From Maribacter sp. ACAM166 (GTDB lineage: Bacteria; Bacteroidota; Bacteroidia; Flavobacteriales; Flavobacteriaceae): a stretch of 64,000 nt of DNA. The DNA is taken from NCBI RefSeq assembly GCF_005771495.1, contig NZ_VAUW01000005.1, positions 124,001 to 188,000 on the forward strand, given 5' to 3'. Numbering within the stretch: position 1 is the first letter of the stretch; every line of letters starts with the position of its first letter. The notes under the pieces were generated by a model. That model saw only the letters and a program-made list of their open reading frames with translations. It was not told the DNA's origin and did no database searches. Position numbers and translations under genes: made by a program. Positions 1-64,000 of this stretch are shown here, piece after piece.

Positions 1-472
1 TTTCAAATTCCTCGATAGGAGGTAATGCAAAATTATCTTCCAATTTTGAGACTACGGGTACTACTTTTACCCCACATGCTGTTGCAAAGCCATTGTAATT
101 AGCGTAAAAAGGTTCGGGAATAATAATCTCATCATCTGTATCAGCAATCGTATTCATTGCAAAAGCCAAAGCTTCAGACCCACCGGTGGTTACAATAATA
201 TCAGAAGCGGTTACCGGAATATTGTTTTTTACATAATACCCCGCAATTTTGGTTCTAAACTCTTCAGAACCTTCAGTGCGGCTATATTCTAAAACAGAAA
301 TATTATTATTTTTAACCGCATCTAAAGCTTGTTGTGGAGTTTTTATATCTGGTTGGCCTATATTCAGATGAATAACTTTAACCCCTTTCTTTTTTGCGTT
401 TTCCGCAAAGGGAACTAATTTTCGTATAGGGGATTGGGGCATAGAAAGCCCTTTATTAGAAACAGATGGCAT
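1..472 (-). CDS. PLP-dependent aminotransferase, class I/II (5' part only)
   Basis: Only the first 157 codons lie in the window; the gene runs off the left edge. The start is the ATG whose complement sits at 470-472 and gives MPSVSNKGLSMPQSPIRKLV. Fold-type I aminotransferase signatures follow in the expected order: an N-terminal substrate/PLP segment HLNIGQPDIKTP, then YSRTEGSEEFR, then the glycine-rich VTTGGSEALAFAMN phosphate-binding region and PEPFYANYNGF. The catalytic lysine would lie outside the window. The enzyme would be a cytosolic aspartate/alanine-type transaminase; the substrate cannot be deduced from this part. It is transcribed divergently from the protease gene at 619. Confidence 0.88.
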   Translation of the reverse strand, partial: MPSVSNKGLSMPQSPIRKLVPFAENAKKKGVKVIHLNIGQPDIKTPQQALDAVKNNNISVLEYSRTEGSEEFRTKIAGYYVKNNIPVTASDIIVTTGGSEALAFAMNTIADTDDEIIIPEPFYANYNGFATACGVKVVPVVSKLEDNFALPPIEEFE

Positions 473-618
473 AAAATTTTATTTTTCACAAAAGTGATAA
501 ATGATAATGGTTCTTACAATTTTATTGGGTTTTATTTGGTTTTTGGGGTGGTGTTAAAATTATGTTTTGTAGTTGTTAATTATGTATCTTGAATAGCGTT
601 AACTAATTCATAACGATT

Positions 619-1950
619 ATGTTACGTGGTATTAGAATTCTAGTCTTTCTTTTTTTTGTTTGTTTCTCACTTTCTGCGGTAGCTCAAACTTACCAGTTAC
701 CCGCTGGTGAAAAATTTCATAAAATAAAGTTTGAGCTCATCAACAACTTGATGATTATACCAATTGATGTGAATGGGACCCAGCTTTCGTTTGTTTTAGA
801 CTCTGGGGTGGGCACTCCAATTCTATTCAATTTAGCTGATCAAGATTCTATTCAGCTCAATAATGTGACCGAAATAACGATAAATGGACTTGGAGAAGGA
901 GACCCAATAAACGCACTCAAATCTACTGGTAATTTTGTAAAACTTGGCAGTGTTAAGAATCTATCACAAGATATTTATGTGGTTATGGATGCCGGTATTA
1001 ATTTCTCACCAAGCTTAGGTATTCCTATACATGGAATTATTGGGTATGATCTGTTTCGTGATTTTGTAGTGGATATTAATTATTCAACTAGGGTTATTAG
1101 GTTTTATGATTCTGATACGTATAAGTATAGAGTGTCTAAAAATTCTCGGGTTTTAGATATATCCGTTATAAGAAAAAAAGCCTATTTGGATGCCCTTGTA
1201 ATTGTCAAGAGTTCTAAAGAAATTCCTGTTAAGTTGTTGATAGATACTGGCAGTAGTGATGCCGTGTGGCTTTTTGAGGATGAGCATATCAGAATTCCAG
1301 AAAAGTATTATGAAGATTTTCTAGGAAAAGGTCTTGCTGGTGATATTTATGGAAAGCGAACTAAAATTCACCACTTGAAAATTTCAGATTTTATAATGAA
1401 AGATGCTAAAGCTGCTTTTCCTGATATGGAAACTTTTAATACGATTACAGACTTTGGGGGAAGAAACGGAAGCTTGGGTGGTGAAGTATTAAAGCGTTTT
1501 AACTTGGTCTTCGATTATTCGAATCAGAAAATAATACTAAAGAAGAATTCCAATTTTGATAAAATATTTCAATACAACATCAGTGGTATTGATTTACAGC
1601 ATGCAGGTATTCGATATGTATCTGAACGAATAGCAGATAGAAACGGGGTGGTGTATAGTGATAAAAAGACATATGGTGATGTTCAAATCGTATTGCAGGG
1701 CGCAACAAGGTTAAGCGTCGTGCCAGAAATAATTGTGTCTGGTATACGTCAGGGTAGTCCAGCTCATTCGGCAGGTTTACAAGAAGGCGACGTGATTTTA
1801 GCAGTTAATGGCAAACGTATTCATCGTTATAAATTGCAGGAAATCATGCATTTAATTAATGATAAAAAAGGAAAAAAAGTGAAGGTATTGGTAGAGCGTT
1901 ATAATAACGATTTACTGTTCAGTTTTATTTTAAAACCATTATTTGAATAA
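619..1950 (+). CDS. Secreted retropepsin-like aspartyl protease with C-terminal PDZ domain
   Basis: This 443-residue protein starts with a signal peptide (about residues 1-22, ending SAVAQ). Two aspartyl-protease active-site motifs follow, DSG at residues 61-63 and DTG at 209-211, each followed by hydrophobic residues, so both halves of a single-chain pepsin-like fold appear present. A PDZ domain occupies about residues 365-435, with GSPAHSAGLQEGDVILAVNG as its ligand-binding region. Proteins of this layout are common in Bacteroidota and are thought to work in the periplasm; the substrate is unknown. The gene stands alone and ends in a strong terminator shared with the convergent DUF1573 gene. 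Confidence 0.85.
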   Translation: MLRGIRILVFLFFVCFSLSAVAQTYQLPAGEKFHKIKFELINNLMIIPIDVNGTQLSFVLDSGVGTPILFNLADQDSIQLNNVTEITINGLGEGDPINALKSTGNFVKLGSVKNLSQDIYVVMDAGINFSPSLGIPIHGIIGYDLFRDFVVDINYSTRVIRFYDSDTYKYRVSKNSRVLDISVIRKKAYLDALVIVKSSKEIPVKLLIDTGSSDAVWLFEDEHIRIPEKYYEDFLGKGLAGDIYGKRTKIHHLKISDFIMKDAKAAFPDMETFNTITDFGGRNGSLGGEVLKRFNLVFDYSNQKIILKKNSNFDKIFQYNISGIDLQHAGIRYVSERIADRNGVVYSDKKTYGDVQIVLQGATRLSVVPEIIVSGIRQGSPAHSAGLQEGDVILAVNGKRIHRYKLQEIMHLINDKKGKKVKVLVERYNNDLLFSFILKPLFE

Positions 1951-1978
1951 AAAAACCCAACTCTAAAGTTGGGTTTTT
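1951..1978. terminator. Bidirectional intrinsic terminator
   Basis: A 12-bp perfect stem (aaaaacccaact / agttgggttttt) with a CTAA loop starts right after the protease stop codon. It has an A-run on one side and a T-run on the other, so it can end transcription from both the protease gene and the convergent DUF1573 gene. Confidence 0.88.
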
Positions 1979-1997
1979 AAATTATATGAAGTTATTT

Positions 1998-2390
1998 TTA
2001 TTTGGTACCGCTTGTAGCTAGTATCTCTCCTTTAATTTTTAAAACCTTAGTAGGCGTATCTGCATTTGATATTACAGTAATCGCTTTACGAATTGGTCCT
2101 ACTCGATTCGTGTCATATTTAACCTGAATTTCACCTGTTTTTCCTGGTAAAATTGGGTCTTCTGGTTTTTTAGGAATCGTACAACCACAACTAGAGCTCA
2201 CTTTACTGATTATAAGTGGAGCTGTTCCGGTATTGGTAAATTCAAAAACCCTAATTCCGTCAGATCCCTTGGCAATTTCACCATAATCAACGGTTTCTGT
2301 TTTAAATTCGATTTTGGCCGCTGAATCTTGCGCAGTTAAACTTAATCCTAGCAAACCAACAAATAATACAAGTACTATTTTTTTCATCAT
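1998..2390 (-). CDS. DUF1573 domain-containing secreted protein
   Basis: This 130-residue protein has a signal peptide (MMKKIVLVLFVGLLGLSLTAQ) followed by a single DUF1573 domain, an Ig-like beta-sandwich. The family hallmarks are visible: FKTETVDYGEIAKGSDGIRVFEFTNTG is split around a typical G-x-F/Y-E-F-T-N-T-G pattern, and KVSSSCGCTIPKKP carries the conserved CGC. The family is abundant in Bacteroidota and exported, but no molecular function is established. It has its own promoter immediately upstream (2411-2440), divergent from the valS promoter. Confidence 0.9.
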   Translation of the reverse strand: MMKKIVLVLFVGLLGLSLTAQDSAAKIEFKTETVDYGEIAKGSDGIRVFEFTNTGTAPLIISKVSSSCGCTIPKKPEDPILPGKTGEIQVKYDTNRVGPIRKAITVISNADTPTKVLKIKGEILATSGTK

Positions 2391-2410
2391 TTTTAATTTT
2401 GGGTGGACTT

Positions 2411-2440
2411 CAAAATTAAATCTTTTCAGATCAACCTCAA
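2411..2440 (-). promoter_or_regulatory. Bacteroidota-type promoter of the DUF1573 gene
   Basis: Read on the minus strand, TTG (2440-2438) is followed after 19 nt by TAATTTTG (2418-2411), matching TAnnTTTG. The start codon at 2390 implies a leader of about 15 nt. Confidence 0.6.
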
Positions 2441-2447
2441 AATCCTT

Positions 2448-2476
2448 TTGTTATACTCTAACGTTACTTATTTTTG
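2448..2476 (+). promoter_or_regulatory. Bacteroidota-type promoter of valS
   Basis: TTG at 2448-2450 and TATTTTTG at 2469-2476 are separated by 18 nt. This predicts a valS leader of about 100 nt. The element lies back to back with the DUF1573 promoter. Confidence 0.6.
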
Positions 2477-2582
2477 TTTCGTATTTATCTTTGGGTGAAA
2501 TTGGCTGAAATGACCGTTAGAATGTCAGTTCGGCTTTAATTTTAATATCCCAATCTATAATAAGTCAAAAACTGTTCCAAAT

Positions 2583-5213
2583 ATGGAAATTCCATCAAAA
2601 TATAATCCGCAGTCCACAGAAACCCATTGGTATGAGTATTGGATGAAAAACGGTTATTTTCATTCCGTGCCAGATGAAAGAGAGCCTTATAGCATTGTAA
2701 TACCACCACCAAACGTTACGGGAATACTACATATGGGGCATATGTTGAATAATACTATTCAAGATGTGTTGATACGAAGAGCCCGTCTTTTAGGGAAAAA
2801 TGCTTGTTGGGTACCTGGTACCGATCATGCTTCAATAGCGACGGAGGCGAAGGTCGTAGCAAAGCTAAAAGAGCAGGGGATAAATAAGAACGACCTCACC
2901 CGTGATGAGTTCTTAGAACATGCTTGGGACTGGACCCATCAGTACGGTGGTATTATTCTCGAGCAATTAAAGAAATTGGGTTGTTCTTGTGATTGGGACC
3001 GTGCAGCATTCACAATGGATCAAGAACGCTATGATAGTGTTATTAAAGTATTTATAGACTTATATAATAAAGGATTGATTTACCGTGGCTTCAGAATGGT
3101 GAATTGGGATCCAGAGGCTATGACGACCTTATCTGATGAGGAAGTTATTTATGAGGAAAGACAAGGTCTGTTGTACTATTTGGCCTATGAAATTGAAGGT
3201 TCTGATGAAAAAGTAACGATAGCAACTACGCGGCCAGAAACAATTTTGGGAGATACTGCTATTTGTATTAACCCCAATGATGAGCGGTTCAAACATTTAA
3301 AAGGGAAAAGAGTCATTGTGCCTATCTGTAATAGAGTGATTCCTATTATTGAAGATGACTATGTGGATATGGAATTTGGTACAGGATGTTTAAAAGTGAC
3401 TCCAGCACATGATATTAATGATAAATCCTTGGGTGAAAAACACAACTTGGAAACCATTGATATATTTAATGATAATGCTACATTGAATAGCTTTGGCTTA
3501 CACTACGAAGGCAAAGATCGTTTTGTAGTAAGAAAGGAAATTTCTCAAGAATTAGACGAAAAGGGGTTTTTAGTGAAAACGGAAACCCATATTAATAAAG
3601 TAGGTACTTCAGAACGTACCAAGGCAGTAATAGAGCCTAAATTATCTGACCAATGGTTCCTGAAAATGGAAGATTTGGCCAAACCAGCTTTAAAGGCTGT
3701 AATGGAAAGTGGTGATGTAAAACTATATCCAAAGAAATTTGAAAATACATACCGTCATTGGATGGAAAATGTTCGTGATTGGAACATCTCAAGACAATTA
3801 TGGTGGGGGCAGCAAATACCTGCATTTTATTTTGGTGATGGGCAAGATGATTTTGTTGTGGCTGCCACTATTGATGATGCATTAGAGCTTGCAAAAAATA
3901 AAGCGGACAATCCAAATCTACAAAAGAGTGACCTAAGGCAAGATGTTGATGTATTAGATACTTGGTTCTCTTCGTGGCTTTGGCCAATGAGTGTTTTTGG
4001 AGGTATTTTAGAACCGGATAATGAAGATGTTAATTATTATTATCCAACCAATGATTTGGTTACCGGTCCGGATATTCTATTTTTCTGGGTGGCCAGAATG
4101 ATTGTTGCCGGATATGAGTTTAGAGGTGAGAGACCTTTCGAAAATGTATATTTCACAGGTCTAGTAAGGGATAAGCAGCGAAGAAAAATGTCCAAATCCC
4201 TCGGGAATTCGCCTGATGCCTTAAAACTTATAGAGGATTATGGAGCAGACGGTGTACGAGTTGGTTTGTTGCTAAGTTCTGCGGCAGGTAATGATTTAAT
4301 GTTTGATGAAGATCTATGTCAACAGGGTAAGAATTTTGCGAATAAAATCTGGAACGGATTTAGATTATTAAAAGGATGGGAAGTTGCAGATATTCCACAG
4401 CCAGAAGCTTCTAAATTAGGTCTGGAGTGGTATGAGGCTAAATTGAACAAAACCTTGTTGGAAATAGAAGACCATTTTAGTAAATTCCGTATTTCAGATG
4501 CATTAATGTCCATTTACAAATTGGTTTGGGATGACTACAGTTCTTGGTTATTAGAAATTATTAAACCAGCATATCAACAGCCCATTGATAAAACTTCATT
4601 TGATCAAGTAATTCATTTATTCGAGCAAAATTTAAAATTGTTGCATCCATTTATGCCTTTCTTGACGGAAGAGGTTTGGCAACATATTTCAGAGCGAAAT
4701 ACTAGCGAGGCTTTGGTTATATCTAAATGGCCAGTAGCTGGAGATATAGATGAGAATTTGATAGAACAGTTCGAGTTTGCTGCTGAGGTTATAGCAGGAG
4801 TACGGACTATTAGAAAGAATAAGAATATTCCGATGAAAGAAGCACTGGAGCTTTCTGCCTTAAATACTGAGGAAGCAAGTAAAGATTGGGATGTCGTAAT
4901 ATCTAAGTTGACAAATGTTTCTGAAATCACGTATTTAAAAGAGCAATTAGAAGGTGCTTTGACATTTAGAGTAAAAAGTAACGAATACTTTGTGCCTATC
5001 GAAGGTGCGATAGACATTGAAGCTGAAATCTTAAAAATAAAAGAAGAGTTAAAGTATACGAAAGGGTTTTTAACTTCAGTTCAGAAAAAACTATCAAACG
5101 AACGTTTTGTGAATAATGCACCTGAAAAAGTTATTACTATAGAGCGGCAAAAACTTGCAGATGCAGAAGCGAAAATCGAAACATTAGAAAAAAGTTTAAC
5201 GAGTTTAAGTTAA
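2583..5213 (+). CDS. valS: Valine--tRNA ligase
   Basis: This 876-residue class I aminoacyl-tRNA synthetase charges tRNA(Val) in the cytosol. The HIGH-type motif reads HMGH at residues 50-53, and KMSKS is at 535-539. Between them lie the CP1 editing-domain sequence ([20 protein letters not shown], residues about 210-230) and the motif WFSSWLWP that valine enzymes share. The anticodon-binding domain fills about residues 610-760. A C-terminal coiled coil (about 810-876, rich in K and E) is typical of ValRS. The length fits the family. It is monocistronic, with a promoter at 2448-2476 and a terminator at 5241. Confidence 0.98.
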
Positions 5214-5240
5214 ATATTTAAGCAAAAGTATTCTGAAAAG

Positions 5241-5275
5241 GCCTCATTCCTATTACAATTAGAATGAGGCTTTTT
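5241..5275 (+). terminator. Intrinsic terminator of valS
   Basis: The stem gcctcattc / gaatgaggc (5241-5249 with 5262-5270) is followed by a TTTTT run. It lies 27 nt after the valS stop codon. Confidence 0.85.
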
Positions 5276-5305
5276 CCGTATAATATTCAATTTATGAATT
5301 CTTAT

Positions 5306-5333
5306 TTTTAGTACTTTTAGTAAAGTACTAAAA
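5306..5333. promoter_or_regulatory. 12-bp perfect inverted repeat just upstream of the dienelactone hydrolase start
   Basis: The arms ttttagtacttt and aaagtactaaaa flank a TAGT loop. The right arm ends 8 nt before the ATG at 5342, so the repeat could be a protein operator or an mRNA hairpin occluding the ribosome site. No T-run follows, so it is unlikely to be a terminator. Confidence 0.45.
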
Positions 5334-5341
5334 GAGAAAAA

Positions 5342-6227
5342 ATGAAATCGCTTAGAAAAGAAGACATCAAACAAGAAGTTTTTGACCTTTATGATGCCTA
5401 TGCTCATAATAGAATTCAAAGACGTGATTTTGTGCAGAAGTTATCCGTATATGCCGTAGGTGGAATAACCGTTGGGTCTTTGATGAGTTTTTTAATGCCT
5501 AATTATCAAGATACTTTTTTAGTAGACAAAAATAATCCCGAATTAGATTCTGAATTCATAACCTATAATTCAACTAGGGGAGGTGGTGTGATTAAGGCAT
5601 TATTATCCAAGCCAAAATCTGCTACAACTAAATTACCTGGAATAGTTGTGGTGCATGAGAATAGAGGGCTAAATCCATATGTTGAAGATACTGCCAGAAG
5701 GGCAGCTTTGGCAGGGTTTATCACCATAGCACCCGATGCTCTGAGTCCATTGGGTGGGTATCCTGGCAACGATGACGAGGGGAAGGGATATGCAGCGAGA
5801 ACGTGATAGAAATGAAATGCTAGAAGACTTTATAGCCGCCTTTTACTATTTAAAGTCCAATGAGGATTGTAATGGCAAAATCGGTGTAGTAAGGTTTTGT
5901 TTTGGAGGATGGATATCTAACATGATGGCGGTAAAAGTTTCTGATTTATCAGCGGCAGTACCTTTTTACGGTGGTCAACCTACTGAGGGTGTTGACACTA
6001 TTAATGCGCCTTTACTGTTGCAATATGCTGGTTTAGATGAGCGCGTAAATGCTGGTTGGCCAGCATATGAACAGGCACTTAAGAAAAACAATAAAAAGTT
6101 TGAAGTATTTTTCTATCCAGAGGTAAATCATGGGTTTCACAACACTTCTACTCCCCGATATGACAAAGATGCTGCGGAATTAGCATGGTCACGTACTATT
6201 GATTTTTTTAAAGAAAAATTAGCGTAA
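5342..6227 (+). pseudogene. Dienelactone hydrolase family protein with Tat-type signal, frameshifted
   Basis: Two overlapping reading frames, 5342-5806 and 5754-6227, together encode one alpha/beta hydrolase. Frame 1 carries a twin-arginine signal (QRRDFVQKL, residues about 22-30), a hydrophobic segment, and the N-terminal half through VVVHENRG and [16 protein letters not shown]. Frame 2 carries the C-terminal half with the nucleophile region [17 protein letters not shown] (acidic residue) and NHGFHN (His). The joined length, 886 nt, is 3n+1, so one inserted base between about 5745 and 5800 explains the break. The residue before the elbow, normally Gly in G-x-C-x-G, is Arg (AGG, 5892-5894). 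Either the gene is dead or the assembly has an error here; the Arg favours real decay. Confidence 0.85.
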
Positions 6228-6305
6228 TATATTGATAATGAGCAAATTTTTACTTGACTAGTAGGTAGGTGTTTCAAATTTTGAGTTATTATTACTATGA
6301 ATTGA

Positions 6306-6533
<228 letters not shown>

Positions 6534-6565
6534 ATTTTATTTCGAAATACCAAGATTCAAAATAG

Positions 6566-6600
6566 AAAAAAGCCCTTGAAAATTTTTCAAGGGCTTTTTT
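6566..6600 (+). terminator. Intrinsic terminator after the small membrane protein
   Basis: A long A/T-flanked stem, aagcccttgaaaa / ttttcaagggctt, is followed by a T-run. It lies 32 nt after the stop codon at 6533. Confidence 0.88.
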
Positions 6601-6673
6601 ATGATTTTAGATTAGTGAAATAATAGGTACATCTGATTTTAAATTCCTTAACTTTCAATTAAACATTTTGAAA

Positions 6674-7267
6674 ATGAGACAATTAAAAATTTTAGGGTTT
6701 TTCTTTTTAGGTGCATTTCTTACAGCGCAAGATAAAAATGAAATGGTCATTCCAAGTAAAGCTATTCAATTGATTACAGCCACGTTACCTGCTCCTGAAA
6801 ATGAACGGATGGGTGCAATGGTATATGGGTATGATGAGGACGGAAAATTTATAGTCCTTAGGGAAGGAAGAAACAATCTTGTTTGCTTGGCAGATGATCC
6901 TTCAAAAAATGATATAAGCGTATCTTGCTATGCTAAAAATTTGGAACCATTCATGCAAAGGGGAAGAGAACTTGCTGCTGAAGGGAAAAGTACGAAAGAT
7001 AAAAGACAGACACGAGGCGAAGAGGTCGCTCAAGGAAAATTAAAAATGCCTAAAGAGCCAAGTATGACTTATATTTATTATGGTTCACAAGAAGATTATG
7101 ATATAGAAACCGGAGTCTTGAATAATGGTCAATTTCGTTATGTAATTTACACCCCTTTTGCAACAACGGAAACTACAGGATTACCCGATAAACCTCATTC
7201 AAAAGGAATGCCTTGGTTAATGGATCCAGGTACTTTTCGGGCTCATATAATGATTGGACCTTTTTAA
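6674..7267 (+). CDS. Secreted protein of unknown function
   Basis: I do not recognise this 197-residue protein. The ATG at 6674 is preferred over the TTG two codons upstream because it begins the signal peptide cleanly (MRQLKILGFFFLGAFLTAQ). The mature part is polar, has a Lys/Arg/Glu-rich stretch near residues 110-135 (GKSTKDKRQTRGEE), two cysteines (CLADDP and SCYAKN), and ends in a conserved-looking PHSKGMPWLMDPGTFRAHIM. It is followed after 10 nt by a creatininase-family gene on the same strand, so the two are probably co-transcribed. Confidence 0.7.
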   Translation: MRQLKILGFFFLGAFLTAQDKNEMVIPSKAIQLITATLPAPENERMGAMVYGYDEDGKFIVLREGRNNLVCLADDPSKNDISVSCYAKNLEPFMQRGRELAAEGKSTKDKRQTRGEEVAQGKLKMPKEPSMTYIYYGSQEDYDIETGVLNNGQFRYVIYTPFATTETTGLPDKPHSKGMPWLMDPGTFRAHIMIGPF

Positions 7268-7277
7268 TTTTACAGTT

Positions 7278-8042
7278 ATGATAAGACCATATATTCTAGA
7301 AGAGACAAATTGGGAACATTTAAAAGATGAACAATTTGAACTAGCTATATTGCCTTGGGGAGCTACTGAGGCACATAACTATCACCTCCCTTATGGGACC
7401 GATAATTATCAGGCGCGAAGTATGGTCGAATCTGCTGCGGGTCTTAGCTGGGAAAAGGGAAAGAAGGTGATTGTTCTACCAACCATCCCATACGGAGTTA
7501 ATACAGGCCAGAAAGATATTTATCTTGATATGAACCTCAATCCTTCTACCCAACTGGCGATACTTCAAGATATTGTTACAGTTTTGAATAGGCAGGGTAT
7601 TTATAAGCTTTTACTATATAATGGTCATGGAGGTAATAATTTCAAACCCTTAGTGAGGGAATTGGGTTTAATGTTTCCTGATATGTTCATTAGCTTTTGC
7701 TTCTTCCCGCAAATGTTAGACAAATCTCAATATTTTAAGGAGAAAGGTGATCATGCAGATGAAATGGAAACAAGCTTGATGCTTTATTTACGACCTGATT
7801 TAGTTTTGTCAAAGGACAAGTGGGGTAGTGGTGAAGAAAAGAAGTTTAAGATAAAAGAATTTAATGAAGGCTGGGTTTGGGCAGAACGGGAATGGTCGAA
7901 AGTGAGTAAAGATACAGGTATCGGTAACCCAGAATATGCAACTAGTGAAAAAGGCGAGCGATTCTTTTATGATGTCTGTGAGAAAATGAATGAACTTTTT
8001 TGTGCTATTTGTGATGCAGATTTAAATGACTTGTATGAGTGA
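7278..8042 (+). CDS. Creatininase family metal-dependent amidohydrolase
   Basis: The 254-residue reading starts at the ATG at 7278; upstream in-frame codons overlap the preceding gene and lack family similarity. Creatininase-family metal ligands are visible: E31 and H33 in GATEAHNYHLPYGTD, D42 in the same segment, H117 in NGHGGNN, and an acidic ligand near residue 164 in HADEMETS. Such enzymes cleave cyclic amides or formamides (creatinine, or FAPy in riboflavin/archaeal pathways), but the substrate here cannot be assigned. It is probably cytosolic. It forms a two-gene unit with the secreted protein at 6674. Confidence 0.85.
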   Translation: MIRPYILEETNWEHLKDEQFELAILPWGATEAHNYHLPYGTDNYQARSMVESAAGLSWEKGKKVIVLPTIPYGVNTGQKDIYLDMNLNPSTQLAILQDIVTVLNRQGIYKLLLYNGHGGNNFKPLVRELGLMFPDMFISFCFFPQMLDKSQYFKEKGDHADEMETSLMLYLRPDLVLSKDKWGSGEEKKFKIKEFNEGWVWAEREWSKVSKDTGIGNPEYATSEKGERFFYDVCEKMNELFCAICDADLNDLYE

Positions 8043-8055
8043 AATTTTAATAGCT

Positions 8056-8313
8056 CTATTTTAATTCTTTTCCTACCAATTCTATATAAGCCTTCATAGC
8101 TTGCTTTTTGGTCATGTTTTTGGCTTGAAACAATGCATTAGCCTTAAATGCATTGATTAATGGGGTCCTACTACCAGGATTATCAAAATTGGAGTTTGCA
8201 ATTTTGTAATACGCGTAAAGTTTAAGAAGTATATCGGCTGGTATAGGCTCAGTAAAACTATTTACGTGAGCTACAGCCTCTTCAAATTCAATAAGTGATT
8301 TCTTCTTTTTCAT
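8056..8313 (-). CDS. Acyl-CoA-binding protein
   Basis: This 85-residue ACBP starts at the ATG at 8313, giving MKKKKSLIEFEEAVAHV. Family landmarks are FEEAV near the N-terminus, LLKLYAYYKIA (the YKQA-like core motif) and a C-terminal AMKAYIELV helix. In the classical family the KxW segment contacts CoA; that part is replaced here by KANALFQAKNMTKKQA, as is common in Bacteroidota. It binds long-chain acyl-CoA in the cytosol. It overlaps the end of psd by 26 nt, so translation is likely coupled and its job is probably tied to phospholipid synthesis. Confidence 0.85.
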   Translation of the reverse strand: MKKKKSLIEFEEAVAHVNSFTEPIPADILLKLYAYYKIANSNFDNPGSRTPLINAFKANALFQAKNMTKKQAMKAYIELVGKELK

Positions 8314-8971
8314 TTGGATCAACAAAAGACGCAATACAGGTTTGTGCTCCTTTTACTTTTTGATTCAGTTTGACATTGATTTGACAATCTAAAGGTAAGA
8401 ACAAGTCTACTCTAGAACCAAATTTTATAAAGCCCGAATCATCACCTTGCTGTACGCTTTCACCTTTCTCGGCATAATTTACAATTCGTCTAGCCATTGC
8501 GCCAGCTATTTGCCGATATAATATTTCGCCAAATTTTGGAGTTTTAATAACAACAGTGGTTCTTTCATTTTCTTCACTAGCTTTTGGATGCCACGCTACC
8601 AAATATTTTCCTGCATGATATTTGGAAAATGTAATACTACCACTAGCTGGATATCTAGTAACATGTACGTTAGTGGGTGACATGAAAATTGAAACCTGTC
8701 TTCTTTTTTCCTTAAAAAATTCTTTTTCAAAAACCTCTTCGATTACAACGACTTTACCATCTACCGGCGAGAGAATCTCATTAAAATTCTTGATTGCAAG
8801 TCTTTTAGGGTTTCTGAAAAATTGTAAAATAGCTACCATTGCAACTAAGCCAATTAATTGAATCATTAGCTTTAACCAAGAAATATCAATAAAGAAATCA
8901 GCTAAGATTATACTGACTCCTACCAAGCAAAAAGAAAACAATATGATTTTTTGTCCCTCCCTATGAAACAT
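8288..8971 (-). CDS. psd: Phosphatidylserine decarboxylase family protein (short type)
   Basis: This 227-residue membrane-associated proenzyme converts phosphatidylserine to phosphatidylethanolamine. Two N-terminal hydrophobic stretches (about residues 9-50) are followed by the catalytic core with LSPVDGKVV, VHVTRYPASG and HPKASEENERT. The self-cleavage site is the GS in IKFGSRVDL near residue 186, whose Ser becomes the pyruvoyl group. The overall size and FGSR motif identify the short PSD subtype. It overlaps the cdsA end by 11 nt and the ACBP start by 26 nt, forming a lipid-synthesis operon. Confidence 0.95.
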   Translation of the reverse strand: MFHREGQKIILFSFCLVGVSIILADFFIDISWLKLMIQLIGLVAMVAILQFFRNPKRLAIKNFNEILSPVDGKVVVIEEVFEKEFFKEKRRQVSIFMSPTNVHVTRYPASGSITFSKYHAGKYLVAWHPKASEENERTTVVIKTPKFGEILYRQIAGAMARRIVNYAEKGESVQQGDDSGFIKFGSRVDLFLPLDCQINVKLNQKVKGAQTCIASFVDPNEKEEITY

Positions 8972-9764
8972 AGCTAAATATATTTAAAGTTAAATAAGTA
9001 AACGGTGCTGCAAATACCAAACTATCCAAACGATCTAACATTCCACCATGTCCTGGTAGTATAGCGCCACTATCTTTGACACCAGCAGCTCTTTTGAATT
9101 TAGATTCTATTAAATCACCTAAACTTCCTGCTATAACTATGACAGTTGCTAATATCATCCATTGTAATGTACTTAGCAATTGTTCATGGGTTGAGATGAT
9201 ATAAGCAGCGCCAAGTGCAAATATAAAGCCGCCCAATGTTCCTTCAACTGTTTTCTTAGGAGAAACTGATGGGAATAATTTGGTTCTACCAATGCTTTTA
9301 CCAACTAGATAAGCGAACGAATCATTCACCCATATTAAAATAAATATTCCCATAATGAGAAGTTTGGCAAATGCATCATTTTTATAAGGAATCATGGTAA
9401 GAAAAATACAACCACCACCAATGTAAAATAAACCTATTAAAAATTTTAAAAGCTTATTGAATTTAATTGGTTTTTTAGAAAAGAGATTTATAAGTAGGTA
9501 AATGTCAATTATGATGGTTATGACCATCAATAAATTGATCAATTGCTGGTCTTTTACCAAATAAATAAATGCCCACCAAAGTGCTAAATATGCTGCGAAA
9601 ATATGATAGCCTTTTAATCCTACCAGTTTTTTATATTCATATAAACAAGCAAGGCCAAAGGTCATGAATAAGAAATCGAAAGCATCAGAACTAAGGAAAA
9701 CTGCAGATAGTAATAGGATGATATAAACCGCCCCCGTTAATGACCTTCGTAAAATTTCCTTCAT
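8961..9764 (-). CDS. cdsA: Phosphatidate cytidylyltransferase (CDP-diacylglycerol synthase)
   Basis: The 267-residue reading begins at the ATG at 9764 (MKEILRRSLTGAVYI); an earlier in-frame ATG lies inside the LUD gene and is unlikely. It is a multi-pass integral membrane protein that makes CDP-diacylglycerol from phosphatidate and CTP. The CDP-DAG synthase signature is clear near the C-terminus: SKFKRAAGVKDSGAILPGHG, followed by GMLDRLDS. It starts 1 nt after the LUD gene stop and overlaps psd, consistent with a single phospholipid-synthesis transcript. Confidence 0.96.
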   Translation of the reverse strand: MKEILRRSLTGAVYIILLLSAVFLSSDAFDFLFMTFGLACLYEYKKLVGLKGYHIFAAYLALWWAFIYLVKDQQLINLLMVITIIIDIYLLINLFSKKPIKFNKLLKFLIGLFYIGGGCIFLTMIPYKNDAFAKLLIMGIFILIWVNDSFAYLVGKSIGRTKLFPSVSPKKTVEGTLGGFIFALGAAYIISTHEQLLSTLQWMILATVIVIAGSLGDLIESKFKRAAGVKDSGAILPGHGGMLDRLDSLVFAAPFTYLTLNIFSYVS

Positions 9765-9765
9765 A

Positions 9766-10377
9766 CTATAAATCTTCCAGGAGTAAAAGATAAAGATTTT
9801 TAGTGCTACTGCCATATGTTAGAAAGTCATCGGAGTTTTCTTCAGTAGCTTTAAAGTGTTTTAGCGTGGTTATATTGGTTGGAATATTTTGTCCGTATTT
9901 TTTCTTAATTGTTTTTAGGCCTTCACCTATAGATTCTACCAATTGACTGGTTGTGGCAAAAACGACAACATTGCTAGGGAGCTCATTTACTTTTTTCTCG
10001 TGTAATTGATTAGAGCAAACAAGAATACTTCCATTCTGTGCAATTAAATGTTCACAGGTCGTAAAGAAAACCTCGCTTTTTTTGGAATCACTTGTAAAGG
10101 AGATAGACTCCTTTACAAATTTTTCTGCAAGCCTATTGTTTAATACATAAAAAGGCTCGTTTTCCCAACTGTTCTCGGTTACAATATTTTGTATTGCTCT
10201 AGAAACTTCTAAATCTGAAATACAGTATATAAATTTACCTCCATTTTGTTTGAAGTGAATAGTGAATTTTTCATCTGCGGGAATATTTAAATCTGGCATA
10301 TGGTCACCTCGGGTTTCTACAGTTTCTTTTGAAACCTTCTTCTTACCGCCACCAAATAACATATCTAAAAAACCCAT
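9766..10377 (-). CDS. LUD domain-containing protein (LutC/YkgG type)
   Basis: This 203-residue protein has a glycine/lysine-rich N-terminus (MGFLDMLFGGGKKK) and then a LUD-like fold: FKQNGGKFIYCIS, an adenine-nucleotide-binding-like LIAQNGSILVCSNQ, and a C-terminal GSSTKNLYLLLLED typical of the family. Classical LutC takes part in lactate utilisation, but there is no lutA or lutB here. Flavobacterial relatives sit between ftsH and cdsA, as this one does, and their role is unknown. It is cytosolic by sequence. Confidence 0.8.
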   Translation of the reverse strand: MGFLDMLFGGGKKKVSKETVETRGDHMPDLNIPADEKFTIHFKQNGGKFIYCISDLEVSRAIQNIVTENSWENEPFYVLNNRLAEKFVKESISFTSDSKKSEVFFTTCEHLIAQNGSILVCSNQLHEKKVNELPSNVVVFATTSQLVESIGEGLKTIKKKYGQNIPTNITTLKHFKATEENSDDFLTYGSSTKNLYLLLLEDL

Positions 10378-10458
10378 TTATATAGTTGTAATAATTTCGT
10401 ATTTAAATTAATGCACTATTATTTATTCTCTGTAATTTCTTGCTCTTCTGTCGGATTA

Positions 10459-12432
10459 TTATCTTTTTCTTCCTTTAATTTCCTTTAATTTCCTTTCATT
10501 TTCTAAGGCTAAGATGTCTTTTTCGAAATTTCGTTTTCCGAATATTTTTTCTAAATCCTCTTTAAAGATAACTTCTTTCTCCAATAATCTTTCGGCTAAT
10601 GTTGTAAGTTTATCCTTATTATCCGTAAGAACTTTAATAGCTCTTTGATACTGTTCTTCTATAATTTTAGATATTTCAGAATCTATTTTTCTAGCCGTAT
10701 CCTCACTGTACGGCTTAGAGAAGCCATAAGAATCTTGTCCTGAGGAATCATAATAGGTTATGTTTCCAATTTCTTCACTAAGGCCATAAATTGTTACCAT
10801 AGCCCTAGCTTGTTTAGTAACTTTTTCTAAATCACTTAATGCACCAGTAGAAATTTTATTAAAAATCACCTTTTCTGCCGCTCTACCACCCATTGTAGCG
10901 CACATTTCATCCAACATTTGCTCAGGTCTTACAATCAAGCGTTCTTCAGGCAAATACCAAGCAGCTCCTAACGATTGTCCACGTGGTACAATAGTAACTT
11001 TAACCAATGGAGATGCATGTTCTAACATCCAACTTGTAGTGGCATGACCAGCTTCGTGATAGGCAATAGTTTCTTTTTCTCCTGGTGTAATAATCTTATT
11101 TTTCTTCTCAAGACCACCAACAATTCTATCTACTGCGTCTAAGAAATCTTGTTTGTCAACTGCTTTTTTCTCGTTACGAGCTGCAATTAATGCTGCCTCA
11201 TTACAAACATTGGCAATATCTGCACCTGAGAAACCTGGAGTTTGTCGGGCCAAGAAATCTAAATCTAAAGTTTCTAAAGTTTTAATTGGTCTTAGGTGTA
11301 CTTCGAAAATTTCTTTTCGTTCACGAATGTCTGGTAAATCAACATAAATTTGTCTATCAAATCTACCTGCACGCATTAAAGCCTTATCCAAAACATCTGC
11401 ACGGTTTGTCGCGGCTAATACAATTACATTTGTATTGGTGCCGAAACCGTCCATTTCTGTCAATAATTGATTAAGTGTATTTTCACGTTCGTCATTAGAA
11501 CCAGTGAAATTATTCTTGCCCCGAGCTCTCCCTATTGCATCAATTTCATCAATAAAAATAATTGCTGGAGATTTTTCTTTTGCTTGTTTGAATAAATCTC
11601 GTACTCTAGAAGCACCTACACCTACGAACATTTCAACGAAATCTGAACCTGAAAGCGAAAAGAAAGGAACTTTTGCTTCACCGGCAACCGCTTTAGCTAA
11701 AAGGGTTTTACCTGTTCCTGGAGGGCCTACCAATAATGCACCTTTAGGGATTTTACCACCAAGAGAGGTGTATTTATCTGGGTTTCTTAAAAAGTCAACA
11801 ATTTCTTCAACTTCTTCTTTTGCCCCTTCTAAACCAGCAACATCTTTAAATGATGTTCTTGTATCGGTCTTCTCATCGAATAATTTAGCTTTAGACTTAC
11901 CGATGTTAAAGATTTGACCACCTGCGCCGCCGCCGCCGCCGCCAGACATTCTTCGCATTAAATAAATCCAAATACCGATTATCAAAACAAATGGTAATAA
12001 GGATAATAAGAAATCGAGAATTGCTGTAGACTCCTTACCGAATTCAATAATCGTAACTAGGTTGTTTTCTTTCTTTATATCGGTAATTTCATTTTGAAAA
12101 ATTTGAAGATCACCATAATCCAAAGTATATTGAGGTACATTACCGGATGTAGGGAGGAATGATTTCTCATTAACATCTTTATGTAAATCTTTTGCAATGG
12201 CATCATCAGTCAAGAATACTTTTGCTTGATTAGTGTTTGTAATTATCAAAATCTTTTTGACATCACCATTTCTTAAATACTCTTGTAATGCTGAAGTGGT
12301 TGTTTTATTAGTACTAGCGAGGTCATCACTAGTTAATAACTGAAATCCTATAAGTAATACTGCTACTAATCCATAAATCCACCAAGAACTAAATTTTGGT
12401 TTTTTTGGATTTGTTTTGTTTTCTTTTGCCAT
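10459..12432 (-). CDS. ftsH: ATP-dependent zinc metalloprotease FtsH (C-terminus frameshifted)
   Basis: This 657-residue membrane-anchored AAA+ protease degrades misfolded membrane and regulatory proteins. TM helices lie at about 15-33 and 138-160, flanking a periplasmic domain, followed by a poly-Gly linker (residues 164-172). Walker A GPPGTGKT is at 236-243, Walker B IIFIDE near 291-296, the zinc motif HEAGH at 459-463, and the third ligand D534. The catalytic part is intact. The last residues, KEIKGRKR, come from a frame created by a tandem 10-bp duplication (10471-10490). Without one copy the frame would continue to 10419 as an acidic tail beginning [12 protein letters not shown]. It is preceded by rsfS (9 nt gap). 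Confidence 0.95.
10471..10500. repeat. 10-bp tandem repeat at the 3' end of ftsH
   Basis: The unit tcctttaatt occurs twice exactly (10471-10480, 10481-10490) and a third time with one mismatch (tcctttcatt, 10491-10500). Because 10 is not a multiple of 3, gain or loss of one unit switches the ftsH C-terminal frame. Confidence 0.9.
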
Positions 12433-12441
12433 CTTAATTTT

Positions 12442-12819
12442 TTATTGATTAACGCTGCTATCTATAGTGGTGAATTTTGCATCTCCCCATAGGCCTTCTA
12501 TGTCATAGTATTCACGGATTTGCTTTTGGAATACATGGACCACTACATTTACGTAATCCATTAATACCCATTCGGCATTATCTTCACCTTCTATGTGCCA
12601 AGGCTTGTCCTTAATCGCTTTGCTTACTGTTTTTTGGATAGATCCTACGATAGCATTTACATGCGTATTGGAAGTACCGTTACAAATAATGAAGTAATCA
12701 CAAACGGTATTCTCAATTTCTCGTAAATCTAATAGAATTACATTGTGTCCCTTTACTTCGTCAACTCCCTGTATAATTAATGCAATTAACTGATCTACGC
12801 TAGTTTTACTTTCCTGCAT
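12442..12819 (-). CDS. rsfS: Ribosome silencing factor RsfS
   Basis: This 125-residue protein binds ribosomal protein L14 and blocks subunit joining when nutrients run short. The family core is visible: DLREIENTVCDYFIICNGTS (residues about 28-47), KPWHIEGEDNAEWVLMDY (about 75-92) and VHVFQKQIREYYDIEGLWGD (about 95-114). It is directly upstream of ftsH in the same orientation, the usual flavobacterial order, and is divergent from birA. Confidence 0.95.
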   Translation of the reverse strand: MQESKTSVDQLIALIIQGVDEVKGHNVILLDLREIENTVCDYFIICNGTSNTHVNAIVGSIQKTVSKAIKDKPWHIEGEDNAEWVLMDYVNVVVHVFQKQIREYYDIEGLWGDAKFTTIDSSVNQ

Positions 12820-12912
12820 TCAAAAATTTTATTTTTTACAAAGTTATTATTTTTTTGTTCTTTTAGGTCTAGTTTTTAACAATAGATTAAAGAATAACAT
12901 TATGTTCTACAA

Positions 12913-13644
12913 ATGCAAATAATCAAACTTGATGCCACGGAATCTACGAACACCTATTTGAAGGAATTGTCTGTCAAAATGAATCTCGAGGATTTCACTG
13001 TAATAACTACCCGAAATCAAACTTCTGGTAGAGGGCAATTCAATTCTAAATGGGAGTCAGAAGAAGGTAAAAACATAGCAATCAGTATTTTAAAGAATAA
13101 TATTGAATTGCCAATTAACAAAATATTTTTAATGAGTATTTGTGTTTCGTTGGCTATTCTGGATAGTTTAAAGCAGATGGGGATTCCGAATTTAAGTATT
13201 AAATGGCCTAACGACATTCTGTCAGGTGATTTTAAAATAGGGGGAATTCTAATTGAAAATATGATTTCTGGTTCAAAAATAAATCGGAGTATAATTGGAT
13301 TTGGATTAAATGTAAATCAACAAGAATTTAAATACGCTCCAAATGCTGCTTCGATGAAAAAAATAGTGGGGCAAAGTTTTGATCTCGAATCAGTTTTTAC
13401 TTCCTTAATCGAAAATTTACATCTTCAGTTGGGAAAATCTATTCTTTCATTGGAGAATGAATTATACGCGCAGTATCATTCTCAATTATTTAAAATAGGA
13501 GAGCAGTGTAAATTTAAAACCCAAGATAAAAAGATGATTACCGGAATAATAGAAGGTGTTTCTATTAGCGGAAAACTTAGGCTCAAGCTAGAAAATGGAA
13601 ATCTTCAAGAATTTGGATTAAAAGAAATACAACTTCAATATTAA
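12913..13644 (+). CDS. birA: Biotin--[acetyl-CoA-carboxylase] ligase
   Basis: This 243-residue enzyme activates biotin with ATP and attaches it to carboxyl carrier proteins. Class I ligase features are the biotinyl-AMP loop SGRGQFNSKWESEEGKN (residues about 37-53), KWPNDILSGDFKIGGILIE (about 97-115), and a small SH3-like C-terminal domain. There is no N-terminal helix-turn-helix, so it should not act as a repressor. It is divergent from rsfS and its stop codon overlaps the stop of the convergent SRPBCC gene by 4 nt. Confidence 0.95.
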   Translation: MQIIKLDATESTNTYLKELSVKMNLEDFTVITTRNQTSGRGQFNSKWESEEGKNIAISILKNNIELPINKIFLMSICVSLAILDSLKQMGIPNLSIKWPNDILSGDFKIGGILIENMISGSKINRSIIGFGLNVNQQEFKYAPNAASMKKIVGQSFDLESVFTSLIENLHLQLGKSILSLENELYAQYHSQLFKIGEQCKFKTQDKKMITGIIEGVSISGKLRLKLENGNLQEFGLKEIQLQY

Positions 13645-14033
13645 ATCTTGCCTAAATTATTTGATAGTGTATTGATAAAGTTTGTGATTGGAGTTTTAAT
13701 CATCATGGCCATCATCGCGTTGAATTCGCCTGAGAAACTTAAGGTTACTTCACTTTTCTCATTTTCTAATTCTGAAATATCGGCAGTTAGTACAAAAGGA
13801 AGTTTATCGCTTGCAGCACCTAGAACCAATTTGTTAAATGGACTTTGTTCTTTTTTTTCCAAAACTATTTCTGGCATTCCTTTTAAAGCGAAAAGAAATC
13901 TATTTTCATTTAAAACTTCGAACTTATCAATGTTTTCAGGCATTAATTGTCTGAAATTTGATAATTCGTTTAGGAAGTTATACGTGTCTTCTTTACTTTT
14001 TAATACTTCCGCTTTAGGTGATTCTATAAACAT
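13641..14033 (-). CDS. SRPBCC-like protein of unknown function
   Basis: This 130-residue protein begins MFIESPKAEVLKSKEDTYNFLNELSNF, a pattern seen in START/SRPBCC helix-grip proteins in which an opening beta strand leads into paired helices. A long amphipathic helix, MMIKTPITNFINTLSNNL, closes the domain. No catalytic residues can be named. In Flavobacteria it commonly follows pyrE, as here (2 nt gap), suggesting co-transcription, but a functional link to pyrimidine synthesis is not shown. Confidence 0.7.
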   Translation of the reverse strand: MFIESPKAEVLKSKEDTYNFLNELSNFRQLMPENIDKFEVLNENRFLFALKGMPEIVLEKKEQSPFNKLVLGAASDKLPFVLTADISELENEKSEVTLSFSGEFNAMMAMMIKTPITNFINTLSNNLGKI

Positions 14034-14035
14034 AA

Positions 14036-14680
14036 TTATTTAATTGTCCATTGAGAAGGATTTTTTCTCCATTCCAATAGCGTTATCAATTGATCTTCTT
14101 TTACGTAACCACTATCAGAGGCCTGTTCAATAAGATATTCATAACTGCTTAACGTATGCAGTTGTGTGCTTTTTTCCTTGAAATTGGTTAGGGCTGTTTC
14201 AAAATCATACGTAAAAATGGCTAACATACCTTTTACGTTAGCATCAATAGCTCGTAAAGCATCTACTGCATTTAGACTGCTTTTACCAGTGCTAATAAGG
14301 TCTTCAATCACAACTACTGATTGATGAGCTTCTAAATGACCCTCAATTTGATTTTGCCTACCGTGTGATTTTGGTTCTGGCCTCACATATACAAAGGGTA
14401 GGTTGAGTTTGTCAGCTACCAATGCTCCTATTCCTATTGCGCCCGTAGCCACCCCTACAATACAATCTGGCTTGCCATATAATTGCTCAACTTGTTTTGC
14501 CATTTCATCACGAATGTAATTTCTGATGATAGGGTATGATAGCAAAATTCTATTATCGCAATATATTGGAGATTTCCATCCGGAGGCCCATGTAAAAGGA
14601 TTTTCCGGTTTCAATTTTATTGCATTAATTTGCAGCAGAAGCTCTGCTGTTTTTTTAGCCGTGTTTTTGTCTAAAACCAT
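14036..14680 (-). CDS. pyrE: Orotate phosphoribosyltransferase
   Basis: This 214-residue enzyme converts orotate and PRPP to OMP, the fifth step of UMP synthesis. The PRPP-binding motif is VVVIEDLISTGKSS (residues about 118-131). The catalytic loop region YVRPEPKSHGRQNQIEG (about 92-108) and an N-terminal FTWASGWKSPIYCDNR also match the family. The start at 14680 gives MVLDKNTAKKTAELLLQ, which agrees with flavobacterial PyrE. The NUDIX gene starts divergently only 7 nt away, so the two promoters must lie inside each other's coding regions. Confidence 0.97.
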   Translation of the reverse strand: MVLDKNTAKKTAELLLQINAIKLKPENPFTWASGWKSPIYCDNRILLSYPIIRNYIRDEMAKQVEQLYGKPDCIVGVATGAIGIGALVADKLNLPFVYVRPEPKSHGRQNQIEGHLEAHQSVVVIEDLISTGKSSLNAVDALRAIDANVKGMLAIFTYDFETALTNFKEKSTQLHTLSSYEYLIEQASDSGYVKEDQLITLLEWRKNPSQWTIK

Positions 14681-14687
14681 GACGCAA

Positions 14688-15278
14688 ATGTATAAAGTTT
14701 TTGTTAATGAATTGCCTTTGATTTTAACAAATAAGCTCTCGGAAACAGCAAATGGGGAGTATTTTTTACTAAATCAAGAATCTATACAAGAAGCAATTAG
14801 GTCTTTGAAGAAGAAAAAGCTAGAAGAAGCCTATATCTACCACCCGAATCACGAGGAAATTTTAAAGAAATTTACAAAGGAAATTCCATTAGTGGTTGCT
14901 GCAGGAGGGGTAGTAACAAACGAAGTGGGTAAAGTATTGTTTATCTACAGAAACGATAAATGGGATTTGCCAAAAGGTAAATTAGATAAAGGGGAATCTA
15001 TTGAAGATTGTGCCATACGTGAAGTCATGGAAGAAACTGGCGTAAAAGGACTGAAAATTGAAAATTTCTTACGAACTACCTATCATATTTTTAAGAATAA
15101 CGGTATATATACGCTTAAGCAGGTGCATTGGTATGCCATGAAAACTGATTATACAGGGAAATTAAAACCCGAAAAAAAGGAAGGTATCGTAAAAGTAAAA
15201 TGGAAAGGTCCAGTTAAAATACAAAAGGCCCTTCAAAATTCATATGTGAATATTAAGATTTTGTTCGAAGGCGATTAA
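14688..15278 (+). CDS. NUDIX hydrolase
   Basis: The reading from the ATG at 14688 gives MYKVFVNELPLILTNK, 196 residues; an ATG three codons earlier is possible, while longer versions would run antisense through pyrE. The Nudix box GKLDKGESIEDCAIREVMEE plus TG is complete (G-x5-E-x7-REUxEExGU), so a Mg-dependent nucleoside-diphosphate-linked hydrolase is expected. An N-terminal extension of about 65 residues precedes the domain; similar extended proteins occur next to pyrE in Flavobacteria. The substrate is unknown. Confidence 0.88.
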   Translation: MYKVFVNELPLILTNKLSETANGEYFLLNQESIQEAIRSLKKKKLEEAYIYHPNHEEILKKFTKEIPLVVAAGGVVTNEVGKVLFIYRNDKWDLPKGKLDKGESIEDCAIREVMEETGVKGLKIENFLRTTYHIFKNNGIYTLKQVHWYAMKTDYTGKLKPEKKEGIVKVKWKGPVKIQKALQNSYVNIKILFEGD

Positions 15279-15765
15279 TTAGAACGTAGTATGCTATAGA
15301 TTGGATATTATATATGGGTATTTCCATAAAGCTCACGTTGTTTAAAAAACCAGTATAGTTGAAGCTACCAATCGCCATTTAAAGTTGAATCTAGTTTCTT
15401 TTTGGCTTCAAATTTGGTTTTTAAAACAGATTTATTTTTAAGCATTCTTAGTACTATATCCTCAAAAAAATAGTGCGAGAATCCTTTTTTTTGCTGTAGA
15501 ATCGTGTCGAAAAAATTCCAATTATTCACTGTATCAGTAATGGGAAGACTATATAACTACTATCTGTAGTATCAATTGTTTGAATATTTACAATAAAAAA
15601 TTAGTTGGTAAGTTTTTTGTAAAAGTTAATTACCTCGTAATAAGTTGCGGTTTTCTGTCTTGTCAGAGCGTTCAAAAGGTGTAGGAAATTCACCTTTGGT
15701 ATTTTTTATTTTTTCTCGCAAGAAATGAATAGAGTAATAAGAAGGGAGAGTGGTAGTATTCTCAT
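15279..15765 (-). pseudogene. Remnant of a lipoprotein M14-family zinc carboxypeptidase
   Basis: No intact frame crosses this 0.5-kb stretch, but the minus strand translates to pieces of one protein. From ATG 15765 comes a lipoprotein signal, MRILPLSLLITLFISC, ending in an early stop. Shifted frames then give FPTPFERSDKT, TATYYEVINFYKKL and NIQTIDTTDS, which match the N-terminus of flavobacterial M14 peptidases. After a junction near 15540 come NWNFFDTILQQKKGFS and, with two stops, QLYWFFKQRELYG and YPIYSILRS, matching the C-terminus of the same family. The central part, with the zinc ligands and the active site, is missing. The remnant abuts the NUDIX stop codon. Confidence 0.72.
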
Positions 15766-15832
15766 TGCCGAATAACTATTAAAAGATGAAGGCCCCATTT
15801 AAGTCAGCAAAAAGAATCAATACTTCATTGTT

Positions 15833-16237
15833 TTAGGCGACTTGGGTGATTTCCTCTATTTTTATTTTATTAATTGGCTTTTGATTAAATGTAATTACGT
15901 GGTGGCTTTTATTTTTATAGGATTCCCATTGTTTTTTGTCAAATGAATCGATTGAAGATGTAATAATGTTAATTTTTATTTTATCTGTAATAGGAAGCTT
16001 CAGGAAGGCCTCCAGAAATTCCCAACCATCCATTATCGGCATATTAATGTCTAAAAAAATAACCTTAGGAATAGGCTGCTTATCATCAAGTTTTTTCATT
16101 ATTGCATCATAGGCCAATAATCCATTTCCATAAGATTCTATCGAGTTACATTTTATAGTAGAAGTAATTAATTTACGTAGACCAAAAACTACTATAGGGT
16201 CGTCGTCAATTATTGTGATATCACTAATTTTTGTCAT
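15833..16237 (-). CDS. Single-domain response regulator
   Basis: This 134-residue receiver domain has the acidic pocket IIDDDP (residues 9-14), the phosphoacceptor D63 in FLDINMP, a Thr/Ser at 93-94 (IITSS), and K120 in NQKP. There is no output domain. It overlaps the end of the PAS kinase gene by 14 nt, so it is the likely partner of that kinase and probably acts through protein contacts rather than by binding DNA. Confidence 0.92.
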   Translation of the reverse strand: MTKISDITIIDDDPIVVFGLRKLITSTIKCNSIESYGNGLLAYDAIMKKLDDKQPIPKVIFLDINMPIMDGWEFLEAFLKLPITDKIKINIITSSIDSFDKKQWESYKNKSHHVITFNQKPINKIKIEEITQVA

Positions 16238-18074
16238 TAAAGAATATTTTAAATTCTGTTCCCATTCCTATTTCACTACTTACTTCAATTTTACCATTCA
16301 TAGCATCAATTTGGTTTTTGGTAATATATAGACCAATACCTCTTGCATCTTTATGATCATGAAAGGTTTTATACATACCAAATAATTTTTTACCATACTT
16401 TTCAAGGTCTATTCCTAAGCCGTTATCTGCTATTGTTAAAATTGAGTAGTTGTTTTTTTTAATCGCACTAAGGGTGATTTTTGAATTTCTATCTGGATGT
16501 TTAAATTTCACCGCATTGGTTATAAAATTAGTCAAGATACCATCTAAATATGTAGGCACCGATTTAATTTTGAAATCCTCGGGTATCGTATTTTTTATTT
16601 CAGCTCTATTGTTCAATAGATAACCGGTCAAATGTTGATTTATGGTTATTACCTTATTATGCAAATTGATATTCTTTTTATCAATATTGGTATTGGTATT
16701 TATTGTAATGACATCATTTAGACTGTCTAAGGTCTCTAATAAATTATTAGAAGCATTAGTTAGCATTTCAATTATTCGATTTTTTTCATCTTCATCTTTT
16801 TCAGTTTTCAAGAAATCTAACAACATTGAAAAATTTGCAGAATGGGATCTAAGATTGTGCGATACAATATGGGCGAAATTCAACAGTTTTTTATTCTGAA
16901 TCGACGCTATATTTATAATATTCCTTAACTCAGATTCTTTTTCTTTTAATTTCGTAATATCAAGACTTATACCTACAATTCCATACGCAAGTCCTTTATT
17001 ATTTAGCAATGGTATCTTTGAGCTAAGAAAAGAGGTTTCTTTGCCGTCTAATTTGATGTTTAGCGTTTCCTTGCCAATGATAGGTTTTAAGGTATTCATT
17101 ACCAGCAAATCTTCTTCTCGTGAACGAGCGGCAGACTCTGAAGGGTATAGTTCGAAATCACTTTTTCCTAATAAATCTTCGGGATTTTTAACTCCTAAAA
17201 ATTCACACTCTGCTTTATTTACCAAAATCTTTCTAGATTCCGTATCTTTTATATAGACATTAACTGGTAGGTTGTCAATTAAGGTTCTTAATAATTTTTC
17301 GTTATCTAAAGTTTTTATATCGGCCTCAACTTGGTCATGTATATCTTGAATTGTACCTATTAGGCCAATTAGTTCACCTTTATGGTATATAGGTTTACCA
17401 CCGGCCATTACCCATTTCTCATTTCCTGTAGCTGTAATAATCTGTAACTTTAAATTACTATAAGCCTTTCCTTTATTCTGGGCTTCAAAAACTGCCATGG
17501 ATATGGCGTTACGACTATGACCCTCTTTAAAGTAATGAATGGCGTTTTCTATATTAGGTGTGAAATGTGGAGGCACTTCATGTATCGCCTTTGTCGTAGT
17601 ACACCATGTAAGTTGGTTGTCAAGAATATCATACTCCCATTGTCCGATTTTTGTTATTTCGGCTTGTTGTTTTAGTAATAAATTCTTTTTATTAAGTTCC
17701 AATTCATTATTTACAGAATCGGTAATATTATTCAATTGAATAATAGCACCAATAATATTTTCATTGGTGTCATACCAAGGAGCATTAGACCATTCAAACC
17801 ATACGTCTTGGTCATCAATGTCTTTTGCTTGGTGAATACCCATCGGTTGTGGATTTCCCTTAAAACAATTTTCCAATTCCTTTTTCCATTTGGAGCTTAA
17901 ATTAGGAAATGCTGTAAATAAACTCGCGGTGTTGTAACTCTCGTTGTTATTAAAAATGTTCATCCATTTTTCGGATGTATGAACAATATTATAATTAGTG
18001 TCAATAAAAGCAGTTGGTGTAGGCAACTGTCTAATTAAATACGAGGTACTTGATGTTTGGGGAACTTTAATCAT
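16224..18074 (-). CDS. Soluble multi-PAS sensor histidine kinase
   Basis: This 616-residue kinase has three PAS domains at about residues 15-125, 140-250 and 262-375 (third: YIKDTESRKILVNKAECEFLG). A dimerisation/phosphoacceptor helix follows with H406 in HIVSHNLRSH, then a HATPase domain with N box NFITNAVKFKH, G1 IADNGLGIDL and G2 DARGIGLYITKNQ. No transmembrane helix is visible, so it senses a cytosolic signal. It overlaps the receiver gene downstream, making a two-component pair. A degraded copy of a similar kinase C-terminus lies upstream at 18185-18500. Confidence 0.93.
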   Translation of the reverse strand: MIKVPQTSSTSYLIRQLPTPTAFIDTNYNIVHTSEKWMNIFNNNESYNTASLFTAFPNLSSKWKKELENCFKGNPQPMGIHQAKDIDDQDVWFEWSNAPWYDTNENIIGAIIQLNNITDSVNNELELNKKNLLLKQQAEITKIGQWEYDILDNQLTWCTTTKAIHEVPPHFTPNIENAIHYFKEGHSRNAISMAVFEAQNKGKAYSNLKLQIITATGNEKWVMAGGKPIYHKGELIGLIGTIQDIHDQVEADIKTLDNEKLLRTLIDNLPVNVYIKDTESRKILVNKAECEFLGVKNPEDLLGKSDFELYPSESAARSREEDLLVMNTLKPIIGKETLNIKLDGKETSFLSSKIPLLNNKGLAYGIVGISLDITKLKEKESELRNIINIASIQNKKLLNFAHIVSHNLRSHSANFSMLLDFLKTEKDEDEKNRIIEMLTNASNNLLETLDSLNDVITINTNTNIDKKNINLHNKVITINQHLTGYLLNNRAEIKNTIPEDFKIKSVPTYLDGILTNFITNAVKFKHPDRNSKITLSAIKKNNYSILTIADNGLGIDLEKYGKKLFGMYKTFHDHKDARGIGLYITKNQIDAMNGKIEVSSEIGMGTEFKIFFNDKN

Positions 18075-18184
18075 ACCAATGTAATTTCTTACTAAAGTAG
18101 TGCGACTGCTGAGTATTATTGAATATTTGTTGTGAAACTTAAGATATACGTTGTATACAGTAGAATTAACGACTCTATGAGGAC

Positions 18185-18500
18185 TTATTGTTTTTTATTA
18201 AAACACATTTTGAAAACGGTACCTTTTTCCAGTGTTCTATAGGCTGTAACCCTAGAATTCATCACTTCAGTTTGATTTTGGTGACCTTATGGGCCAATTC
18301 CACTTGTATTTATATACTTAAAAAGTATTGTAAAGCCCAAAGAGTTTGTTTCTAAAATTTTCTAAACCCAATGCCTTTTCCATAGCATTCTATGATTAAA
18401 GCAGTCTAGTTTTTACCTTTATTCCTATTTTGTTCACAAGGCTTTACCTGGAACTTCGTCTGAAATTTCATTAGTTATTTCCGTTTATTTATTTAGGGAA
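18185..18500 (-). pseudogene. Remnant of a second histidine kinase C-terminus
   Basis: The minus strand here has no open frame but carries, in order and in several frames, pieces alignable to the HATPase domain of the neighbouring kinase: EITNEISDEVPG (compare AEIKNTIPEDF), LIIECYGKGIGFRKF (compare LTIADNGLGIDLEKY), LFGLYNTF (compare LFGMYKTF), and NQTEVMNSRV with LEKGTVFKMCFNKK (compare NQIDAMNGKI and MGTEFKIFFNDKN). Frameshifts and stops separate them. This looks like a tandem kinase paralogue that decayed. Confidence 0.65.
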
Positions 18501-18857
18501 TTAAGAAATAACGAAAAGTTAGTTGCGTCTAAACTTTAGGCTAAATATATTTTTAATTTTTATGAAATAAATCAACAATTTTTAGATTTCAATACGCAAT
18601 AAATTCAATTGAAAATTTGAAACCTAACTGGGTGATGCATATATCAGTAGGAAATCTGTATGCACTATAACTATGGGTAATTGAATTTGCCTAATTCAAT
18701 CCAAGAAAAAAGTTGGACTATTTATTGGTGTAAGTATGGTTAGAAAGAGACTTCCTATTAATTCATGAGAACATTCTACCTAAAACCTTGAATTAATGTG
18801 ATGTTATCAAAAGATGTTGTTGAAAAGCACTTTCGTGTTGTGAAATGGCTTTTAAAT
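18501..18857. other. AT-rich non-coding stretch
   Basis: No open frame with coding character, tRNA or clear hairpin was seen. A possible further trace of the decayed kinase could not be recognised. A short plus-strand frame near 18801 runs antisense into coaD and is not supported. Confidence 0.5.
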
Positions 18858-19310
18858 CTATTTTCTTACAGAAGTAGGCACCAAACCAGTATAGTCCCCA
18901 CCGTTACGAATTACGTCTCTCACAATAGATGAACTTATATATGATTTACCCGATGAGGTCAATAAAAACACAGTTTCAATCTCTGATAATTTTCTATTGG
19001 TATGAGCAATTGCTTTCTCGAATTCGAAATCTGCAGGATTTCTTAATCCTCTCAAAATAAAACTTGCATCTTCTTTCTTGCAGAAATCGACTGTTAAACC
19101 TTGATACGTTTTTACAGTAATTGAAGGTTGCCCCTTAAATGCCTCTTCAATAAATTTCATTCGTTGCTCTAGACTGAACATATATTTTTTATCGGCATTC
19201 TTTCCTATGGCAATGATTATTTCATCAAATAATGTAATCCCACGTATAATGATATCATGATGGCCTAAGGTTAATGGATCAAAAGAACCAGGAAAAATTG
19301 CTCGTCTCAT
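18858..19310 (-). CDS. coaD: Pantetheine-phosphate adenylyltransferase
   Basis: This 150-residue enzyme makes dephospho-CoA from phosphopantetheine and ATP. The nucleotidyltransferase motif FPGSFDPLTLGHHDII (residues 6-21) contains the HxGH-like ATP site. FILRGLRNPADFEFE (about 86-100) and the second ATP motif SYISSSIVRDVIRNGGD (about 119-136) are both typical. It lies 31 nt after the ddl gene in the same direction. Confidence 0.97.
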   Translation of the reverse strand: MRRAIFPGSFDPLTLGHHDIIIRGITLFDEIIIAIGKNADKKYMFSLEQRMKFIEEAFKGQPSITVKTYQGLTVDFCKKEDASFILRGLRNPADFEFEKAIAHTNRKLSEIETVFLLTSSGKSYISSSIVRDVIRNGGDYTGLVPTSVRK

Positions 19311-19341
19311 AGAAAGGTTTTACTTTTTAAATATAGGTATT

Positions 19342-20316
19342 TTAAGACAGTGCCTCTGTAATGGTATATTCAAATAACATACCCAATTCAATACCAGCTG
19401 CTTTTGCTTGTTGTGGGAGGATACTTTCTGTAGTTAACCCTGGTGTCGTATTGATTTCTAATAAATAAGGTTCATTACCAATAAAGATGAATTCACTTCT
19501 TGAGAATCCGGTCATTTTAAGAAGATCATATATCTTTTTAGATGCCGCCGTTACTTTATCTAGCTGCTCGGTATTAATTCTTGCAGGTGTAATTTCTTGA
19601 GATTTCCCTCCATATTTAGCCTCGTAATCAAAAAAATCATTTTCAGTAACGATTTCGGTTATTGGGAACACCGTCGTTTTTCCTTTGAGTTTTAAAACCC
19701 CTACAGAAACTTCTGTGCCTTCAAGAAAGCCTTCGATGATTATTTCATCATCTTCTTTGTAAGCTGTTTCAATTGCACTTTTTAATTCTTCTTTTTTATA
19801 CACTTTAGTAATACCATAACTACTACCAGATTTATTTGCTTTCACAAAACAAGGTAGTTTTACCGTATTAATAATTTCAGATTCATTTACCGCGTCACCC
19901 TTATTTAAGTAGTACGAGGGGGCAGATTTTATACCATAAGGTTTCAGAACACTGAGCAAATCTCTTTTATTAAAGGTGAGCGCTGCTTGATAAAAGCCAC
20001 AAGAAGTATGGCAAATCCCTAACAATTCAAAATACGCTTGCATAAGACCATCTTCGCCAGGTGTGCCATGTATGGCGTTGAATACGCAATCGAATTTAAC
20101 AGATGTGCCGTTCAATGAAATAGAAAAATCATTACGATCTACCGGTGTCTCATTATCCAAGTCATCTACATAAACCCATTTGTTTTTAAAAATATGTATT
20201 CTATAGAGGTTGAATTTATCTTTGTTCAAATAATCATAGACCACGTTTCCACTTTTTAGCGATATTTTATATTCGCTTGAATAACCACCCATTATAATTG
20301 CAATATTTTTTTTCAT
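19342..20316 (-). CDS. ddl: D-alanine--D-alanine ligase
   Basis: This 324-residue ATP-grasp enzyme joins two D-alanines for peptidoglycan. Visible features are the N-terminal IIMGGYSSEYKISLKSG (residues 7-23), the ATP-grasp VKANKSGSSYGITKVYK (about 162-178), EGFLEGTEVSVGV, and the metal-binding LLEINTTPGLTTESILPQQA-type end, with E and N ligands in EINTTPG. The length is normal. It is followed by coaD, and is divergent from the PASTA gene. Confidence 0.97.
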   Translation of the reverse strand: MKKNIAIIMGGYSSEYKISLKSGNVVYDYLNKDKFNLYRIHIFKNKWVYVDDLDNETPVDRNDFSISLNGTSVKFDCVFNAIHGTPGEDGLMQAYFELLGICHTSCGFYQAALTFNKRDLLSVLKPYGIKSAPSYYLNKGDAVNESEIINTVKLPCFVKANKSGSSYGITKVYKKEELKSAIETAYKEDDEIIIEGFLEGTEVSVGVLKLKGKTTVFPITEIVTENDFFDYEAKYGGKSQEITPARINTEQLDKVTAASKKIYDLLKMTGFSRSEFIFIGNEPYLLEINTTPGLTTESILPQQAKAAGIELGMLFEYTITEALS

Positions 20317-20443
20317 GTGTAAAGTCTATAGAGAAAGTTAGAACAAAGATGAAGTATTGGTGTAAAATAAAAAAGAAAACTAAGCCCATTCATTAAAGAT
20401 TAAAGAATTTAGGTTTCAATCAACTATCAATAGAAGCGGCCAA

Positions 20444-20470
20444 TTGGTAAGTGGGCATTTACTATATTTG
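20444..20470 (+). promoter_or_regulatory. Bacteroidota-type promoter of the PASTA-rluD pair
   Basis: TTG (20444-20446), 16 nt, then TATATTTG (20463-20470), an exact TAnnTTTG match. It is 18 nt upstream of the start codon at 20489; the spacing is a little short. Confidence 0.55.
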
Positions 20471-20488
20471 TTGGGTTAAATAATAGGT

Positions 20489-21076
20489 ATGAGGAATTTT
20501 TTCAATTTTTTAAAAAGTAAGACCTTTTTAATTCAATTAGGTCTTGCAGTATTAGTTTCGGTAATTACGGTTTTTCTTGTGTTGAATTGGCTAAAAAGCA
20601 CCACGAACCATGGTGAATTTGTAGAAGTGCCAGACTTCTCTAAACAGTCTGTAATGAACATGAGAAAATCAATTGAGAATGCAGGTTTAAGATATGAAGT
20701 GTTGGATTCTGCCAATTATAATCCCGATTATCCAAGATTTTCCATTATCGAACAAACCCCATCGGCAGGAGCGAAAGTCAAGACCAATAGAAAAATTTAC
20801 TTAACGGTTAATCCATCAGGATACAAAAAAGTCACCGTTCCTAAAATCATACAGGTAACCAAAAGAAATGCCTCTTCAATGTTGAAGGCGGTTGGTTTAG
20901 ATGTACAACGCGTTACATATGTAGATGAATTAGGTAAGGATATGGTTTATCAACTAAAATTTAAAGGGAAGTATATAAAGCCGGGTGATAAATTGCCTAA
21001 AACATCAAAGATAGAATTGGTTTGTGGCAATGGTACTATACCTGAACGCGCAATAATAAAAGCAGATTCAGAATAA
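20489..21076 (+). CDS. Membrane-anchored PASTA domain protein
   Basis: This 195-residue protein has one TM helix (about residues 14-33) and then PASTA repeats facing the periplasm: VPDFSKQSVMNMRKSIENAG (starting about residue 46), and VPKIIQVTKRNASSMLKAVG (about 119), each with the small V-P-D/K start and a glycine at the helix end. PASTA domains bind muropeptides or beta-lactam-like structures in other bacteria. There is no kinase domain. The location between ddl and an rluD-like gene is usual in Flavobacteria and fits a link to peptidoglycan. Confidence 0.88.
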   Translation: MRNFFNFLKSKTFLIQLGLAVLVSVITVFLVLNWLKSTTNHGEFVEVPDFSKQSVMNMRKSIENAGLRYEVLDSANYNPDYPRFSIIEQTPSAGAKVKTNRKIYLTVNPSGYKKVTVPKIIQVTKRNASSMLKAVGLDVQRVTYVDELGKDMVYQLKFKGKYIKPGDKLPKTSKIELVCGNGTIPERAIIKADSE

Positions 21077-21079
21077 CGA

Positions 21080-22108
21080 ATGAATACTATAGAACGACCA
21101 GAAAAGGAAGACGGTGAACTTTTTGAACATCATCGCTTTTTAGCATCAAAAGGGCAGATTCCATTAAGGGTAGATAAATTTTTAATGAATTTCATTGAGA
21201 ATGCCACACGAAATAAGATTCAACAAGCCGCCAAAGACGGTCATGTTTGGGTAAATGATGAGATTGTAAAATCGAATTATAAGGTAAAGGCAGATGACGA
21301 GGTCAAGGTTTTATTTGAACATCCACCTCATGAGTTTTTATTAATTGCTGAAGATATTCCTTTAAATATCGTTTACGAAGACGATGTGCTTTTGGTTGTA
21401 AATAAACCTGCTGGCATGGTAGTGCATCCAGGTCACGGTAATTATTCTGGTACATTGATTAATGCATTAATTCACCATACAGATAATTTGCCTGTAAATA
21501 GTAATGAGCGACCTGGTTTGGTACATCGCATAGATAAAGACACTTCTGGCTTGCTGGTTGTGGCAAAGACCGAAGCCGCAATGGCTCATTTAGCAAAACA
21601 GTTTTTTGATAAGACTTCTGAGCGTGAATATATTGCCTTGGTTTGGGGCAATGTTGAGGAAGACGAAGGTACCGTGATTGGTAATGTGGGAAGAAATCCT
21701 AAAAATCGCTTGCAGATGCACGTCTTCCCTGATGGGGAGGAGGGAAAGGAAGCAGTCACCCATTTTAAAGTATTGGAACGATTTGGGTATGTGACCTTGG
21801 TTTCATGTAAATTGGAAACTGGTAGAACCCACCAAATACGTGTTCATATGAAATTTATAGGGCATACCTTGTTTAACGATGAACGTTATGGTGGAGAAAG
21901 AATTTTAAAGGGTACCACGTTCACCAAGTACAAGCAATTTGTAGATAATACATTTAAACTACTTCCAAGGCAGGCCTTACATGCTAAAACCTTAGGCTTT
22001 ATTCACCCCCTTACAGGCGAGCATATGAGGTTCGATTCGGAGGTTCCTGAAGATATGACAAATGCTATAGAGAAATGGCGTCATTATAGCCAAAAAAGTA
22101 TAGAATAA
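21080..22108 (+). CDS. rluD: RluD-family 23S rRNA pseudouridine synthase
   Basis: This 342-residue enzyme has an N-terminal S4 RNA-binding domain (VDKFLMNFIENATRNKIQQA, about residues 31-50) and a pseudouridine synthase core. The catalytic motif is HRIDKDTSGLLVV (about 151-163), with the nucleophilic Asp in the HRxDxxTSG pattern. GRTHQIRVHM and HALHAxxLGFxHP-type ends are also present. It probably modifies the 23S helix 69 uridines. It begins 3 nt after the PASTA stop codon, so both are likely translated from one mRNA. Confidence 0.93.
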   Translation: MNTIERPEKEDGELFEHHRFLASKGQIPLRVDKFLMNFIENATRNKIQQAAKDGHVWVNDEIVKSNYKVKADDEVKVLFEHPPHEFLLIAEDIPLNIVYEDDVLLVVNKPAGMVVHPGHGNYSGTLINALIHHTDNLPVNSNERPGLVHRIDKDTSGLLVVAKTEAAMAHLAKQFFDKTSEREYIALVWGNVEEDEGTVIGNVGRNPKNRLQMHVFPDGEEGKEAVTHFKVLERFGYVTLVSCKLETGRTHQIRVHMKFIGHTLFNDERYGGERILKGTTFTKYKQFVDNTFKLLPRQALHAKTLGFIHPLTGEHMRFDSEVPEDMTNAIEKWRHYSQKSIE

Positions 22109-22146
22109 GATTCTTCGATACAGTTATTTGAACTCTTTTTTGACTT

Positions 22147-22180
22147 TTGTAGGTCTTCCTATAATTCCTTTTTATTTTTG
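22147..22180 (+). promoter_or_regulatory. Probable promoter of yaaA
   Basis: TTG at 22147-22149 is followed after 23 nt by TATTTTTG (22173-22180), 21 nt before the yaaA start. Confidence 0.5.
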
Positions 22181-22201
22181 AGACCACTTTAAAATTACAT
22201 T

Positions 22202-22963
22202 ATGAAAATTGTTATTTCACCAGCTAAATCATTGGATTACGATAGTGTATGTCCTGTATCAAAATATACCATACCTAATTTTATTGAGGATGCTGAAAAG
22301 CTAAATAAAGTTTTAGCCAAGAAAAAACCTAAGGCTTTATCTGAACTTATGTCAATTTCTGATAATTTGGCACAATTGAACTGGCAACGTAATCAAGAAT
22401 TTCAAACTCCTTTTACGCTTGACAATGCACGGCAGGCGATATATGCTTTCAATGGTGATGTGTACCAAGGTTTAGATGCTTATACGTTATCTGAAGATAA
22501 AATTGAACATTTGCAAAAAATGCTTCGAATTTTATCTGGCCAATATGGACTATTGAAACCACTTGATTTAATGCAACCCTATCGTTTAGAAATGGGAACA
22601 TCATTGAGTGTTGGTAGAAAGAAGAATCTATATGAATATTGGGGTAACAGGCTTACTGATTTTTTGAATGATGAAATGAACGAAGAGGAGGTACTAGTCA
22701 ATTTAGCAAGTAACGAATATTATAATGTTCTACAGCCTAAAAATATAAAGGCAACAATAATTACACCCATTTTTAAGGATTGGAAGAATGATAAATTAAA
22801 AATCATAAGTTTCTTTGCGAAAAAGGCTAGAGGTTCTATGGTGCGTTACATAATAGATTCTGAAGCGAATACGCTAGAAGATATTAAAGGTTTTAATTTA
22901 GACAATTATGAATTCAGTCATGAACATACCCTCAAACAAAATGAACCTGTATTTATTAGATAA
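22202..22963 (+). CDS. yaaA: Peroxide stress protein YaaA
   Basis: This 253-residue protein matches the DUF328/YaaA family from end to end: [15 protein letters not shown] at the N-terminus, [18 protein letters not shown] (about residues 78-95), [14 protein letters not shown], and [13 protein letters not shown] followed by [13 protein letters not shown]. In E. coli YaaA limits free iron under peroxide stress and binds DNA. It is cytosolic, and has its own promoter. The length is normal. Confidence 0.94.
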
Positions 22964-23010
22964 AATATTATGTCCTCTTCTTCGTTATTAACTATACTTA
23001 ACTAACGCAT

Positions 23011-23376
23011 ATGAAAAGGATATTCTTACTTTCTATTTTTAGCATAGTTCTACTATTCTCTTGTACTGATAGAGACGATAATGTGGACATGGTAAATATT
23101 CGAATTCAAAATAGTACCAAACAATTTTTCAGTGAAGTGCGCATTGCCCAGCGAGATACGGTATATGTCAATATTGCTGCAGGTGATTTTTCTGAATATA
23201 TGGAATATGAGACGGCCTACCAATCATCAGCTCTTACAATCTTGACAGATTCAATGAGTTTGAATTATTTTCCTTTAGAAATACCCTCAGATTCTTTGCC
23301 TATCGGCTTTTATACCTATGAAATTACATTGGGCGAAGAAAATCAAGTTGGACTAATATTTAGAATAGACGAATAA
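23011..23376 (+). CDS. Small lipoprotein of unknown function
   Basis: This 121-residue protein begins MKRIFLLSIFSIVLLFSC, a type II signal peptide with Cys18 as the lipidation site. The acidic stretch TDRDDN after the Cys resembles the Bacteroidota lipoprotein export signal, so surface display is possible. The rest is a compact beta-rich domain without recognised motifs. It follows yaaA by 47 nt and is convergent with bTHX (2 nt gap). Confidence 0.72.
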   Translation: MKRIFLLSIFSIVLLFSCTDRDDNVDMVNIRIQNSTKQFFSEVRIAQRDTVYVNIAAGDFSEYMEYETAYQSSALTILTDSMSLNYFPLEIPSDSLPIGFYTYEITLGEENQVGLIFRIDE

Positions 23377-23378
23377 GC

Positions 23379-23507
23379 CTATTTCTTTTTGTCTACTTTT
23401 ATTTTCTCTTCAATTGTAGGTCGTTTTTTAATTTTTCTCGGTCTTCTTGCTCCGTAAGAATTATTTGATATTTTTCCTTTTTTAGACTTTTTGTCTCCCT
23501 TACCCAT
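23379..23507 (-). CDS. 30S ribosomal protein THX (bTHX)
   Basis: This 42-residue gene is easily missed because of its size. It encodes MGKGDKKSKKGKISNNSYGA followed by RRPRKIKKRP and a lysine-rich tail. The start MGKGDKK and the GKI..SYG..RP spacing match the bTHX family, a small very basic protein set in the head of the 30S subunit. The stop codon lies 2 nt from that of the convergent lipoprotein gene. Confidence 0.88.
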   Translation of the reverse strand: MGKGDKKSKKGKISNNSYGARRPRKIKKRPTIEEKIKVDKKK

Positions 23508-23599
23508 AGTTGTTATCGTTAACTTTCATTTAAAGTTAGTAATTTAGAAATGAATTGTCAATTAAATTGACTCAAGATCATAAACCTATAACGCTAAAT

Positions 23600-24260
23600 A
23601 TGTTTTTGCATACCCACCCTTACGAACCGTTTATTGACGGGGAATCTATAAAATTGATAGTGGGTACATTACCTCCACCAAGATTTACAACAGGAGATTT
23701 GAAAGAAGGCGATGTGAATTTCTGTTATGGAAGTCGAAATGGTCAATTATGGCCTATTTTAGATAGAATTTTTGGCTTGAATCTAACCTATGAAACAACT
23801 AACGAAGCCATAGAACAACGCAAGTCATTTTTAAAACAAAGGCAGATTGGTATTTGTGATATCGTAGCATCTGCTGAACGTGATAAGATAGATGCGTCAG
23901 ACATAGGTATGCTGAACATTCAATTGAGAAATGTTCTAGACTATTTGGAACGATACCCAAAGGTGACAACGCTTCTATTTACAGGTGGTAATAGTAAAAA
24001 TGGACCAGAATATTTTTTTAGAAAGCATTTGAAAGGGTATAGTATTTCCTTGACGAAAATTTCAGATTTCATTCCTAGAATACATGAATTTGTACATCCT
24101 AATTACTAAAACAAAGATTAGGACAGTGTCGTTAATTGCTCCTTCGGGGGCCGCTAATAGAGCTATAGGTAGTTTAGAAAGTTATAAGAGGATGAAGCGT
24201 GAAAATGCAACATTAAACACGTTAGACTTTAGAGTACTACAATACAAGGATTATTTCTAA
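23600..24260 (+). pseudogene. Uracil-DNA glycosylase family protein, frameshifted near the C-terminus
   Basis: The main frame (ATG 23600, MFLHTHPYEPF) carries KLIVGTLPPPRFTTGD, FCYGSRNGQLWPIL, IGICDIVASAERDKIDASD and LLFTGGNSKNGPEYFF, then stops at 24109. The next frame continues directly with TKIRTVSLIAPSGAANRAIG and ends in LDFRVLQYKDYF at 24260, the expected C-terminus of this flavobacterial UDG-like family. Total length 661 nt is 3n+1, so a single extra base around 24105-24112 (sequence tactaaaac) explains it. The lost part includes the PSGAANR motif, which resembles the UDG motif B loop, so the short product is probably inactive. A sequencing error is possible. Confidence 0.83.
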
Positions 24261-24270
24261 CTTAAATTTC

Positions 24271-24310
24271 AACAGGACTCTTTTTTAAACTAAAAAGAGT
24301 CCTGTTTTTA
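24271..24310 (+). terminator. Intrinsic terminator after the UDG-like gene
   Basis: A 15-bp perfect stem, aacaggactcttttt with aaaaagagtcctgtt, is followed by a T-run. It lies 10 nt after the stop codon of the full-length (shifted) UDG frame, which supports 24260 as the true gene end. The remaining 240 nt up to ppc hold no recognisable gene. Confidence 0.88.
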
Positions 24311-24554
24311 CAACAAGACTCTTTTACGAGAACACTATATGAAAATGAAAATTTTATTTACTTGACTACACTGTAAATGTATATCTCTTATGCCTTTTAT
24401 GGGAATATTTGTTGTCAATATGCACTTTTTTGTGGTATCCTTCTAGTAATATGATATTTCAATGAAATGATTCTCTTGATTCTCTTGGAATAGCGATATT
24501 TATATTGGAAATTTATCGAGTTGCCATAATGTAATGGCTAAAAGTTTTTGAAAT

Positions 24555-27101
24555 ATGCAACAACAAGAAAGGTTGGCAGAATTTAAGAAATCTGTCCAAA
24601 ATAAATTTAATGTATACAACAGTCTATTCCTTAATCTTCCATATGAGAATATTGAGAATGTAGGTATGTTAATTCCATTATTGCTAGACCAATCAGAAAA
24701 AGGTCTGAGTAATGGTCTTAATCCAAAGGAAATTCTTGAGAATTTTTTTGAAAATTATGTTGATACAAAATCAGAAAAAGAACAAATAGATTTTATGTTC
24801 CGTATTATTCAATATGTAGAGCGCCAAGTGGTACTTTATGATAGTGTTGAGGATGCGGCATTTCCAAAGCTACATAAGCATTCTAGTTCTTTATCCTTGA
24901 AAGATTATTTTCAATTGGTAGAAAAGAATAATTCTTGGGATACAATTTGGGATAAATTGAGCAGTTTTAGTGCGAGAATCGTTTTAACGGCGCATCCAAC
25001 ACAGTTCTATACTCCTGCCGTTTTAGATATTATCACCAATTTAAGAACCCTTATTTTAGAAGATAAGATAGATGAAATTGATGTTGGACTACAGCAGTTG
25101 GGACTGACATCGTTGATTAATGCCAAAAAGCCAACACCTTTAGATGAAGCAAAAAATATTATTTATACCCTAAGGCATGTTTATTATGATGCCATCGGCG
25201 ATATGTATGCGTATATAAAGGCTAGTGTTGGTGCGAAAAATTTTGAAAATCATGACATTGTAAAATTAGGATTTTGGCCTGGTGGTGACCGAGACGGAAA
25301 TCCGTTCGTTACAGCAGATATTACTAAAGACGTGGTGAACGAGCTTCGTTTAACATTAATGAAATGTTACTACAATGACCTTAAAGGGCTTTTGAATAAA
25401 CTTACTTTTAAAGCTGTTCAAAATCCTTTACAAAAGTTACGTTCTAACTTGTATATCGCCATGTTCGACAGTTCAAAAGATATAGGTTATGAAGATTTAA
25501 TAGTACCGCTAGAGGAAATAAGAAAGATTTTAATTGAAAAATACCAAGGACTTTATTTAAAAGATTTAGAACTTTTTATTGATAAAGTGAAAATATTCAA
25601 AGTTCATTTTGCCACAATAGATATTCGCCAAGATCATAGTATGCATACCAAGGTGATTACAGAGGTGCTTATTAAGAAAGGTTTTATTAAGAACAATATT
25701 GATGAACTACCAGAAGAAGGTCTTATTGATATTTTGTTGCATGAGAATCTTCAATTGGTCGCCGAAGATTATGATGATGAAATTGTTCAAGACACGATTA
25801 AGAATATCTTACAATTACAGACGATACAAGATAAAAACGGAGAAGAAGGTTGTAATCGATATATCATAAGTAATTCTGAGGATATTTATTCTATTCTTTT
25901 CGTATACGCGCTTTTTAGATGGTGTGGGTGGGCAGATAAGAAAATAACGTTTGATATTGTACCATTGTTCGAAACAATGAACGGTATGGATACTGCACAA
26001 GCTACCATGAAGTATTTGTACAACTTACCAGAGTATAGGGCACATTTAGAAAATAGAAATAACAGACAAACGATAATGCTCGGTTTTTCTGACGGCACAA
26101 AAGATGGTGGTTATTTAAAAGCAAATTGGTCTATCTTAAAAACGAAAGAAGAACTTTCTACCGTTTGCGAAGAAAATGATATTGCTGCCATATTCTTTGA
26201 CGGTAGGGGAGGACCGCCAGCTAGAGGTGGTGGTAAAACACATCGTTTTTATGCTGCACAGACCAATAAAGTGGCCAATAACGAAATTCAACTTACGATA
26301 CAGGGGCAAACCATTACCAGTACGTATGGTACAAAAGAACAGTTTATATATAATAGTGAGCAGTTGTTGACAGCAGGGCTTTCGAACACTATTTTAGGAA
26401 AGGAAATTACTATTTCTGAAACCAATAGAAAGTTGGTTGAGGAATTATCTAATTTAAGCTTTAAGAAATATGATGCATTAAAACATCATGATAAGTTTAT
26501 GCCCTATTTAGAGAATATGAGTACGCTTAAGTATTATACGAAGGCTAATATTGGTAGTAGACCAGGTAAGCGGGGTAATAAGGCCAAGTTAGAATTATCT
26601 GATTTACGTGCAATTTCGTTTGTAGGCTCATGGAGCCAATTGAAGCAGAATGTACCAGGGTACTACGGTATTGGCACAGCTTTAAAAACGTTGGATGATG
26701 ATGGAAGATTCGAAGAAGCTAAAAAACTCTATGAAGAAGTACCTTTTTTCCAGGCTTTAATGTTGAACAGCATGATGAGTCTTTCTAAATGTTATTTCGA
26801 ACTTACCAGTTACATGAAGGAAAATGAGGAGTATGGTGCATTTTGGGAGATTTTACATGAGGAGTACAAGCTTTCAAAAGCAATGCTATTAAAATTATCT
26901 GGCATGAAAATTTTGATGGAAAAGGAGGCTGTATCTAGAGAATCTATTAATATTCGAGAAAATATAGTACTACCACTTTTGGTTATTCAACAGTATGCTT
27001 TACAACGTATTGGAGAAGGAACTGAGTATAAGGAGTTGTATGAGAAAATTGTAACTCGTTCATTGTATGGAAATATTAATGCGAGCAGGAATTCAGCCTA
27101 A
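24555..27101 (+). CDS. ppc: Phosphoenolpyruvate carboxylase
   Basis: This 848-residue cytosolic enzyme adds bicarbonate to PEP to form oxaloacetate, refilling the TCA cycle. All catalytic regions are present: VLTAHPTQF with H147, GFWPGGDRDGNP (about residues 235-246), MLGFSDGTKDGGYLKANW, and the mobile loop FFDGRGGPPARGGGKTHRF. The C-terminus ends ASRNSA rather than the usual RNTG, a variation seen in Bacteroidota-type enzymes. It is monocistronic and is followed by a strong terminator. Confidence 0.97.
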   Translation: MQQQERLAEFKKSVQNKFNVYNSLFLNLPYENIENVGMLIPLLLDQSEKGLSNGLNPKEILENFFENYVDTKSEKEQIDFMFRIIQYVERQVVLYDSVEDAAFPKLHKHSSSLSLKDYFQLVEKNNSWDTIWDKLSSFSARIVLTAHPTQFYTPAVLDIITNLRTLILEDKIDEIDVGLQQLGLTSLINAKKPTPLDEAKNIIYTLRHVYYDAIGDMYAYIKASVGAKNFENHDIVKLGFWPGGDRDGNPFVTADITKDVVNELRLTLMKCYYNDLKGLLNKLTFKAVQNPLQKLRSNLYIAMFDSSKDIGYEDLIVPLEEIRKILIEKYQGLYLKDLELFIDKVKIFKVHFATIDIRQDHSMHTKVITEVLIKKGFIKNNIDELPEEGLIDILLHENLQLVAEDYDDEIVQDTIKNILQLQTIQDKNGEEGCNRYIISNSEDIYSILFVYALFRWCGWADKKITFDIVPLFETMNGMDTAQATMKYLYNLPEYRAHLENRNNRQTIMLGFSDGTKDGGYLKANWSILKTKEELSTVCEENDIAAIFFDGRGGPPARGGGKTHRFYAAQTNKVANNEIQLTIQGQTITSTYGTKEQFIYNSEQLLTAGLSNTILGKEITISETNRKLVEELSNLSFKKYDALKHHDKFMPYLENMSTLKYYTKANIGSRPGKRGNKAKLELSDLRAISFVGSWSQLKQNVPGYYGIGTALKTLDDDGRFEEAKKLYEEVPFFQALMLNSMMSLSKCYFELTSYMKENEEYGAFWEILHEEYKLSKAMLLKLSGMKILMEKEAVSRESINIRENIVLPLLVIQQYALQRIGEGTEYKELYEKIVTRSLYGNINASRNSA

Positions 27102-27124
27102 ATCTTCTTTCAAGACGGAATATT

Positions 27125-27160
27125 AAGAAAGGGACCAATTTGGTCCCTTTCTTGTTTTTA
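27125..27160. terminator. Intrinsic terminator between ppc and the convergent M20 peptidase
   Basis: The stem aagaaagggaccaa / ttggtccctttctt with a minimal loop is followed by a T-rich stretch on the plus strand. The reverse side is only moderately T-rich. Confidence 0.82.
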
Positions 27161-27176
27161 ATTGCTTTTGTAAACC

Positions 27177-28670
27177 TTATTGTGGCGTACGTAACAAGGC
27201 ATGAAAAAGTTGAATGCCATAAGCAATCTGACCGATTTTTAAATTCTCATTCGGGCTGTGTTGATTATTGTCTGGGTTAACCATAGGCACAATAAAAGCT
27301 GGAATCTTTAATTCGTTTATAAATGGAGAAATCGGTACGGTACCTCCCATAATTCTTATTTGAACTGGTTTTTCGCCAAATTTATCTTCCATCGTATTTA
27401 CTATGAAATTTCCAAATGGATTGGCTAAATCTGTTCGAAAAGCGTCTGTTACAGAACCTTCTGTTATGGTCACTATCTTATCATGCTGCATACGCTCCTC
27501 TTTTGTAGGAACAGTTTCCATAATATAATAACCTTGTTTTTTAATATGCTCTTTTACTAATGATTTTAATCGATCACCATCTGACTCTGGCACTAACCTT
27601 AAATCCAACTCTGCAGTAGCGGTTGCAGGAACAATTGTTCTCGCTTTATCGCCAATCCATCCAGAACCCAAACCTCTAATATTTAATGATGGATATTGTA
27701 ATGATTCTTGATAAAATGAGCCAACTTTTTCAGGAGTTGAAATTGCTAGATTTGTGTTGATCTCCTCTTCATTATCTGGAACGCTTTTTAGAATTTCCAA
27801 AGTTGCATCATCTAATGTAATGCCGTCGTAGTATCCCTTGATTAAAACTCTACCATCAGAATCTTTCAACGTGGCCAATAATTGAGCTAGTTGAAAGCCC
27901 GGGTTTGGAGCATAATTTCCATAATGTCCACTATGTTGTGGATTTAGTGGTCCGTAAGTAGTTATGGATAGTGTGGTGATTCCTCTACATCCATAAATAA
28001 TAGTTGGTTTACCTGATACGTGTACAGGACCATCATTGATAACCAAAAAATCTGCCTTCAATAAATCTTTATAGGTGCGTACCGCTTGTGGAAGTGGAGC
28101 ACTACTTTTTTCCTCCTCGCTGTCTAAAATTACTTTTACGTTATACGGTATGTCGATATTCTCTTTTCTTAAAATATCAATTGCGTTTAGAAACATTACA
28201 ATTGGCCCTTTGTCATCTGAGGTAGATCTGCCAAAAAGACGCCAGTCGTAATTGATGTCATCATTTAACTCAGAAAATGATTCCGTTTTCCAACCATCAC
28301 CATCCTTAGATTTGAGTACTACATCATAAGGGTTTTTCTGATCCCATTTAGCAGGGTCGACCGATTGTCCATCCAGATGCATATAGAACAAAATGGTGGG
28401 TTTGTTATCGTCCACAGGCAATGCAGCAAAAAAGAGGGGTAAACCATCTGTTTCCAAGATTGAAGTATTAAATCCTCTTTCTGTAAACTTTTTTCTAAGC
28501 CAAAAAAGGTTGGAGTCTATATCATCTGGATTAAGGGCATCGTTGGGTATAGATACAAAGTCTCTAAGTTCAACGATGGCATTTGCTACCTTCGATTTTA
28601 TCAATATAGAGTCTTGTGCGGTAATAGTGAAAAGGCTTAAAAAAGCCATAAAAAAAAGTGATTTCTTCAT
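27177..28670 (-). CDS. Secreted M20/M25/M40-family metallopeptidase
   Basis: This 497-residue protein starts at the ATG at 28670 (MKKSLFFMAFLSLFTITAQ signal peptide); an ATG four codons earlier is possible. M20 zinc-peptidase features are FYMHLDGQSVD (first metal His and catalytic Asp), GRSTSDDKGP (bridging Asp), LDSEEEKSS (general base and ligand Glu) and NQHSPNENL near the end (last ligand His). A dimerisation domain is inserted between about residues 215 and 360. It likely trims peptides or dipeptides in the periplasm. It is a single gene, convergent with ppc. Confidence 0.92.
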   Translation of the reverse strand: MKKSLFFMAFLSLFTITAQDSILIKSKVANAIVELRDFVSIPNDALNPDDIDSNLFWLRKKFTERGFNTSILETDGLPLFFAALPVDDNKPTILFYMHLDGQSVDPAKWDQKNPYDVVLKSKDGDGWKTESFSELNDDINYDWRLFGRSTSDDKGPIVMFLNAIDILRKENIDIPYNVKVILDSEEEKSSAPLPQAVRTYKDLLKADFLVINDGPVHVSGKPTIIYGCRGITTLSITTYGPLNPQHSGHYGNYAPNPGFQLAQLLATLKDSDGRVLIKGYYDGITLDDATLEILKSVPDNEEEINTNLAISTPEKVGSFYQESLQYPSLNIRGLGSGWIGDKARTIVPATATAELDLRLVPESDGDRLKSLVKEHIKKQGYYIMETVPTKEERMQHDKIVTITEGSVTDAFRTDLANPFGNFIVNTMEDKFGEKPVQIRIMGGTVPISPFINELKIPAFIVPMVNPDNNQHSPNENLKIGQIAYGIQLFHALLRTPQ

Positions 28671-29013
28671 TCTAGTGTTCATTTCTAAATCAAAGTTAAA
28701 TGTACTGATATTTAAAGAAACGAAACCTTAATGATTGTATGTTTTAGGGAGTAGATAAATTATATCAAGTTCAATCTGAATCTCATCTATTTTCGGTTAG
28801 AATTAAAAGTGAATTACGATTTTTGAATTTAAAAAAAAGAATAGAATATGGTTTATTACTATAAAAATTGAGAGGATTTTATATACAATGGTTGTTGTTT
28901 TAAGTCTGATTTCAGATAAGTAGAGAGATATACATTACTATTTTTTAAAGCAACTTAAAAAATATATTAAAATATAAGAAAAGTAATCTATTTTCACTCT
29001 ATTTAATACCGTT
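28671..29013. other. Divergent intergenic region, nothing recognised
   Basis: This very AT-rich 343-nt gap separates the M20 peptidase from a sensor kinase transcribed the other way. It must hold both promoters, but no clean TTG/TAnnTTTG pair, hairpin or small gene could be singled out. Confidence 0.5.
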
Positions 29014-30303
29014 ATGGAAGAAGTAGGAGTTTATGTAAAGCAAGGAGATAAAGTACATTTCTCATTTAAGCGAATTAAATACTTAGCAAGTTTGCTTATT
29101 GGGTCAATGACCTTAGGCATTATTATGCATACCCTGATGTATTATAGGACCTTTGGTTTGGGTATTATGGTTTATTGTGATTTGCTATATTTAGTAGTTA
29201 TTGCAATTTTGGCAATATTATATATTTTAAAGGTTATCAAGTTAACAACCTTCCTTGTGATTATTTCTTATTTGATACTTTTCTCCTATGCGCTAGTTTT
29301 ACCGTTTCTATTTAAGCTAGAAGATTTTAGCTTTTACTCTTATTTTCTGGAAATACAGTTTTTGATTATGTTATTTGGTCTTATCCTAACCATTGGAGTT
29401 AGGCCATACCATGATTTAATTTTGGGAGCACTTAACATAGTATTTGCTACTATTTGTATTTTTATTGTGCAAGAGTTTCAAGTTGAAACATTTCTGTATT
29501 ACGTGTCCATTGTAACAGCAAAATGTATTATTTGTTATGTGATTTTTGAACAGTTTTTTAAGCTAAGAAGAAAAATGAAAAAACATAATGAAACTATTAT
29601 AAAGCAGAATGCGGAACTTTTGGAGTTGACCAATTTTAGAAAGGACATTATTAGAATTATTGCACATGATCTACGTAATCCTGTTAATCAAATAGCATCC
29701 TTACTTGATGTGGAAACATATAGTGAAACTGAAGAAGAACGAAATGAAATCATGGGTCATATGAGAAACTCTGTAGGCACTGCCTATAATATGCTAGAGA
29801 ATCTTTTGAATTGGGCCATGCAGAATGATGACTCTTTAAAAGAATTTACCATGATTAATGTTGAGGACCTTATTCTTTCAGTTGAAAACCAATTGTCGGA
29901 TGAGCTGGTTCATAAAAGGATTAAGATTGTTAAAAGAATTGGTTTTAATGAAGAAATATTCTACTCCAAAAATGTAATTGAATCTGTTACTAGAAACTTA
30001 CTGCTAAACGCAGTTAAATTTTCGCCTATGGATAATGACATTATCGTTTATTTAGAAAATAGGGACACAAATTTCAGTCTAAAGTTTTTTAATAAAATTG
30101 AAATGACTGAAATAGAAAATATTGATAGATACACTACAGATAAAATACCATTGCAAAGTACAAATGGAACGAATAACGAGATAGGTTCTGGCAACGGATT
30201 GTTGGTGTGTCGTGAAATGTTGGAAAAAAATAATGGTAAACTAACACTAGAGTTAAAAGATGATGGTGTATTTGCAACAGTCTATGTTACTAAAGTGCTT
30301 TAG
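29014..30303 (+). CDS. Membrane sensor histidine kinase
   Basis: This 429-residue kinase has about six TM helices in residues 22-182, a short coiled-coil linker, then the phosphoacceptor helix with H218 in IIAHDLRNPVNQI. The HATPase domain has an N box RNLLLNAVKFSP (about 327-338) and G2 GSGNGLLVCREML (391-403). The usual G1 box DxGxG is absent: at that place the protein reads KFFNKIEMTEIENID. ATP binding may therefore be altered. No response regulator is adjacent; the partner is unknown. Confidence 0.88.
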   Translation: MEEVGVYVKQGDKVHFSFKRIKYLASLLIGSMTLGIIMHTLMYYRTFGLGIMVYCDLLYLVVIAILAILYILKVIKLTTFLVIISYLILFSYALVLPFLFKLEDFSFYSYFLEIQFLIMLFGLILTIGVRPYHDLILGALNIVFATICIFIVQEFQVETFLYYVSIVTAKCIICYVIFEQFFKLRRKMKKHNETIIKQNAELLELTNFRKDIIRIIAHDLRNPVNQIASLLDVETYSETEEERNEIMGHMRNSVGTAYNMLENLLNWAMQNDDSLKEFTMINVEDLILSVENQLSDELVHKRIKIVKRIGFNEEIFYSKNVIESVTRNLLLNAVKFSPMDNDIIVYLENRDTNFSLKFFNKIEMTEIENIDRYTTDKIPLQSTNGTNNEIGSGNGLLVCREMLEKNNGKLTLELKDDGVFATVYVTKVL

Positions 30304-30462
30304 ATTTTAGTTAATCGGAGCTGGGTTTAGGTAGAATTAAAAAGGTTGAAATAATTCAGATTATGGTTTATACTTTATTTTTATCAAAACCTATTGCCCT
30401 GTATTCATAACCAATAGAACAAAATATAAATATTTCGTAGGCCTATAGTATCCTTTAGGCTA

Positions 30463-30690
30463 TTAATTTGCTCGTTTCTTTACCACGCTAATGACTAGTA
30501 ATCGTATTAAAAGTATATAGGGAAAGCCGTGTAGAACTACATCGAACCAATCCATAAAGCCCATACCATTGGCTCCGCCTATAATCCATTGGAGTTTGCC
30601 CCAAATATGTGGTTCTGGGAAAAAAGGTGCCATACCCAAGGTTAGGCATAAAAGGATAATTAGTTTCCAATTGTTTACAAACTCTTTCAT
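30463..30690 (-). CDS. Small membrane protein at the end of the trp operon
   Basis: This 75-residue protein has two hydrophobic segments (about residues 9-25, LIILLCLTLGMAPFF, and 52-70), with a conserved-looking loop PHIWGKLQWIIGGANG between them. Similar short proteins occur in other Flavobacteria, often labelled as RND-transporter-like, but no function is known. It starts 1 nt after the trpA stop codon, so it must be read from the trp transcript. Confidence 0.72.
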   Translation of the reverse strand: MKEFVNNWKLIILLCLTLGMAPFFPEPHIWGKLQWIIGGANGMGFMDWFDVVLHGFPYILLIRLLVISVVKKRAN

Positions 30691-30691
30691 A

Positions 30692-31456
30692 TTAACGTAT
30701 TTGTTTTATGAATTCAGGTATTGCATCAACCCCTTTAGCTGTAATATGTTTTATAAAAGCTGAACCAATAATAGCTCCATTTGTAGTTTTGGTAGCTTGT
30801 TGAAAGGTTTCCGCGTCCTTGATACCAAAGCCAATAATCTGTGGGGTTTTTAAATTCATCTTGAAAATTCGCTCAAAATAGATTTCTTGTTCTTGCCCAA
30901 AACCAGATTTTGATCCAGTAACACTAGCGGAACTTACCATATAGATAAATCCGTCTGAAGCTTTATCAATCTGGCGTATTCGTTCATCGCTCGTTTGTGG
31001 GGTAATAAGAAATATATTGCGTAAACCGTATTTTTTGAATATTGCCTCATATTCCGATTGATAAACATCTAATGGTAGATCTGGCATAATGATGCCGTCA
31101 ATACCAATTTCTTCACACTTTTTACAAAATGCCTCAACACCGTATTGTAGCAACGGGTTGAAATATCCCATAACAATCAATGGAATAGAAACCGATTTAC
31201 GAATATCTTTCAGTTGATCAAAAAGTATTTCTGTAGTCATCCCATTTTTCAATGCTGCAGTAGAGCTTTCTTGAATAGTGGGGCCGTCTGCTAAAGGATC
31301 ACTAAATGGTAGGCCAATTTCAATCATATCGACACCGTTCTTCTCTAAATCTTGTATGATTTGAACGGTATCGTTAAGTGCTGGATAGCCTGCTGTAAAG
31401 TATATGGAAAGAAGTTTTTCATCTTCTTTTAATTTATTGTTTATTCTATTGTTCAT
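30692..31456 (-). CDS. trpA: Tryptophan synthase alpha chain
   Basis: This 254-residue TIM-barrel subunit splits indole-3-glycerol phosphate into indole and glyceraldehyde 3-phosphate. The catalytic acids are E46 in MIEIGLPFSDPLADGP and D57 in the same motif. GFIYMVSSASVTGSKSGFG and the phosphate-binding IIGFGIKDA and GAIIGSAF follow in order. It lies 4 nt after trpB, with which it forms the alpha2-beta2 channel complex. Confidence 0.97.
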   Translation of the reverse strand: MNNRINNKLKEDEKLLSIYFTAGYPALNDTVQIIQDLEKNGVDMIEIGLPFSDPLADGPTIQESSTAALKNGMTTEILFDQLKDIRKSVSIPLIVMGYFNPLLQYGVEAFCKKCEEIGIDGIIMPDLPLDVYQSEYEAIFKKYGLRNIFLITPQTSDERIRQIDKASDGFIYMVSSASVTGSKSGFGQEQEIYFERIFKMNLKTPQIIGFGIKDAETFQQATKTTNGAIIGSAFIKHITAKGVDAIPEFIKQIR

Positions 31457-31460
31457 GTTC

Positions 31461-32645
31461 TTATGCTAGCTTGAAATAATCTATATAGGTGCTCAAATCT
31501 TTATCACCTCGTCCCGAAAGACTTATGACTACTATATCATCTGGTTTGAATTTCTTATGGTCAAAAATAGCAAAGGCATGTCCTGTTTCAATGGCTGGTA
31601 TGATTCCTTCTAATTGTGACAATTCTAAGCCTGCGGCCATTGCTTCGTCATCTGTAGCAGAATAAAATTCTGCACGCCCAGATGTATGTAAATGCGAGTG
31701 CATAGGTCCTACTCCAGGATAATCTAAACCGGCAGAAATAGAATAGGGTTCTGTAATTTGTCCGTCAACGGTTTGCATTAACATGGTTTTGCAACCATGG
31801 ATGATACCTACTTTTCCTAGTGCGGATGTAGCCGCACTTTCTCCGGATTCAATTCCTTTACCTGCTGCTTCCACAGCGATGATGCCAACTTCCGGTTCAT
31901 GAAGAAAATGGTAGTAGGTGCCAGCGGCGTTACTTCCGCCACCTATACAGGCAACGACATAATCAGGATTTTCACGTCCTTCTTTTTCTTTTAACTGCCA
32001 TTTAATTTCTTCCGATATAATCGATTGAAAACGTGTAACCATATCAGGATAGGGGTGTGGCCCAATAGCAGAGCCTATAATATAATACGTATCTACTGGA
32101 TTGTTGACCCAATCCCTTATGGCTTCGTTGGTTGCATCTTTCAGGGTTCTACTTCCCGATTTTGCAGGTCTTACCTCTGCACCCAACATTTTCATTCGGG
32201 CTACATTTGGGGCTTGACGAGCAATATCAATTTCACCCATATATACAATACATTCCAGACCCATAAGTGCACAAACAGTTGCTGTTGCAACCCCATGTTG
32301 ACCTGCACCAGTTTCTGCAATAATTCTAGTTTTGCCCAGTTTTTGGGCCATAAGAATTTGACCAATTGTATTGTTAATCTTATGCGCACCGGTATGGTTG
32401 AGGTCTTCCCGTTTTAGATAAATTTTGCAACCGTGTTTCTCAGATAAACGTTTTGCAAAATATAGAGGAGATGGTCTACCTACATAATCCTTTAAAAGCT
32501 GATGAAATTCTTTTTGAAAAGATTCTTCATACATTATTTCAAGATAATTACGACGTAATTCTTCAACGTTGGGGTACAACATTTCGGGAATAAATGCACC
32601 GCCAAACTCACCGTAATATCCTTTTTCGTCAACATTGTAATTCAT
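31461..32645 (-). CDS. trpB: Tryptophan synthase beta chain
   Basis: This 394-residue PLP enzyme condenses indole with serine. The PLP lysine is K89 in [28 protein letters not shown], the phosphate loop [11 protein letters not shown] and SLSGRGDKD are all intact. It overlaps trpF by 4 nt and precedes trpA. Confidence 0.98.
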
Positions 32646-33268
32646 AGCGCTACTTTAAATAGTTGTAATTCAATAATTTTTTTCAACCCCGGCTCCAATT
32701 CAAATTTACTGTTCACATCAATGGCATGACAGTATTTAGATTCTGGTAATTCCATAAATTCTTTAATCTGAACCATATTTTCTAAGCCAATACCACCACT
32801 TAAAAAGTATGGTTTTGTAGATGGATATTTTTTTAAAACAGTCCAGTCGAAGGTATAACCATTCCCTCCGGGTAATTTACCTTTGGTATCAAATAGGTAA
32901 TAATCGCATACCTTTTCAAAAGGTTTCAACGAGTCAAAATCAAATTCGTCTTTTATTAAAAAAACTTTTATAATATCAACCTTCTGATTGATATTTTTCA
33001 ATTCCGAAGAAATTTTAGCACAGTATTCTGGACTTTCATGACCATGGAACTGTAATCCTTGTAATTGGTATTTTTTTACAGTCTCTATGATATAATCGAA
33101 CTCAGCATCAACAAAAACTCCAATTTTATTTATGTTATGAGGAATATCAGGTATTTCTCTTTCAAAGAATCTTGAAGAATGTTCCCAAAAAATAAAACCA
33201 AGATAGTCTGGACGTAATTGTGCAACTTCAGACGTATTCAATTTCATTCCACAGACTTTTAGCTTCAT
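32642..33268 (-). CDS. trpF: Phosphoribosylanthranilate isomerase
   Basis: This 208-residue beta/alpha-barrel enzyme performs the Amadori rearrangement before indole formation. The catalytic Cys lies in the N-terminal LKVCGMK, and the catalytic Asp in [15 protein letters not shown] (residues about 123-137). The phosphate site [11 protein letters not shown] and C-terminal [15 protein letters not shown] are typical. It overlaps trpC by 1 nt and trpB by 4 nt. Confidence 0.96.
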
Positions 33269-34056
33269 TACGATTTTTTTAATTTTTTAATAAATTCTAT
33301 CGCACTTTGCCCAGGGTTCTCAGTTTTCATAAAATTCTCTCCAATTAAAAATCCTTTGTAACCATATTCCTTTAATTCTTGAATCGCTGCAATAGTACTG
33401 ATGCCACTTTCAGAAACTTTCACAAAATCATCGGGGATCAATTTAGATAGTGATTTACTTGTATCAAGACTGACTTCAAAAGTTTTTAGGTTGCGGTTAT
33501 TTACCCCCAACATATCTAGACTTGGCATGATAGATTTGTGTAGTTCTTCTTTATTATGCACTTCTAACAGCACATCCAATCCTAAACTTTTGGCAAGTTC
33601 AGAAAAGGTTTTGATTTCTTGTCTCGTTAAAATAGCGGCAATTAACAGTATAACATCTGCACCATATGCTTTCGCTTCTATAATCTGATATTCGCTAATA
33701 ATGAATTCTTTTCGCAACAAGGGTAATTCTACAGATGCTCGTGCCAAAACCAAATCTTCTAATGAGCCGCCAAAGTACTTAATATCGGTTAAGACACTAA
33801 TGCCACAAACGCCAGCTTTATTATATCCTTTTGCTACTAGGCCTACATTGGCATCTTGGTTTATACTCGATTTTGAGGGAGATCTACGCTTAAATTCAGA
33901 AATAATACCAGTGTCACTTTGCTTCAATGCAGTAGACAAAGAGTTTGTCTCTCTTTCAAACAGAGCCGATGCCTCATATTGTGATACTGGAATTATAGAT
34001 TTTTTTAAATCGACCTCCTTGCGTTTATCCGCTACTATTTTTGAAAGTATATCCAT
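33268..34056 (-). CDS. trpC: Indole-3-glycerol-phosphate synthase
   Basis: The 262-residue reading starts at the ATG at 34056 (MDILSKIVADKRKEVDLKK), which is the family N-terminus; an earlier in-frame ATG is seven codons upstream. Key motifs are ISEFKRRSPSKSSIN (substrate Lys), VLTDIKYFGGSLEDL, LLRKEFIISEYQI, MLGVNNRNLKTFEV and VSESGISTIA. The enzyme is separate from TrpF, not fused. An 80-nt gap separates it from trpD. Confidence 0.96.
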   Translation of the reverse strand: MDILSKIVADKRKEVDLKKSIIPVSQYEASALFERETNSLSTALKQSDTGIISEFKRRSPSKSSINQDANVGLVAKGYNKAGVCGISVLTDIKYFGGSLEDLVLARASVELPLLRKEFIISEYQIIEAKAYGADVILLIAAILTRQEIKTFSELAKSLGLDVLLEVHNKEELHKSIMPSLDMLGVNNRNLKTFEVSLDTSKSLSKLIPDDFVKVSESGISTIAAIQELKEYGYKGFLIGENFMKTENPGQSAIEFIKKLKKS

Positions 34057-34160
34057 AAGGTAGTTTTTGGTTGTCACACCTATTATCCCGAAGGAATCTA
34101 TTTTTTAAGGCCTATAAGTGACAGATTACTTTGTCGCAAAAAGCTCCGCCTATTGACATT

Positions 34161-35156
34161 TTAATTTCTACTTAATTCCTGTATTTTTTTTAAGCTTGCT
34201 AAGCCTTTTCCTCTTAACAAAGATTCTTTAGCTCTTTCAAAACCTTGAATGGGTGTTAGCCCTTCTACTGTAGCAATGGCAATACCAGCGTTGGCACATA
34301 CTACATTGTTCTGCGCTTCCGTACCTCTACCTTGTAAAACATTCAGAAATATTTGAGCAGAGTCCTCAATAGAGTCGCCACCAACGATGTCTGCTTGATT
34401 TATTTGTTTCACACCAAAATCAGACGGTTTTAACATGCTTTCTTTTTTGTTTGAAATGGTTTTGGTATTTCCTGTTAATGAGATTTCGTCGTAGCCATCT
34501 AACGCATGTAAAACCGTAAAATTTTTATCGGTCTTTTGATAAAGATATCCGTACATACGAGCAAGTTCTAAATTAAACACGCCTACCATTTGATTTTTTG
34601 GAAATGCCGGATTCACCATAGGTCCTAACATGTTAAAGAACGTTTTTACACCTAAATCTTTACGAATGGGAGCCACGTTTTTCATTGCTGGATGGAATAA
34701 GGGTGCATGCAGCACACAAATTCCCGCTTCATCGATACATTTTTCTAGAAAGTCGGCTTCATTACTAAACTTAATACCTAGAAACTCCATCACATTACTA
34801 CTACCGCATTTAGATGAAACTCCGTAGTTACCATGTTTGGTCACTTTTACACCAGCACCAGCTGTAACAAAAGAGGCCAGAGTTGAAATATTGAATGTGT
34901 CTTTACCATCACCACCGGTTCCACATAAATCAATTGGATTATAGGCTGATAAATCAACGGACAAACACAAATCTAATAATGCATCTCTAAAACCTTCTAG
35001 TTCTTCAATGGTGATGCTGCGCATCATGTAAACCGTTAAAAAGGCCGCTATTTGACTCGTATTATAATCTCCTTTTGCGATATTGACCAAAATATGCTTT
35101 GCATCATCCTTGGAAAGAATTTCGTGATTTATAAGTTTATTTAGTGTATCTTTCAT
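34161..35156 (-). CDS. trpD: Anthranilate phosphoribosyltransferase
   Basis: This 331-residue enzyme attaches phosphoribose to anthranilate. The PRPP site DLCGTGGDGKDTFNIST (residues about 76-92) and the anthranilate/metal segment VTKHGNYGVSSKCGSS are intact, as is the FNMLGPMVNP motif (about 180-189). It is encoded separately from the glutamine amidotransferase trpG, 67 nt downstream of it. Confidence 0.97.
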   Translation of the reverse strand: MKDTLNKLINHEILSKDDAKHILVNIAKGDYNTSQIAAFLTVYMMRSITIEELEGFRDALLDLCLSVDLSAYNPIDLCGTGGDGKDTFNISTLASFVTAGAGVKVTKHGNYGVSSKCGSSNVMEFLGIKFSNEADFLEKCIDEAGICVLHAPLFHPAMKNVAPIRKDLGVKTFFNMLGPMVNPAFPKNQMVGVFNLELARMYGYLYQKTDKNFTVLHALDGYDEISLTGNTKTISNKKESMLKPSDFGVKQINQADIVGGDSIEDSAQIFLNVLQGRGTEAQNNVVCANAGIAIATVEGLTPIQGFERAKESLLRGKGLASLKKIQELSRN

Positions 35157-35223
35157 TTTCTTGATAGTATTAAGAATTTAGTGCTAAGTATAAAATAAAT
35201 CGTATTCCCTTAGTATCCTTTTA

Positions 35224-35850
35224 CTAAGCTTTAGCGTTCAACCAATTCTCTAACATTTTTTTCCCATGTGGCGTTAATACAGATTCTGGATGAAATTGTA
35301 CAGCATGAACATCATAGGTTTTATGGCGTAAAGACATGATTTGTCCGTTGTCATCAACTGAGGTAACTTCTAAAATATCTGGCAGTTCTGGGTTTACGAC
35401 CCAAGAATGATATCTGCCTACTTCAATTTCAGTTGGTAGACCTTTAAAAATAACATCCTCTTTTATAATTTTGATTTTAGTGGCAATACCGTGATAAACA
35501 GTATCTAAATTAATAAGTGAGCCACCAAATACTTCTGCAATAGCCTGTTGCCCAAGGCAAACACCAAAAATACTTTTGGTCGGTGCGTATCTAGCAATAA
35601 TTTCCTTCAACAACCCTGCTTCATCTGGTATACCAGGACCTGGAGAAAGAACAATTTTATCAAAAGCTTCCACTTCTTCTAAAGTGAGTTGGTCGTTTCG
35701 TTTTACAATGACTTCACAATCTAATTCTTCTAAATAGTGAACCAGGTTGTACGTAAAACTATCGTAATTATCTATGACTAAAATGGGCCCACCTGACCTC
35801 CCCATTTGAGAGAAGTTAGATTGTTTGTTATTTTTTTTTGTATCGTTCAT
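35224..35850 (-). CDS. trpG: Anthranilate synthase component II (glutamine amidotransferase)
   Basis: This 208-residue subunit delivers ammonia from glutamine to TrpE. The class I amidotransferase triad is visible: Cys in FGVCLGQQAIAE, His and Glu in VHAVQFHPESVLTPHG. The oxyanion region LSPGPGIPDEAG is also present. The family usually starts right at VIDNYDSFTYNL, but here about 22 residues precede it (MNDTKKNNKQSNFSQMGRSG). This extension is odd and may derive from an inserted repeat sequence. Start codon choice is uncertain, since no ATG lies closer than the Met at residue 16. Confidence 0.95.
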   Translation of the reverse strand: MNDTKKNNKQSNFSQMGRSGGPILVIDNYDSFTYNLVHYLEELDCEVIVKRNDQLTLEEVEAFDKIVLSPGPGIPDEAGLLKEIIARYAPTKSIFGVCLGQQAIAEVFGGSLINLDTVYHGIATKIKIIKEDVIFKGLPTEIEVGRYHSWVVNPELPDILEVTSVDDNGQIMSLRHKTYDVHAVQFHPESVLTPHGKKMLENWLNAKA

Positions 35851-35901
35851 TTTTAAATTTCAACTATTCGTAAGGCATGGTTTATAGTCTCCCTTAAGGA
35901 G

Positions 35902-37299
35902 TTAAATGTCCTCCGCGATTTCTAATGCCTTAGTCAAAGCGCCCAATTTATTATAAGTTTCCTGTAATTCGTTTTCTGGATTAGAAGCAGCTACTATTCC
36001 CGCTCCTGCCTGATAGTGTAGTTTATGGTTTTTACTAAGAAAAGTTCGTATCATAATGGCATGATTAAAGTTGCCGTTGAAATCCATGAAACCGATTGCA
36101 CCACCGTAATAACCCCTACTTGTTTTCTCGTATTTTTCAATTAATTGCATGGCCATGTGCTTTGGTGCACCACTTAAGGTACCTGCTGGAAATGTGTCTG
36201 CTACCACTTTCATTGTAGATCTATCACTTTTTTTCATTCCGGTAACTTTCGATACCAAATGTATAACGTGTGAGAAAAACTGTACTTCCCGGTAATTTTC
36301 TACCTGTACCACATTACCATTTCTGCTTAGGTCATTTCGTGCCAAATCTACCAGCATCACATGCTCACTGTTTTCTTTATCATCACTTTTTAATTCTTTG
36401 GCCAGTTCAGCATCCTGTTCGTCATTCCCAGTTCTTTTAAAGGTGCCTGCTATAGGGTGTATTTCTGCTTTTCCATCACTGACAATTAATTGTGCCTCTG
36501 GTGAACTTCCAAAGATTTTAAAATCGCCATAATCAAAATAGAATAAATAGGGAGAAGGGTTTACCGAACGTAAAGCCCTATATACATTGAATTCATCACC
36601 TTTAAACCCTTGAGAAAACCTTCGGCTTAAAACCAGTTGAAAAACATCGCCACGTTGACAGTGTTTTTTAGCTAAGGCAACTTGTTCTCTGTATTCCTCT
36701 TCCTCTAAATTAGATTGTGGTTCACCTTCTATCTTGAAATTATAGGTAGCAAAATTTTTAATATTTAAAAGTTGCTCTAATTCTGGTATATTATTTTCAG
36801 TTTCATAGCAATGAGCGAAAAGATAGGCCTCATTTTTAAAATGATTGATGGCAATAATATTTTGGTAGACCGCATAGTAGATATCCGGTATATGGATAGA
36901 GTCCTTTTTTACGGTTAAATTAACATCTTCAAAATACCGTACGGCATCATAGGCCATATAGCCAAAAAGGCCGTTGTTGATGAACTTAAAATCATTACTA
37001 TCGGCCTTAAATGCTTTACTGAAAGCATCTATAATTTCTACAACATTTGTGTTTTCATCAATTGAAAATTCTTCGATAGCCCCATCTGGGAAATTTTTAG
37101 TTACCGTTTCGTTTTCAATTTTTATAGAAGCTATAGGATTGCAGCAGATATAGGAGAAACTATTATCATTGGCGTGATAGTCACTACTCTCCAATAAAAT
37201 ACTATTTGGAAAACGGTCTCTAATTTTCAAATAGACACTTACCGGAGTTAGAGTGTCCGCAAGAATTTTTTTATGATATGTTTTAAATTGATAGGCCAT
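35902..37299 (-). CDS. trpE: Anthranilate synthase component I
   Basis: This 465-residue subunit converts chorismate to anthranilate. The chorismate-binding domain is intact: GDVFQLVLSRRF, GSSPEAQLIV, HPIAGTFKRTGND, DLARNDLSRNG, FPAGTLSGAPKHMAM, and GAIGFMDFNGNFNHAIMIRT. The N-terminal LLESSD element binds tryptophan in feedback-sensitive enzymes, so it is probably inhibited by tryptophan. It is the first structural gene of the operon, 76 nt downstream of a Trp-rich leader peptide with an attenuator. Confidence 0.97.
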   Translation of the reverse strand: MAYQFKTYHKKILADTLTPVSVYLKIRDRFPNSILLESSDYHANDNSFSYICCNPIASIKIENETVTKNFPDGAIEEFSIDENTNVVEIIDAFSKAFKADSNDFKFINNGLFGYMAYDAVRYFEDVNLTVKKDSIHIPDIYYAVYQNIIAINHFKNEAYLFAHCYETENNIPELEQLLNIKNFATYNFKIEGEPQSNLEEEEYREQVALAKKHCQRGDVFQLVLSRRFSQGFKGDEFNVYRALRSVNPSPYLFYFDYGDFKIFGSSPEAQLIVSDGKAEIHPIAGTFKRTGNDEQDAELAKELKSDDKENSEHVMLVDLARNDLSRNGNVVQVENYREVQFFSHVIHLVSKVTGMKKSDRSTMKVVADTFPAGTLSGAPKHMAMQLIEKYEKTSRGYYGGAIGFMDFNGNFNHAIMIRTFLSKNHKLHYQAGAGIVAASNPENELQETYNKLGALTKALEIAEDI

Positions 37300-37305
37300 A
37301 GGTAC

Positions 37306-37379
37306 TTTTATAAAATAAGGAAGGCTTGTCGTGATGACAAGCCTTTATATAGTTTTACTACAATGATGCTTAGCTCACG
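37306..37379 (-). promoter_or_regulatory. trp attenuator: terminator and competing antiterminator
   Basis: On the minus strand, AAGGCTTGTC (37345-37336) pairs with GACAAGCCTT (37330-37321) around the loop ATCAC. A U-rich tail (CCTTATTTTATA) follows, ahead of trpE. An alternative pairing joins CGTG and AAGC (37379-37376, 37371-37368), just after the leader peptide's stop, with GCTT and CACG (37342-37339, 37333-37330), destroying the terminator. Stalling at the Trp codons would leave this 5' arm free; reading to the stop would cover it. The pairing was found by eye. Confidence 0.75.
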
Positions 37380-37431
37380 TTGTTGTTCGTAAGTTGTTCC
37401 ACCACCAAGTATTTACAATTAAATTGTTCAT
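37375..37431 (-). CDS. trpL: trp operon leader peptide
   Basis: This 18-residue reading frame, MNNLIVNTWWWNNLRTTT, contains three consecutive Trp codons (TGGTGGTGG, 37407-37399). It begins within a few bases of the predicted transcription start from the promoter at 37439-37468, so the message is almost leaderless. It stops 75 nt before trpE, and its stop codon lies inside the antiterminator 5' arm. This is the layout of ribosome-mediated attenuation. Confidence 0.82.
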   Translation of the reverse strand: MNNLIVNTWWWNNLRTTT

Positions 37432-37438
37432 TTCGCAT

Positions 37439-37468
37439 CAAATATAGAAAGGAATTTTAAACCTACAA
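37439..37468 (-). promoter_or_regulatory. Promoter of the trp operon
   Basis: On the minus strand TTG (37468-37466), 19 nt, then TATATTTG (37446-37439): an exact Bacteroidota-type promoter directly in front of the leader peptide ATG. Confidence 0.75.
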
Positions 37469-37490
37469 ACTTTGTTTATGTGAAAAATAA

Positions 37491-37518
37491 AAATCCCTTT
37501 AATATTTTAAAGGGATTT
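37491..37518 (-). terminator. Intrinsic terminator of the YceI gene
   Basis: The stem aaatccctttaa / ttaaagggattt with a 4-nt loop is followed on the minus strand by TTTATTTTTC. It isolates the yceI transcript from the trp promoter 25 nt further on. Confidence 0.8.
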
Positions 37519-37548
37519 AAAATTAGATACTATCTAATAGTCAAATTG

Positions 37549-38130
37549 TTATAGTGCTAAATCAACCACTAAATCGAACTCATCATAAATTGCTTTATCA
37601 CCAAGGTCATCAAAAAAGCTTCCAGAACCATATTTGATATTAAATTTAGTTCTATCTAGCTTAATTGTTGCAGTAGCTTTGTTTTCGAACATAGACACTA
37701 CCAGTGTGACAGGCTTAGTAATTCCTTTAATGGTCAAATCACCAGTTACAGTATATGAAGTATCATTCATAGGTTTAACTGAGGTGAAAACTAATTTAGA
37801 GGTAGGGTTAGCTTCTACGCCAAAGAAATCTGCAGATTTTAAATGGCCTTCTAATTTTTCTTTTCCTTGACCGGCTTTTAAATCATTATTAGTTAAAGAT
37901 GTCATATCAACAACGAATTCTCCACCTGTTAATGATTTACCGTTCATTTCCAAAAAACCAGATTTCAAATTTATGGAGCCGTCATGTTCCCCTGTAACCT
38001 TATATCCTTTCCAAGTCACGGTACTTTCACTAACTTTAATTTGTTTTTTTTCATTTTCAATAGGGGTAGAGGCTATTGCTGTAAATCCGAAAACTGCCGC
38101 TAAAGCGATACTTAATATAGTTTTATTCAT
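37549..38130 (-). CDS. YceI family periplasmic protein
   Basis: This 193-residue protein has a signal peptide (MNKTILSIALAAVFGFTAIAS) and a YceI lipocalin-like barrel that binds isoprenoid-type lipids in relatives. Typical features are TVTWKGYKVTGEHDGSINLKSG, a G-x-F-x-V-D-M-x-S/T-L-T motif (GGEFVVDMTSLTNND), LKSADFFGVEANP, and VTGDLTIKGITKPVTL. The C-terminal LDRTKFNIKYGSGSFFDDLGD is also conserved. It stands after the nitroreductase gene in the same direction. Confidence 0.93.
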   Translation of the reverse strand: MNKTILSIALAAVFGFTAIASTPIENEKKQIKVSESTVTWKGYKVTGEHDGSINLKSGFLEMNGKSLTGGEFVVDMTSLTNNDLKAGQGKEKLEGHLKSADFFGVEANPTSKLVFTSVKPMNDTSYTVTGDLTIKGITKPVTLVVSMFENKATATIKLDRTKFNIKYGSGSFFDDLGDKAIYDEFDLVVDLAL

Positions 38131-38161
38131 GCTTTTTATTTTAAATTGTTTGTGAGATTAG

Positions 38162-38794
38162 TTATATATATGTAATTATTTGTTCTTTTGAATATCGAAC
38201 CTTTGGGTGATTTTGAGTTTTATCCTCATCTGATCTATACCCTATAGTTAAAACAACAGATGCGTTAAGGTTTTTGTCATTAAGACCTAGTATCTCATTA
38301 TATTGTGTTTTGTCAAAACCTTCTATTGGGCAAGTGTCGATTTCCATTTCAGCTGCTATAGTCATGAGATTACCTAGCGCTAAATAGGTTTGGTCAGATG
38401 TCCATGATTTTTTTTGGGCGTCCGTAAGACCTAAAAGAATACCTTTCACGAATTGCGAGTAACCTTCAACATCCTTTTTTGTTACACCACGAATTAAAAT
38501 GAGATTATCTACATAATTGTCAACTAAACTTTCATCAAAAGTAGGTTTGTTGGCTAAAACCAAAAGGTATGATGCATCAGTTATTTGTGATTGATTCCAA
38601 GAAGCCTTTCTTAATTTAGACCTTACTTCGCTATCTTCTATTACATAGAAATGATATGGTTGTAAACCGTATGATGATGCGGTTAATCGTGCTGCTTCTA
38701 ATATAGTATTAAAATCTTCTTTGCTTACTTTTTTAGAATTATCAAACACTTTCGTGGCGTAGCGCCAATTTAATTTATGTAGAACGTCTTTCAT
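38162..38794 (-). CDS. NAD(P)H-dependent nitroreductase-family oxidoreductase
   Basis: This 210-residue flavoprotein has the FMN-binding nitroreductase pattern: LNWRYATKVFDNSKKVS near the N-terminus, EAARLTASSYGLQPYHFYVI (about residues 31-50), LALGNLMTIAAEMEIDTCPIEGF (about 138-160), and VVLTIGYRSDEDK at the end. It likely reduces quinones or nitro compounds with NAD(P)H. It follows the MarR gene by 13 nt, so the regulator probably controls it. Confidence 0.9.
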   Translation of the reverse strand: MKDVLHKLNWRYATKVFDNSKKVSKEDFNTILEAARLTASSYGLQPYHFYVIEDSEVRSKLRKASWNQSQITDASYLLVLANKPTFDESLVDNYVDNLILIRGVTKKDVEGYSQFVKGILLGLTDAQKKSWTSDQTYLALGNLMTIAAEMEIDTCPIEGFDKTQYNEILGLNDKNLNASVVLTIGYRSDEDKTQNHPKVRYSKEQIITYI

Positions 38795-38807
38795 GTTTTG
38801 TTAAAGC

Positions 38808-39260
38808 TTAAAATTTATTTAGTAATGTATTTAATTCGTTTAATTCAGATTCATTAAAATTTACAAGAATTCTATTTTCTGTTTCAAAAAGTATTCCATC
38901 GATGTTATTTAGAATGCTTAATCCTGATTCTGTTATCAAAATCTCTACTTTTCTTCTATTCTGCTCACATACTTTTCGACTTACAAAACCTTTTAAAATT
39001 AACTTGTCTACCAACCTAGTTGTATTGCTCATTTTGGAAACCATACGTTTATTAATTGTAGATAGGTTTGCGGGGTTCCCTTTTTGTCCACGAAGAATAC
39101 TTAATACATTAAATTGCTGAATAGATATTTCAAAAGGTTTTAATGCAGATGAAATTTCTTCATCAATTTTATTCATTATTAAAGATAAGTGAATGATTGT
39201 GCGTTTATGGAGCGGTATTTCAATAGTTGACTTTATAATCTTTTCAACATTCATGTTCAT
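38808..39260 (-). CDS. MarR-family transcriptional regulator
   Basis: This 150-residue winged-helix protein has QQFNVLSILRGQKGNPANLSTI in the first part of the DNA-binding region, then the recognition helix MVSKMSNTTRLVDKLILKGFVSR and the wing CEQNRRKVEILITESG. Start is ATG 39260 or the second ATG two codons on. It is the first gene of a unit with the nitroreductase, and a palindrome overlaps its promoter, so autoregulation in response to small aromatic or quinone compounds is plausible. Confidence 0.92.
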   Translation of the reverse strand: MNMNVEKIIKSTIEIPLHKRTIIHLSLIMNKIDEEISSALKPFEISIQQFNVLSILRGQKGNPANLSTINKRMVSKMSNTTRLVDKLILKGFVSRKVCEQNRRKVEILITESGLSILNNIDGILFETENRILVNFNESELNELNTLLNKF

Positions 39261-39265
39261 ACAAT

Positions 39266-39284
39266 ATTTGTCTATACAAATGTA
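39266..39284. promoter_or_regulatory. Candidate MarR operator overlapping the promoter
   Basis: The palindrome ATTTGT-CTAT-ACAAAT (39266-39281) overlaps a minus-strand TACATTTG (39284-39277) promoter element, just upstream of the MarR start codon. A MarR dimer bound here would block its own transcription. Confidence 0.5.
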
Positions 39285-39393
39285 AAGTGTATTTTAATTA
39301 TTATTAATTTTAGTTGATTAATTTTTTGTTAAAATTTGACAGGAATTCTATTTTAAAAAAAATCGATTATTTTTACCTCTTAATATAAGTACT

Positions 39394-39702
39394 ATGGCAG
39401 ATTTATCACAACAAGTTTGGGAAGAGCAATTAGAAAAGGATTCTAATGCTGTTATTCTTGACGTTAGAACAAATGAGGAAATTGAAGACGGAATAATTCC
39501 TAATTCTATCAATCTAGATATTTATAAAGGTCAGGAATTTATAAACGAATTGGAGAAACTTGATAAATCCAAAAATTATTATGTCTATTGTAGATCTGGT
39601 AATAGAAGTGGTCAAGCTTGTGCTATCATGAAAAGTGTCGGTTTTGAAAATTCCTATAACCTACAAGGTGGTTTTATGAATTGGGAAGGAGAGACAGCTT
39701 AG
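39394..39702 (+). CDS. Rhodanese-like domain protein
   Basis: This 102-residue single-domain sulfurtransferase has VILDVRTNEEIEDGIIPNSI and the active-site loop YCRSGNRSG with catalytic C66. There is no signal peptide. Such small proteins carry persulfide sulfur in the cytosol; the partner is unknown. It is followed by an efficient terminator. Confidence 0.92.
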   Translation: MADLSQQVWEEQLEKDSNAVILDVRTNEEIEDGIIPNSINLDIYKGQEFINELEKLDKSKNYYVYCRSGNRSGQACAIMKSVGFENSYNLQGGFMNWEGETA

Positions 39703-39722
39703 TATTTTTCTTTTAAAATTAT

Positions 39723-39745
39723 ACCCGCTTAATAGCGGGTTTTTT
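39723..39745 (+). terminator. Intrinsic terminator of the rhodanese gene
   Basis: The stem acccgc / gcgggt with the loop TTAATA is followed by a run of T's, 20 nt after the stop codon. Confidence 0.85.
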
Positions 39746-39756
39746 ACATTTAGGGC

Positions 39757-41034
39757 ATGAGAGAAGATTTACTGCATTATGTCTGGAAGTACAGAAAGTA
39801 TCCGGTGAATGGTCTTACCACTTCAACAGGTGAAACTATAAATGTAAAATCATCAGGCATTCATAATCAATTAAGTGGGCCTGACTTTTTTAATGGAAAA
39901 GTTGAACTCAACGGTCAATTATGGGCTGGTAATGTGGAAATTCATATAAAGTCTTCAGACTGGTATGCACATAATCATCAAAAAGATTCAAACTATGATA
40001 ATGTGATACTGCATGTAGTTTGGGATGACGATGTCTCAGTTTTTAGAAAAGACGGAACTCAGATTCCTACGCTATCCTTAAAACAATATATCTCAGTAGA
40101 ACTACTTGAAACCTATCAAACCCTATTTGATGCTAGAAATTATAAATTCATCAATTGTGAAAAGGACTTTAATCAAGTTGATGAATTTGTGAAGAATAAT
40201 TGGTTAGACCGGCTTTATGTAGAACGATTGGAGCAAAAATCGGTTTTTATTAATCAATTGCTTGAGTATACGAATAATGATTGGGAGCATGTGTTGTTTT
40301 TAATGCTCTTGAAAAACTTTGGTTCTAAGATAAATGGCGAGGCATTCTTAGAATTAGGAAAATCTATTCATTTTTCTATTATCAGAAAACTTCATCTACA
40401 AACATTGGCGCTAGAAAGTTTATTAATGGGGCAGGCAGGTTTTTTAAATGAAGATTTAGAAATGGACCAATATTATAAAGACTTGAAAGGGGAGTATTCA
40501 TTTTTGAAAAATAAATACCAGCTTACTCAACCCTATAAATCCCCAGAATTTTTTAGACTAAGACCTTCAAATTTTCCAACGATTAGATTAGCACAATTAT
40601 CTGAAATTTATGGAGCAAATAACAATTTATTTCATTTATTAATTGAACAGGATAAACCAGATTTTTCTGAAATATTTAATTTAGGAACAAGTGAATATTG
40701 GAAGTCTCATTACAATTTCGGTAAAAATTCTAAAAAGGTTTCAAAGAAAATTTCAAGTTCCTTTTTAGATTTAGTTTTGATTAATACTATAATTCCACTG
40801 AAATTTTGTTACCAACGTTATAAAGGTACTGAAGATAATGAGTCGTTATTTAAGACAATGGTCAAAATTAAAAATGAAGAGAATAGAATTATATCGAATT
40901 ATAGCAAGTTGGGTAGTAAAATTAATGAAGCAAAGGCATCTCAATCATTTCTTCAGTTATATACTGAATATTGCGACAAAGACAAATGTTTAGATTGTGC
41001 CATAGGTGCACATTTAATCAATTTAAAAGTCTAA
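39757..41034 (+). CDS. DUF2851 family protein
   Basis: This 425-residue protein matches the DUF2851 family widespread in Bacteroidota: LLHYVWKYRKYPVNGLTTSTG at the N-terminus, LSGPDFFNGKVELNGQLWAGNVEIHIKSSDWY split around its central motif, NVILHVVWDDD, and a C-terminal cysteine motif CDKDKCLDCAIG. The N-terminal half looks nuclease-like in composition (E/D/H/K clusters), but no activity is established. It is probably cytosolic. It is followed by PspC after 11 nt. Confidence 0.88.
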   Translation: MREDLLHYVWKYRKYPVNGLTTSTGETINVKSSGIHNQLSGPDFFNGKVELNGQLWAGNVEIHIKSSDWYAHNHQKDSNYDNVILHVVWDDDVSVFRKDGTQIPTLSLKQYISVELLETYQTLFDARNYKFINCEKDFNQVDEFVKNNWLDRLYVERLEQKSVFINQLLEYTNNDWEHVLFLMLLKNFGSKINGEAFLELGKSIHFSIIRKLHLQTLALESLLMGQAGFLNEDLEMDQYYKDLKGEYSFLKNKYQLTQPYKSPEFFRLRPSNFPTIRLAQLSEIYGANNNLFHLLIEQDKPDFSEIFNLGTSEYWKSHYNFGKNSKKVSKKISSSFLDLVLINTIIPLKFCYQRYKGTEDNESLFKTMVKIKNEENRIISNYSKLGSKINEAKASQSFLQLYTEYCDKDKCLDCAIGAHLINLKV

Positions 41035-41045
41035 TTTTATACGTC

Positions 41046-41273
41046 ATGAATGTATTCTATAACTTATTACACTACTTTCAAAAAAGAGGATTCGAAGTTT
41101 GTGGTAGAATTGCCGAGCGTTTAGGTATAAGGGCTAGGGTAGTTAGAACATCATTTATATACCTCACTTTTGTTACGGTAGGTTTTGGTTTTGCACTTTA
41201 TCTTTTTCTAGCTTTCTGGTTAAGAATTAAAGATTTAATATATACCAAACGAAATTCTGTTTTTGATTTGTAA
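41046..41273 (+). CDS. PspC domain membrane protein
   Basis: The 75-residue reading starts at the ATG at 41046 (MNVFYNLLHYFQKRGFEVCG); the longer frame overlaps DUF2851 and has no family match there. The PspC pattern is visible: FEVCGRIAERLGIRARVVR followed by a TM helix FIYLTFVTVGFGFALYLFLAFWL, cut by F and G. In enterobacteria PspC senses envelope stress; here no psp genes are near. It lies between DUF2851 and the K+ channel with tiny gaps, so a three-gene operon is likely. Confidence 0.82.
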   Translation: MNVFYNLLHYFQKRGFEVCGRIAERLGIRARVVRTSFIYLTFVTVGFGFALYLFLAFWLRIKDLIYTKRNSVFDL

Positions 41274-41276
41274 TTT

Positions 41277-42284
41277 ATGATAAACTTATTTCGGTCTAAG
41301 ATATATTTGGCATTGGCCTTAATGCTTATGGTGTTGGCATTTGGTGTGTTTGGTTATAGGATGATATCCGATTATTCTTGGGTCGATGCTTTTTACATGA
41401 CTATAATAACGGTCACAACGGTTGGTTTTTCTGAGGTACGACCTATGGGGCCAGAAGGGAAAATTTTTACCGTTGTTTTAATCGTTACCAGCGTTTTTAT
41501 ATTCGGTTACGCTATTTCTGTTATAACAGAGTATATGCTTGGTAGAAATTCATTGCAATTATTAAAGAAGAAAAAAATGAAAAATCTCATTGAAAATTTG
41601 GATCAGCATGTTATAATCTGTGGTTTTGGGAGAAATGGTATGCAAGCAGCAGAAAAATTAAAAGCCTATAAAAAACCGTTTGTAATCATTGAAAAGGATA
41701 AGGAGGTAATTGAGCGATACGGCGATGAGGTGTTATTTATCGAAGGCGACGCTAATGATGATGATGTTTTGTTAGGGGCAGGTATTGAAAGGGCTCAATA
41801 CTTAATTGCTACCTTACCTGATGATGCGGCGAATCTTTTTGTTGTTTTATCTGCAAGACAACTTAAAAGGGATTTATTTATAATTAGCAGGGCCTCGTTG
41901 GTGACTTCACAGAAGAAACTATTTTTAGCTGGTGCAAATAAGGTCATTATGCCAGATAAAATAGGAGGGGACCATATGGCGTCTTTGGTTGTGATGCCAG
42001 ACCTTATAACTTTCATGGATAAACTTTCAATGGAAGGTGAGAATACAACCAATTTAGAGGAATTATCCATAGAAGATTTCTCAAACCATACTAATTGTAA
42101 CTCACTCAGAGATTTGGACTTACGTAATAAAACAGGCTGTACAATAATAGGGTATATATCCCCGGATGGTAATTATACTATAAATCCAGAAGCTGATTTT
42201 AAACTACAGCCAAAGAGTAAGGTTATTGTTTTAGGTAGACCTGAACAAATTAAAAAATTAAACAAAATGTTCCATATCGAATAA
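41277..42284 (+). CDS. Two-TM potassium channel with RCK (TrkA-N) domain
   Basis: This 335-residue protein has TM helices at about residues 9-28 and 63-84 around a pore loop TVTTVGFSEV. The selectivity filter reads TVGFS instead of TVGYG/TVGFG. The RCK N-terminal Rossmann fold follows with HVIICGFGRNGMQAAEKL (residues 111-128), EGDANDDDVL, and a C-terminal RCK_C (TrkA-C) domain, with the expected length for a full channel. It likely conducts K+ across the inner membrane under ligand control. Confidence 0.9.
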   Translation: MINLFRSKIYLALALMLMVLAFGVFGYRMISDYSWVDAFYMTIITVTTVGFSEVRPMGPEGKIFTVVLIVTSVFIFGYAISVITEYMLGRNSLQLLKKKKMKNLIENLDQHVIICGFGRNGMQAAEKLKAYKKPFVIIEKDKEVIERYGDEVLFIEGDANDDDVLLGAGIERAQYLIATLPDDAANLFVVLSARQLKRDLFIISRASLVTSQKKLFLAGANKVIMPDKIGGDHMASLVVMPDLITFMDKLSMEGENTTNLEELSIEDFSNHTNCNSLRDLDLRNKTGCTIIGYISPDGNYTINPEADFKLQPKSKVIVLGRPEQIKKLNKMFHIE

Positions 42285-42300
42285 TAATCTTTATAGCTTA

Positions 42301-42308
42301 TATATTTG
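42301..42308 (+). promoter_or_regulatory. Possible -7 promoter element of the AGCS gene
   Basis: TATATTTG matches TAnnTTTG exactly and lies 67 nt upstream of the AGCS start. No clear TTG sits at the right distance upstream. Confidence 0.35.
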
Positions 42309-42374
42309 ATTGCATCCATTATTTTTAAGATATTGCTAGACTAACTAACTAATCCAATAATAAATTTGAAAACT

Positions 42375-43985
42375 ATGAAGTATAAACTTCTGACCTTTTT
42401 ATCATTTTTACTACCATATTTAACCTTTGCGCAAGAAAAAGGTTTAGACGAAAAAGTAAATGATGCTTTTATGCCATTTGCAACCTGGTGGGAAGCCACG
42501 GTATTGACACCTATACCCATTGCTGGTTATGATATTCCAATAGTGCTGATTTTATTAGTTGCCGGAGCAACTTTTTTTACAATTTATTTTAAGTTTCCAG
42601 GTATTACTAAATTTCCTTTGGCAATCAACGTTGTTCGAGGGAAATATGAGGAAATCGAGAAGTATGGTTTGGAAAAGGTTGAATTACACATGACCGAAGA
42701 TGGAGATATACCAGATACCATTCGTGATGAAAGTGAAGAGGGGGAAGTTAGTCACTTCCAAGCATTGGCAACCGCAGTTTCTGGCACGGTAGGTCTTGGT
42801 AATATTGCAGGTGTTGCGGTAGCAATTGCATTAGGTGGTCCTGGAGCTACATTTTGGATGATTGTTTGTGGCTTGATTGGAATGTCTACAAAATTTGTAG
42901 AATGTACATTAGGAGTCAAGTATAGAGATGTCGGTCCAGACGGAACAGTATATGGTGGACCTATGTATTATTTGTCTAAGGGGCTCAGCGAAAATAACAT
43001 GAAAGTTTTGGGCAAGATTCTTGCCGGAATGTTTGCCATACTTTGTGTAGGAGCATCATTTGGAGGGGGTAACGCATTCCAATCTAATCAAGCTACGGTA
43101 CAGTTGACTTCTATGTTGAATTTAGAAGGTGGAGCGACGGGTGTTATCATCGGTGTTATTCTAGCTATTTTAGTGGGAATTGTAATCATTGGTGGAATTA
43201 AAAAAATAGCAAGTGTTACAGAGAAGATTGTTCCTTTTATGGCTGGGGTATATGTTTTGGCCTCTTTGGTTATCATTTTTGCGAACTTTAAATATATAGG
43301 AGATGCCTTTGAGTTAATTTTTTCAGGTGCTTTTTCTCCAGATGCTGCTTTAGGCGGTTTTGTTGGTGTAATTATAGTTGGTTTCCAAAGAGCTGCTTTC
43401 TCTAATGAGGCAGGTGCAGGTTCTGCGGCAATTGCTCACTCTGCTGTTAAAACAAGGTATCCCGCAAGTGAAGGTATTGTTGCATTATTAGAGCCATTTA
43501 TTGATACGGTTGTAATCTGTACAATGACAGCTTTGGTTATTATATTTTTCAACATGGATGCAGGTGCATTTGAATATGGTAATGGTATTGGAAGTACTGT
43601 TCTATTGAATGAAACCGGAGCTTATGTTGGAGGGGTTGATTTAACTTCAATGGCATACGATTCTGTAATACCAGGTTTTAGATATGTGCTTACCATTGCA
43701 ATAATTCTATTTGCTTTTTCATCAATGATTTCTTGGTCTTATTACGGACTTCAATCTTGGAAATATTTGTTTGGAAGAGGTAAAACAGCAGATATCACTT
43801 ATAAAGTATTATTCTTGATGTTCGTTGTAATTGGAGCAGCAGCTACCTTAGATGCTGTAATTAAGTTTTCTGATGCAATGATTTTGGCATTAGTATTCCC
43901 AAACATGATTGGTTTACTTATACTTTTCCCTAAGGTGAAGAAAAGTTTTGAAAGATATTTATCGGCAATCAAAAAAGTCTATTAA
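42375..43985 (+). CDS. AGCS-family sodium/alanine (or glycine) symporter
   Basis: This 536-residue membrane transporter starts at the ATG at 42375; a TTG three codons earlier is less likely. The AGCS signature is visible: SHFQALATAVSGTVGLGNIAGVA (split over G-T-V-G-x-G-N-I-x-G-V), GGPGATFWMIVCGLIGMSTKF, YGGPMYYLSKGL, and FQRAAFSNEAGAGSAAIAH. It has an N-terminal signal-like segment ending YLTFAQ, a feature of flavobacterial members, and about 10-11 TM helices. It couples Na+ entry to small neutral amino acid uptake. Confidence 0.94.
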   Translation: MKYKLLTFLSFLLPYLTFAQEKGLDEKVNDAFMPFATWWEATVLTPIPIAGYDIPIVLILLVAGATFFTIYFKFPGITKFPLAINVVRGKYEEIEKYGLEKVELHMTEDGDIPDTIRDESEEGEVSHFQALATAVSGTVGLGNIAGVAVAIALGGPGATFWMIVCGLIGMSTKFVECTLGVKYRDVGPDGTVYGGPMYYLSKGLSENNMKVLGKILAGMFAILCVGASFGGGNAFQSNQATVQLTSMLNLEGGATGVIIGVILAILVGIVIIGGIKKIASVTEKIVPFMAGVYVLASLVIIFANFKYIGDAFELIFSGAFSPDAALGGFVGVIIVGFQRAAFSNEAGAGSAAIAHSAVKTRYPASEGIVALLEPFIDTVVICTMTALVIIFFNMDAGAFEYGNGIGSTVLLNETGAYVGGVDLTSMAYDSVIPGFRYVLTIAIILFAFSSMISWSYYGLQSWKYLFGRGKTADITYKVLFLMFVVIGAAATLDAVIKFSDAMILALVFPNMIGLLILFPKVKKSFERYLSAIKKVY

Positions 43986-43997
43986 AAACTAGATGTT

Positions 43998-44876
43998 TTG
44001 AAAAATATTAAATCCCACTTCAAGTTCAATAAGCAAGAACGAAGTGGGATTTTCTTTTTACTGTTTATCCTTATAACCATTCAGTTAGGTTACTTTTTAT
44101 ATAATGCAAATAAATTCAACGAATCCTATCCATTAACTCTTAATGAAGTTGACCAGCATAAAATTGATTCACTGAAACAGGCTTCAATAAAAAATAATAC
44201 GATAAAAATATATCCGTTTAACCCAAATTTTATATCCGATTACAAAGGGTATACGTTAGGCATGTCGATTGCTGAAATTGATAGGTTGCATGATTTTAGG
44301 GCTTCTGAGAAATTCGTTAATTCTGCAGAAGAATTTCAAAAAGTTACTAGTGTTTCAGATTCATTGTTGAAGTTTATTTCACCCTATTTTAAATTTCCAG
44401 AGTGGACTAAAAGGCCTACTTACAAATTCAATAAAAATAGTATTGTAAAAAAAGGACGTTTCATTCCAAAGTCAGTAGAGTGGATAGATTTGAATAGTGC
44501 TTCTGCAGAAGAATTACAACGTGTAAGCGGCATAGGGGAGAAGCTATCCGCAAGAATTATAAAATTCAGGAATAGATTGGGCGGATTTTTGGTGGATGAC
44601 CAATTATATGAAGTTTATGGTTTAGATGAAGAAGTGGTTAAGCGTGCATTAAATCAATTTAAGGTGGTAAGTAAGCCTGAAATTATAAAGATTAATGTGA
44701 ATACTGCAACGGCAGAAGAATTATCAAAATTGATATATCTTCAAAAAGAAGTAGCTCTACGTATAGTAAATTATCGTAATCTCAACGGAAGTATCAATTC
44801 TTTGAGCGAATTGATAAATATTGAAGGATTTCCTCCAGAACGAATTGAGAGAATTGGTTTATATTTGTCGCTCTAA
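43998..44876 (+). CDS. ComEA-like helix-hairpin-helix membrane protein
   Basis: This 292-residue protein starts at a TTG (43998), giving MKNIKSHFKFNKQERSGIFF, the usual N-terminus of flavobacterial relatives; no ATG fits. One TM helix (about residues 17-35) precedes a periplasmic part with two HhH units: LNSASAEELQRVSGIGEKLS and VNTATAEELSKLIYLQKEVA. HhH repeats bind DNA without sequence preference, so a part in DNA uptake is possible but not shown. It ends 10 nt before the acyl-CoA dehydrogenase gene. Confidence 0.85.
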   Translation: MKNIKSHFKFNKQERSGIFFLLFILITIQLGYFLYNANKFNESYPLTLNEVDQHKIDSLKQASIKNNTIKIYPFNPNFISDYKGYTLGMSIAEIDRLHDFRASEKFVNSAEEFQKVTSVSDSLLKFISPYFKFPEWTKRPTYKFNKNSIVKKGRFIPKSVEWIDLNSASAEELQRVSGIGEKLSARIIKFRNRLGGFLVDDQLYEVYGLDEEVVKRALNQFKVVSKPEIIKINVNTATAEELSKLIYLQKEVALRIVNYRNLNGSINSLSELINIEGFPPERIERIGLYLSL

Positions 44877-44886
44877 AAAAAACGCT

Positions 44887-46056
44887 ATGCAAAGTATGTA
44901 CTTCACTGAAGAGCATCAACTGTTTCGAGAAAGCTTGAAAGACTTTTTACGAATAGAAGTTGTTCCCCATATTGATAAATGGGAAGCTAATGGAACAATT
45001 GAAAGGTTTATTTGGAAGAAATTTGGGGATATGGGCTATTTTGGCTTAGCTACTCCAGAAGAGAGCGGAGGTTTAGGTCTAGATCTTTTTTATACCGTTA
45101 TCCTATTAGAAGAATTACAAAAGGTAAATTCAGGCGGTTTTGCTGCTGCAATTTGGGCGCATGCTTATTTAGCGATGACTCACTTGAACAAGGAGGCAGA
45201 TGCATTTGTCAAGGAGAAGTATTTGCGTCCAAGTGTTGATGGGGATAAAATAGGTTGTCTTTGTGTTTCTGAGCCTTTTGGTGGAAGTGATGTTGCTGCA
45301 ATGCGAACAACCGCCGTTCGAGAAGGTGATCACTATATTTTGAATGGTTCAAAGACATTCATTACAAACGGTGTTTATGCCGATTATATGATTGTAGCAG
45401 CTAAGACAGCACCTGAATTAGGGAATAAAGGAATTAGCATTTTTGTCGTAGATCGGCAAAGTGAAGGCGTAACAGCAAACAAGTTAAATAAATTAGGGTG
45501 GCGTGCTTCCGATACTGCCGAATTGGCTTTTGATAATGTGAAAATACCTGCTCAAAACCTTATGGGTAAAGAGAATATGGGTTTTTCATATATCATGGAG
45601 CATTTCTCGTTGGAACGATTGATAATGGGTATTAATGCACATGCTAGATCAGAACATATTCTAGAATATGCACTTAAATATATGTCAGAAAGAGAAGCCT
45701 TTGGGAAAACAATCAATCAATTTCAAGCCTTGCGACATAGAGTTGCAGATTTGTTTGGGGATATTGATATGTGCAAAGAATACAATTATTCTGTTGCTTA
45801 TCGCTTAGATAAAGGCCAGTATGTTGTGAAGGAGGCGACAATTTCTAAATTGAAATCCACGAAAATGGCAGATGAGGTTGCTTACGAATGTTTGCAGTTC
45901 TTGGGTGGTTATGGGTATATAGAAGATTATCCTATGGCCCGAAATTTCAGAGATAGTAGATTAGGACCTATAGGTGGTGGAACTTCGGAGATTCTTAGAG
46001 AGATAATAGCTAAGATTATCATTGATAAAAAGGAGTATAAATCAGCTACGGTTTAA
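44887..46056 (+). CDS. Acyl-CoA dehydrogenase
   Basis: The 389-residue reading starts at the ATG at 44887; the Met three codons further is also possible. It has an N-terminal helical domain, the FAD/substrate-binding CLCVSEPFGGSDVAAMRTTA and NGSKTFITNG, and the C-terminal EAFGKTINQFQALRHRVAD and QFLGGYGYIEDYP. The position of the MCAD catalytic Glu is Gly (IGGGTSEI), while E243 in FSLERLIMG fits the isovaleryl/long-chain-type base. So it is a functional enzyme of the branched-chain or long-chain type, feeding electrons to ETF. The terminal ACADM signature IEDYPMARNFRD is complete. Confidence 0.93.
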   Translation: MQSMYFTEEHQLFRESLKDFLRIEVVPHIDKWEANGTIERFIWKKFGDMGYFGLATPEESGGLGLDLFYTVILLEELQKVNSGGFAAAIWAHAYLAMTHLNKEADAFVKEKYLRPSVDGDKIGCLCVSEPFGGSDVAAMRTTAVREGDHYILNGSKTFITNGVYADYMIVAAKTAPELGNKGISIFVVDRQSEGVTANKLNKLGWRASDTAELAFDNVKIPAQNLMGKENMGFSYIMEHFSLERLIMGINAHARSEHILEYALKYMSEREAFGKTINQFQALRHRVADLFGDIDMCKEYNYSVAYRLDKGQYVVKEATISKLKSTKMADEVAYECLQFLGGYGYIEDYPMARNFRDSRLGPIGGGTSEILREIIAKIIIDKKEYKSATV

Positions 46057-46094
46057 GATAAGGTAATTAAAGTTTTTTAAAATTCGATTATAGG

Positions 46095-46124
46095 TTGCTC
46101 AATTGGATATAGTTGTTATATTTG
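46095..46124 (+). promoter_or_regulatory. Promoter of rpsU
   Basis: TTG (46095-46097), 19 nt, then TATATTTG (46117-46124): a consensus Bacteroidota promoter with a leader of about 27 nt. Confidence 0.75.
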
Positions 46125-46143
46125 CATCTTTAATCATAAAGAG

Positions 46144-46150
46144 AGGAGGT
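46144..46150 (+). promoter_or_regulatory. Strong Shine-Dalgarno in front of rpsU
   Basis: AGGAGGT at 46144-46150 is complementary to the conserved 16S rRNA 3' end and has 9 nt between AGGAGG and the ATG. Flavobacterial messages rarely have such sites, because bS21 and its neighbours cover the anti-SD; rpsU encodes bS21 itself, which suggests autoregulation. Confidence 0.75.
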
Positions 46151-46158
46151 TGTAGCCC

Positions 46159-46353
46159 ATGTTAATTATACCAATAAAAGAAGGAGAAAACATCGATAGA
46201 GCTTTAAAGCGTTTCAAACGTAAGTTCGATAAGACAGGTACGATGAGACAGTTGCGTAAGCGTCAGCAGTTCAATAAGCCATCAGTTGTTCGAAGAGCAC
46301 AGATACAAAAAGCAGAATATATTCAAGGTCTAAGAGATCAAGAAGAAATCTAA
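46159..46353 (+). CDS. rpsU: 30S ribosomal protein S21 (bS21)
   Basis: This 64-residue basic protein sits on the platform of the 30S subunit. The sequence LIIPIKEGENIDRALKRFKR and the RKFDKTGTMRQLRKRQ block are diagnostic. In Flavobacteria bS21 helps hide the anti-Shine-Dalgarno of the 16S rRNA. Its own message has a near-perfect SD, so low bS21 should raise rpsU translation. It is monocistronic between its promoter and a strong terminator. Confidence 0.96.
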   Translation: MLIIPIKEGENIDRALKRFKRKFDKTGTMRQLRKRQQFNKPSVVRRAQIQKAEYIQGLRDQEEI

Positions 46354-46373
46354 ATTTTGTTTAAATGAAATAG

Positions 46374-46398
46374 AAATCCCGCAAATAGCGGGATTTTT
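46374..46398 (+). terminator. Intrinsic terminator of rpsU
   Basis: The stem aaatcccgc / gcgggattt with the loop AAATA is followed by a run of T's, 20 nt after the stop codon. Confidence 0.88.
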
Positions 46399-46443
46399 TT
46401 TGCTTATATCCCAAGTGAGATAAAACTTTGATACCTTTAGAAT

Positions 46444-47337
46444 ATGTTAGTATCAGAATTCACATTGTATTTATCACTAGAGAAAAAGTATTCTAAACAT
46501 ACTACCAAAGCATATGAAAGAGATATCCTTGAGTTTAGTGAATTTTGTAGAATAGAAGGCGGTGTCGCTGACATTGATTCAGTAGGGTATAGTTTTATAC
46601 GTAGTTGGATTGTTAGGCTGTCTGATGCGGAGATAAACAATCGATCTATTAATAGAAAGATTTCATCCCTCAAGGCTTATTTTAAGTTTCTTCAGAAAAT
46701 AGAGGTGCTAGAGGTGAATCCTTTACTTAAGCATAAGGCCTTGAAAACGTCAAAAAAAGTTGAGATTCCATTTTCAGAATTAGAAATGCAGAATGTGCTT
46801 GCGGCAATTGAATATACTAATAATTTTCAAGGGTGTAGAGATCAACTTTTGATTCACGTGCTATATGCGACCGGTATGAGAAGAGCTGAGTTGATACAGC
46901 TTAAGGTGTCTGATATTAGTTTCGAAGCAATGACAATTAAAGTTCTAGGTAAGCGTAATAAGGAAAGGCTGATACCTATGTTACGGGAAACCAAAGTTAA
47001 ATTTGAATATTATTTGAAGATGCGAAAAGCATTAAGCCAGATAAAGGCTGAGAACTATGTTTTTCTTACGGAATCGGGTGATAAAATATACGAAACTCTT
47101 GTTTATAGAGTAATAAATAAGTATTTTAGAGTGGTGTCGTCAAAAGTAAAAACAAGTCCACATATTCTTAGGCATACCTTTGCTACGCATCTTTTGAATG
47201 AGGGTGCTGATTTGAATTCGGTTAAAGAGTTGTTGGGACATTCAAGTCTAGCGTCTACTCAAGTATATACCCATAATAGCATTGCAGAATTGAAAAAAGT
47301 TCACGCTAGTGCGCATCCAAGAGGTAGTAAGTGCTAA
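46444..47337 (+). CDS. xerC: Tyrosine recombinase XerC/XerD type
   Basis: This 297-residue site-specific recombinase resolves chromosome dimers. The N-terminal SAM-like domain (residues about 1-90) and the catalytic set are intact: R146 in TGMRRAEL, K170 in VLGKRNKER, H240 and R243 in SPHILRHTFATH, H266 in LGHSSLA, and nucleophile Y275 in VYTH. The steady position between rpsU and hpf is normal for Flavobacteria, so it is the housekeeping copy rather than a phage integrase. XerC and XerD cannot be told apart from sequence alone. Confidence 0.92.
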   Translation: MLVSEFTLYLSLEKKYSKHTTKAYERDILEFSEFCRIEGGVADIDSVGYSFIRSWIVRLSDAEINNRSINRKISSLKAYFKFLQKIEVLEVNPLLKHKALKTSKKVEIPFSELEMQNVLAAIEYTNNFQGCRDQLLIHVLYATGMRRAELIQLKVSDISFEAMTIKVLGKRNKERLIPMLRETKVKFEYYLKMRKALSQIKAENYVFLTESGDKIYETLVYRVINKYFRVVSSKVKTSPHILRHTFATHLLNEGADLNSVKELLGHSSLASTQVYTHNSIAELKKVHASAHPRGSKC

Positions 47338-47382
47338 TTGTATAATCAGGCCAAAATCATTTAGGCCATAAAATTTCTGACT

Positions 47383-47685
47383 ATGAAGGTGAATACACAA
47401 ACGGTAAATTTTAATGCGGATAGTAAGTTGATTGATTTTCTACAGAACAGGCTTGACAAGGTAGAAACCTTTTATTCAAAAGTAATTAGTTCTGATGTTT
47501 ATTTAAAGGTTGAAAACACAAGTTCTAAGGCTAATAAGATAGCTGAGATAAAGATTAATGTACCTAAAGATAAATTTGTTGTTAAAAAACAATGTAAATC
47601 ATTTGAAGAGGCGGTAGATTCAGCTTGTAATTCGCTGGAAAGAAGATTGATAAAGCAAAAGGAGAAATTAAGATTACAAGCTTGA
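47383..47685 (+). CDS. hpf: Ribosome hibernation-promoting factor (HPF/RaiA type)
   Basis: This 100-residue protein has the short HPF/YfiA fold: VNTQTVNFNADSKLIDFLQ at the start, the conserved EIKINVPKDKFVVKK strand, and the C-terminal helix FEEAVDSACNSLERRLIKQK with the ERR/KQK basic face that binds the 30S decoding groove. It lacks the C-terminal dimerisation domain of long HPFs. Neighbouring rpsU, tRNAs and tuf tie it to translation. Confidence 0.92.
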   Translation: MKVNTQTVNFNADSKLIDFLQNRLDKVETFYSKVISSDVYLKVENTSSKANKIAEIKINVPKDKFVVKKQCKSFEEAVDSACNSLERRLIKQKEKLRLQA

Positions 47686-47702
47686 TAAAAATAATTTAAA
47701 AT

Positions 47703-47736
47703 TTGTTTTAAATAAACAAATAATTCTATACATTTG
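47703..47736 (+). promoter_or_regulatory. Promoter of the tRNA-tuf cluster
   Basis: TTG (47703-47705), 23 nt, then TACATTTG (47729-47736). It lies between hpf and the first tRNA. Confidence 0.6.
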
Positions 47737-47737
47737 C

Positions 47738-47765
47738 AGTCCGTTAGAAATAGCGGGCTTTTTTT
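47738..47765 (+). terminator. Terminator-like hairpin between promoter and first tRNA
   Basis: AGTCCGT (47738-47744) pairs with GCGGGCT (47753-47759; two G-U pairs), followed by seven T's. It can end hpf transcription, but it also lies just downstream of the tRNA promoter, so it may act as an attenuator. Confidence 0.55.
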
Positions 47766-47788
47766 ACAACGAAAAAGTGATTAAATAA

Positions 47789-47862
47789 GCCGATGTAGCT
47801 CAGCTGGCTAGAGCAGCTGATTTGTAATCAGCAGGTCGTGGGTTCGAGTCCCTCTATCGGCT
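47789..47862 (+). tRNA. tRNA-Thr (TGT)
   Basis: The 74-nt gene folds into a full cloverleaf: acceptor GCCGATG with TATCGGC, anticodon arm gctga-TTTGTAA-tcagc with anticodon TGT, and T arm with GTTCGAGTC. The discriminator is T; CCA is not encoded. Confidence 0.93.
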
Positions 47863-47888
47863 CTTAAGTTCTTAAAATATTAGTTTGA

Positions 47889-47970
<82 letters not shown>

Positions 47971-48019
47971 CTAAACTTTTAAGTTAGGAGTTTTAAGTTG
48001 AAATATTGTAATTTTATAA

Positions 48020-48092
48020 GCGGGAGTAGCTCAGTTGGTAGAGCGTCAGCCTTCCAAGCTGAATGTCGCCGGTTCGAACCCGGTCTCCCGCT
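48020..48092 (+). tRNA. tRNA-Gly (TCC)
   Basis: The 73-nt gene has acceptor GCGGGAG with CTCCCGC, anticodon loop CTTCCAA (anticodon TCC), T loop TTCGAAC. The discriminator is T. Confidence 0.93.
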
Positions 48093-48111
48093 CTATAAAT
48101 TTGACAGAAAT

Positions 48112-48137
48112 GTCATTCCTGCGAAGGCAGGAATCTG
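48112..48137. repeat. REP-like palindrome between tRNA genes
   Basis: The sequence GTCATTCCTGCGAAGGCAGG plus AATC forms a hairpin (attcctgc / gcaggaat with loop GAAG). It resembles the palindromic GTCATTCC(C/T)GCG repeats scattered in many bacterial genomes. It separates tRNA-Gly and tRNA-Thr(GGT). Confidence 0.6.
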
Positions 48138-48166
48138 TCTTATTGAAGATGGATTCAACACTTTAC

Positions 48167-48238
48167 GCCGGTGTAGCTCAGGGGTAGAGCGTTTCCTTGG
48201 TAAGGAAGAGGTCACGAGTTCAATTCTCGTCATTGGCT
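48167..48238 (+). tRNA. tRNA-Thr (GGT)
   Basis: The 72-nt gene has acceptor GCCGGTG with CATTGGC (two G-U pairs), anticodon loop TTGGTAA (anticodon GGT) and T loop TTCAATT. The discriminator is T. It complements the TGT isoacceptor of the same cluster. Confidence 0.92.
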
Positions 48239-48249
48239 CAATTAAGGTA

Positions 48250-48257
48250 TAAATTTG
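48250..48257 (+). promoter_or_regulatory. Possible secondary promoter element of tuf
   Basis: TAAATTTG matches TAnnTTTG and lies 36 nt before tuf. The only upstream TTG (48233-48235) is 14 nt away, shorter than usual, so tuf may depend mainly on readthrough from the tRNAs. Confidence 0.35.
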
Positions 48258-48293
48258 TACACTAATATAAACTAAGATTAAAATTCATTAAAC

Positions 48294-49481
48294 ATGGCAA
48301 AGGAAAAATTCGACCGTTCCAAACCGCACTTAAATATAGGTACTATTGGACACGTTGATCACGGTAAAACTACATTAACTGCTGCTATTACAACTGTTTT
48401 GGCAAATGCAGGTCTTTCTGAAATGAGAAGTTTCGATTCTATCGATAACGCTCCAGAAGAAAAGGAAAGAGGTATTACTATTAACACTTCACACGTAGAG
48501 TATTCTACTGCTAATCGTCACTACGCTCACGTTGACTGTCCTGGTCACGCGGATTACGTAAAGAACATGGTTACAGGTGCTGCTCAAATGGATGGTGCTA
48601 TTTTGGTTGTTGCCGCTACAGATGGTCCAATGCCACAAACTCGTGAGCATATCCTTTTAGGTCGCCAAGTTGGTATTCCTAGAATGGTTGTATTCATGAA
48701 TAAAGTGGATATGGTTGATGATGAGGAATTAATCGAGCTTGTTGAAATGGAAATAAGAGAATTGCTTTCTTTCTATGAGTACGATGGTGATAATGGTCCT
48801 GTAATTGCTGGTTCTGCATTAGGTGCATTGAACGGTGAGCAAAAATGGGTTGATACGGTTATGGAATTGATGGAAGCTGTAGATAGTTGGATCGAGCTAC
48901 CTGTAAGAGCTGTTGAGAAGCCTTTCTTAATGCCTGTTGAAGATGTATTTACAATTACTGGTCGTGGAACTGTTGCGACAGGGCGTATAGAGGCTGGTGT
49001 TGCTAATACTGGTGATGCAGTTGAGATTATTGGTATGGGTGCTGAAAAATTGAACTCTACAGTTACTGGGGTTGAGATGTTCCGTAAGATATTAGATAGA
49101 GGTGAGGCTGGAGATAATGTAGGTATCTTGTTGAGAGGTATTGAAAAAGCTCAAATTAGCCGTGGTATGGTAATTTGTAAGCCAGGTTCTGTTAAGCCGC
49201 ATGCTAAATTTGAAGCAGAGGTTTACGTATTGAAAAAAGAAGAAGGTGGGCGTCACACGCCATTTCATAATAACTATCGTCCACAGTTTTATGTAAGAAC
49301 AACGGATGTAACTGGTAATATTTCACTTCCATCTGGAGTTGAAATGGTTATGCCTGGTGATAACCTTACAATTACTGTTGAATTGATTCAGCCAATCGCA
49401 TTAAGTGTTGGTTTGCGTTTCGCTATCCGTGAAGGTGGTAGAACGGTAGGTGCTGGTCAAGTAACAAAGATTATAGATTAA
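48294..49481 (+). CDS. tuf: Elongation factor Tu
   Basis: This 395-residue GTPase delivers aminoacyl-tRNA to the ribosome. G1 GHVDHGKT is at residues 19-26; [12 protein letters not shown] (switch I), [12 protein letters not shown] (G3) and NKVDMVDD (G4) follow. Domains 2 and 3 are complete, with the kirromycin-side [10 protein letters not shown] and the end [10 protein letters not shown]. It lies between tRNA-Thr and tRNA-Trp, as in other Flavobacteria, and codon use is strongly biased as for a highly expressed gene. Confidence 0.99.
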
Positions 49482-49505
49482 TTCAATCTAAATAATATTG
49501 TACAT

Positions 49506-49534
49506 AAGGGTGTCCTGCTCAAGCGGTACACCTT
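49506..49534 (+). terminator. Weak terminator-like hairpin after tuf
   Basis: AAGGGTGT (49506-49513) pairs with ACACCTT (49528-49534) around a 14-nt loop, with only a short T-run. It may be a processing or partial termination site between tuf and tRNA-Trp. Confidence 0.4.
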
Positions 49535-49579
49535 TACATGCAAATAATAGAATAGGTGGTTTTAAATCCATCAATTCAT

Positions 49580-49652
49580 ACGGGTGTAGCTCAGTTGGTA
49601 GAGCACTGGTCTCCAAAACCAGGTGTCGGGAGTTCGAGTCTCTCCTCCCGTG
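49580..49652 (+). tRNA. tRNA-Trp (CCA)
   Basis: The 73-nt gene has acceptor ACGGGTG with CTCCCGT (one T-T mismatch at pair 6), anticodon arm CTGGT-CTCCAAA-ACCAG with anticodon CCA, T loop TTCGAGT, and discriminator G as expected for Trp. Confidence 0.92.
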
Positions 49653-49708
49653 CAGAATGAATTTGAGATTATATGTCTCGTTTGTTGAAATTGTAAAATA
49701 GAATTGAA

Positions 49709-49897
49709 ATGTTCACATATATAAAAGAATCCGTTGAAGAGTTAAGGAACAATGTTACTCTTCCTTCACGTGCAGAGTCATCGAACTTGATGGTTATTGT
49801 AGCTGTGTTTTCTATACTTTTTGCTTTGGCTACTTGGGGTGTAGATACGGTCTTTAGTAAAGTGATTAAATTATATTTCAACACCGTCTTAAACTAA
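49709..49897 (+). CDS. secE: Preprotein translocase subunit SecE
   Basis: This 62-residue protein has the SecE layout: an amphipathic helix FTYIKESVEELRNNVTLPS and one TM helix (NLMVIVAVFSILFALATWGV). It clamps SecY in the inner membrane. It stands in the classical place between tRNA-Trp and nusG, with a 10-nt gap to nusG. Confidence 0.95.
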   Translation: MFTYIKESVEELRNNVTLPSRAESSNLMVIVAVFSILFALATWGVDTVFSKVIKLYFNTVLN

Positions 49898-49907
49898 TAG
49901 GAGCTCT

Positions 49908-50459
49908 ATGTCAGAAGTATTGGAAAAGAAATGGTACGTTGTAAGGGCGGTCAGTGGTCAAGAGAATAAAATCAAAGGATACATTGAAAGTGAAGTTGAG
50001 CGTCATGGTTTTTCTGACTATTTAGAAGATGTTCTTGTTCCTACAGAAAAGGTAGTTCAGATTAGAAATGGAAAGAAAATAAATAAAGAAAGAGTTTATT
50101 TCCCTGGCTATATTATGATTAAAGCCAATTTGGGTGGTGAAATGGTTCACATTGTTCGATCTATCACAAATGTTATCGGATTTTTAGGGGAAACTAAAGG
50201 AGGAGATCCTGTTCCTTTAAGGAAAAATGAAGTGAATAGAATGCTTGGGAAAGTTGATGAGTTAGCTGTTAATACTGATAGTGTAGCTATTCCTTTTGTT
50301 TTTGGTGAAACAGTTAAAGTTATTGATGGTCCGTTTAATGGATTCAATGGTACTGTTGAGAAAATAAATGAAGAAAAACGTAAGTTAGAGGTAATGGTTA
50401 AAATTTTCGGAAGAAAAACACCATTAGAGCTGAGTTATATGCAAGTAGAGAAAGTATAA
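49908..50459 (+). CDS. nusG: Transcription termination/antitermination factor NusG
   Basis: This 183-residue protein has the NGN domain (KKWYVVRAVSGQENKIKGYI, residues about 6-25; VYFPGYIMIKANLGGEM) and a C-terminal KOW domain with VKVIDGPFNGFNGTVEKINE. It binds RNA polymerase and couples it to ribosomes or Rho. An AGGAG sits a few bases before the start. Position upstream of rplK is standard. Confidence 0.97.
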   Translation: MSEVLEKKWYVVRAVSGQENKIKGYIESEVERHGFSDYLEDVLVPTEKVVQIRNGKKINKERVYFPGYIMIKANLGGEMVHIVRSITNVIGFLGETKGGDPVPLRKNEVNRMLGKVDELAVNTDSVAIPFVFGETVKVIDGPFNGFNGTVEKINEEKRKLEVMVKIFGRKTPLELSYMQVEKV

Positions 50460-50481
50460 TAATAAGTGTTACATACATAAT

Positions 50482-50513
50482 AAAAGTAGTGTTGCTTCCG
50501 CGAACACACTTTT
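50482..50513 (+). promoter_or_regulatory. Hairpin in the rplK leader, candidate L1-binding site
   Basis: AAAAGT and GTGTT (50482-50487, 50489-50493; one bulged A) pair with AACAC and ACTTTT (50503-50513). It lies 16 nt before the rplK start, where ribosomal protein L1 represses the L11-L1 operon in other bacteria. Binding here is inference. Confidence 0.4.
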
Positions 50514-50529
50514 AATTTAATTTTAAACA

Positions 50530-50967
50530 ATGGCAAAAGAAATAGGTAAAGTAGTTAAACTACAAGTTAGGGGAGGTGCAGCGAATCCGTCGCCACCGGT
50601 TGGACCCGCCTTAGGTGCTGCCGGTGTTAACATCATGGAATTCTGTAAGCAGTTTAATGCTCGTACGCAGGATAAACCAGGTAAAGTTTTACCAGTTGTT
50701 ATCACCGTTTATAAAGATAAGTCTTTCGACTTTGTTGTAAAAACACCACCAGCGGCAGTTCAGTTAATGGAAGCGGCTAAGATTAAAAAAGGATCTGGCG
50801 AACCTAACAAAGTAAAATTGGGTAGTGTTACTTGGGACCAAATCAAGGCGATAGCTGATGATAAAATGGTTGACCTTAATGCATTTACTGTAGAATCAGC
50901 TATGAGTATGATAGCGGGTACTGCCCGTTCTATTGGTATGAAGGTAGCAGGTAAGAAACCTTTTTAA
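50530..50967 (+). CDS. rplK: 50S ribosomal protein L11
   Basis: This 145-residue protein binds 23S rRNA at the GTPase-associated centre. [20 protein letters not shown] (residues about 16-35) is the N-terminal proline-rich switch, and the C-terminal rRNA-binding part includes [20 protein letters not shown] and RSIGMKV. Gap to rplA is 18 nt. Confidence 0.98.
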
Positions 50968-50985
50968 AATCTTAAAAGCAATTAA

Positions 50986-51675
50986 ATGGCAAAGTTAACT
51001 AAGAAGCAAAAGGAAGCGCATTCCAAAATAGAGAAGGATAAATTATATTCTTTGGTGGAGGCTTCAGCTTTAATTAAAGAGATAACCAATACAAAATTTG
51101 ATGCCTCTGTTGATTTAGCGGTTCGTTTGGGTGTAGATCCAAGAAAAGCAAATCAAATGGTGCGTGGTGTGGTTACACTACCTCATGGAACTGGTAAGGA
51201 TGTTAAAGTTTTGGCTTTAGTAACCCCAGATAAAGAAGCAGAAGCACTTGAAGCTGGTGCTGATTATGTTGGATTGGATGAGTATTTAGAAAAAATCAAA
51301 AACGGTTGGACGGATGTTGATGTAATTATCACTATGCCGAGCGTAATGGGTAAATTAGGACCTTTAGGACGTGTTTTAGGGCCAAGAGGTTTAATGCCCA
51401 ATCCAAAAACGGGTACGGTAACTATGGATGTGGCTAAGGCTGTATCTGAAGTAAAGGCTGGTAAAATTGATTTTAAAGTAGACAAAACTGGTATCGTACA
51501 TGCTGCGATAGGTAAAGCTTCTTTTTCTTCTGATAAAATAGAAGAAAATGCTAAGGAGTTGTTGGATACTTTGAACAAAATGAAGCCTACCGCCTCAAAG
51601 GGTGTGTATATGAAAAGTGTTTTCATGTCTAGTACTATGAGTCCAAGTTTACAATTAGACCCAAAGTCAGTATAA
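50986..51675 (+). CDS. rplA: 50S ribosomal protein L1
   Basis: This 229-residue protein forms the L1 stalk. The signature [20 protein letters not shown] (residues about 121-140) is complete, followed by [11 protein letters not shown] and a C-terminal [17 protein letters not shown]. In other bacteria L1 also binds its own operon's mRNA to repress it. Confidence 0.98.
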
Positions 51676-51701
51676 CGAACTGCTAGTTAAAAATTATAAG
51701 T

Positions 51702-52217
51702 ATGACAAGAGAAGAGAAAGCAACGGTTATAGAAAATTTGACTACGCAGTTGGCTAATAGTCCCACGATTTATTTAGCAGATATTTCCGGTTTGAATGCC
51801 GGTGCTACTTCAGATTTACGAAGAGCTGCTTATAGAGCGAATGTAAGACTGGCAGTAGTTAAGAATACATTGCTTGCAAAAGCAATGGAGGCTTCGGATA
51901 AAGAATTTGGTGAACTACCCGATGTATTAAAGGGGAGTACCTCTTTAATGTTTTCAGAGGTTGCCAATGCTCCTGCAAAATTAATAAAGAATTTTAGAAA
52001 GAAATCTAATAAACCTTTATTGAAAGGAGCCTTTGTACAAGAATCAATTTACATAGGTGATGATTACTTGGATGCTTTGGTTAGCATTAAGTCTAAAGAA
52101 GATATGATTGGTGAAGTTATTGGATTGTTACAATCCCCAGCCAAGAATGTTATATCTGGACTTAAATCTGGTGGTGGAAAACTGGCTGGAATCCTTAAAA
52201 CATTATCTGAAAGATAA
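51702..52217 (+). CDS. rplJ: 50S ribosomal protein L10
   Basis: This 171-residue protein is the base of the stalk carrying L7/L12 dimers. TREEKATVIENL begins the rRNA-binding domain; VRLAVVKNTLLAKAME (about residues 47-62) is typical. The C-terminal helix GLLQSPAKNVISGLKSGGGK binds L7/L12. It is 26 nt downstream of rplA, so the L11-L1-L10-L12 genes form one unit. Confidence 0.97.
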   Translation: MTREEKATVIENLTTQLANSPTIYLADISGLNAGATSDLRRAAYRANVRLAVVKNTLLAKAMEASDKEFGELPDVLKGSTSLMFSEVANAPAKLIKNFRKKSNKPLLKGAFVQESIYIGDDYLDALVSIKSKEDMIGEVIGLLQSPAKNVISGLKSGGGKLAGILKTLSER

Positions 52218-52267
52218 GTACGCACTATAAACTAAGTATATTTTAAAATTTTATTAAACGATAGAAA

Positions 52268-52645
52268 ATGGCAGATTTAAAAGATTTCGCAGAACAATTA
52301 GTTAACTTAACAGTTAAAGAAGTAAATGAGTTAGCTGATATATTAAAAGATGAATACGGTATTGAGCCAGCAGCAGCAGCTGTAACAGTAGCCGCTGGTG
52401 GTGGTGCTGATGGTGGTGAAGCTGTTGAAGAGCAAACTGAATTTGATGTAATTTTGAAAGCAGCTGGTGCTTCTAAGTTAGCAGTGGTTAAATTGGTTAA
52501 GGAATTAACTGGCTTAGGTTTGAAAGATGCAAAGGATATTGTTGATAGCGCACCAAAAGCGGTTAAGGAAGCTGTTTCTAAAGATGAAGCAGAAGGTATC
52601 AAAAAATCATTGGAAGAAGCTGGAGCAGAAGTTGAGCTTAAATAA
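52268..52645 (+). CDS. rplL: 50S ribosomal protein L7/L12
   Basis: This 125-residue stalk protein recruits translational GTPases. An N-terminal dimerisation domain ([20 protein letters not shown]), an Ala/Gly-rich hinge ([16 protein letters not shown]), and the C-terminal factor-binding domain with [19 protein letters not shown] are all in place. The gap to rpoB of 132 nt contains an attenuator-like hairpin. Confidence 0.98.
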
Positions 52646-52667
52646 TAGCAACAACCATAATACTTTT

Positions 52668-52711
52668 GGTTTAGGTCTTTTCGCTTTTTGCGTTTAGACC
52701 TAAGCCTTTTT
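52668..52711 (+). terminator. Attenuator-like hairpin between rplL and rpoB
   Basis: GGTTTAGGTC (52668-52677) pairs with GACCTAAGCC (52697-52706; one G-U), followed by TTTTT. It likely cuts most transcripts after rplL, giving more L7/L12 than RNA polymerase, as the equivalent site does in E. coli. Confidence 0.75.
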
Positions 52712-52777
52712 ATAGATTTAGGTATATGAAGAAGTATACAGCCCATTTAGTACTCACGATCAAAACACTGTCCGTAG

Positions 52778-55700
52778 ATGTTCACAAATCAGACTGAAAG
52801 AATAAGCTTTGCTTCCGCAAGAAACACACCTGATTATCCGGATTTCTTGGATATTCAGATTAAATCTTTTCAAGACTTTTTTCAACTTGAGACTAAATCA
52901 GATGAAAGAGGTAATGAAGGTCTATATAATACCTTCATGGAAAATTTCCCAATAACTGATACTAGAAATCAGTTTGTGTTGGAGTTTTTAGATTATTTCA
53001 TAGATCCACCAAGATATTCCATTCAAGAATGTATTGAGCGCGGTCTTACGTATAGCGTTCCATTAAAGGCTCGTTTAAAGTTGTATTGTACCGACCCAGA
53101 ACATGAGGATTTTGAGACTATAGTACAAGATGTTTACTTGGGTACTATTCCTTATATGACACCAAGTGGTACTTTCGTTATTAATGGAGCTGAGAGAGTT
53201 GTTGTTTCTCAATTGCATAGATCACCAGGGGTTTTCTTTGGTCAATCATTCCATGCAAATGGAACTAAATTATATTCTGCTAGGGTAATCCCTTTTAAAG
53301 GTTCTTGGATAGAATTTGCTACTGATATTAATGGCGTAATGTATGCCTATATCGATAGAAAGAAAAAATTACCGGTTACTACGTTGTTTAGAGCTATAGG
53401 TTTTGAACGTGATAAGGATATATTAGAGATATTTGACCTTTCTGAAGAGGTTAAGGTTTCTAATGCCGGTCTTAAAAAAGTATTAGGGCGTAAATTGGCA
53501 GCAAGAGTCTTGAATACATGGCATGAGGATTTTGTTGATGAGGATACAGGTGAAGTTGTTTCAATTGAGCGTAATGAAATAGTTCTTGATCGTGATACCA
53601 TTCTTGCGAAAGAGCATATTGCAGAGATTATAGATGCAGATGTCAAGACGGTTCTATTGCATAAAGAGAATAATGCGCAATCTGATTACGCTATTATTCA
53701 TAATACGTTGCAAAAGGATCCAACGAATTCTGAAAAAGAGGCAGTTGAACATATCTACCGACAGTTACGTAATGCTGAGCCGCCAGATGTGGAAACTGCT
53801 CGTGGTATAATTGATAAATTATTCTTTTCTGATCAACGTTACAACTTAGGTGAAGTTGGTCGTTACAGAATGAATAAAAAGTTACAGTTGGATATTGGAA
53901 TGGACAAGCAAGTCTTGACTAAAGAAGATATCATAACGATTATAAAATATTTGATTGAGTTAATTAACTCAAAAGCTGAGATTGATGATATTGATCACCT
54001 TTCTAACCGTCGTGTTAGAACTGTAGGTGAGCAATTGTCCTCACAGTTTGGTGTAGGTTTAGCCCGTATGGCTAGAACTATACGTGAACGTATGAATGTA
54101 CGTGATAATGAGGTGTTTACACCAATAGATTTGATTAACGCCAAGACATTGTCTTCAGTAATCAATTCTTTCTTTGGTACAAACCAATTATCTCAGTTTA
54201 TGGATCAAACGAATCCATTAGCAGAGATAACGCACAAAAGAAGATTGTCTGCACTAGGGCCTGGTGGTCTTTCAAGAGAGCGTGCAGGTTTCGAAGTGCG
54301 TGATGTACACTATACACACTATGGTCGTTTATGTCCGATTGAAACTCCGGAGGGTCCAAATATTGGACTTATTTCTTCACTTTCAGTTTTTGCGAAAGTG
54401 AATCCGATGGGATTCTTGGAAACACCATATAGAAAGGTTACAAATTCTGTTGTTGATATCAATAGCTTTACATATCTAAGTGCTGAAGAGGAAGAAGGAA
54501 TGAAAATTGCGCAAGCAAACATTCCGATGAAAGAAGATGGTACTATTGATGCTGATAAAGTTATTGCAAGGGAAGAAGGCGATTTCCCTGTCGTGGATCC
54601 ATCAGATATTCAATACACCGATGTAGCACCAAATCAAATTGCTTCTATTTCAGCATCTTTAATCCCATTTTTGGAACATGATGATGCAAACAGGGCTTTG
54701 ATGGGGTCTAACATGATGCGTCAGGCTGTACCATTATTGAAACCACAATCTCCTATAGTAGGTACCGGATTAGAACGACAAGTAGCTTCCGATTCTAGAG
54801 TATTGATAAATGCGGAGGGTGATGGAGTTATTGAGTATGTAGATTCTCAGAAAGTCACCATCAAGTATGATAGAACTGATAATGAGAGATTAATTAGTTT
54901 TGAAGAAGACGAGAAAACCTATTTCTTGGTTAAGTTTAGGAAAACCAATCAAGGTACCAATATTAACTTAAAACCAATTGTAAAAAAAGGTGATAGGGTT
55001 AAAAAAGGTCAAGTTTTATGTGAAGGTTATGCAACTGAGAAAGGTGAATTGGCATTAGGTAGAAACTTAACTGTGGCATTTATGCCTTGGAAGGGTTATA
55101 ACTTTGAGGATGCAATTGTAATTTCTGAAAAGGTTGTTCGTGAAGATATTTTCACATCAATTCATGTTGATGAATACTCTTTAGATGTAAGGGATACAAA
55201 ATTAGGAGCTGAGGAACTTACGCATGATATACCAAACGTTTCTGAAGAGGCTACGAAAGACTTGGATGAAAATGGTATGATTAGGATTGGTGCCGAGGTT
55301 AAACCAGGAGACATACTTATTGGTAAGATTACACCAAAAGGTGAATCTGATCCTACACCTGAAGAGAAATTATTACGTGCCATCTTTGGTGATAAAGCTG
55401 GAGATGTTAAGGATGCCTCTTTAAAAGCATCACCTTCTTTAAGAGGTGTTGTAATCGAAAAGAAATTGTTCTCTAGGTCTGTTAAGGATAAAAGAAAACG
55501 TTCTGAAGATAAGGAGGAGCTTTCTAAACTTGAATTGGAATATGAAGTAAAGTTCCAAGAATTGAAAAACGTACTTGTTGAAAAATTATTTACCATTGTT
55601 AATGGTAAAACTTCACAAGGTGTGCTTAACGATTTAGGTGAGGAGGTTTTGCCTAAGGGTAAAAAGTATACGATGAAAATGTTGAATTCTGTTGATGATT

Positions 55701-56587
55701 TCGCACACTTGGTTGGCGGAAGTTGGACTACGGATAATGAGACAAATACATTGGTTGCTGACTTACTTCACAATTATAAAATTAAACTTAACGATTTACA
55801 AGGTAACTTGAGAAGAGATAAGTTTACAATATCTGTTGGAGATGAATTGCCAGCAGGTATTATGAAGCTTGCTAAAGTTTATGTAGCTAAAAAGCGTAAA
55901 CTTAAAGTAGGAGATAAAATGGCCGGTAGACACGGTAATAAAGGTATTGTCTCTAGAATAGTACGTCATGAAGATATGCCGTTCTTGGAAGATGGAACCC
56001 CTGTTGATATCGTTTTGAACCCATTAGGTGTACCATCGCGTATGAATATTGGGCAGATTTATGAAACTGTATTAGGCTGGGCAGGACTTAAATTAGGTTT
56101 GAAGTTTGCAACACCAATTTTTGATGGAGCAACTTTAGATCAAATTAATGCCTATACCGACGAAGCAGGTATACCAAGATTTGGACATACTTACTTATTC
56201 GATGGTGGAACAGGACAACGTTTTGATCAACCAGCAACCGTTGGTGTGATTTACATGTTGAAACTTGGTCATATGGTAGATGATAAAATGCACGCACGTT
56301 CTATAGGACCATACTCATTGATTACACAACAACCATTGGGTGGTAAAGCTCAATTTGGTGGTCAGCGATTTGGAGAAATGGAAGTTTGGGCACTTGAGGC
56401 TTATGGTGCATCAGCAACTTTACGTGAGATTTTAACTGTTAAGTCCGATGATGTTATCGGAAGGGCTAAGACGTACGAATCTATAGTTAAAGGTGAAACT
56501 ATGCCTGAGCCTGGTTTACCAGAATCTTTCAACGTTTTAATGCACGAACTTAAGGGATTAGGTTTGGATATTAGACTTGAGGAATAG
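52778..56587 (+). CDS. rpoB: RNA polymerase subunit beta
   Basis: This 1269-residue subunit forms one jaw of the RNA polymerase active cleft. The rifampicin region is recognisable ([20 protein letters not shown], then [20 protein letters not shown]), followed by [14 protein letters not shown]. The C-terminal [12 protein letters not shown] and the final [20 protein letters not shown] are conserved. The rifampicin-contact residues look wild type (S in RRLSALG). It is co-transcribed with rpoC (62-nt gap). Confidence 0.99.
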
Positions 56588-56649
56588 TTCAATATTTTAT
56601 ATTGAAGACTATTAAGTAAAACAAATTAAAACATTATCAGAACGCTATT

Positions 56650-59600
56650 ATGGCAAGAATAAAAGATAATAACCCAGTAAAAAGGTTCGATAAAATTTCA
56701 ATAGGATTAGCTTCTCCAGAGTCAATTTTGTCCGAATCTAGAGGCGAGGTTTTAAAGCCTGAAACAATTAATTATAGAACTCACAAACCAGAACGTGATG
56801 GACTTTTTTGTGAGCGTATTTTCGGACCTGTTAAGGATTACGAATGTGCTTGTGGTAAATATAAACGTATTCGTTATAGAGGTATCGTTTGTGACCGTTG
56901 TGGTGTAGAGGTTACGGAGAAAAAAGTACGTAGAGACCGTGTTGGTCACATCAATTTGGTAGTGCCAGTTGCTCATATCTGGTATTTCCGTTCTTTACCT
57001 AATAAGATAGGATACCTTTTAGGCTTACCGTCCAAAAAATTGGATATGATTATTTACTACGAACGTTATGTAGTAATTCAGCCAGGTATCGCTAAGGGTC
57101 ATGAAGGTGAGGAAATTCAGAAAATGGATTTCTTAACAGAGGAAGAATACCTTAATATCTTAGAAACTATTCCACCAGAAAATCAATATTTGGAGGATGC
57201 TGATCCTAACAAATTCATCGCCAAGATGGGAGCAGAGTGCTTAATTGATTTATTGGGTAGAATAAATCTAAAAGAACTTTCTTATGATTTAAGACATAAG
57301 GCAAACACTGAAACATCAAAGCAACGTAAGACTGAGGCATTAAAACGACTTCAAGTAGTTGAAGCGCTAAGAGAATCTCAGGAGAACAGAGAAAATGAGC
57401 CAGAGTGGATGATTATGAAAGTAATTCCGGTAATTCCACCAGAATTACGTCCATTAGTTCCATTAGATGGTGGTCGTTTTGCAACATCAGATTTGAATGA
57501 TCTTTATAGAAGGGTAATAATTCGTAACAACCGTTTGAAAAGGTTAGTTGAGATTAAAGCTCCTGAGGTAATTCTTAGAAACGAGAAACGGATGCTTCAA
57601 GAAGCAGTTGATTCTCTTTTCGATAACACAAGAAAAGCCTCAGCTGTTAAAACTGAATCTAATAGACCATTAAAGTCACTTTCTGATTCCTTAAAAGGGA
57701 AACAAGGTCGTTTCCGTCAAAATTTGTTAGGAAAGCGTGTAGATTATTCAGCACGTTCGGTTATTGTTGTTGGTCCTGAAATGAGGTTGTTCGAATGTGG
57801 ACTTCCAAAAGAAATGGCAGCGGAATTGTACAAGCCGTTTGTTATCAGAAAATTGATAGAAAGAGGTATTGTTAAGACAGTAAAATCTGCTAAGAAAATA
57901 ATAGATAAGAAAGAGCCTGTAGTTTGGGATATTTTGGAAAATGTATTGAAAGGTCATCCTGTAATGTTGAACAGGGCTCCTACATTGCACCGTTTAGGTA
58001 TTCAAGCATTCCAGCCAAAACTTATTGAAGGTAAGGCTATTCGTCTTCACCCATTGGTATGTACTGCATTTAACGCAGATTTTGATGGTGACCAGATGGC
58101 GGTTCACCTTCCGTTGGGACCAGAAGCAATTCTAGAATGCCAATTGTTAATGTTGGCTTCACATAACATACTGAACCCTGCAAACGGTTCTCCGATTACA
58201 GTGCCTTCTCAAGATATGGTTTTGGGTCTGTATTATATGACCAAGGAAAGAAAATCAACGCCAGAAGTTATTGTAAAGGGTGAAGGAATTACATTTTATT
58301 CCTACGAAGAGGTGGAAATTGCCTTCAATGAAGGAATGGTTGATTTGAATGCGGGTATTAAAGTAAGGGCTAAAGACTTTAATGAAGAAGGAGAATTGGT
58401 AAACAAAATTATTCCAACGACAGTTGGAAGGGTATTGTTTAATATGGAAGTGCCAGAAGCAGCAGGGTATATCAATGATGTATTAAACAAGAAATCACTT
58501 CGTGATATTATTGGTGATATTTTAAGGGTTACCGATGTGCCTACAACGGCAGATTTCTTGGATAAGATTAAAACAATGGGATATGATTTCGCATTTAGAG
58601 GCGGATTATCCTTTAGCTTAGGAGATATTATTATTCCAAAGGAAAAGCATGAAATGATTGCTGAAGCTAACGTGCAAGTTGATGGAATCAAGGCCAACTA
58701 TAATATGGGTCTGATTACAAATAATGAGCGTTATAATCAAGTAATTGATGTTTGGACTTCTACGAATGCACAATTGACCGAATTGGCAATGAAGCGTATC
58801 CGTGAGGATCAACAAGGGTTCAACTCGGTATATATGATGCTTGATTCTGGTGCAAGGGGTTCTAAGGAGCAAATTCGTCAGTTGACAGGTATGCGTGGTT
58901 TAATGGCCAAGCCTAAAAAGTCTACTGCAGGTGGTGGAGAAATTATTGAAAACCCTATCCTTTCTAACTTTAAGGAAGGTTTATCCATTTTGGAATACTT
59001 TATATCAACACACGGTGCGCGTAAAGGACTTGCAGATACGGCTTTGAAAACGGCAGATGCAGGATATTTAACAAGAAGATTGGTTGATGTTTCACAAGAT
59101 GTCATAGTTAATACAGAAGATTGTGATACGCTAAGAGGTGTAGAAATTCAAGCACTTAAGAAGAACGAGGAAATTGTTGAAGGTCTAGGGGAGAGAATTT
59201 TAGGTCGTGTATCATTGCATGATGTGTATAACCCAATGACGGAAGAGTTAATTCTTAAATCTGGTCAACAAATATTAGAATCCGATGTTAAGAAAGTTGA
59301 AGCTTCTCCTATTGAAAAAGTGGAGGTACGTTCAGCACTTACATGTGAAGCAGAAAAGGGAATTTGTGCTAAATGTTACGGAAGAAACCTTTCTACCAAT
59401 AAAATGGTTCAGAGAGGTGAGGCTGTAGGTGTAGTTGCAGCTCAGTCGATTGGTGAGCCTGGTACTCAGCTTACATTGAGAACATTCCACGTAGGGGGTA
59501 TTGCAGGTAACATTTCTGAAGATAACAAATTAGAAGTTAAATTCTCAGGAGTTGCTGAAATTGAAGATTTAAGAACGGTATCAGGAGAGGGTGCCGATGG

Positions 59601-60948
59601 TAAACCTGCTGAAATTGTTATTTCTAGGACTAGTGAAATAAAAGTTGTTGATGCTAAAACAGGAATTAGTCTAAGTACAAATAACATTCCTTATGGTTCG
59701 CAATTATTTGTAAAGAATGGTGCTAAAGTCACTAAGGGAGAAATGATTTGTTCATGGGATCCATATAATGGTGTAATTGTTTCTGAGTTCCCAGGTAAAA
59801 TTGCCTACGAAAATATAGAGCAAGGGATAACGTACCAAGTAGAAATTGATGAACAGACTGGTTTCCAAGAAAAAGTGATTTCTGAATCTAGAAACAAAAA
59901 GTTGATTCCAACTTTATTGATTCAAGATGCAAAAGGAGAAACTTTACGTTCGTATAACTTACCAGTTGGATCACACATCATGGTAGATGATGGTGATAAG
60001 ATTAAAGAAGGTAAAATCTTGGTAAAAATACCACGTAAATCTGCTAAAGCAGGTGATATTACTGGTGGTCTTCCTAGAGTAACTGAATTGTTTGAAGCAA
60101 GAAACCCTTCTAATCCAGCTGTTGTATCTGAAATTGATGGTGTTGTTTCTTTCGGTAAAATCAAAAGAGGTAACAGGGAAATTATCATTGAATCCAAACT
60201 GGGTGAAGTGAAGAAATACTTGGTAAAACTTTCTAATCAGATTTTGGTTCAAGAAAATGACTACGTTCGTGCAGGTATGCCATTGTCAGATGGTTCTATT
60301 ACTCCTGAGGACATTCTTAAAATTAAGGGCCCATCTGCTGTTCAGCAGTATTTGGTTAACGAAGTACAAGAAGTATATCGTTTACAAGGTGTTAAGATTA
60401 ATGATAAGCATTTTGAGGTTGTTGTTAGACAGATGATGAGAAAGGTTAGAATAGTAGATCCAGGAGATACTATTTTCTTAGAAAATCAATTGATACACAA
60501 AGATGACTTTATCAAAGAAAATGATGGTATTTTCGGGAAGAAAGTCGTTATTGAGGCTGGTGATTCTGATACCTTAAAGCCAGGTCAAATTGTCACTCCA
60601 CGTGAGCTTAGAGATGAAAATTCATTATTGAGAAGAGGCGATAAAGCTTTGGTAGAGGCGAGAGATGCTATTTCTGCAACTGCAACCCCTATTTTACAAG
60701 GTATTACTAGAGCTTCATTACAGACTAAGTCTTTTATATCTGCTGCATCTTTCCAAGAAACTACTAAAGTATTGAACGAAGCTGCTGTTAGTGGTAAGAT
60801 AGATACATTAGAAGGTCTTAAAGAGAACGTGATTGTTGGTCATAAAATTCCGGCTGGTACTGGAATGAGAGACTATGATAGCATTATCGTTGGGTCTAAG
60901 GAAGAGTATGATGAGATAATGGCCAGAAAAGAGGCCTTAAGATTTTAA
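56650..60948 (+). CDS. rpoC: RNA polymerase subunit beta'
   Basis: This 1432-residue subunit carries the catalytic Mg site NADFDGD (residues 475-481). The zinc-ribbon cysteines are in [20 protein letters not shown] with a following CGVEV. A second zinc site is in [17 protein letters not shown]. The bridge-helix/trigger-loop region ([20 protein letters not shown], then [13 protein letters not shown]) is present. It ends with the Bacteroidota-typical [15 protein letters not shown] and a strong terminator. Confidence 0.99.
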
Positions 60949-60951
60949 TAT

Positions 60952-60987
60952 AATAACCCTCAAATTTTATTTGGGGGTTATTTTTTT
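60952..60987 (+). terminator. Intrinsic terminator of the rpoBC operon
   Basis: The stem aataaccctcaaa / ttgggggttatt (near-perfect, one G-T pair) is followed by a T-run. It begins 3 nt after the rpoC stop codon. Confidence 0.88.
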
Positions 60988-61000
60988 ATAATTTAAAAGT

Positions 61001-61315
61001 ATGAGTGACAATAAGAATCCTAATCAAAAGCAAATAAACATTGAATTGGATGAGAAAATGGCAGAGGGGATATACTCCAATCTGGCTATTATAAATCATT
61101 CGGTATCCGAATTTGTTGTGGATTTTATAAGTATGATGCCAGGTGCTCCAAAGGCAAAGGTGAAGAGTAGAATTATTTTAACTCCTCAACATGCTAAGAA
61201 ATTTTTAAAAGCACTGAATGATAATGTTCAGCGCTTTGAAAAGGTCCATGGTACTATAAAGGATTATGAACAACCTTCGATACCAATGAATTTTGGTCCG
61301 ACAGGAGAAGCATAA
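61001..61315 (+). CDS. DUF3467 domain-containing protein
   Basis: This 104-residue protein contains DUF3467: INIELDEKMAEGIYSNLAII, then HSVSEFVVDFISMMPGAPKA and SRIILTPQHAKKFLKAL. It ends in MNFGPTGEA, as in most flavobacterial homologues. The function is unknown; it is small, cytosolic and widespread. It is bounded by the rpoC and its own terminator. Confidence 0.9.
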   Translation: MSDNKNPNQKQINIELDEKMAEGIYSNLAIINHSVSEFVVDFISMMPGAPKAKVKSRIILTPQHAKKFLKALNDNVQRFEKVHGTIKDYEQPSIPMNFGPTGEA

Positions 61316-61316
61316 A

Positions 61317-61350
61317 AAAAAGCCCAACTTATTAAAGTTGGGCTTTTTTT
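61317..61350. terminator. Bidirectional intrinsic terminator
   Basis: A 10-bp stem agcccaactt / aagttgggct with the loop ATTA is flanked by A's on the left and T's on the right, so it can serve both DUF3467 and the convergent prfC gene, whose stop codon it touches. Confidence 0.88.
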
Positions 61351-62938
61351 ATTCAAATTCTGATGTAAAATGAAGTTTTACTGAAGGGTATTTTTGTTGT
61401 GTCATTTGTAGAGAAAATTGAGAATCTGCTAAAAACACTAATTGTCCTCTTTTGTCTTTGGCTAAAAATTTTTGTTTTACGCGTTCAAATTCTTTGAATT
61501 CATCAGTTTTTCTATTTTCAGTACCAACCCAACAGGCTTTGTAAACAGGAAAATTTTCATAGCTACACTTTGCTCCATATTCGTGTTCAAGTCTGTATTG
61601 TATTACTTCAAATTGTAAAGCACCTACAGTTCCAATTACTTTTCTTCCATTCAATTCTAAAGTGAATAATTGAGCAACACCTTCATCCATTAATTGGTCA
61701 ACGCCTTTGTTTAACTGTTTTGACTTCATGGGGTCAGCATTATTGATGTACCTAAAATGCTCTGGTGAGAAACTAGGGATACCTTTATAATGTAATGATT
61801 CACCTTCAGTAAGTGTATCACCAATTTTAAAATTTCCAGTATCATGAAGTCCAACTATATCACCAGGATAAGAAATATCAACTATTTCTTTCTTTTCAGC
61901 AAAGAAGGCATTTGGACTTGAGAATTTTAAATTTTTCCCTTGCCTTACATGTAAATAGGGTTTGTTGCGTTCAAATGTTCCAGACACAATTTTTATAAAT
62001 GCTAAGCGGTCACGATGCTTAGGGTCCATATTAGCATGGATTTTAAAGACAAAACCGGTCATATCTTTTTCGTTAGCCTCTACCAACCGTTCTTCAGCAT
62101 TCTTTGGTCTTGGAGTGGGAGCAATTTGCACGAAACAATCTAAAAGCTCCCTAACGCCAAAATTATTTAACGCTGAGCCAAAAAATACCGGTTGCTGATC
62201 TCCTTTTAAATACAGTTCCTTGTCGAATTTAGGATAAACGCCCCGAACCAACTCTAAATTATCTCTCAATTCGGTAGCTGCGTTACTACCAATTATTTTG
62301 TCTAATTCAGGATTAGTTACATTATCAAATGCAATAGTTTGTTCTATGTTTTTTTTACTATCTCCGCTAAAAAGGTTGATATTTTTTTCAAAAATGTTAT
62401 AAATACCTTTAAAATCATAACCCATGCCTATTGGGAAACTCAATGGTGTTACAGAAAGACCCAATTTTTGTTCTAATTCATCTAACAGGTCAAAAGCATC
62501 TTTACCTTCTCTGTCCATCTTATTAATGAATACCAACATTGGTATTTTACGCATCCTACAGACTTCCACCAGTTTAACAGTCTGTTCTTCCACCCCTTTA
62601 GCAACATCGATAACAACGATAACGCTATCAACTGCTGTCAGGGTTCTAAAAGTATCCTCCGCAAAATCTTTATGCCCGGGCGTATCTAAAATGTTGATTT
62701 TCTTATTTTGATAAATAAAAGCAAGTACTGAAGTGGCGACCGAGATTCCTCTTTGTCTTTCAATCTCCATAAAATCACTCGTAGCCGACTTTTTTATTTT
62801 ATTATTTTTAACGGCTCCCGCTTCTTGAATGGCGCCTCCGAAAAGTAATAATTTTTCCGTCAAAGTGGTCTTTCCGGCATCCGGGTGAGAAATTATACCA
62901 AAGGTTCTTCTTCGCTCTATTTCTTGCTTAAAAGTCAT
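61349..62938 (-). CDS. prfC: Peptide chain release factor 3
   Basis: This 529-residue GTPase recycles class I release factors. The ATG at 62938 gives MTFKQEIERRRTFGIISHPD, the family N-terminus; an earlier in-frame ATG at 62980 lies inside an inverted repeat and adds 14 unrelated residues. G1 SHPDAGKTTLTE, RQRGISVATS, LDTPGHKDFAED and FINKMDREGKD are intact. Domain II and III parts with FKIHANMDPKHRDRLAF and the C-terminal REVQF-like LQFEVIQYRLEHEYG follow. It stands alone between terminator and divergent promoter region. Confidence 0.96.
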   Translation of the reverse strand: MTFKQEIERRRTFGIISHPDAGKTTLTEKLLLFGGAIQEAGAVKNNKIKKSATSDFMEIERQRGISVATSVLAFIYQNKKINILDTPGHKDFAEDTFRTLTAVDSVIVVIDVAKGVEEQTVKLVEVCRMRKIPMLVFINKMDREGKDAFDLLDELEQKLGLSVTPLSFPIGMGYDFKGIYNIFEKNINLFSGDSKKNIEQTIAFDNVTNPELDKIIGSNAATELRDNLELVRGVYPKFDKELYLKGDQQPVFFGSALNNFGVRELLDCFVQIAPTPRPKNAEERLVEANEKDMTGFVFKIHANMDPKHRDRLAFIKIVSGTFERNKPYLHVRQGKNLKFSSPNAFFAEKKEIVDISYPGDIVGLHDTGNFKIGDTLTEGESLHYKGIPSFSPEHFRYINNADPMKSKQLNKGVDQLMDEGVAQLFTLELNGRKVIGTVGALQFEVIQYRLEHEYGAKCSYENFPVYKACWVGTENRKTDEFKEFERVKQKFLAKDKRGQLVFLADSQFSLQMTQQKYPSVKLHFTSEFE

Positions 62939-62970
62939 GTGAAATATTTGTGTAAAAGTAATATAAAATG

Positions 62971-63023
62971 AATCCAACACTTAATCTTTAAATCAACAAA
63001 ATTTAAAGATTAAGTGTTGGATT
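62971..63023. repeat. Perfect 23-bp inverted repeat upstream of prfC
   Basis: The arms 62971-62993 and 63001-63023 are exact complements (first arm begins aatccaacacttaatcttta), with a 7-nt loop CAACAAA. No T-run follows on either side. It lies in the 345-nt divergent gap between prfC and the repeat protein gene; apart from a promoter at 63170, nothing else was found in this gap. Confidence 0.7.
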
Positions 63024-63169
63024 TCGATATTTGGGTTGTGTTTGTATTTTATAGACCCTTTTGTTCAGTACTAACGTAAAACAAATAGATTGCAATAATT
63101 GGTAAAAACTGTTTTACAAAATAAGAACGTAATTTGTCTTTTGAATTGGTAGTTTATCGAAAATACAAT

Positions 63170-63199
63170 TTGAGTTAAATAATTTATAATATATCTTCG
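63170..63199 (+). promoter_or_regulatory. Probable promoter of the Ca-binding repeat protein
   Basis: TTG (63170-63172), 19 nt, TATCTTCG (63192-63199; one mismatch to TAnnTTTG). It predicts a leader of about 80 nt. Confidence 0.45.
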
Positions 63200-63283
63200 T
63201 GTAGTTTTATTTAAGTGAGCCCCACTTTCTTAACAGAACAATAGCCTACATTGTCATGGTGATTAGTAAAAGACTAAACACTT

Positions 63284-64000
63284 ATGAATAAATTTAATTT
63301 TAGAAAGTATATAACCTTCATTAATAGTAGGTATATAATTCTTTTTACTTCTATTTTACTTTTTTCATCTTTCGACAAAACTGCAGAAACATGGGAACTG
63401 AAACAGTATCTAAACATAGATAGTGATGGAGATGGAATTATAGATACTATTGATATTGATGATGACAATGATGGAATAATAGATGCCATTGACGGTAAAT
63501 ATGACGATGATAATGATGGCTATATTAATAGTCTGGACATTGATTCAGATAATGATGGTTTGTTGGACAATTATGAAGCTCAGTATTTACCTTCTTCCAT
63601 AAAATTGAGTGGGATAGATTTCGATAAAAATGGACTGGATGATATTTTTGAGTCTAGCCCAGGAAGCGGAGAGGGTCTTACGCCCATAGACTCGGATAAT
63701 GATGGAGTTTTTGATTTCGTTGATGTAGATTCGGATAATGATGGAATATTAGATCAATCTGAGGCGAGTAGCTTCGGTAATCATTATGATTGTTCACAAG
63801 TTCCTGAACTTAATTTCAGTTCTAAACCAATTCTAGAATTTGGGGAATTATATGCTGAAGGTTCGGTATATAGAATATCCAATGTTTTTGAGGATACTGA
63901 TGCATTAGTGACTATTGAAAAAAGTGTCAATAGTAGAATTCATGTTTTAGATCAAAATAGTGTTGATTCACAATTTTTCAAACCAGAAATTCAATTTGAA
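63284..64000 (+). CDS. Secreted thrombospondin type 3 repeat / Ca2+-binding protein (5' part)
   Basis: The first 239 codons are in the window and the gene continues past the edge. After a basic start and a hydrophobic export segment (residues about 17-30, [14 protein letters not shown]) come Asp-rich repeats: [40 protein letters not shown], and two more DSDNDG units near residues 145-165. These bind Ca2+ in thrombospondin-like stalks and are typical of large Bacteroidota surface adhesins, often ending in a type IX secretion tag; that end is not visible here. After residue 170 the sequence changes to a domain that is not recognised. Confidence 0.85.

Follow-up and report, generated by a model that had tools for sequence, protein, structure and literature searches.

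The analyzed DNA (the window, 64,000 nucleotides in full) comes from a marine flavobacterium near Maribacter arcticus, to which its best TrpE segment is 96% identical, and carries on the minus strand a full trp operon, trpEGDCFBA (37299-30692), behind a short leader. The operon is headed by trpE; trpG, D, C and F, which follow, were assigned by Pfam, while trpB and trpA were named from their translations without a family search. Read along the minus strand, a promoter is followed by an 18-codon ORF, a pairing arm over the stop codon of this ORF, a 10-bp terminator and trpE, with the terminator stem ending 21 nt ahead of the trpE ATG (Table 1). The first-pass annotation had described a consensus promoter, an 18-codon leader with three consecutive Trp codons and a 10-bp terminator directly before trpE, and all of these are found, the promoter being of the Bacteroidota type. 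It had also described a competing hairpin whose 5' arm starts inside the stop codon; the hairpin stands, but the arm starts two bases before the stop codon.

Table 1. Features of the trp leader region, with window coordinates.
Feature	Coordinates	Strand	Description and basis
-33 element	37466..37469	-	TTTG; sequence, consensus TTTG/TANNTTTG (PMC6847099)
-7 box	37439..37446	-	TATATTTG; sequence; predicted transcription start about 37434, taken from the box
Leader ORF	37375..37431	-	MNNLIVNTWWWNNLRTTT, 18 codons + TGA; ATG 37431, stop TGA 37377-37375
Three consecutive Trp codons	37399..37407	-	TGGTGGTGG; sequence; WWW in most relatives
Outer protector hairpin	37356..37411	-	UACUUGGUGGUG paired with CAUCAUUGUAGUA, enclosing arms 1 and 2; RF01692-like hairpin
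Arm 1	37388..37393	-	CUUACG, 5' arm of inner protector hairpin; folds, alignment
Arm 2	37368..37379	-	CGUGAGCUAAGC, spanning the stop codon; alternative partners are arm 1 and the terminator arm with its loop
Intrinsic terminator hairpin	37321..37345	-	AAGGCUUGUC-AUCAC-GACAAGCCUU; 10 bp, 5-nt loop
Arm 3	37330..37342	-	terminator 5' arm and loop captured by arm 2; pairing tests
trpE	35902..37299	-	heads trpEGDCFBA

The terminator is followed by the tail CCTTATTTTA, a rather weak U-run (CCUUAUUUUA). Between 37200 and 37600, three terminator-like sites were found on both strands, as against 0.2 expected, two of the three being this hairpin read on either strand. We considered and rejected a repeated generic terminator, as a single location in the genome carries the exact stem pattern. 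The fold of the leader RNA, which the first-pass annotation had proposed to check, is more stable than all 200 dinucleotide shuffles (z -4.2).

The leader peptide in related genomes

Our analysis of relatives considered 210 regions upstream of trpE in the Flavobacteriaceae, made up of 80 named loci and 130 regions from a sample of 149 genomes, nearly all of different genera and including the genome of the window. In the other genomes of this sample, TrpE was absent or partial or the region was left out, as for G015, G057 and G122, which have near full-length matches. L082, being the same sequence as the window, was dropped. Genomes may overlap between the named set and the sample, and identical leaders were counted once. 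For the class Bacteroidia, 119 genomes were searched and a close TrpE was found in 37, the family's own included; 34 of these lie outside the family. The regions used for the class are thus restricted to genomes in which a close TrpE is present and represent 32 of the 34 (G484, where the contig ends, and G442 were left out).

A short ORF containing two adjacent Trp codons (WW-ORF) is present in 206 of the 210 Flavobacteriaceae regions. There are 197 distinct leaders, 182 of them with three consecutive Trp codons, and three start with TTG (L124, L141) or GTG (L151). When 130 regions were shuffled, WW appeared in 20 and WWW in none of 2600 cases, where it should be considered that shuffled regions were read with ATG starts only and real leaders also with TTG or GTG. 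L018 has no WW-ORF by the rule used; its WWW lies 554 nt and its terminator 491 nt upstream, behind an inserted gene. The region of L101 begins at a contig end within the leader, that of L177 is too short to tell, and in L210 no WW leader was seen upstream of trpE. Outside the family, a WW-ORF precedes trpE in 21 of the 32 regions and is missing from the remaining 11; behind most of these WW-ORFs lies a terminator, whose letters differ from those of the family; L276 and L268 were left out of this count, and L271 entered it via a longer ORF near trpE, though its likely leader, with WW, lies 1383 nt before the gene. The sequence between this leader and trpE resembles trpB, as read from the letters, and suggests, together with the distance, another operon order. 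Thus the Trp codons, as well as the hairpins with their compensating changes described below, are conserved in relatives, which the first-pass annotation had named as a check on its proposal.

In some relatives (L018, L031, L036, L046, L048, L055 and L061), an ORF resembling a GIY-YIG nuclease lies between the attenuator and trpE. It measures 94 aa in five of them, 71 aa in L018 and is a shorter open piece in L055; PF01541 was found in the ORF from L061, the sole one tested, and L177 seems to have such an ORF as well. Given its position, this ORF could be controlled by the attenuator.

Promoter and start of the message

The two promoter elements are arranged as TTTG-19-TATATTTG, followed by 7 nt and the leader ATG. 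A generic sigma-70 scan does not report this promoter, the box being of the Bacteroidota type. In Flavobacterium, the box TAnnTTTG is given as occupying positions -12 to -5 (PMC9723704, PMC6847099), and with the 7-nt gap found here the predicted 5' UTR measures about 3 nt. As the first-pass annotation had proposed, the trp leader would thus be near-leaderless, in line with the published start-site geometry of Flavobacterium.

To be read with this prediction are the gaps between box and start codon in other leaders. Of the 197 distinct Flavobacteriaceae leaders, 106 have a gap of at most 8 nt and 69 a gap of exactly 5 nt, counts in which close relatives weigh heavily; for comparison, a gap of at most 8 nt is seen in 3 of the 47 mechanical ORFs of at least 150 aa in the window. 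In the one-per-genus sample of the family, 43 of 127 distinct leaders have a gap of 8 nt or less and 55 a gap of 13-22 nt, while in other Bacteroidia the short gap is seen in 5 of 21 leaders, with a strict box absent in 7. In published work, the leaderless share is 5.5% for F. psychrophilum (PMC9723704), and 87% of predicted transcripts have leaders longer than 10 nt in F. johnsoniae (PMC6847099). Taking the comparison with long ORFs and with the published shares together, near-leaderless starts are enriched among trp leaders, as judged from box positions, yet they are not universal.

The same numbers bear on an alternative that keeps attenuation but places the main transcription start farther upstream and treats the box next to the ATG as secondary or fortuitous. 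The start site is predicted here from the promoter box, and the 13-22-nt gaps in the one-per-genus sample, as well as the prevalence of longer leaders in F. johnsoniae, would agree with such an upstream start. Against it stand, however, the excess of boxes within 8 nt of the start over long ORFs and the leader of L151, which retains a gap of 5 nt despite its GTG start, and we regard it as unlikely. Returning to the near-leaderless start, we consider it possible, though somewhat short of an even prospect, that it represents a selected design over much of the Bacteroidia, with the box held 4-8 nt ahead of the start codon. If so, the ribosome would load as the leader RNA emerges and would be tightly coupled to the polymerase, in a phylum without Shine-Dalgarno initiation.

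Mutually exclusive pairings and ribosome positions

Arm 2, paired with arm 1, forms a protector hairpin and, paired with the terminator arm and loop, an antiterminator. In the Flavobacteriaceae, arm 2 mostly contains UCGUGA at or close to the stop codon, and UCACGA is the usual sequence in the terminator loop; of 193 sequences, 156 carry both, and the two tend to change together (e.g., in L201, L211, L264 and L265). A first test, in which the stop region alone was shuffled and paired with the whole terminator arm, was weak: 29 of 203 sequences reached 5 of 100 or better. A probable reason is that alternative pairings are available to AT-rich shuffled sequences. Stop-region shuffling was replaced by a comparison of each sequence's own pairing with re-dealt ones. 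For arm 2 and the terminator loop, the own pairing reached -14.5 vs -10.1 kcal/mol per sequence in 20 sequences from outside the family and -12.8 vs -11.5 kcal/mol in 48 Flavobacteriaceae with distinct loops, and in both sets none of 20000 re-deals was as good. The same was true of arm 1 and arm 2 (0 of 20000; 20 class and 188 Flavobacteriaceae sequences). It should be noted that these permutation tests ignore shared ancestry. By the rule used, L197, L205 and L258 have no terminator; the swap test also omitted L271 and L261. In its first form, with the loop cut short, this test ranked the own pairing among the best 10% in 9 of the 20 class sequences and in 3 of 21 non-canonical sequences of the Flavobacteriaceae; with three bases added on the 3' side of the loop, the numbers were 11 of 20 class sequences and 7 of 19 when one sequence per arm was kept, this second arm definition having been picked after the first result was known.

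An alignment of 74 leaders (less than 90% identical) showed changes on both sides at 2 of the 6 pairs of the inner protector, one of which is C-G in 54 leaders and U-A in 14. Broken rows in this alignment number 4 to 17 for the inner protector pairs and up to 22 for the outer hairpin, and the antiterminator is thus better supported than the outer hairpin of the protector. The re-dealing test shows co-evolution between the arm over the stop codon and the loop of the terminator.

The terminator itself is nearly invariant within the family, where GGC[CT]TGTC occurs in 175 of 193 terminators. These letters would be accounted for if the released leader RNA or peptide also acted in trans, by analogy with Sinorhizobium rnTrpL/peTrpL, where there is precedent for such action (PMC7298713). 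Arm 3, however, is constrained by two partners, arm 2 and the terminator 3' arm, and this by itself slows its divergence; the same letters are found in none of the 20 terminators outside the Flavobacteriaceae, so that we give an additional trans role little credence. The two-partner constraint may or may not be a sufficient cause of the near-invariance.

Arm 2 was sought in the stretch 12-60 nt behind the last Trp codon. Of 213 leaders, 183 have it starting 16-18 nt past that codon, and in 211 the stop codon is part of arm 2 or no more than 12 nt away. With this spacing, arm 2 can remain accessible while the ribosome occupies the Trp codons, and it is covered once the ribosome is at the stop codon. 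We also folded the RNA with a ribosome mask, assumed to reach 12 nt past the A-site codon. For the leader in the window, stalling on W gave the antiterminator at -15.0 kcal/mol, and a ribosome at the stop codon gave none. In the stalled state, at least 7 pairs into the terminator arm were formed in 193 of 193 Flavobacteriaceae (mean 13.0), compared with 60% of shuffles (mean 7.3), and in 19 of 20 class sequences (mean 11.6), compared with 67% of shuffles (mean 8.3). In the stop state, at least 7 pairs remained in 6 of 193, although this comes in part from less RNA remaining and the contrast is weak by itself. With the whole terminator present, at least 7 antiterminator pairs persist in the minimum-energy fold of 4 of 193 Flavobacteriaceae and 2 of 20 class sequences. 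As the antiterminator rarely survives the complete terminator, the switch must be kinetic and depend on folding order during transcription.

In the mechanism we propose, RNA polymerase would start about 3 nt ahead of the leader AUG, and a ribosome would load close to the 5' end independently of any Shine-Dalgarno sequence. A shortage of charged tRNA-Trp would make this ribosome stall on UGG-UGG-UGG, and its footprint would open the protector hairpin; the freed arm 2 could then capture the emerging terminator loop and 5' arm, letting the polymerase read on into trpE. With ample tryptophan, the ribosome would reach the stop codon and occupy arm 2, and the terminator would form. Without a ribosome, the protector is expected to form, and termination would again result. 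The locus combines a short ORF carrying a run of Trp codons, an intrinsic terminator (weak in its U-run) before the first structural gene, and a mutually exclusive antiterminator with compensating changes. At the sequence level, the anatomy, its conservation and the co-evolution of mutually exclusive pairings can be considered established. The classical attenuation geometry, claimed in the first-pass annotation, thus draws support from the conserved anatomy, the pairing tests and the fold states, and ribosome-mediated transcription attenuation of the trp operon is, with high confidence, the best explanation of the data.

Relation to known leaders

The E. coli trpL attenuator encodes a leader peptide with Trp codons and forms alternative protector, antiterminator and terminator pairings. 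A leader peptide with Trp codons and alternative pairings are thus common to both systems; the leader described here differs in its three adjacent Trp codons, its lack of a Shine-Dalgarno sequence, its predicted near-leaderless start and the location of its stop codon on arm 2. In Sinorhizobium meliloti, rnTrpL RNA begins with the trpL ATG, has consecutive Trp codons and takes part in trpE(G) attenuation (PMC7298713). Several consecutive Trp codons, and a leader RNA that is predicted here to start near the ATG, are shared with that system, from another phylum.

The closest named element is Bacteroid-trp (RF01692), published by Weinberg in 2010 (PMC2864571), which occupies the same place and has a tryptophan peptide leader, a similar protector hairpin and the terminator 5' arm. 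Its model matches 37453-37336, upstream of trpE, over its full length (1-131) with 47.1 bits (E 3.4e-4 genome-wide), 1.9 bits short of the gathering cut-off of 49 bits; of 1653 first-look candidates in the genome, 150 were scored, and among these it is the sole match at E <= 1. As 17 of 20 chosen relatives pass the cut-off at the same position (the misses being L002, the closest, L008 and L027), we regard the element as an ortholog of passing members and do not claim formal membership. In a sample of the phylum, RF01692 was found in 30 of 296 genomes (E <= 0.001, stricter filters), 28 of them Flavobacteriaceae, the window's own genome included. At gathering scores, the Rfam search of the window returned five tRNAs and nothing else, other matches being below their cut-offs; the tRNA genes are clustered at 47789-49652.

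This search also bears on direct binding of a protein or tRNA to the leader RNA, in a TRAP-like or T-box-like manner, with the ORF being incidental. The strong folding of the leader would suit such a scheme. No T-box or other Rfam leader reaches its cut-off here, however, and the conservation of a start codon, a run of Trp codons and a stop codon located on arm 2 speaks for a translated ORF, which makes direct binding highly improbable as compared with translation-dependent attenuation.

For F. psychrophilum, Bacteroid-trp upstream of the trp operon has been compared with E. coli attenuation (PMC6414381), and clues of leader-peptide attenuation ahead of amino-acid operons were reported (PMC9723704); in the passages considered, neither a pairing scheme nor codon evidence nor a start site is given for the trp leader. 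Titles and abstracts of the open-access literature yielded neither an antiterminator between arm and terminator loop nor a near-leaderless start for these leaders, both of which are predicted here. Considering RF01692 and the S. meliloti trpL that starts at its ATG, the element is real, correctly read and of a known kind. What our analysis contributes is a detailed scheme of the switch, including its arms and geometry; the model of the Rfam family concerned ends at the terminator 5' arm and draws neither terminator nor antiterminator. In other respects, classical biology is confirmed in a less studied phylum. The system would also offer a natural test of how ribosomes that do not use Shine-Dalgarno sequences initiate on near-leaderless RNA quickly enough for control of the polymerase.
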